Assembly (NCBI GenBank): GCA_024643585.1
Contig: JAHEMP010000003.1
Location: forward strand, 1 to 32,241
Direction of reading: 5' to 3'
DNA length: 32,241 nt
Origin: Crocinitomicaceae bacterium
GTDB lineage: Bacteria; Bacteroidota; Bacteroidia; Flavobacteriales_D; Crocinitomicaceae
The notes below the pieces were generated by a model. The model ran no database searches. It was not told where the DNA came from and saw only the letters and a list, made by a program, of their open reading frames with translations. Position numbers and translations under genes: made by a program. Every line of letters starts with the position of its first letter. Position 1 is the first letter of the stretch. Below, piece by piece: positions 1-32,241 of this stretch.

Positions 1-432
1 TACACCCGAAACGGCGGACAAGGTGGGTGGACCGCTGATGACGGAACGCTAGTGAAAGATGTGCTTACGGTTCAATTTTATCCCTTGAATTTTAAAATTG
101 CCAATCATATTACCATTCGCGCAGGCGTAGAGTGGAATGCAATGCTCCGTTATCAATTGTCTGGACAACGATACGGTTGGCAGGCACAATCCAGTCCAAC
201 ACCTACCAATCCCTATTTTTCATCTGATTTGAATGAAATTAGTGGGTTGGTGAAAACAAACAACTTTGGATTCAATTTCTCGTTCGGGTATGAATTCAAA
301 ATAAAGAAATTGATTTTTGAACCAAGTTATAATTTCTTTTTGGGAACATCAAGGGAGTTTGATCGACTACAAGCTGAAACCAAGTCTATGCGTCACTCCA
401 TTTCTATTAGTGTGGGACTCGGATTGAAGTGA
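1..432 (+). CDS. Outer-membrane beta-barrel protein, C-terminal part (5' truncated by window edge)
   Basis: Frame 1 is open from base 1 (YTRNGGQGGWTADDGTLVKDVLTVQFYPL...) to the stop at 432; alternating aromatic/polar strands and a C-terminal beta-strand typical of OMP beta-barrels. Confidence 0.7.
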   Translation, partial: YTRNGGQGGWTADDGTLVKDVLTVQFYPLNFKIANHITIRAGVEWNAMLRYQLSGQRYGWQAQSSPTPTNPYFSSDLNEISGLVKTNNFGFNFSFGYEFKIKKLIFEPSYNFFLGTSREFDRLQAETKSMRHSISISVGLGLK

Positions 433-463
433 TTTTTAAGATTTTGTTCTTACCTTTCCCACC

Positions 464-1162
464 ATGGTTGATGTATCGAAGGCCGAGGGTCAAATACAAT
501 GTGTCAAAAGTTTTGAGGACCTTTTACTATCGCCTTTTCAAGGAATTGTCAATGCTCTTTGCTTGGCAAGAGACCTGGAAGGCGATTTTGCAGAGATTGT
601 AAACAAATTTGAATTAGAGGGAAACATCATGGAATTGGATGAAGAGGATCTACAAGCCTTAGAACTCAGTCCGAATGGTCAATTGGCGCGAGAAATCATT
701 TTGGCGGATATGAAACAATTGAGAGAGGCGAATGCTTCACCTATCCTCAACATCATAGCACAATATGACAGAGATGAGGAGCACCCATTTTTCCCGACTG
801 ATGTTTATTCTTTCCATGTCGATCGCTCACCGATACCCAGTTTTACTTATTTGTGCACTTATTATGGAGCGGCGAGTGAAATTCTAGCCAATTCAAAAGC
901 AGAGCAAAAAATTCAAATTCCCGAAATTCGATCCGCCCTCCAGAAACTTTACGGTAATGCCGAGGCTGGATTTGAAGATTTCTTAAAAGACAATTTCTTC
1001 GATTTGCATTATCAGGCAAAGCCAAATGCTCCTGTGACCAATTTGGGACTCGGCAACATTTGGAAACTGGCCATTGACCATCCCGAGAGTCCTGTTCTTC
1101 CCTGTGTGCACAGAGCGCCAAAAGAAAAATCTGGCGAAAAACGACTGTTGTTGATTTGTTGA
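464..1162 (+). CDS. Hypothetical protein (232 aa)
   Basis: Complete ATG ORF with conserved-looking C-terminus (PCVHRAP...GEKRLLLIC); family not recognised with certainty. Confidence 0.7.
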   Translation: MVDVSKAEGQIQCVKSFEDLLLSPFQGIVNALCLARDLEGDFAEIVNKFELEGNIMELDEEDLQALELSPNGQLAREIILADMKQLREANASPILNIIAQYDRDEEHPFFPTDVYSFHVDRSPIPSFTYLCTYYGAASEILANSKAEQKIQIPEIRSALQKLYGNAEAGFEDFLKDNFFDLHYQAKPNAPVTNLGLGNIWKLAIDHPESPVLPCVHRAPKEKSGEKRLLLIC

Positions 1163-1351
1163 ATTCCAAACTATTCGATAATTAAAAAGATTCCTTGGAC
1201 TAGATTTCGTTATATTTGATTCACTTGAAAAGCCAAATACTGGACGAGGAAAAACTATTTACAAAAGTTCTTTATCGCATTAATAGTGGTAAATATACTA
1301 AAGGAATAATCTACATATGGATTTGCCAAGTCTCAAGTTAAATTGAAAAAG

Positions 1352-1822
1352 ATGAAAATTTTATTATTTACAATTCTCTTAGTTAACAATTTCTTACATG
1401 GACAAGAAAATTTCAGGGATGATTACACTTTAAAAGGGACAACGGTTTTGACGGGTAGCGATAAAAATGCCCTATCTGAATATGTTCATGGTTACCGACT
1501 ATCAAATATAACCAGTTCCGAATGCCAAAATGGAGGTAGATCTGAAGAAAGCAAGGAAGAAATATTGAACATTTCTAAAACAGATTCATCATACAATTTT
1601 TCCATAAACATAATAGGAAATTGTGCTCATGCCTTTCTAGGAGAAATTGAAATAATGAATGATACAATAATGAATTTGATTTCACATGGATATGGCGGAA
1701 ACTCAACTTGCGCTTGTTGTTTTGGTCTTACATATACAATTTCATTCGATCAAACGGCTTCTAAGAACGTAAAGTATGTTATGATTAACAGTATTAAAAA
1801 CACTATGATTGAAATAGAATGA
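1352..1822 (+). CDS. Secreted hypothetical protein with N-terminal signal peptide
   Basis: ATG at 1352 gives MKILLFTILLVNNFLHGQ, a typical signal peptide; the ORF-track start at 1343 is an upstream TTG. Confidence 0.6.
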   Translation: MKILLFTILLVNNFLHGQENFRDDYTLKGTTVLTGSDKNALSEYVHGYRLSNITSSECQNGGRSEESKEEILNISKTDSSYNFSINIIGNCAHAFLGEIEIMNDTIMNLISHGYGGNSTCACCFGLTYTISFDQTASKNVKYVMINSIKNTMIEIE

Positions 1823-1839
1823 ACTTAACCTAAGAAAAC

Positions 1840-1865
1840 CTAAACTGTATCAAAACACAGTTTAG
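1840..1865 (+). terminator. Perfect 9-bp hairpin (CTAAACTGT / ACAGTTTAG) downstream of CDS 1352-1822
   Basis: Exact inverted repeat, 8-nt loop, 18 nt after the stop codon; no U-tract follows. Confidence 0.4.
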
Positions 1866-2059
1866 CAGAGACCGTTAACAATTTTCAAAAACTAAGTTTC
1901 TTCCTATTCTTTTTATTGAGCCTTATAAAATTCTACCCAGATCATGAGAAACCTTCTTATGAATAGATGTTGGATGGGGTTAGAATATAATAGTTGGAGG
2001 TTAAAACAAATAATTGTCAATTTTTTGTAAATTTGAAGATAACACTAAACTCTTCTTCA

Positions 2060-2539
2060 ATGAAACTAATTGCAGTTTCCATTTTTGTTTTTTTGACAAG
2101 CGTCTCTATAGGACAAACCGTTGTAAGGTCAAGTATTAATTGTATTGGTAGCTCAGGCGGTTCTGGCCCTCTGTTTATGCAACAAACAGCTGGTCAACCC
2201 TACGGCACTTCCACTTACTATAGTAACAAGATTGAATCACGACCTGGCTTCATACAACCTCAACAAATTTGGGTGGAACAAATGCGAAATACTTTCGATT
2301 TAAAGATAACTGTTTATCCCAATCCAGCTGCATCAGAGGTCTCCTTTAAGTTGGACCAAAATCTTGAAGACATAATTCTTACAGTCTTGGATCAACATGG
2401 AAAAATGATCTATCGGGATGAAATAGCGTCGTTACGAGATTATAAGCTGAACTGTCAAGATTGGATAAATGGATTTTATTTTATCAATATCAACGACCGA
2501 GTAGGAAACAGTTACCAATCAAAACTTATCAAACAATAA
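2060..2539 (+). CDS. T9SS type A sorting domain-containing secreted protein
   Basis: Signal peptide MKLIAVSIFVFLTSVSIGQ from the ATG at 2060; C-terminal YPNPAASEVSF...GFYFININD...YQSKLIKQ matches the type A CTD pattern. Confidence 0.8.
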   Translation: MKLIAVSIFVFLTSVSIGQTVVRSSINCIGSSGGSGPLFMQQTAGQPYGTSTYYSNKIESRPGFIQPQQIWVEQMRNTFDLKITVYPNPAASEVSFKLDQNLEDIILTVLDQHGKMIYRDEIASLRDYKLNCQDWINGFYFININDRVGNSYQSKLIKQ

Positions 2540-2541
2540 AC

Positions 2542-3177
2542 ATGAAACGAATACTAACAAAAATATTGGCCGTTGGATGCTTATTTATAGGATCATATGC
2601 AAACTCCCAATCAAGTTTAACTATAGATGCGTCGCAGAACGTCACTAATTTCTCATTCACTAATAGTAAGGGTGATAAGGTAGATGGTTACACTCCTTCC
2701 TACTCAGGAGGTTATGCAATTGGTTACCGTTACACAATGGAAAATTTGGGACTTTATATACCTGTAAAAGTTGGCATGCGTAGAGCGGGAGCAACGTATA
2801 TCTATGATAACGCTAATTATAACTGGTCTCTTCAATATTTGGAAACCCGACTGGGCATTGGTTATAATTATAGTTTTGGAAAGTTCGGAACACATATTTC
2901 TGTTACAGGGTACTATGGATATATGCTAAAAGGTACCCAAACGCTGAATAATCAGGACTTCGACATTCGAAATTCAGGAGACATCAACAAGAATGATTAT
3001 GGGATTTTCATTAGCCCTGGAGCAAATTTCAAGGCTAATGAATTTATTAATGTTTTTCTAGAGTTGAATTACATGCTTGGTTTAGCAAACATGGAAACTA
3101 GTGGAAATCAAGAATCAAAGAACCAGTTATACGGTGCAACTCTCGGGTTAGCGTTTACAATAAAAAAAACTAATTGA
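2542..3177 (+). CDS. Outer-membrane beta-barrel protein
   Basis: ATG at 2542 (MKRILTKILAVGCLFIGSYANSQ signal peptide); repeated amphipathic strands, ends LYGATLGLAFTIKKTN. Confidence 0.65.
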   Translation: MKRILTKILAVGCLFIGSYANSQSSLTIDASQNVTNFSFTNSKGDKVDGYTPSYSGGYAIGYRYTMENLGLYIPVKVGMRRAGATYIYDNANYNWSLQYLETRLGIGYNYSFGKFGTHISVTGYYGYMLKGTQTLNNQDFDIRNSGDINKNDYGIFISPGANFKANEFINVFLELNYMLGLANMETSGNQESKNQLYGATLGLAFTIKKTN

Positions 3178-3189
3178 TAATAAGGAACT

Positions 3190-4833
3190 ATGAAAAAGTA
3201 CATAATTGCTTGTGCGGTTATCGTGTCACTCAATATAGGTGTCAAAGCACAAAATCAAATCGCAAATCTTCAAGGAATCAATTATCAGGCAGTAGCAATT
3301 GACGATGAATCACATGAAATAGTTGGTAGCGACGTTATTGGAAAACCGCTGTATGAAAGAGAAATTGGTGTTCGTTTTACAATTACAAATGGTCCCTCTG
3401 GAGCAACCACCTATTATTCTGATGAACATACAATAACTACTGATAGATATGGGATGTTCTCACTGACAATTGGACTTGGCACATATCTTAATGGTGATTT
3501 CACTTCCTTATTAGACATTCCTTGGATCAATGGTGATCAATGGTTATTGGTTGAGGTTTCTTCCAACAATAATGGACAGTATAATGAGGTAAGTTACCAA
3601 AAGTTCATGTCTGTCCCTTTTGCTTATTATTCAGACGACATCTCCGACAATTCAATTACAACCTATAAAATTGTTGACGAGACAATACAAGCCATTGATA
3701 TTGACACAGGAGCAGTTGAAACATCTGAAATTTTAAATGAAACAATCCTTGCCGAAGATATTGCAACTGGTGCCGTTGAGACTTCAGAAATTTTGAATGA
3801 AACAATCCTTGCTGAAGACATTGCAACAGGTGCAGTTGAAACATCTGAAATTTTAAATGAAACAATCCTTGCCGAAGATATCGCAACAGGTGCAGTCGAA
3901 ACATCTGAAATTTTGAATGAGACAATTCTTGCAGAAGACATAGCAACAGGTGCAGTTGAGACTTCTGAAATTTTGAATGAAACAATACTTGCTGAAGATA
4001 TTGCAACAGGTGCCGTTGAGACTTCTGAAATTTTGAATGAAACTATCCTTGCGGAAGACATAGCAACAGGTGCAGTTGAAACATCTGAAATTTTGAATGA
4101 AACTATCCTTGCTGAAGACATCGCAACAGGTGCCGTTGAAACATCTGAAATTTTGAATGAGACAATTCTTGCAGAAGACATAGCAACAGGTGCAGTTGAG
4201 ACTTCTGAAATTTTGAATGAAACTATTCTTGCGGAAGATATTGCAACAGGTGCAGTTGAGACTTCTGAAATTTTAAATGAAACAATTCTTGCGGAAGACA
4301 TTGCAACTGGTGCAGTGGCAACTGATGAGATTTTGGATGGAACGATTCAGAATCAAGATATACAAAATGGTACAATAGACTTGACTTCCAAAGTAACTGG
4401 TATTCTTCCTCCAGTGAACGGTGGAACTGGAATTAATGGCAGTGCGGCTGGACCGGGTACGGTACTAATAGGAAATGGCACTGGATACACACTTAATACA
4501 TTAACTCCAGGTACTGGAATAGCAATTGCTAATACACCAGGTGGTATTGAAATCTCAACGACAATTACTGGAGGTGTTAATTCAAACATTGCTGGAAACG
4601 TAAACCCGAACAATATCACCGCAGGAAGCACTTGGATTTCACCAGCAATACCTTTACAAGGCGTAGTGTATGGAAATATCATTGTTGGTTCTATTAACAC
4701 TAACCTTCAAGGGTGTCAAATGACTTGCTTTGTATCCAGTAGTAACATTATTAAGGTTGCTATTTTTAATGGTACAGGAAGTAATGTTAACCTAGGTAAT
4801 GGTCTGCAACTGAGAGTTGTGGTTGTGCAGTAG
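3190..4833 (+). CDS. Secreted/surface repeat protein with ten perfect 20-aa repeats and tail-fibre-like GGTG region
   Basis: Signal peptide; N-terminal 'GINYQAVAIDD...' domain common in Bacteroidetes surface proteins; ETSEILNETILAEDIATGAV x10; 'ILPPVNGGTG' segment reminiscent of phage tail-fibre repeats. Confidence 0.8.
   Translation: MKKYIIACAVIVSLNIGVKAQNQIANLQGINYQAVAIDDESHEIVGSDVIGKPLYEREIGVRFTITNGPSGATTYYSDEHTITTDRYGMFSLTIGLGTYLNGDFTSLLDIPWINGDQWLLVEVSSNNNGQYNEVSYQKFMSVPFAYYSDDISDNSITTYKIVDETIQAIDIDTGAVETSEILNETILAEDIATGAVETSEILNETILAEDIATGAVETSEILNETILAEDIATGAVETSEILNETILAEDIATGAVETSEILNETILAEDIATGAVETSEILNETILAEDIATGAVETSEILNETILAEDIATGAVETSEILNETILAEDIATGAVETSEILNETILAEDIATGAVETSEILNETILAEDIATGAVATDEILDGTIQNQDIQNGTIDLTSKVTGILPPVNGGTGINGSAAGPGTVLIGNGTGYTLNTLTPGTGIAIANTPGGIEISTTITGGVNSNIAGNVNPNNITAGSTWISPAIPLQGVVYGNIIVGSINTNLQGCQMTCFVSSSNIIKVAIFNGTGSNVNLGNGLQLRVVVVQ
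3718..4317 (+). repeat. 60-bp in-frame tandem repeat, 10 units
   Basis: Ten consecutive 60-bp units encoding ETSEILNETILAEDIATGAV; degenerate flanking units KIVDETIQAIDIDTGAV and ATDEILDGTIQNQDIQNGTI. Confidence 0.95.
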
Positions 4834-5104
4834 AAAATTAAATTCTTCTTTTAAGTAGAAAAGTATATCTGCTCTGCCTTTAAGAGAATAAGTAATCCTA
4901 ACTTCAGAGAAATAACAATTAAGGCCTGACTCAAATGCTCTGCCAGCATTAAACTTGTATTTATTGGAGTCTCAAAACTCGAATAAAAAAAGACAGCGAT
5001 CATCAATGGACTTGCACAAAAGGAGCAGTCGCGCTAAATTGACGTGATTGCCTTTAATTTCCCATTTCACCAAGCCCCAAACCGTTGAAGAACAATATAG
5101 AAAA

Positions 5105-6091
5105 ATGAAAGCAGCAATTAGAAGAAAGTATTGTTTACCAGGTCAACTAAAAATTGAGCAGATTGAAATACCAATTCCAAAGGAAAACGAAGCATTGATT
5201 AGGGTTCATGCAACAACAGTTAACCGAACAGATTGTGCGAATCTTGCAGCGAGACCATTTATAATGCGGTTTGTTCTGGGTTTATTCAATCCTAAGAAAA
5301 TAATAGTGGGGACAGATTTTGCCGGAGAAATTGTATCAGTAGGCAAAAATGTTCGGTCAATTAATGTTGGTGACAGAGTATTTGGTTTTAGTGACACAGG
5401 GTCCGAATCTCAAGCTGAATACCTCACAACCCTCGAAGAAAACCTTTTTACGATACCTGAAAATATTGATTACAAACAAGCCGCTGCGAGTCTTGAGGGA
5501 GCGCATTATGCATACTCTTTTGTACAGAAAGTAAAAATCCAATCCGGACAAAGTGTTCTTATAAACGGAGCAACGGGTGGCATAGGTTCTGCATTGTTGC
5601 AATTTGTCAAGCAATACGATGTCAAAATAACCGCTACGTGCAATACGAAGAACATCGAACGAATAAAAAGTTTAGGCGCAGACGAAATTATTGATTACAC
5701 CAAAGAAGACTTTACTGAAAAAGGTGGAAAGTATGATTTTGTCTTTGATACAGTTGGTAAAAGTACATTTGGCAAATGTAAAGCCATATTAAAAGACAAA
5801 GGTGTCTACATTTCGTCTGAATTAGGACCTTATTCTCAAAATGTTTTCTACCCTTTATTTAATTCAATAAAAAGTAAGAAAGTAATCTTTCCAATTCCAT
5901 TTCATAAGAGAGTAACGATACCTTATATCACTAGATTCCTGGAACAAGGGAAATTTAAACTTTTGATTGATAGAGAATATCCATTAGAAGACATATCGAA
6001 AGCATACGAATACGTCATGCAAGGAGAAAAAACAGGAAACGTTTTAATTAATGTTGCAAATAACAAGAGTGCCTCAAAACCTGAGCTATAA
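5105..6091 (+). CDS. NAD(P)-dependent alcohol dehydrogenase / quinone oxidoreductase-like (MDR superfamily)
   Basis: MKAAIRRKYCLPGQLKIEQIEIPIPKENEALIRVHATTVNRTDCANL; GTDFAGEIVSVG; cofactor motif INGATGGIGSALLQFVKQ. Confidence 0.85.
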   Translation: MKAAIRRKYCLPGQLKIEQIEIPIPKENEALIRVHATTVNRTDCANLAARPFIMRFVLGLFNPKKIIVGTDFAGEIVSVGKNVRSINVGDRVFGFSDTGSESQAEYLTTLEENLFTIPENIDYKQAAASLEGAHYAYSFVQKVKIQSGQSVLINGATGGIGSALLQFVKQYDVKITATCNTKNIERIKSLGADEIIDYTKEDFTEKGGKYDFVFDTVGKSTFGKCKAILKDKGVYISSELGPYSQNVFYPLFNSIKSKKVIFPIPFHKRVTIPYITRFLEQGKFKLLIDREYPLEDISKAYEYVMQGEKTGNVLINVANNKSASKPEL

Positions 6092-6108
6092 AACAGCGAG
6101 CTTTAATA

Positions 6109-7737
6109 TCACCCTAACTCAGCCACACTTTTAATTCTATTTCTTTCCAAAAAGGCATCGATCGTTTCGAAATGTTCAATTACTCGTTTGTCTTTGAATT
6201 CGAAAACTTTTTCGGATAGGCCTTGCAAGAAATCTCTGTCGTGGGAAACAAGAATTAGCGTTCCGCCAAAGTTTTTCAAGGCCTCTTTGAGCACGTCTTT
6301 CGACTTTAAATCCAAGTGATTCGTTGGCTCATCGAGAATTAAAAGATTAACTGGTTCGAGCAGTAGCTTCACCATAGCCAACCTTGTTTTTTCTCCACCG
6401 CTAAGCACACTGACTTTCTTGTCAATATCATCGCCATGGAACATAAATCCACCCAAAATGGATTTGATTTGCGTGCGAATTTCACCTTCTGCTACCTCGT
6501 CGACCGTTTGAAATATTGTTAAGTTAGGGTCGAGCAAAGAGGCTTGATTTTGAGCAAAGTAACCCACTTTCACGTTGTGACCCAATTGACAAGTACCATT
6601 TACGTCAATTTCGTTCAGAATGGCTTTGATCATAGTTGATTTTCCTTCTCCATTCCGTCCGACAAAGCAGACTTTTTCTCCACGAGAAATACTCATGTTC
6701 GCCTCCTTGAACACTACTTGCTCGCCATAAGACTTTGAAACATCTTTAACGGTTACAGGATAATCTCCTGCTCTTGGTGCCGGAGGAAATCTCAATTTCA
6801 ATGCCGACGTATCGATTTCGTCAATTTCAATGATTTCCAATTTTTCGAGCATTCGTTCGCGAGAAGAAACCTGGTTGGTTTTAGAAAAAGTCCCTCGGAA
6901 GCGCTCTATGAATTGCATGTTGTCGGCAATAAACTTTTGTTGTTCTTGATAGGCTTTCACTTGATGCGATCGTCTGTCTTCTCTTAGTTGCAAGTAATGC
7001 GAATAATTCGCTTTGTAATCATAGATTCGCCCCATTGTCACTTCAATGGTTCTATTTGTGATATTGTCGATAAAAGCTCTATCGTGTGAGATAACCATAA
7101 CAGCATTTGCCTTATTTACAAGGAAATCTTCTAGCCAAATCACGGATTCAATATCAATGTGGTTGGTCGGTTCATCCAAGAGGATGAGGTCGGGTTTTTG
7201 CAACAATATTTTTGCTAATTCTATTCGCATACGCCAACCGCCGCTGAACTCTTTGGTTTGACGGTGAAAATCTTCGGAGCGGAAACCAAGACCTTTTAAT
7301 GCTTTTTCAACTTCAGCATCGTAATTTACCTCTTCCAAGGCATAATATTTTTCGCCCAAATCAGTAACTCTTTCGATGATGGACATGTATTCGTCACTTT
7401 CGTAATCGGTGCGAGTTTCCAAAGCATGATTTAATTTTTCCATTTCATCACGCATCTCGAAAACCTGCTTGAACGCTTTGGCCGCTTCTTCGAAAACCGT
7501 ACAGTCGTCTTCCGTCAATAAATGTTGAGGTAAATAAGCAATTACAGCATCTTTTGGTGCACGAACATTACCGCGATTGGCTTTTTGTTCTCCAGCGATA
7601 ATCTTCATCATGGTCGACTTTCCCGCGCCATTTTTACCCATTAAGGCAATTTTGTCTGTTGGATTGATGACAAAAGAAACGTCATTAAACAAGGTCGAGC
7701 CACTAAAATCTACTCCTAAATTATCTACTGAAATCAT
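6109..7737 (-). CDS. ABC-F family ATP-binding cassette protein
   Basis: Two Walker A motifs (GKNGAGKST, GRNGEGKST), two signatures (FSGGWRMR, LSGGEKTR), two LLDEPTNHID/LILDEPTNHLD motifs, no TM domain. Start set at ATG 7737. Confidence 0.93.
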   Translation of the reverse strand: MISVDNLGVDFSGSTLFNDVSFVINPTDKIALMGKNGAGKSTMMKIIAGEQKANRGNVRAPKDAVIAYLPQHLLTEDDCTVFEEAAKAFKQVFEMRDEMEKLNHALETRTDYESDEYMSIIERVTDLGEKYYALEEVNYDAEVEKALKGLGFRSEDFHRQTKEFSGGWRMRIELAKILLQKPDLILLDEPTNHIDIESVIWLEDFLVNKANAVMVISHDRAFIDNITNRTIEVTMGRIYDYKANYSHYLQLREDRRSHQVKAYQEQQKFIADNMQFIERFRGTFSKTNQVSSRERMLEKLEIIEIDEIDTSALKLRFPPAPRAGDYPVTVKDVSKSYGEQVVFKEANMSISRGEKVCFVGRNGEGKSTMIKAILNEIDVNGTCQLGHNVKVGYFAQNQASLLDPNLTIFQTVDEVAEGEIRTQIKSILGGFMFHGDDIDKKVSVLSGGEKTRLAMVKLLLEPVNLLILDEPTNHLDLKSKDVLKEALKNFGGTLILVSHDRDFLQGLSEKVFEFKDKRVIEHFETIDAFLERNRIKSVAELG

Positions 7738-8009
7738 TTTTATTTGGTTTTCGAGCCGCAAAGGTAACCCTATGTAATCATCAAAAAAATAAAATGAATA
7801 GAATTACTAAAATGATCTTCCCGAATTTCATTATTTTAAAAATATATTGACAAAAGTTAATTTTAAAGAACCTAAAAATCAATATGTTAATATAATTTTT
7901 GAATCTTCTATAAATTAAATCAGAGATACATTTTTTCTAAATACATTTGCTCAAATATATGGGATGTTTCGAACAACAATGTGCGTCTAACTCTTTAAAA
8001 AATTAATGT

Positions 8010-10157
8010 ATGACGGATTTCCTTAATCATCTCGTTTCGGAGTTTCATTTTCCTCTCCAAAACCATGTTTTAATATTTTCCTTGGTTTTATTTATTATTT
8101 TGCTTTCTCCAATTCTACTTCGCAATTTAAATATCCCAGGTATTATTGGACTCATAATATCTGGGGTAATAATTGGTCCTAATGGGTTTAATATTTTAGA
8201 AAAAACGTCGGCAATTGAATTGTTTTCAACGATTGGATTGCTTTATATTATGTTTATTGCGGGTTTGGAATTGGACTTAAATCAATTTAAGATTAACAAA
8301 AACAAAAGTTTAACCTTTGGGTTGTTAACTTTTAGTATTCCCATTTTGATTGGCTTTCCGGTATGTTATTATTTTTTAGGTTTTAGTATGACAGCGAGTA
8401 TGCTAACAGCAAGTATGTTTGCTACCCATACCTTAGTCGCATATCCAATAGTCAGCAAATTAGGGATTTCTAAAAACATGGCAGTTTCAGTTGCTGTAGG
8501 AGGGACTATATTAACGGATACGGCCGTATTAATTTTATTGGCCGTTATTATTGGTAGCAACGATGGCACTTTAAATCAAGAGTTTTGGGTAAGAATGGTC
8601 GTTTCACTTTTGATTTTTTCGGGAATAATGTTTTTTCTTATTCCAAGAATCGCCAAGTGGTTTTTCAGAAAGTTAGAAAGTGAGAAGCATTCACATTATA
8701 TCTTTGTTTTGTCGGTTGTTTTTTTTGCTGCATTTTTAGCTGAAGTTGCAGGATTTGAGCCAATTATTGGTGCTTTCGTAGCAGGATTATCCTTGAACAA
8801 GTTAATTCCACATTCGTCTCCATTAATGAATCGTGTTGAATTTATCGGAAATTCATTGTTTATCCCTTTTTTCTTAATCAGTGTTGGAATGTTGGTTGAT
8901 ATCCGTGTGATATTTGAAGGAAATAAAGCCTTAATTGTTGCAGCTGTATTGACATCAGTTGCATTGATTTCCAAATGGCTAGCCTCCTACATTACTAGAA
9001 AAATATATAATTTCAATCGATATGAAGGTCAATTGATTTTTGGATTAAGTAGTGCGCATGCAGCAGCAACTTTGGCCGTAATTTTAGTAGGATATAGGGC
9101 AGGTATTTTAGATGAAAACATTTTGAATGGGACTATTATTTTAATACTCGTAACCTGCGTAGTCGCGTCGTTTGTAGTTGAAAATGCTGGAAAAAAAATT
9201 GTGATTGAACATAGCCTGGATTCAGCTATAAATCGAAATGTAGAAGAATTTAATGAAGAAAATTTTGTCATACCTTCAACAGACATTTCAGAATTGGGTA
9301 AACTTCTGAATCTGTCCATTTTTATGAAGGAACCTAAGACGAAACAGCCTATATACATATTAACGGTAATTCCTGATGATTCTGTTTCAGAGCAAAAAAT
9401 AAAGAACATTAAACCATTGTTAGAGCAGAAGTTGATTGAAGTTGATGCGCCGGATATTGATTTGAATTTCATTGTGGCGATAGACCATAATGTGGCTAGC
9501 GGAATAGTTCGAAAATCACGCGAAGTTCTGGCTGAGAACTTGATGTTATCATGGCCTAAGAAACAAGGTTTTTTGGATTTATTGATGGGTGATAGTTTTG
9601 ATAAAATTCTAAATGGATTCTCAAAAACTGTTGTGTTTTCTGCAATTACAAAGAATGTTTCTTCCTTTGATAGGGTGATTGTATTTCTCCCACCTTTGGC
9701 AGAGTTTGAAATAGGATTTATACCCGTCATGAAGAAGATTCAAAATTTCACTACTGAATTAAGTTTACCTATTGAATTGTATTGTAATGCTCAAACCCAG
9801 AATGCACTGGTTGAATCTAATTTAGTGTTCTTATCCAAAACGAAATTCAAAAACCTAGAAATAGTAGAAATGGACGAAGTGAAAAATGCTGTGGAATTAA
9901 ATGGAAAAAAGGATCTGTTCATTTTTGTCTCAGCTCGGAAAGGTACAACTTCGTATAATCAAACGATGGACCAATATCCGGATAAAATTGAAAAATTGTT
10001 TCCAGATAATGATAAGATATTAATTTATCCAAATCAGTTCCGGGAAGGCTTTAAACCTGAAAATGAATCAAACGAAGGCGGGGAAACTTTGATTGGAAAA
10101 AAGATCGTGGTGCAAAATATTTTTAAAAAAAAGAAAAGAGGCGGAATTAAGAGTTGA
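8010..10157 (+). CDS. Kef-type cation:proton antiporter (CPA2) with cytoplasmic C-terminal domain
   Basis: Multi-TM N-terminal half with GLLYIMFIAGLELDL and SLFIPFFLISVGMLVDI motifs; ~300 aa soluble tail. Confidence 0.9.
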   Translation: MTDFLNHLVSEFHFPLQNHVLIFSLVLFIILLSPILLRNLNIPGIIGLIISGVIIGPNGFNILEKTSAIELFSTIGLLYIMFIAGLELDLNQFKINKNKSLTFGLLTFSIPILIGFPVCYYFLGFSMTASMLTASMFATHTLVAYPIVSKLGISKNMAVSVAVGGTILTDTAVLILLAVIIGSNDGTLNQEFWVRMVVSLLIFSGIMFFLIPRIAKWFFRKLESEKHSHYIFVLSVVFFAAFLAEVAGFEPIIGAFVAGLSLNKLIPHSSPLMNRVEFIGNSLFIPFFLISVGMLVDIRVIFEGNKALIVAAVLTSVALISKWLASYITRKIYNFNRYEGQLIFGLSSAHAAATLAVILVGYRAGILDENILNGTIILILVTCVVASFVVENAGKKIVIEHSLDSAINRNVEEFNEENFVIPSTDISELGKLLNLSIFMKEPKTKQPIYILTVIPDDSVSEQKIKNIKPLLEQKLIEVDAPDIDLNFIVAIDHNVASGIVRKSREVLAENLMLSWPKKQGFLDLLMGDSFDKILNGFSKTVVFSAITKNVSSFDRVIVFLPPLAEFEIGFIPVMKKIQNFTTELSLPIELYCNAQTQNALVESNLVFLSKTKFKNLEIVEMDEVKNAVELNGKKDLFIFVSARKGTTSYNQTMDQYPDKIEKLFPDNDKILIYPNQFREGFKPENESNEGGETLIGKKIVVQNIFKKKKRGGIKS

Positions 10158-10186
10158 ATAAAATTATCCTAAAAATAATTTTATTC
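10156..10186. terminator. AT-rich perfect 12-bp inverted repeat overlapping the antiporter stop codon
   Basis: GAATAAAATTAT-cctaaaa-ATAATTTTATTC; exact 12-bp arms with 7-nt loop. Confidence 0.45.
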
Positions 10187-10226
10187 TATATCTTCCCTAC
10201 GAATATCTTATTGGAATTAGTGAAAA

Positions 10227-11603
10227 ATGAAAGTACTATCCCCTGCAGAAATAAAACACGTTTTTGATCAACAGAAGAGCTATTTAGCAACAAATCAAAC
10301 AAAGGATGTTTCATTTCGGTTGTTTCAACTTAAACGATTAAAAACTGTAATTTTAGAAAATCAAGTCGAAATTGAAAAAGCATTATGGAATGATTTACGA
10401 AAATCACCAGAAGAAGCTTTTTTAACAGAAATCGGCATCGTTTTGAATGATTTGAATCACCACATTAGAAATGTAAAAAAGTGGTCTAAAACGAAACGGG
10501 TGGTAACGCCTTTGTTTTTGCAACCGTCTCAAAGCAGAATGATGCACGAACCATTAGGTCTTTCCTTAATAATCTCTCCATGGAATTATCCGTTTCAACT
10601 TTTATTTCTGCCCTTATTGGGTGCTATTTCTTCTGGTTGTTGTGCTATTTTAAAGCCATCACCTGAAACACCAGCGATTGCGAAACTCATGGAGAAGATG
10701 GTTGCGGAGACTTTTGATCCCGGTTATATTGCAGTGATACAAGGTGGAAAAGAAACCAATACTTTGTTATTACAAGAACGGTTCGACTTTATTTTCTTTA
10801 CTGGAAGCAGCCGGGTTGGAAAAATAATAATGAAAGCAGCGGCGGACCATTTGACACCTATGGTTTTGGAATTAGGGGGCAAAAGCCCTTGTTTAGTCGG
10901 AAAAGAAGCGAATATTGATATTGCCGCAAAACGAATCATTTGGGGCAAATTGATAAACGCTGGACAGACCTGCATAGCGCCGGATTACGTTTACGTGCAT
11001 GAATCCCTAAAGGATGAACTTCTAGAAAAAATGGTCTTTCATATGAAAAAAATGTACGGTGAAGATTTTCAAAAAAGCAAGTTTTATCCTCGAATAGTAA
11101 ATGAAAATGCAGTATCTCGTTTGGAAGGATTAATGACGGACGGTACTATTTATTATGGCGGACAAGTTGATAAGGCGGACCGTTTTATTTCCCCAACCAT
11201 ATTGGACAGCGTAAAGCAAGAGGATCCCATCATGCAGGAAGAAATATTTGGTCCGTTATTGCCGATTTTGACCTATAAAAATATAGAAGAAGCAATTGGA
11301 TTTATTAACGAAAATGAGAAGCCATTGGCTTTTTATTATTTTGGAAGTAATACAAAGGCTAAAGAATTAATGAAGCAAACCATGTCCGGTGGAGTTTGTA
11401 TTAACGACGCCTTATTACACATTGCAAATCATCATCTTCCTTTTGGTGGAGTGGGGAATAGTGGCCTAGCAAAATACCATGGAAAGGAGAGTTTTTTGGC
11501 TTTCAGCAATCAGCGTGGGATTGTTAGCACACCAACATGGGTAGATTTGTCTTTTAAATATGCTCCCTTCAAATGGTTTAAATTTATAAAGCGTTTGTTC
11601 TAA
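10227..11603 (+). CDS. Aldehyde dehydrogenase (class 3-like)
   Basis: SPWNYPFQL, FTGSSRVGK, LELGGKSPCLV, NAGQTCIAPDYV (catalytic Cys), EIFGPLLPI, PFGGVGNSGLAKYHGKESF. Confidence 0.95.
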   Translation: MKVLSPAEIKHVFDQQKSYLATNQTKDVSFRLFQLKRLKTVILENQVEIEKALWNDLRKSPEEAFLTEIGIVLNDLNHHIRNVKKWSKTKRVVTPLFLQPSQSRMMHEPLGLSLIISPWNYPFQLLFLPLLGAISSGCCAILKPSPETPAIAKLMEKMVAETFDPGYIAVIQGGKETNTLLLQERFDFIFFTGSSRVGKIIMKAAADHLTPMVLELGGKSPCLVGKEANIDIAAKRIIWGKLINAGQTCIAPDYVYVHESLKDELLEKMVFHMKKMYGEDFQKSKFYPRIVNENAVSRLEGLMTDGTIYYGGQVDKADRFISPTILDSVKQEDPIMQEEIFGPLLPILTYKNIEEAIGFINENEKPLAFYYFGSNTKAKELMKQTMSGGVCINDALLHIANHHLPFGGVGNSGLAKYHGKESFLAFSNQRGIVSTPTWVDLSFKYAPFKWFKFIKRLF

Positions 11604-11616
11604 AAAAAAACGAGAA

Positions 11617-11979
11617 ATGAGTGCATTAAAATCACACGATGAAAGAATAGCTGCCCTGACTTTTGCTTCAGTTTATCCACATTATATCGCTAAGGTGGAA
11701 AAGAAAGGAAGAACATTGGAAGAATTACACCTTTTAATAGAATGGCTAACTGGCTTCGACAAGGAAAAATTACGAGAATTAATAGACAAGAAAGTCACTT
11801 TTGAGGTCTTTTTTGAACTAGCCAATTTAAATTCCAATGTGCATTTGATAAAGGGCATGATTTGCGGATACCGCATTGAGGAGATTGAAAATCCATTAAC
11901 CCAAAAAGTTCGTTACCTCGACAAATTGGTCGATGAATTGGCGAAAGGTAGGAAGATGGATAAGATTTTGAGAGCTTGA
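11617..11979 (+). CDS. DUF2200 family protein
   Basis: FASVYPHYIAKVEKKGRT...WLTGF...LIKGMICGYRIEEIENPLTQKVRYLDKLVDELAKGRKMDKILR matches the DUF2200 pattern from memory. Confidence 0.8.
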   Translation: MSALKSHDERIAALTFASVYPHYIAKVEKKGRTLEELHLLIEWLTGFDKEKLRELIDKKVTFEVFFELANLNSNVHLIKGMICGYRIEEIENPLTQKVRYLDKLVDELAKGRKMDKILRA

Positions 11980-12028
11980 AAAACACTTAATGGTAAAAAA
12001 AAATGTTTTTAAATTTACCTTCAAGGTT

Positions 12029-12544
12029 ATGAAAAACGTCGCACTAACATTATGGGTAGTTCTAGCTATGCATTTCGCCTTTTCCCAAAATGATACGCTG
12101 AATCAATTAAACGCTGAAAATGAAAAAATTGGATGGTGGATTACCTACCTCGATAAAGAGTTAGCAAAAACGAATGATACAAGTGAAGTTAAATACTATA
12201 GATATTCCTACTTCCTAGGCAAGTTTGATTATTACAACATGGGGAAAATTGGATCCAAGAAACATCCTGTAATTGCCATTGTAGAGAATGAATCATATGG
12301 TCAAATCCCACCATTAGATGGCGAATACAGAGCAAATTTCGGCAATGGACAACCCCATATTATCCTTAAAGCGGACAACGGGAGATTCACAGAATATCTT
12401 GAATACCACAAAAACGGAAACCTTAAAACACGCTATGACTATACCAAATCTTGTGGCAAATCGCCTTTCGAGTATTGTATTTATCAGTACAAAAAGAATG
12501 GAGAGTTGAAGATGGAAGGAAGGCTAAGGTCACCAGGGGAATAG
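12029..12544 (+). CDS. Secreted hypothetical protein with MORN/YwqK-like C-terminal repeats
   Basis: ATG at 12029 gives signal peptide MKNVALTLWVVLAMHFAFSQ; C-terminal EYHKNGNLKTRYDY...YKKNGELKMEGRL. Confidence 0.6.
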   Translation: MKNVALTLWVVLAMHFAFSQNDTLNQLNAENEKIGWWITYLDKELAKTNDTSEVKYYRYSYFLGKFDYYNMGKIGSKKHPVIAIVENESYGQIPPLDGEYRANFGNGQPHIILKADNGRFTEYLEYHKNGNLKTRYDYTKSCGKSPFEYCIYQYKKNGELKMEGRLRSPGE

Positions 12545-12605
12545 ATCATTGGTATTTGGGTTAATTATGATTTCTACTCTTTTAAATTTCTCTAATAAAT
12601 AACTG

Positions 12606-12635
12606 TTGCACATAAAAAATAAATCCCTATCTTTG
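12606..12635 (+). promoter_or_regulatory. Bacteroidetes-type promoter for rpsO (TTG - 19 bp - TATCTTTG)
   Basis: TTG at 12606-12608 and TATCTTTG (TAnnTTTG consensus) at 12628-12635, 61 nt upstream of the rpsO ATG. Confidence 0.75.
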
Positions 12636-12695
12636 CACCGTCAAAATCCTAAGGTAGGATGGCGGCTACATAAAAATCATTTAAATAATATTTGC

Positions 12696-12965
12696 ATGTA
12701 TTTAGCAGCAGAAAAGAAAAAAGAGATTTTCGCGAAACACGGAGGAGCGGAAACAAACACGGGGTCAACTGAAGGACAAATTGCTTTGTTTACTTACAGA
12801 ATCTCTCACCTAACAGAGCATTTGAAGAAAAACCGTAAAGATTACGGAACGCAAAGAGCGCTTCAATTGTTAGTAGGTAAAAGAAGAAGTTTTTTGGATT
12901 ATTTAAAGAAAAAAGACATCGAAAGATACCGTGCTATTGTTAAAGAATTAGGCTTACGTCGTTAA
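12696..12965 (+). CDS. rpsO: 30S ribosomal protein S15
   Basis: MYLAAEKKKEIFAKHGGAETNTGSTEGQIALFTYRISHLTEHLKKNRKDYGTQRALQLLVGKRRSFLDYLKKKDIERYRAIVKELGLRR; canonical S15. ATG at 12696, not the upstream TTG. Confidence 0.98.
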   Translation: MYLAAEKKKEIFAKHGGAETNTGSTEGQIALFTYRISHLTEHLKKNRKDYGTQRALQLLVGKRRSFLDYLKKKDIERYRAIVKELGLRR

Positions 12966-12983
12966 TCTTGACATAAAATATTC

Positions 12984-13024
12984 AAAAGGGGGCATTCGAA
13001 AACAATTCGACTGCCCTTTTTTTT
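12984..13024 (+). terminator. Intrinsic terminator after rpsO
   Basis: AAAAGGGGGCA ... TGCCCTTTTTTTT stem-loop followed by T-tract. Confidence 0.75.
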
Positions 13025-13085
13025 GAAAAAAATCCAACCGCGCCCTTCGACTGCGCTCTGGGTGCTGTTTTTAAATAAAAGGTTT

Positions 13086-13140
13086 CCTTGCCGCTGACTA
13101 AGCGCCTGCCTGTCGACTAGACAGGGAGTCGAAGGCAAGG
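13086..13140. repeat. Composite palindromic repeat element, intergenic copy (core 13100-13132)
   Basis: Nested inverted repeats: CCTTGCC(13086-13092)/GGCAAGG(13134-13140) and CCTGTC(13109-13114)/GACAGG(13120-13125); the 33-bp core matches 24605-24637 at 31/33 positions. Confidence 0.8.
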
Positions 13141-13168
13141 CGATCCAACAAATTAGTAAATTATATAT

Positions 13169-15307
13169 ATGAACATAGGAATAAAAAAGTCCATCATTAC
13201 TGGAGGGAAAGAAATTTCCATCGAGACTGGAAAGCTTGCTAAGCAATCTGACGGTGCAGTGGTGTTACGAATGGGCGACACAATGTTGCTAGCGACGGTA
13301 GTTGCAGCACAAGAAGCAAAAGAAGGAGTTGATTTCCTTCCATTAACTGTTGATTACCGTGAAAAGTATGCAGCAGCAGGAAGAATCCCAGGAGGATTTT
13401 TCAGAAGAGAAGCACGTCCGTCGGAAGGAGAAATCTTGATGATGAGAATCGTGGATCGCGCAATGCGTCCATTGTTTCCAGACGATTATCATGCGGAAGT
13501 TCAATTGATGGTTCAATTGTTATCGTATGATGGTGTAAATCATCCAGATGCATTGATCGGTTTTGCCGCTTCAAGCGCAGTAGCTGTTTCAGATATCCCT
13601 TTCAACGGGCCGATGTCAGAAGTGAAAGTTGGTCGAGTAGATGGAAAATTGATCTTGAACCCAACGGTTGAAGAATTGAAAAACTCAGACCTAGATATCA
13701 TCGTTGCAGGAACGGCAAAGGATGTGAACATGGTAGAAGGTGAAATGAAAGAAATTTCAGAAGAAGAGATGGTGGAAGTCATCAAATTCGCTCACGAAGC
13801 TATTATTGAACAATGTAAATTCCAAGAGGAATTGGCGAAGGAAATTCCTGCTGCTTTCCCAAAAAGAGAATACAATCACGAAACACATGACTTAGAGCTT
13901 AAAGCTAAAGTTATGACGGAGTGTTTTGATAAATGCAAAGCTGTTGCTAGACAAGGAAACGCTAACAAAGCGTTGCGTTCTGAGTTGTTTGGAGCAGTAA
14001 AAGAAGAGTTCTCTGCACAATTTTCTGAAGAAGAGTTGGCAGCGAAAAAGGGATTCATCTCTATTTACTTCAAAGAAGCAATGAAAAAAGCGGTTCGTGA
14101 TGTAATGTTGAACGAGCAAGTTCGTTTGGACGGACGTAAGTTTGACGAAATTCGTCCAATCTGGTCTGAAGTTGATTATTTACCAATGGTTCACGGTTCC
14201 GCTGTGTTCACAAGAGGTGAAACTCAAGCGCTGATGACTTTGACTTTGGGTGGAAAAATGGATGAGCAAATGATAGACGATGTAACCCACAAAGGTTATG
14301 AGAAATTCATGTTGCACTACAACTTCCCTCCATTCTCAACTGGTGAGGCACGTCCTTTGAGAGGAACTTCTCGTCGTGAGATTGGTCATGGAAACTTGGC
14401 AATGAGAGCATTAAAAGGAATGCTTCCTGACGACAATGCCTACACAGTTCGTTTGGTTTCTGAGATTTTAGAATCAAATGGTTCATCATCAATGGCAACT
14501 GTTTGTTCTGGAACAATGGCCTTAATGGACGGTGGTGTCCAAATCAAAGCGCCAGTTTCTGGTATCGCTATGGGATTGGTAACTGAAGGTGGAAAATTTG
14601 CTGTATTGTCTGATATCTTAGGTGATGAAGATCACTTGGGTGATATGGACTTTAAAGTTTGTGGTACTGCAAAAGGAATCACGGCTTGTCAAATGGATAT
14701 CAAAGTTGATGGTTTGTCCTACGAGGTTTTGACGCAAGCGTTGATGCAAGCGAAAGAAGGTCGTATGCACATTCTTGGTGAAATGATGAAAACGATTTCT
14801 GAGCCAAACAAACAATTGAAACCGCAAACACCGCGTATCGAAGCATTCAATGTGCCTAATGACATGATTGGTGCCATTATCGGACCTGGAGGAAAAATCA
14901 TCCAAGGAATTCAAAAAGATACAAATACAACAGTTACTATCGAAGAATTACCGACAGGTGAAGGACGAGTACAGATTATGTCGAACAATGCGGACGATAT
15001 GAATGCAGCTGTCAAAATCGTTAGAGGAATCGCTTTCCCTCCAGTAGTGGAAGAAGGTGCTGAATACGAAGGGAAAATCAAATCGATTCAAGCATATGGT
15101 TGTTTCGTTGAGATTTTACCAGGAGTTGACGGTTTGATCCATATCTCTGAATTCTCATGGGAGCGTGTTGACAAAATGGAAGACGTTTGTAAAGAAGGTG
15201 ACATTGTCAAGTTCAAGGTCGTTTCTCGTGATGAGAAAACGAAAAAATGGAAACTTTCTCGTAGAGTTTTACTTCCAAAACCAGAAAAGAAAGAAGCAGA
15301 AGCATAA
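13169..15307 (+). CDS. pnp: Polyribonucleotide nucleotidyltransferase
   Basis: Two RNase PH domains (VDYREKYAAAGRIPGGFFRREARPSEGEIL; GEARPLRGTSRREIGHGNLAMRAL), KH (IGAIIGPGGKIIQGIQ) and S1 domain. Confidence 0.98.
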   Translation: MNIGIKKSIITGGKEISIETGKLAKQSDGAVVLRMGDTMLLATVVAAQEAKEGVDFLPLTVDYREKYAAAGRIPGGFFRREARPSEGEILMMRIVDRAMRPLFPDDYHAEVQLMVQLLSYDGVNHPDALIGFAASSAVAVSDIPFNGPMSEVKVGRVDGKLILNPTVEELKNSDLDIIVAGTAKDVNMVEGEMKEISEEEMVEVIKFAHEAIIEQCKFQEELAKEIPAAFPKREYNHETHDLELKAKVMTECFDKCKAVARQGNANKALRSELFGAVKEEFSAQFSEEELAAKKGFISIYFKEAMKKAVRDVMLNEQVRLDGRKFDEIRPIWSEVDYLPMVHGSAVFTRGETQALMTLTLGGKMDEQMIDDVTHKGYEKFMLHYNFPPFSTGEARPLRGTSRREIGHGNLAMRALKGMLPDDNAYTVRLVSEILESNGSSSMATVCSGTMALMDGGVQIKAPVSGIAMGLVTEGGKFAVLSDILGDEDHLGDMDFKVCGTAKGITACQMDIKVDGLSYEVLTQALMQAKEGRMHILGEMMKTISEPNKQLKPQTPRIEAFNVPNDMIGAIIGPGGKIIQGIQKDTNTTVTIEELPTGEGRVQIMSNNADDMNAAVKIVRGIAFPPVVEEGAEYEGKIKSIQAYGCFVEILPGVDGLIHISEFSWERVDKMEDVCKEGDIVKFKVVSRDEKTKKWKLSRRVLLPKPEKKEAEA

Positions 15308-15329
15308 GCTGAACTTCTACAAAAATAGG

Positions 15330-15362
15330 AACGCTCCGCCGAAAGGTGGGGCGTTTTTTTTT
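15330..15362 (+). terminator. Intrinsic terminator after pnp with GAAA tetraloop
   Basis: AACGCTCCGCC-GAAA-GGTGGGGCGTTTTTTTTT: 11-bp stem including G-U pairs, followed by T-tract. Confidence 0.9.
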
Positions 15363-15435
15363 GCTACAAACATACTTTGTAAAAAATATACATAAGAAAA
15401 TTAGGTATATAAAAAATATTGTATATATTTGTATC

Positions 15436-15774
15436 ATGTATGCATCAGAATTAATCAAAGGAACGCTCAAAACAATTGTCTTAAAGTTATTGACAGACAA
15501 TGAGCGCATGTATGGGTATGAGATTACTCAGAAGGTAAAAGAATCAACCAGCGGGAAGATTCAATTAACAGAGGGAGCTCTTTATCCAACTTTACATGCC
15601 ATGGAGAAGCAGGGGATTTTGTCCACTGAAGTTGAAAATGTGGGTAACCGAATACGCAAGTATTACAAAGTGACGCCTACGGGAAAGAAGTTGGCCGATG
15701 ATAAGGTAAACGAGTTTTCGGCTTTCATGGAGACAATGATGATTTTGTTGGATATACAACCTAAATTAAGTTGA
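15436..15774 (+). CDS. PadR family transcriptional regulator
   Basis: GTLKTIVLKLLTDNERMYGYEITQKV...LTEGALYPTLHAMEKQGILSTE...RIRKYYKVTPTGKK is the canonical PadR winged helix. Confidence 0.93.
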   Translation: MYASELIKGTLKTIVLKLLTDNERMYGYEITQKVKESTSGKIQLTEGALYPTLHAMEKQGILSTEVENVGNRIRKYYKVTPTGKKLADDKVNEFSAFMETMMILLDIQPKLS

Positions 15775-16985
15775 TTGTGAATGTCTTAAAAGACGAACAA
15801 GTACAGTTTATTCTCAATGATATTAGACGTAATGGAATTGAGTTGGAGGACCTGCAGTTAAGCCTCTTGGACCATATTTGTTGTGTAATTGAAGACGAAT
15901 GGTCAACAAATGTTTCTTTTGAAGAGAAGTATAAAGAGATACTTCCTAGATTTTTCAAAAAAAATCTGAGCGAAATTCAAGAAGAAACAGAGTTGTTATT
16001 AACATTTAAAAATTATTATGCGATGAAAAAATTAATGATAACAAGCGGTGCAATTTCCGCTTTCGGGTTTTTTATAGGTGCATTTTTCAAAGTTATGCAT
16101 TGGCCAGGAGCATCCGTTTTAATGGTGCTTGCCGTAACTGTTTTTAGTTTTATTTTCCTGCCAATTTTATTCACGATACGATCTCGCGAAGTAAAGTTAG
16201 TCCGCGAGAAATGGACGCTTGGAATTGGAACTGTTGTGGGTATTTTATTTTCGCTTTCTTGTTTGTTTAAGGTTATGCATTGGCCTGGAGCTAACATCAT
16301 GGGTGTAAGTGCGTTGGCTGGTTTAGTTTTTGTCTTTCTTCCTATTCATTTTTTTGGTGGAATTAAAAATCCAGAAACAAAAACAAGTACGATTGTCTCT
16401 TCTGTTATTTTACTAGCAATCAGTGGTTTGTTGTTTTTAATGGTGAACCTTAGGGGCAGTCAATGGTCGGATAATGCTTTATTCCTGGCCATAAACAATT
16501 CTGAACAAAGCAATCAGGTTTTAGCGGATATTAGCAGTGATTATATACGAAAAAGTGAGGATGCGAAGATGCAGGAAGTTGGAGTGAAAACGAGTGAGGT
16601 TTTGCTCAAAATTCAAACCTTTAGAACGTATGTGATGAAGGATATGGATTTTAATAACGCAGAGAAAACCACAGATGAAATAGCTGTGAAAAAAGAAGGC
16701 AAAACATTTGTTTCCTTTATGTATTTGCTTTTTGACAACCAGCATTTGCCTACTTCCGAATTGACAAATTTTAAAAAGGATTTGTTGGAGTATAGGAAAT
16801 TTGCAAGTAGTAATGTGGATGGCAATCCTGTTCTTTTGCCAAGTTTTCCGAAACAAGCAAATGATGATTGGGAACGTAAAATGTTCTTTAAAGTAAATCT
16901 CGAGGGTATTTTGAGGAATTTGAATCAACTTGAATTGGATGCCGAAATCGCTCAGTTGGCGCTATTGATTAAAGGGAAAAAGTAA
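15771..16985 (+). CDS. Membrane protein with HAAS-like N-terminus and duplicated GldL-like FKVMHWPGA TM motif
   Basis: Overlaps the padR stop (TTG 15771 or GTG 15777 start); soluble helical N-terminus, then TM segments with FKVMHWPGA at 16086-16112 and again at 16266-16292. Confidence 0.8.
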   Translation: MIVNVLKDEQVQFILNDIRRNGIELEDLQLSLLDHICCVIEDEWSTNVSFEEKYKEILPRFFKKNLSEIQEETELLLTFKNYYAMKKLMITSGAISAFGFFIGAFFKVMHWPGASVLMVLAVTVFSFIFLPILFTIRSREVKLVREKWTLGIGTVVGILFSLSCLFKVMHWPGANIMGVSALAGLVFVFLPIHFFGGIKNPETKTSTIVSSVILLAISGLLFLMVNLRGSQWSDNALFLAINNSEQSNQVLADISSDYIRKSEDAKMQEVGVKTSEVLLKIQTFRTYVMKDMDFNNAEKTTDEIAVKKEGKTFVSFMYLLFDNQHLPTSELTNFKKDLLEYRKFASSNVDGNPVLLPSFPKQANDDWERKMFFKVNLEGILRNLNQLELDAEIAQLALLIKGKK

Positions 16986-16997
16986 ATTAGAAATTAG

Positions 16998-17028
16998 AAA
17001 ACCAGGCAACAATTGATTGCCTGGTTTT
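16998..17028. terminator. Bidirectional terminator between convergent genes
   Basis: AAAACCAGGCAA-caattga-TTGCCTGGTTTT: perfect 12-bp arms with flanking A/T runs for both strands. Confidence 0.85.
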
Positions 17029-17936
17029 TAGTAATAAGCTATAAAACGCTCAATAATATAATATCTCGAATCGTTTATAGAGGTCATCTTTTTTATCCAG
17101 TTTCCGTAGGGGTCGAAAATGTATTTGATGATTTCGCGATCGTTAATTTGTCGTTTCGGGTTAACATCGGCTATGGAGATTAGATTTCTTTTCGTATCAA
17201 ATTCATACCTCGTTGTCGACTCTACTTTGTTTTTCTCAATTCCTTCCCACAATTCTGTCGCGAGCCCATTTTCATTGTATGAGAAAGTCGTTCTCTCCAT
17301 TAAGCCGGTATGTGCGTCAAACCATTCTATTTTGATTAGACGATTGTCAAGATCATAACTATAGTTCTTAAATTCCCGACCATCGCTGTAATCGTAGTTC
17401 TCTTTCATTAGCTTTCCATCGCTGCTGTAGCTGTTGGATTGATGAAAAATTTGAACGCCTCCAAAGTCAAACTCCCATACGTCGGTCAATAGATTGTTGC
17501 CGTTATATGCGAATCTATGTTTGGTTTTTTTATCTGTGGAGTCGTTAATTGGAGCAACAAGTTCTTCAATTGTGTTTCCTCGACTATCGTATTTATAGGT
17601 ATAGACAAACGCTTGATTTTTCTTTTTACAGAGAAGATTGGTATTGTATTCAAACTCTTCGGCGTGTAGGAACGAATTATCGTCGGCAAAGTAACTTCGT
17701 TTTATAAGATTTCCTTTTCTATCAAATTCCATTTTGTTGTCCGACATCCATGAAATTTGTCTGTCTTTGTCCGTTTTTATATAAATACCATTTTCAAGTG
17801 TGGCACCAAAACACTGTTCTATTATAAACCTTGGTTTACCTGAAATAGGGGAATCGTGATTGTCTTGTCCTGCAGCATTCGAAATGCCAACAACAAGTAG
17901 AATCAATTTAATAGAAATCCATTTCTGTGGAAACAT
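17028..17936 (-). CDS. Secreted YD/RHS-like repeat protein
   Basis: Signal peptide MFPQKWISIKLILLVVGISNAAGQ; repeated Y-x-Y/D-x-x-G-N/L patterns (YKYDSRGNTIEE, YSYDLDNRLIKIEW, FSYNENGLATELW, YEFDTKRNLISI). Confidence 0.75.
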   Translation of the reverse strand: MFPQKWISIKLILLVVGISNAAGQDNHDSPISGKPRFIIEQCFGATLENGIYIKTDKDRQISWMSDNKMEFDRKGNLIKRSYFADDNSFLHAEEFEYNTNLLCKKKNQAFVYTYKYDSRGNTIEELVAPINDSTDKKTKHRFAYNGNNLLTDVWEFDFGGVQIFHQSNSYSSDGKLMKENYDYSDGREFKNYSYDLDNRLIKIEWFDAHTGLMERTTFSYNENGLATELWEGIEKNKVESTTRYEFDTKRNLISIADVNPKRQINDREIIKYIFDPYGNWIKKMTSINDSRYYIIERFIAYY

Positions 17937-18014
17937 AGGTAAAACGGCAATTTAATCGCAAATTTAAAGTTTTTGAATGGCTCTAATCGAAAGGATTGAA
18001 ATTAATTTTTGGAT

Positions 18015-18046
18015 AAAAAAAATCTCGATTCCTATAGAAATCGAGA
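18015..18046 (-). terminator. Intrinsic terminator downstream of tRNA-Leu
   Basis: On the minus strand TCTCGATT-TCTATAGG-AATCGAGA followed by TTTTTTTT; perfect 8-bp stem. Confidence 0.85.
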
Positions 18047-18051
18047 CCAAG

Positions 18052-18133
18052 TGCCCACGACTGGATTCGAACCAGCACACCCGAAGGCACACGCCCCTCA
18101 AGCGTGCACGTCTACCAATTTCGCCACGTGGGC
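18052..18133 (-). tRNA. tRNA-Leu(GAG)
   Basis: Minus strand GCCCACGTGGCGAAATTGGTAGACGTGCACGCTTGAGGGGCGTGTGCCTTCGGGTGTGCTGGTTCGAATCCAGTCGTGGGCA: 7-bp acceptor, anticodon loop TTGAGGG, variable arm, T-loop GGTTCGAATCC; CCA not encoded. Confidence 0.95.
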
Positions 18134-18147
18134 AGCTAATTGTGCGA

Positions 18148-18155
18148 CAAAGATA
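18148..18155 (-). promoter_or_regulatory. -7 element (TATCTTTG) of tRNA-Leu promoter
   Basis: Minus-strand TATCTTTG matches TAnnTTTG, ~15 nt upstream of the tRNA 5' end. Confidence 0.6.
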
Positions 18156-18224
18156 TAATTTTCTTGGAAATTTAAATGTTTAAATTGTGCTGTTCGTATT
18201 CTCCATTCGCCCTAATTTTATATA

Positions 18225-21200
18225 TTATTTCAAAAGGTTTACATGCCCTGTAATTTTCTTTCTTTTAAAGAATTCATCTTGAAAAATAATCATCCATGTA
18301 TAAATACCTTGAGTCGCCATTTTCTGAGTGTCATTAATGTAACCATCCCATTCAAAATGAAGATCATTACTTGCAAATACTTCATGTCCCCAGCGGTCAA
18401 ATATTACAACGGAAAAGTTTTCTTCCGAAACATTGTATCCTTTCACTGAAAAATAATTATTGAATTCGTTTTGATCGGGTGTAAACGCATTGGGAACGTA
18501 CAAAGCATAATCAGGTTTTACAGGAATTTCTTTTGTGATTGAATCGACACATCCATAAATACTTGTGGCGTATAGCGTTACATAATATGAATTCTGTAGC
18601 TCACTAAAAGTATGAGTAGGATTCAATTCAATACTGGTGAAGCCGTCATTGAAATCCCACGAATAACTAATCGCATTTATTGATGTGTTCGTCAGATTTA
18701 TAGTAGGGTCAAAAATATTTAGAGGATCAGGGACTGCTGTGAAATCGGCTATTACCGCCTCATGGATCCAAAGTTGACTATTGGCCGGTAAAACAAAAAC
18801 ACAACCAAAAGAATTTGTTAATATTAAATTGACTGTTTGAAAGCCAGAAGTGTTAAAAGTCAACACTGGATTTGGAAGGCTAGAGGTCTGACCATCACTA
18901 AACAACCAGGAAAATTGATAATCATTGGTGTTAATAGGGTTGAAGCTAAACATAACTTCTTCACCCATGCAAGCAGTAAGTGAGCTTGGGGTGATTGCTC
19001 CAATTGGCTCATTGTGAACGGTAATAAGAATAGTATCGTATAGCACCATTCCGCAAATTGTCGTCAACTGTGCAATGTACATTCCTGAGCTCGAAGGACT
19101 GATATATCGTGGGAAACCACACGTTGAACAATCTAACCATTGAAGACTCGCAATAGGGGCAATGCAGGTATAGATATAGTCGACCAAAACAGAGTCTCCT
19201 ATACAAACAGTTGCTGAATCTTGTGATAATTGGAAATCATCATTATTGGTGGTAAATACATTTACCATTAATGTACTTATTTGACTACAGTTGTTTTGAT
19301 CAATTACCGTTACACTAATGGCCTGCATGTTGCTTGGCAAGTAGGTTATTGTATTGGAGTTAGCTGTTGGGTTTGATGACCAACTATAGTTATAGTTGGG
19401 TGTCCCGCCATTTGTTGTTGCGTAAATGGTAATTGGGATGTTAGCGCATACAATTGTATCTGGCGGAAGTTGAACTTGAATTGGAGGTGGTTGGTTTATA
19501 GAAAATACGTTTATTGCTGTGCAATTATTGCTATCTGTTACTTGAAGGCTATAGTTTCCTGCGTACAAAATTGTTGTGTTTTGAATTGGAGTGTTGTTCA
19601 ATGTAAAATTATAAGGCGAAATTCCTCCAGTCGCAGTTATGTTGGCTATTGTAGAGTCATTAAAGCAAAGTAGCTCAGAATAACTAGTGGAAACCATTAA
19701 TGGAGTAGGCTCATTTAAAGTCGATGAAATTGTATCTGAACAACCGTTTGCGTCCGTAACGATACAAATGTAATTTCCTCCAGGTGCATTTTGAATACTT
19801 GGACCGATAGGGTTGTTGTTTGGTGCTGATGATAGCCAGTTGTATTGGTATGCTGCCGTCCCACCTTGTGTACTCAAGTATATCGCGCCATTACTCATTC
19901 CCCAGCAAGAAACATCATTTAAACTATCAAGGTTTAAGGTGAGCAAATTAGGTTCAACAATAATGAAGTTTACGGTGGTATTACACCCTTGACTGTTTGT
20001 GATGGTTAATTGATAATTACTTGGACTTAAATTGTTAAAATTTCCGGAATTAATAGGTGTTCCATTGTTTAAGGCGAACTGATAGGGTTGCCATAAAGGA
20101 TCTAAATTACTAATGGATACTGTTCCATCTTGAGCTCCGTAACATGAAACATCTGTGGTTTGAAGATTAAAATTTGAATCTATCGTCGCGAAGATTACTA
20201 AAAGAGTATCAATATCGCCTGGGCAATTGTTGAAACCGTCGATTGAAAACATCAACTGTATGGAACCATTTGCTTGATCTAATGCAGATGGGATATAACT
20301 CGTATTAGTAGAGTTTGTATTGGAGAATGTCCCATTTCCTCCCAACCATTGAGGATTTTGACCATTGGTTATCGTTCCATTTAGATTAACTGTGCTTAAT
20401 TGGCAAATTATTTGATTGGCTCCTGCTTGGGCGCTTATTATCTGAAGGTTTTGCAGTACGAGTATAGAATCTGTTTGAAAAAGACAATTTGACGTATCTG
20501 AAATCGTTACATAATGCCAACCCGGAGACAGTAGAGCACTATCAGTACTTGCACCGTTGGACCATGAGATAGTGTAAGGACCAGAGGTAGATATTGGATT
20601 TGAATTGACCCAAATATTGTTATCTCCAGGACATATGACAATTGTGTCTGAAGGTAAATTTGTTGTTGGTGCAGCAATGTTAGTTACCGTGAATGTATGG
20701 CAAATAGGATTGATGAAACAACCGTTCATATCGTATCCACAAACTTCGTATTGAACGGTATCTGGAAGTCCTAAGCTTGAAGTGAATATAGTTGTATCAC
20801 AACTGCTTACGCAACTTATATTGTTGTTGTATTGACCATTTACTCCCGGACTTACACTTGTCCAGGTCACAGTGCTTTCATCGTAATAGTTTGCCGTTAG
20901 TAAGCCACTGCATCCGTTATTTAAAATTAAGTCGGGGCCAAAAGTAGGTGCCGAATAGGATGTTATCGTGAATGCATTATTATTGTTTCCTGGCTTACAA
21001 AAGGTTAGATTGTGAGGACCAGATCCTGTCAAACAGATAGGTGATCCGACTGGTATTTGGGGGCCACAATTCACTTGGTAGTACAAAGCCCCGGGAGGCA
21101 CTGCACCCGACGATATTTGAAAATTGATAGAAGTGGCGCTTGGGTGAAGTGTTATTATGAATTCAATGCATTTATCAGGGGCAATTGTGCCGCAGCAATT

Positions 21201-21350
21201 GCCGATTCTGGCAATTAGGGGACTTGTCCAACTCATTATCGGAGATGCACTCAGATTTACTGTGAAAGTCGGAGTTATAGAGTCGCAAGGTTGGGCTGTA
21301 CAAAAGTACGGAGCCAAAGCGATCAAAAGAATGGAGAATTTTCTTGACAT
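18225..21350 (-). CDS. Large secreted adhesin-like protein with SprB-type repeats, PKD domain and T9SS type B (CHU_C) sorting domain
   Basis: 1041 aa; repeats DVSCYGAQDGTVSI / DVSCWGMSNGAIYLSTQGGTAAYQYNW / ELLCFNDSTIANITATGGISPYNF; PKD-like YSWDFNDGFTSIELNPTHTF; C-terminal YVPNAFTPDQNEFNNYFSVKG...VVIFDRWGHEVF...DGYINDTQKMATQGIYTW. Confidence 0.92.
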   Translation of the reverse strand: MSRKFSILLIALAPYFCTAQPCDSITPTFTVNLSASPIMSWTSPLIARIGNCCGTIAPDKCIEFIITLHPSATSINFQISSGAVPPGALYYQVNCGPQIPVGSPICLTGSGPHNLTFCKPGNNNNAFTITSYSAPTFGPDLILNNGCSGLLTANYYDESTVTWTSVSPGVNGQYNNNISCVSSCDTTIFTSSLGLPDTVQYEVCGYDMNGCFINPICHTFTVTNIAAPTTNLPSDTIVICPGDNNIWVNSNPISTSGPYTISWSNGASTDSALLSPGWHYVTISDTSNCLFQTDSILVLQNLQIISAQAGANQIICQLSTVNLNGTITNGQNPQWLGGNGTFSNTNSTNTSYIPSALDQANGSIQLMFSIDGFNNCPGDIDTLLVIFATIDSNFNLQTTDVSCYGAQDGTVSISNLDPLWQPYQFALNNGTPINSGNFNNLSPSNYQLTITNSQGCNTTVNFIIVEPNLLTLNLDSLNDVSCWGMSNGAIYLSTQGGTAAYQYNWLSSAPNNNPIGPSIQNAPGGNYICIVTDANGCSDTISSTLNEPTPLMVSTSYSELLCFNDSTIANITATGGISPYNFTLNNTPIQNTTILYAGNYSLQVTDSNNCTAINVFSINQPPPIQVQLPPDTIVCANIPITIYATTNGGTPNYNYSWSSNPTANSNTITYLPSNMQAISVTVIDQNNCSQISTLMVNVFTTNNDDFQLSQDSATVCIGDSVLVDYIYTCIAPIASLQWLDCSTCGFPRYISPSSSGMYIAQLTTICGMVLYDTILITVHNEPIGAITPSSLTACMGEEVMFSFNPINTNDYQFSWLFSDGQTSSLPNPVLTFNTSGFQTVNLILTNSFGCVFVLPANSQLWIHEAVIADFTAVPDPLNIFDPTINLTNTSINAISYSWDFNDGFTSIELNPTHTFSELQNSYYVTLYATSIYGCVDSITKEIPVKPDYALYVPNAFTPDQNEFNNYFSVKGYNVSEENFSVVIFDRWGHEVFASNDLHFEWDGYINDTQKMATQGIYTWMIIFQDEFFKRKKITGHVNLLK

Positions 21351-21627
21351 GATAGGAAATAATAAGGAGTTAATATTCTAAATTTTATGAAAATAGCTTT
21401 GTAACTATTTGTTTCTTAGAATGAAACATTTGCTTGTTCTACTATTTTAAAACATGAAGTTGGAGAGGTTTTCATGTTAGAAGAATTACGCAAATTCCAT
21501 AGATTTATTTAGTCACGCCTTAATAATACCCTATTTCTGATTAGCTTGAGCTGCAATGCTCTGACCATAGATAAGTTAGTTTGATTAACCCTTAAATTGT
21601 TGTTTATAGGGTTGAAAAGGCAACTTA

Positions 21628-21667
21628 GAGCCCTAGTGATCAAAAGAATGGAGAGTTTCTTTGTCAT
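21628..21667 (-). pseudogene. Decayed 5' (signal-peptide) fragment of a paralogue of the 18225-21350 adhesin gene
   Basis: 40-bp segment matches the gene start 21311-21350 at 33/40 positions, including the aligned ATG: minus-strand MTKKLSILLITRAL vs MSRKFSILLIALAP. Confidence 0.55.
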
Positions 21668-21807
21668 GGAGAGTAAAATAACTTATGCTATAGTAATATT
21701 ACGCAATTTTATGAACATGGTTGCCTTAATTTGTTGTTTTTTTTTTGGTATTCTTTTTTTTGACATTTATATGTTTATATTATTGATAATTAATTATTTA
21801 ACACAGA

Positions 21808-24792
21808 TTAATCCTCATATCTCACATCACCAATAAAGTTTATTTTTTTCATGTAGCCAACTTCAATGGCAAAATGACCAAACTCTTCAGAGACGATACC
21901 TGTTATTTCATAAATTCCTTTCCCGTGAAAGCGGTGACGATTGGCAGATTCTGGGAAGTGAACAGAGTCTAAAATTTGACCTTCGATGTCGATGAAATTA
22001 CCGAAAAACATATAATCACCGCGAACAGTTTTGGATTGTTTTAGTGCAACGAGATAGCCGTAGCAGGTCACTTTTAAACCACGTCGTTCAGGAATTTCTT
22101 TCGAAAAAGTGTGCGGTGGAAGTGGCTCGGCTAATAAATCGAATGGGTTGCAAAGTGGAAAACCGATGAGTTCCATTTGTTCAAAAGCACGTTCCAGTTC
22201 GCTATCATTGAGTTTTGGTAGCGTAAAATGTTTTCTCTCCGAAACGAACAATTCAGGTACAGGTGTTTTGTCCTTTACTTTGTTGTGGTACAAATGCGCT
22301 TTCCAAAGTAAACTTTTTCTATCGGAAGGGAAGTCGCGTAAGGCATCTACACGTATGATAATGAGCAATTGTTCCAAAGGAATGTAGCAGCGACTCATCA
22401 GGTTTTCAAAAGAGGTAAATCGGCCGTTTCTGTGACGTTCTTGATAAATTTTCTGAATGATTTTACTTTCAGATCCTTGGATCAAGTTGAATCCTAAAAT
22501 GACGCGTTTCCCAAGGATAATACATTCGTAACCACCTTCATTTATGCTCGGGGGTTCAATTGTTGCACCTAACATTCGAGCTTCGTGCACATAAATTTCA
22601 GTTCGGTAGTAACCGCCAAAATTGTTAATCGTCGCCACCATGTATTCGAGCGGGTAGTGCGCTTTCAAATACAAACTCTGGTAACTTTCTACGGCATATG
22701 AAGCGGAATGACCTTTGGAAAAAGCGTAGCCCGCAAAACTTTCAATTTGCCGCCAAACTTCGGCTGCTAGCTCTTTTGAGTGGCCTTTCTCAAAACAATT
22801 TTTAAAGTAAGCCTCTTCAACTTTTGTAAATTCTGCTCGCGAACGGAATTTGCCAGACATTCCTCTGCGCAGCACATCTGCCTCGCCCAAATCCAAGCCA
22901 GCAAAATAATGCGCGACCTTTATCACATCTTCCTGATACACCATTACACCGTAAGTATCGGGCATAATTTCCATCATAACGGGGTGGGCTTCTTTTCGGC
23001 GTTCAGGAAAACGATGACGTAGGATGTATTCGCGCATCATTCCGGAATGGGAAACACCAGGACGAATGATGGAACTTGCGGCAACCAAAGTCAAATAATC
23101 GTCAACTTGCAATTTTTGAAGCAACATGCGCATGGCGGGTGATTCGACGTAAAAACAGCCAAGTGCTTGTGCATTGCGGAGTATGTGTTTGATTTTTTCA
23201 TCTTGTTTGAAATAGGATAAATCATGAATGTCGTGTGGAGGGTTTTCAGGTTGGTTGTATTCCACAATTTCGAGGCAATCGTGAATTTTTGCTAATCCGC
23301 GCTGACTTAGAACGTCAAATTTATACAAACCAACATCTTCGGCTTCCAACATTGAAAATTGGGTAGTGGGATATCCTTTTGGTGGTAGAAAAGTGGCGGA
23401 ATACCAAGAAATTGGTTTTTCACTTATGACAATTCCTCCTGCATGAACGCTCAAATGCGCCGGCATTCCTTCAATTTGTTTGGCATATTTCAGAACTAAA
23501 ATGGAAAGATTATCCAATTGTTCAATGTTAAATTTCCCTTTGCTCAAAATGTCTAATTCTGATTTCGGCAATCCAAAAACTTTGCCCAATTCCCGAACTG
23601 TTGCTTTGTATTGGAAGGTATTGTACGTGCAAAGTAGCGCCGCATTTTCGTAGCGATTGAAAATATATTGCGTAACATCTTCTCGATCTTTCCACGAGAA
23701 ATCAATGTCGAAATCAGGTGGATTTTTCCGGTATAAGTTGATAAATCTTTCAAAGTAAAGATCCAATTCAAGTGGGTCAACATCTGTGATTCTCAGCAAG
23801 TAAGCTACGATGCTATTGGCACCACTTCCTCTTCCGACATAAAAGTAATTTTTCGATCGAGCGTAGGACGTAAAATCCCAAGTAATTAAGAAATACGACA
23901 AGTAATCTTTCTGAGCAATGATTTCAATTTCCTTGTCAATTCGTGTCAAAATGGCTTCGTTGACAACGGGGTAGCGATACGCTAAACCTTCCATAGTGAG
24001 TTGTCTCAGAAGTTGTAAATCTTCAGTTTTACTTCCGGTGTAGGTATGTACATTTTGTGGTTCGGCATCGTCACCGAACTTGAAATTTAGTTGACAGCCA
24101 GAAAGTAGTTTTTCCATTCGGAATAATAACTCCGAATGTTCGCCCAATTTCTCTAACAATTCACTCTTTGTCAAAAATAAATCGTCGGGCAATCCTTGTT
24201 CTTCAATGGGCAATTTCGAAAGCAGACAATTATTGTCAATGGCGCGCAAAAGTCGATGTGTGTTGAAATCACGCTTGTTGCGAAAAGTCATCGAGTGGAG
24301 GAGAACCATCTTTTTGTCCAATCCCGATTTTTTCTCCCATGTCAAACGATTGAGGTTGGCTAAGGAAATCCCAACAAATTCATTTTCAGTGCATTTCGTT
24401 GGTTCTTTTCCCCAGGGATAAATCACAAAACAATTCCCAAAATGAGGTGCACGCTCTGGAAATTCCATTTTTTTATGCAGGTGCTCTGACAGAAAAACAT
24501 TCAGTTCATGAAATCCACGATTGTTCTTCGCAATCACCACAAAGCATTGCTGTATTCCATTTCGAATATCAGCACCAACAACAGATGTCTTTTCTTCGAG
24601 CTCCAAGCGCCTGCCTGTCGGCGAGACAGGGAGTCGACGAGCGCTGTTTTCCAAACAATAAGCCATGGCTGCGGTGGTTGAATTAATATCAGCTAACGCA
24701 ACTTTGTCCCACCCAGAATTCGTTGCCCATTGGACAATTTCTTCCGGCGAAAGTATGCCGTACTTGAGGCTGAAGTGAGAGTTGCAAATCAT
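21808..24792 (-). CDS. dnaE: DNA polymerase III alpha subunit, short Bacteroidetes-type DnaE (likely accessory/error-prone, next to dinB)
   Basis: PHP-like N-terminus (SHFSLKYGILSPEE), VGRGSGANSIVAYLLRITDVDPLELDLYFERFINLYRKNPPDFDIDFSWKDR, MPAHLSVHAGGIVIS, FAGYAFSKGHSASYAVESYQSLYLKAHYP; 994 aa. Confidence 0.93.
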   Translation of the reverse strand: MICNSHFSLKYGILSPEEIVQWATNSGWDKVALADINSTTAAMAYCLENSARRLPVSPTGRRLELEEKTSVVGADIRNGIQQCFVVIAKNNRGFHELNVFLSEHLHKKMEFPERAPHFGNCFVIYPWGKEPTKCTENEFVGISLANLNRLTWEKKSGLDKKMVLLHSMTFRNKRDFNTHRLLRAIDNNCLLSKLPIEEQGLPDDLFLTKSELLEKLGEHSELLFRMEKLLSGCQLNFKFGDDAEPQNVHTYTGSKTEDLQLLRQLTMEGLAYRYPVVNEAILTRIDKEIEIIAQKDYLSYFLITWDFTSYARSKNYFYVGRGSGANSIVAYLLRITDVDPLELDLYFERFINLYRKNPPDFDIDFSWKDREDVTQYIFNRYENAALLCTYNTFQYKATVRELGKVFGLPKSELDILSKGKFNIEQLDNLSILVLKYAKQIEGMPAHLSVHAGGIVISEKPISWYSATFLPPKGYPTTQFSMLEAEDVGLYKFDVLSQRGLAKIHDCLEIVEYNQPENPPHDIHDLSYFKQDEKIKHILRNAQALGCFYVESPAMRMLLQKLQVDDYLTLVAASSIIRPGVSHSGMMREYILRHRFPERRKEAHPVMMEIMPDTYGVMVYQEDVIKVAHYFAGLDLGEADVLRRGMSGKFRSRAEFTKVEEAYFKNCFEKGHSKELAAEVWRQIESFAGYAFSKGHSASYAVESYQSLYLKAHYPLEYMVATINNFGGYYRTEIYVHEARMLGATIEPPSINEGGYECIILGKRVILGFNLIQGSESKIIQKIYQERHRNGRFTSFENLMSRCYIPLEQLLIIIRVDALRDFPSDRKSLLWKAHLYHNKVKDKTPVPELFVSERKHFTLPKLNDSELERAFEQMELIGFPLCNPFDLLAEPLPPHTFSKEIPERRGLKVTCYGYLVALKQSKTVRGDYMFFGNFIDIEGQILDSVHFPESANRHRFHGKGIYEITGIVSEEFGHFAIEVGYMKKINFIGDVRYED
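24605..24637. repeat. Palindromic repeat core copy embedded in the dnaE CDS
   Basis: AAGCGCCTGCCTGTCGGCGAGACAGGGAGTCGA vs AAGCGCCTGCCTGTCGACTAGACAGGGAGTCGA at 13100-13132 (31/33); inner hairpin CCTGTC-GGCGA-GACAGG. Confidence 0.85.
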
Positions 24793-24910
24793 TTAGTGGA
24801 ATATGGAGTATGGATCGTCCCGAAATCGGGACTGATGGAAAATTATCTTTTGCCCATCAGTGAGCCCGCGAACGCTCTACATTCCATGTTTAATCAGTCC
24901 GAAGGACGGT

Positions 24911-25261
24911 CTATTTGAGTTTGTTTCGGAAAGCAGTTATTTGTTTTTGTAGGCTTTCTGTTTTTAATAAGAGCTCATTTATTTGTTTCCTTTCACAGTA
25001 TTTCAATCTGCAGGCTAATTCTAGTTGAGTGGTGATTTCAAAGGCAGAACCTAAAGAAAATGAAAGAAAATTTTTGAAATCCTTATCAGTTGTCCTGCCG
25101 CTTCCTTCTGCAATATTGGAAGGAACGCTTACAGCAGCTCTGCACACTTGACTCGTCAATCCGTAAATTTCTTCTTTAGGAAATTCACGAGATATCTTAT
25201 AAACGTCAGTAGCGACATCCATCGCCTCCGACCAAATTCTTAAGTTTTTATAATTATGCAT
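24911..25261 (-). CDS. Four helix bundle protein (S23/IVS-encoded protein family)
   Basis: MHNYKNLRIWSEAMDVATDVYKISREFPKEEIYGLTSQVCRAAVSVPSNIAEGSGR...FKNFLSFSLGSAFEITTQLELA: canonical family pattern. Confidence 0.93.
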   Translation of the reverse strand: MHNYKNLRIWSEAMDVATDVYKISREFPKEEIYGLTSQVCRAAVSVPSNIAEGSGRTTDKDFKNFLSFSLGSAFEITTQLELACRLKYCERKQINELLLKTESLQKQITAFRNKLK

Positions 25262-25306
25262 ATCATTTATTTTTAAAATTTATCCATCAGTGAGCAAAGC
25301 GAACGC

Positions 25307-25332
25307 TCCATACTCCATACTCCATACTCCAT
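25307..25332. repeat. 7-bp tandem repeat TCCATAC x3 plus partial
   Basis: TCCATACTCCATACTCCATACTCCAT. Confidence 0.9.
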
Positions 25333-25351
25333 CAGCGCAGCGGTCCATGCC

Positions 25352-26572
25352 CTAACTTCTCCGATTGGCCAAAAGCGGCGGCGGTTCTCCAGAAAATGGA
25401 TTCCATCTCCCAATTGTTCTGGCTTCTATGCCGATGGCGCGCAAAACTGCTCTGTCGCCAAAGCGGAGGCGAATTTTGTCCATGGCTTGATAGAGTTTGA
25501 CGTATTCAATTCTATCGTCGAATAAACTCATTTGGTGGTGACCGTTGACTAAATCGCTGTAGCGTACGCCGATTAAGCGAACGAGTAGGCGACGATTGTA
25601 GACGAGGTCAAATAACTCGCTGACGAGTGGAATTAAATCGTGGTCGGCGGAAGTGTATGGAATCCGTTTTTGCAAAGTTTTGGTTTGAAAATCGGAATAG
25701 CGAACTTTTACGGTGACGCAGGCGGAGACTTTCTTTCCTCTTCGCAATTGGAAAGCGAGATTTTCCGCCATGGCAGCTAGAATTCCTTTCAGTTTTGTTA
25801 CGTCAATCGTGTCGTGATCGAAGGTGCGTTCGGTGGAGATGGACTTGCGCTCGTTGTATTGGATGACAGGTGCATTGTCTATCCCTTGGGCTTTTTTCCA
25901 GATTCCGCTACCGTTTTTACCAAAGGCACTTTCCATCATTTCGATGGGCATGTCTTGAATCGTTTGAATTTTCTGTATGCCTAGGTTTCGTAAATTTTGA
26001 TAGGTTTTTAGTCCAACCATAGGGATTTTTCGCACCGAAAGCGGACCCAAAAATGGCTTTTCTTCGCCGTAATCGATTTGAATTTGATTGTTAGGTTTGG
26101 CCTCGCCTGTTGCAATTTTAGACACTGTTTTGTTTTGCGATAGTCCAAAGGAAATAGGTAATCCTGTTTCTCGTATGATCTTCTGACGCAGTTCGCCAGC
26201 GTATTTGTAGCAACCGTAAAACTTATCCATTCCCGACAAATCGATGTAGAATTCATCCACAGAGGCTTTTTCGTAAATGGGCGAGTCTTCTTTGATGATA
26301 TCCGTCACCATTCCGGAATATTTCATGTAGGTTGCTGAATTTCCTTTGATAATTATCGCTTCGGGACAGCGTTCTCTAGCCATTTTCATCGGCATAGCAG
26401 AATGAACGCCGAATTTGCGAGCCTCGTAACTACAAGCAGCTACCACGCCACGGTCGCTCGTCCCGCCTATGAGAATTGGTTTTCCGTTCAAACGACTGTC
26501 AAGCAAGCGCTCGCACGACACGAAGAAAGTGTCCAAATCCATGTGTACAATTGATCGTTTGTTGTTTTCCAT
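25352..26572 (-). CDS. dinB: DNA polymerase IV (Y-family)
   Basis: IVHMDLDTFFVSCERLLDSRLNGKPILIGG...GVVAACSYEARKFGVHSAMPM...EKASVDEFYIDLSGMDKF; catalytic acidic residues intact. Confidence 0.93.
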   Translation of the reverse strand: MENNKRSIVHMDLDTFFVSCERLLDSRLNGKPILIGGTSDRGVVAACSYEARKFGVHSAMPMKMARERCPEAIIIKGNSATYMKYSGMVTDIIKEDSPIYEKASVDEFYIDLSGMDKFYGCYKYAGELRQKIIRETGLPISFGLSQNKTVSKIATGEAKPNNQIQIDYGEEKPFLGPLSVRKIPMVGLKTYQNLRNLGIQKIQTIQDMPIEMMESAFGKNGSGIWKKAQGIDNAPVIQYNERKSISTERTFDHDTIDVTKLKGILAAMAENLAFQLRRGKKVSACVTVKVRYSDFQTKTLQKRIPYTSADHDLIPLVSELFDLVYNRRLLVRLIGVRYSDLVNGHHQMSLFDDRIEYVKLYQAMDKIRLRFGDRAVLRAIGIEARTIGRWNPFSGEPPPLLANRRS

Positions 26573-26837
26573 TTTTCTAGAGACTTAAGATTCTAGACAC
26601 TAGATTTCAGGTTTCAGACTGGTAAATTTTGGGTAATGGCTTTCAATACACCAGTCTAAAGTCTAACATCTAACATCTATGGTTTTTCCACAAAGAAAAA
26701 TGTTGATTAATTCCATCCTTCTTTACAAAATTATGTATATTTGATTAATTAATAATCATTAAATAGATTAAAAAGTAATCAACAATGATGCAAAATTGAG
26801 TGTGGAGAACGTAAAGGATTTACGGAGTAAAATTTTT

Positions 26838-26921
26838 ATGAAAACTGGGAGAGTTAAAAGTTTTATTGGCTTGGTCTTATCAACGGTAGATAGTGAAAAA
26901 GTCGTAATAACTTTCCCGTAA
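26838..26921 (+). CDS. Possible 27-aa small ORF upstream of parE
   Basis: ATG...TAA encodes MKTGRVKSFIGLVLSTVDSEKVVITFP; no other support. Confidence 0.15.
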   Translation: MKTGRVKSFIGLVLSTVDSEKVVITFP

Positions 26922-26939
26922 AAAGCCTCAAAATCAAGT

Positions 26940-26947
26940 TATATTTG
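26940..26947 (+). promoter_or_regulatory. Candidate -7 element TATATTTG upstream of parE
   Basis: Matches TAnnTTTG, ~28 nt before the ATG; no clear -33 TTG at ideal spacing. Confidence 0.35.
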
Positions 26948-26975
26948 TTGGTTACTCGACTCGATAGAAGAAAAT

Positions 26976-28841
26976 ATGGCAGAAAATCAATATACGGAAG
27001 ACAATATCCGCTCCCTCGATTGGAAAGAGCACATTCGATTGCGTCCCGGAATGTACATCGGGAAGCTCGGTGATGGTGCCGCAGCAGACGATGGAATCTA
27101 CATTCTAATCAAAGAAGTAGTCGATAACTGTATCGATGAATTCGTGATGGGGAACGGTAAGAAAATCGAAATCAAGGTACAGGACGGAAAAGTAACAGTT
27201 CGTGATTACGGTCGAGGAATTCCTTTAGGGAAGGTTGTGGATGTAGTTTCCAAAATGAATACAGGTGGAAAGTACGATTCAAAAGCCTTTAAAAAATCAG
27301 TCGGACTAAACGGGGTCGGGACAAAAGCAGTTAATGCATTGTCGAGTCATTTTCAAGTGTACTCGGTTCGTGAAGGCGAGAAAAAACTAGCTGAATTTTC
27401 AAGAGGAGAGCTTGTTAACGAAGGAAAATTAGAAAAAACATCGGAAGACAATGGAACTTATGTAGAGTTCATTGCTGACGAAACGATATTTAAAAAATAC
27501 GTTTTCAAAACGGCTTACGTGGAGAAAATGATTTGGAACTACTGTTATCTAAATCGTGGATTATCAATACACTACAATGGTCAGAAATTCCAATCCAAGG
27601 ATGGACTAAAAGATTTGTTGGAAAACAACATGGATGGAGATCCGCTTTACCCAATTATTCATTTGGAAGGTGAAGACATTGAAGTCGCATTTACACACGG
27701 AAGAACATACGGAGAGGATTACTATTCATTCGTAAACGGACAACATACGACACAAGGAGGTACGCACCAAAGTGCCTTTCGTGAGTCGGTTGCGAAAGTA
27801 ATACGTGATTTTTACAACAAAAATTACGAAGCGTCCGATATTCGTCAGTCAATCGTAGCTGCGATTGCTGTGAAGGTGGTGGAGCCCGTTTTTGAGTCAC
27901 AAACAAAGACGAAATTGGGTTCTCAAGAAATAGAGCCAGGAGGAAAGTCAATGCGGGCTTTCATCAATGACTTTTTGAAAGATGCATTGGATAATTATTT
28001 GCACCGAAATCCAGCTATTGCTGAAACAATAGAAAAGAAAATAAAACAATCGGAGCGCGAAAGAAAAGAACTTTCAGGCATACGAAAATTGGCACGCGAT
28101 AGAGCCAAAAAATCGAGCCTGCACAACAAGAAATTGCGCGATTGCCGAATTCACTTGACCGATATAAAAGACGAAAGAGCTGAAAAGACCACCTTGTTCA
28201 TTACCGAAGGTGATTCGGCGAGTGGTTCCATTACCAAGTCCAGAGATGTCAATACACAAGCTGTCTTCTCTTTAAAAGGGAAGCCGCTGAATTGCTATGG
28301 ATTAACAAAGAAAATTGTTTATGAGAATGAAGAGTTCAATCTAATTCAAGCGGCGCTCGATATTGAAGAAGACATGGATAATTTGCGCTACAACAAAATT
28401 GTTATCGCAACCGATGCCGATGTTGATGGGATGCACATTCGAATGCTATTGCTAACGTATTTCTTGCAGTTTTTCCCTGATTTAGTAAAGAGAAACCATG
28501 TTTATGTGCTGCAAACGCCACTTTTCCGCGTGCGTAACAAACAGAAAACAATTTATTGCTATTCTGATGAGGAAAGAAGAAAAGCAATCGATGCATTGGG
28601 TAGAAATCCAGAAATAACTCGATTCAAAGGTTTGGGGGAGATTTCACCAGACGAATTTCAACATTTTATCGGGGAAGACATACGCTTGGATCCAGTTTTG
28701 TTGACTAAAGATGCCTCCATTGATGAGATCTTATCTTATTACATGGGAAAAAACACCCAAGAACGACAAGAATTTATAATTGACAATTTGCGCGTTGAAG
28801 GCGATATTGTTGACGAAGAATTGATAGAAAAAGCTTCCTAG
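26976..28841 (+). CDS. parE: DNA topoisomerase IV subunit B (type IIA topoisomerase ATPase subunit)
   Basis: [72 protein letters not shown]; paired with the ParC-like gene downstream. Confidence 0.92.
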
Positions 28842-28845
28842 AAAC

Positions 28846-31560
28846 ATGGCAGAAGACGAAAACGAAGATAATTTCGAAGATAATTTAGACGGGCAAGAAG
28901 GAGAAGAAAATGCTGATTTCGAACCCACCGATGGACCAAAAGACGACAAAATAATTCCACTGAGTGGTTTATACGAAAACTGGTTTTTGGATTATGCGTC
29001 CTATGTAATTCTAGAACGAGCTGTACCTGGACTTTTTGATGGACTAAAACCTGTTCAAAGAAGAATTCTCCATTCCATGAAGGAAATGGACGATGGACGC
29101 TACAATAAAGTCGCCAACATCATTGGAAACACAATGAAGTATCACCCGCATGGTGACGCTTCTATTGGTGATGCTTTGGTCCAATTGGGACAAAAGGATC
29201 TTTTGATTGACATGCAAGGTAACTGGGGAAATACCTTGACAGGTGATAGTGCTGCCGCTCCTCGATATATAGAAGCTAGACTTTCTAAATTTGCTAGTCA
29301 CGTTGTCTTTAATCCAAAAACAACGGAATGGCTTTCTTCCTATGATGGTCGAAACAAGGAACCCGAAAATCTTCCTGTAAAATTCCCTTTGCTATTAGCA
29401 CAGGGTGCAGAAGGAATAGCGGTAGGATTGGCATGTAAATTTTTACCTCACAATTTTATAGAGATTATCGAGCAGTCCATCAATCATTTGCGGGGTAAAA
29501 AAGTTGAGTTGTTGCCAGACTTCCCAACAGGAGGAATGGCTGATGTTTCGAATTATAATGATGGCTTACGGGGCGGAAAAGTCCGAATTCGCGCTAAAAT
29601 TCGAAAGGTTGATAACAAAACCTTAATTGTGCATGAAATCCCCTTTGGCACGACAACAGGATCTTTGATAGAAAGTGTTATTAAAGCCAACGACAAGGGT
29701 AAAATTAAGGTTAAAAAGATAGAAGATAATACAGCAGCCGAAGTGGAAATAATGATTCACCTAGCTCCTGGCGTATCACCTGATAAAATGATTGATGCCT
29801 TGTATGCATTTACAGATTGTGAGGTGTCTTATTCACCAAACAGCTCAATCATCGATAGAGATAGACCCCGTTTTTTAGGAATTACAGAAATTCTAAGAAT
29901 CAATACGGATAATACGGTTTATTTACTAAAACGTGAATTAGAAATTCGTTTGGATGAATTAGAAAGGCAATGGCATTTCTCGACTTTGGAGAAAATCTTC
30001 ATTCAAGAAGAAATGTACATCGATTTCAAATTGTACAGCGATAGAGAGGCCTTGTATAGCTATCTATACGATAGATTTAAGCCCTTCAAAAAGCAGCTTA
30101 TTCGAGAAATTACCGACGAAGATTTGCTGAAATTGACTCAAATTCAAATGATACGGATTACTCGATTCGATACGGATAAAGCAGATGAGAATCTTTTGAA
30201 AATTGAAAATGAAATAGAAGAAGTCAAAAACAAGTTGGCCAATTTGGTCGATTATGCTATTGACTATTTCAAAGATTTGAAAAAACGATTTGGAGAAGGC
30301 AAAGAGCGAAAAACGGAATTGAAGATTTTTGATAATATCACCGCTTCCAAAGTGATAATTGCGAACAAGAAATTGTACGTTGATTTTGAAGAAGGATTTA
30401 TTGGTCACAGCTTGAAAAAAGTGGAAGCAGTGAACGATTGTTCTGAAATTGACGATGTGATTATTTTCTTTGCGTCCGGAAAAATGATGATTACAAAAAT
30501 CGCCGACAAGAAGTTCGTTGGAAAAGGAATTGTGCACGCGGACGTTTGGAAAAAAGGTGACAAACGTACCATCTATCACCTTATGTATCAAGACGGCATT
30601 GGTGGACCAACAATGATGAAACGATTCTATGTCAACAGCATTACCCGTGATACAGAATACGATTTAACGAAGGGAACCAAAGGGTCTAAAATGCTTTATT
30701 TCTCAGTCCATCCAAATGGAGAAAAAGAAATAGTGACCATTCACTTACGTCCTCGTCCGCATTTGAAACGCTTGCGTTTTGATGTAGACATGGGTGATTT
30801 GTTGATTAAAGGTAGAGCATCGAATGGAAACAGAGTTACAAAGGAAATCGTCCAAAAAATAACACAAAAAGAAGTTGGTGGTTCAACTTTAGCAGCTCGA
30901 AAAATTTGGTTCGACAATGTCGTCGGAAGATTGAATGATGAGGGTAGAGGTAAGTTCTTAGGTTCCTTTAAAGGGAATGATAAAATATTATCATTGTACA
31001 AAACGGGAGAGTACAAACTTTCTGCATTCGATTTGAGTTTGCATTTTGATGAGGATATGATCCATGTCGAAAAATGGCATCCAGACCGACCTATTTCAGC
31101 CGTGTACTACGATGGAGAGAAAGAGATGCATTACGTTAAACGTTTCTTATGCGAAGTTACTACTGACAAAAAGGTATCTTTTATTACGGAATCGGAGGGA
31201 AGTTATTTAGACGTGGTCACAACTGCCTTTAAGCCAAAAGCAAGAATTGTATACAACAAGTTATTGAAGGAAACGAAAAATTTGCCTGACAATGAGGTTG
31301 ATTTAGAAGAATTCATCGATGTAAAAGGTATGAAGGCTCAAGGAAATCAGTTGACCAAATTGAAAGTCAAAGAAATTGTGTTGACACATGCAATAGAAGG
31401 AGATGAACCTTGGCCAGAACCAGAAAAAAAGGTAGAGGTGAAAAAGGAGGATTCGGAAGAAGAAGAAGAAATTGACAATGAAGATTCTAATGATGAGGAT
31501 GACAACACGATGGAGTGGGATATTTCCAACGATGACGATGATCAACCGAAGTTGTTCTAG
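28846..31560 (+). CDS. parC: DNA topoisomerase IV subunit A
   Basis: LYENWFLDYASYVILERAVPGLFDGLKPVQRRILHSM, YHPHGDASIGDALV, AAPRYIEARLSKFA (catalytic Tyr); immediately after parE; acidic N- and C-terminal extensions. Confidence 0.92.
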   Translation: MAEDENEDNFEDNLDGQEGEENADFEPTDGPKDDKIIPLSGLYENWFLDYASYVILERAVPGLFDGLKPVQRRILHSMKEMDDGRYNKVANIIGNTMKYHPHGDASIGDALVQLGQKDLLIDMQGNWGNTLTGDSAAAPRYIEARLSKFASHVVFNPKTTEWLSSYDGRNKEPENLPVKFPLLLAQGAEGIAVGLACKFLPHNFIEIIEQSINHLRGKKVELLPDFPTGGMADVSNYNDGLRGGKVRIRAKIRKVDNKTLIVHEIPFGTTTGSLIESVIKANDKGKIKVKKIEDNTAAEVEIMIHLAPGVSPDKMIDALYAFTDCEVSYSPNSSIIDRDRPRFLGITEILRINTDNTVYLLKRELEIRLDELERQWHFSTLEKIFIQEEMYIDFKLYSDREALYSYLYDRFKPFKKQLIREITDEDLLKLTQIQMIRITRFDTDKADENLLKIENEIEEVKNKLANLVDYAIDYFKDLKKRFGEGKERKTELKIFDNITASKVIIANKKLYVDFEEGFIGHSLKKVEAVNDCSEIDDVIIFFASGKMMITKIADKKFVGKGIVHADVWKKGDKRTIYHLMYQDGIGGPTMMKRFYVNSITRDTEYDLTKGTKGSKMLYFSVHPNGEKEIVTIHLRPRPHLKRLRFDVDMGDLLIKGRASNGNRVTKEIVQKITQKEVGGSTLAARKIWFDNVVGRLNDEGRGKFLGSFKGNDKILSLYKTGEYKLSAFDLSLHFDEDMIHVEKWHPDRPISAVYYDGEKEMHYVKRFLCEVTTDKKVSFITESEGSYLDVVTTAFKPKARIVYNKLLKETKNLPDNEVDLEEFIDVKGMKAQGNQLTKLKVKEIVLTHAIEGDEPWPEPEKKVEVKKEDSEEEEEIDNEDSNDEDDNTMEWDISNDDDDQPKLF

Positions 31561-32241
31561 TACAATCTATTACGGCAAGAAGTACATTTGGTTGGGACTG
31601 TTTTGTTTGATTAGCTATTCAGCCAATAGCCAATCGAAAAAAGATACTATTGATTCTAGTGAAAAACCTGTTTATCCATACCAAATCGATAAAGATTCAA
31701 CCGGTAAGCTTACTTTTTCAGGGTATTTGGATACTTATTATTCTTATTATACAGATGCTGACGGAGAAGGTGGATACGTAAAGTTTCCCACCGTTTCTCC
31801 AAGAAACAATCAATTTGCCTTGAATTTGGTTCAGTTTTCAACAAAATACGAATCAAATAATTTTCACGGTGTTGCAACCTTATTTTTTGGCGATATTGCT
31901 GAGTCGGCTTGGTCGACAAAATACAACATGATTCAGGAAGCGAATGTTGGATTTCGTGTGTACAAAAAATTGTGGGTAGACGCCGGCTATTTCAGAACTC
32001 ACATTGGATTGGAATCTATTCAGCCTAGAGAGAATTCCACAATAAGTTTAGCAATGACTTCCTATTTTGCACCTTATTTTATGAGTGGGGCAAAGCTTAC
32101 TTGGGTCGAATCTCCAAAATGGTCATTCCAACTGAATGCATTTAATGGCTTCAATGGTTTTGTCGAAAACAACGCCAACAAAGCAATTGGAGCAACTGTT
32201 GTTTACAGCCCGACGGAAAAATTCTCCTCTACTTTTAGTAC
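31538..32241 (+). CDS. Outer-membrane beta-barrel porin (BBP2/OmpL-like), 3' truncated by window edge
   Basis: Absent from the ORF track because open-ended. ATG at 31538 reads MINRSCSSTIYYGKKYIWLGLFCLISYSANSQSKKD... then GKLTFSGYLDTYYSYYTDADGEGGYVKFPTVSPRNNQFALNLVQFSTKYESNNFHGVATLFFGD...; open to base 32241; overlaps the parC end by 23 bp. Confidence 0.8.
   Translation, partial: MINRSCSSTIYYGKKYIWLGLFCLISYSANSQSKKDTIDSSEKPVYPYQIDKDSTGKLTFSGYLDTYYSYYTDADGEGGYVKFPTVSPRNNQFALNLVQFSTKYESNNFHGVATLFFGDIAESAWSTKYNMIQEANVGFRVYKKLWVDAGYFRTHIGLESIQPRENSTISLAMTSYFAPYFMSGAKLTWVESPKWSFQLNAFNGFNGFVENNANKAIGATVVYSPTEKFSSTFS

Follow-up and report, generated by a model that had tools for sequence, protein, structure and literature searches.

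The dnaE gene in a 32,241-nucleotide stretch of DNA from a Crocinitomicaceae bacterium (the whole stretch analysed, hereafter the window) is interrupted in frame by a copy of a dispersed palindromic repeat. The interruption adds 14 codons to a conserved DNA polymerase gene. We consider it likely that, after this lineage had split from its nearest sampled relative, its dnaE received a small non-autonomous palindromic repeat of the REP type.

The insertion in dnaE

The features at the dnaE locus are as follows.

21808–24792, minus strand: dnaE, host of the insertion, coding for a 994-aa DNA polymerase III alpha-type protein (Pfam DNA_pol3_alpha, DNA_pol3_finger, HHH_6)
24604–24645, minus strand: 42-bp in-frame insertion in dnaE, codons 50–63, SARRLPVSPTGRRL, without counterpart in 29 of 29 homologues
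24605–24637, minus strand: 33-bp repeat, of which the other copies lie at rpsO-pnp and folA (31/33 to 13100–13132; 97% to G000:C87:9513–9544)
24610–24630, no strand assigned: inner palindrome CCTGCCTGTCGGCGAGACAGG, a pattern match at zero mismatches, which also occurs in other Bacteroidota

The first 200 residues of DnaE were aligned with those of 29 homologues from relatives, including the same-genus genome G001 (protein 84% identical). The 14 extra residues are present in only one of the 30 aligned proteins, which is that of the window. At the junction, the window reads YCLEN-SARRLPVSPTGRRL-ELEEKTSVVG and G001 reads YCLEN-QKENKKSVVG. The initial annotation had correctly read this segment from the minus strand, and its expectation of a short loop in related DnaE proteins, for which an alignment had been set as the test, was borne out by all homologues. 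It had allowed for 12–19 unique residues; the extra segment is real but comprises 14 residues, not 19, and ELEEKT aligns with QKENKK of G001. The 42 bp that are missing from the homologues span the 33-bp repeat.

The remaining dnaE frame is intact. Relative to G001, dN amounts to 0.11 and dS has reached saturation, which indicates that dnaE is under purifying selection across the genus; as a genus-wide measure, this dN/dS comparison does not date changes made after the insertion. Going by the PHP domain in other alpha subunits, we place the insertion after the helix DINSTTAAMAYCLE and before the strand VVGADIRNG. Extra residues are probably tolerated at this position of the N-terminal domain. 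The loop placement derives from the alignment and from general knowledge of PHP domains: a single-sequence fold of the first 260 residues has a pLDDT of 33, and the N-terminal domain was unaligned in the PDB comparison. In the neighborhood, inverted repeats TGGAATATGGAGTATGGATCGT at 24797–24818 and 25303–25324 bracket the gene for a four-helix-bundle protein between dnaE and dinB.

Three copies of the 33-bp repeat

Outside dnaE, the window carries the following related features.

13100–13132, minus strand: intergenic copy, flanked by ORFs that were read as rpsO and pnp, matching the dnaE copy at 31/33 positions
13104–13124, no strand assigned: 21-bp inner palindrome; the empty site in G001 is CTGAGC/GGAGTC (the break being the insertion point), from the alignment of five species of the genus
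13045–13060, plus strand: partner outer unit of an inverted pair, CTTCGACTGCGCTCTG, from the pattern search of the own genome; such pairing was also seen at folA

The match at 31/33 positions between 24605–24637 and 13100–13132, reported in the initial annotation, was reproduced. The 33-mer also recurs beyond the window: a search of the own draft genome (a single draft of 2.52 Mb in 371 contigs, 82% complete) revealed a third copy at G000:C87:9513–9544 (32 bp, 97% identity, E 6e-9). Given the empty site in the homologues and this recurrence, the original proposal stands: a dispersed palindromic repeat has inserted in frame into dnaE. Within the window, four matches to the palindrome were seen (two sites, both strands) versus 0.01 expected from sequence shuffles. 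A 27-bp composite pattern has three copies in the own genome and was found once each in only two other searched genomes (at up to three mismatches).

The repeat had been described as a hairpin-forming sequence of 33 bp. The hairpin is imperfect, with an RNA minimum free energy of −19.9 kcal/mol over 55 nt. All six frames of the dnaE copy are open. In the dnaE frame, the other two copies have TAG where the dnaE copy has TCG. Variants with TCTCGCC are present in other genomes too; either a stop-free variant was inserted into dnaE or the stop was lost afterwards. A clear target-site duplication was not seen. Three palindrome copies from the database (L077, L078, L079) are flanked by 5-bp direct repeats (ATTAT, AAATT, and AAATT, respectively), which are possible target-site duplications.

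A palindrome nested in an outer repeat

The element comprises two different repeats, with a 21-bp palindrome inside an outer repeat. All three composite copies consist of the outer repeat (in a mutated form in dnaE) with the palindrome CCTGTCTNGYCGACAGGCAGG in its centre. The outer repeat has the core CTTCGACTNCGCTCAG and often occurs as inverted pairs that are able to form long hairpins. It is found at 19 sites in the own genome at up to two mismatches, several of them in inverted pairs, compared to 6 sites for a reversed control. Among 40 relatives, 22 also carry it, with a maximum of 52 matches (in G013), and the reversed-pattern control is near zero.

The rpsO-pnp spacer of G001 contains the outer inverted pair with its centre, CTGAGC/GGAGTC, uninterrupted, and the window has 21 extra bases there. 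The outer pair is absent from this spacer in G002, G003, and G004. At the 3′ end of folA in G003, the stop codon is followed by an outer-like unit without the palindrome. A gain of the palindrome in the lineage of the window is the simplest reading, given how widespread the plain outer repeat is and that this genome alone showed the composite.

A related palindrome, TCCCTGCCTGTCGGCAGACAGGGA, is found in near-identical surroundings on two contigs (L004, position ~646; L005, position ~1501), apparently just downstream of rRNA genes. The window contains a further repeat, a tandem array of 60-bp units at 3541–4440 within the ORF at 3190–4833, which encodes a repeated 20-residue unit, TGAVETSEILNETILAEDIA.

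Copies inside other genes

The third composite copy is located at the 3′ end of folA (gene G000:C87:9003–9563, L092), and the reading frame runs through it, making the dihydrofolate reductase about 20 residues longer. In the nearest relatives the protein ends with FQVKQYTRN or FQVNHYVRI, and here it reads on as FQVNKYTLALPSTPCLADRQALNQHQKN. As judged from the reading frames, two of the three composite copies, those in dnaE and folA, should thus be translated.

Two further cases come from other genomes. In G304, the palindrome (one mismatch) lies in frame in a gene for NAD(P)H-hydrate epimerase/dehydratase (NnrE/NnrD), and this insertion gives the protein six more residues than in five congeners and seven more than in a sixth. 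In G024, the outer repeat lies in frame in the gene for the type I restriction protein HsdR, which thereby has eight additional residues in comparison with two plasmid-borne homologues and four in comparison with a third. These are independent in-frame cases in separate genes and lineages.

The palindrome is rare in the class, with 6 of 395 genomes at one mismatch, the own genome included. Its exact 22-base form has 22 matches in 84,980 species genomes, mostly in Bacteroidota and with 11 in a single Saprospiraceae draft; short or low-complexity ORFs that overlap these database copies were left out of the gene count. Three of the 22 exact matches are of the prepilin-like leader-peptide kind: type IV prepilin-like leader peptides hold the same palindrome, reading ACLSARQG/FTLIEL, in L072, L090, and L091 (three MAGs, one of them Moranbacteria).

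Search for a mobilizing transposase

A Y1 transposase (RAYT, PF01797) was not detected in the own draft, where at 82% completeness an absence is not final. Such a transposase is present in 26 of 40 relatives. The outer repeat was found within ~1.5 kb of none of 30 Y1 loci of relatives (89 kb in all), and near the same loci the palindrome gave a single weak match with three mismatches. A RAYT is thus not supported as the mover of the element. Mobility in trans by a transposase may be supposed.

Proposed explanation and alternatives

In the explanation that we favor, the inserted unit would be the outer repeat with the 21-bp palindrome nested in its centre. Three properties may explain why the insertion was kept: its length corresponds to exactly 14 codons, the inserted variant lacks a stop in the frame that is used, and the site falls where extra residues are probably tolerated. 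The insertion would be translated and would be nearly neutral for the polymerase. The small number of composite copies (three) speaks against this explanation. We read it as a nested REP-like element that is carried neutrally at a permissive position.

Instead of transposition, recombination, gene conversion, or template switching between copies might have spread the composite, which would have entered dnaE by illegitimate recombination. In G001 (at rpsO-pnp) and G003 (at folA), an outer unit is already present at nearly the same position, so that conversion of an old copy suffices at these two loci, and the transposase search described above is also in line with such a route. At dnaE, however, the outer repeat is absent from every sampled relative, so that a fresh insertion is needed there. 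We regard this route as possible but doubtful. Less probable still is that the insertion is functional, with an mRNA hairpin or a basic peptide altering the expression or activity of the polymerase and selection keeping the insertion. Genes of replication and repair, with DnaE2 as one example, are reported to contain intragenic REPs often (PMC3733652), and dnaE of the window is close to dinB. However, the insertion occurs in a single lineage, so that conservation gives no support, and the other copies are in unrelated places (the folA end and the rpsO-pnp spacer), as neutral insertion predicts. That the segment is an ancestral DnaE loop which was lost in all relatives, with an accidental likeness to a repeat, is hardly credible: its absence from all 29 homologues refutes an ancestral loop, and the 31/33 identity to the intergenic copy and the shuffle expectation exclude an accident.

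A more general proposal would be a nested palindromic pair in which one repeat inserts specifically at the centre of its partner. Such a pair would be spreading through Bacteroidota as well as into other phyla and would time and again provide conserved enzymes with in-frame peptide segments, by means of a non-RAYT mover; we consider this rather unlikely.

As congeners have empty sites, the dnaE insertion is a clean before-and-after example of how selfish DNA contributes a new stretch to a conserved DNA polymerase. It adds dnaE and folA of a Bacteroidota lineage to the genes in which palindromic repeats have inserted in frame, with one repeat nested in another. The availability of close relatives makes an old question testable, namely whether such repeats seed new protein segments.

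Comparison with known systems

REPs with GTAG and CGTC tags have been described, the latter also in Bacteroidetes, and in-frame REPs have been reported in genes of repair and replication, such as DnaE2 and the DnaE of Rickettsia conorii (PMC3733652). In-frame REPs have also been found inside tnpAREP genes of subclass 2.4, which are abundant in Cyanobacteria and Bacteroidetes (PMC6006769). The DNA and peptide strings of the present element had no match in the literature searched.

Like the intragenic REPs (PMC3733652), which are palindromes of 20–40 bp that occur singly or as inverted dimers, some of them in frame in genes, the outer repeat is a dispersed short palindrome that often forms inverted dimers. 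The intragenic REPs are tagged with GTAG or CGTC, whereas the present element has no conserved tag, consists of two nested repeats, and resides in a Bacteroidota host. A conserved GTAG or CGTC foot was not found among the three copies: CGTC is confined to the dnaE copy, at its edge, whereas both other copies have CTTC, and GTAG is absent. A Y1 gene flanked by the repeats, as in REP/RAYT systems, was found neither in the own draft nor among the 30 loci of relatives.

The initial annotation had pointed to Rickettsia palindromic elements (RPEs). With respect to behavior, the resemblance persists: RPEs insert in frame, with translation expected within unrelated host proteins, and the 14 residues in DnaE are likewise an in-frame insertion in a conserved protein-coding gene. 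Two details need refining: the element here combines two different repeats, one nested inside the other, and the insertion measures only 42 bp, whereas a greater length is described for RPE-1 (PMC3733652). The subclass 2.4 REPs inside tnpAREP genes (PMC6006769) also keep the reading frame, but they reside in a transposase gene and have a GT[AG]G foot, whereas the hosts here are dnaE and folA and such a foot is lacking. The proposed colonization of genes by a Bacteroidetes repeat family is borne out on a small scale (in dnaE and folA of this genome, in NnrE/NnrD and HsdR of others), and the two published studies (PMC3733652; PMC6006769) weaken the claim that the repeat is wholly new in kind. 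Events of this type were known before; what appears to be new is an untagged nested element that, in this lineage, has inserted into dnaE and folA.
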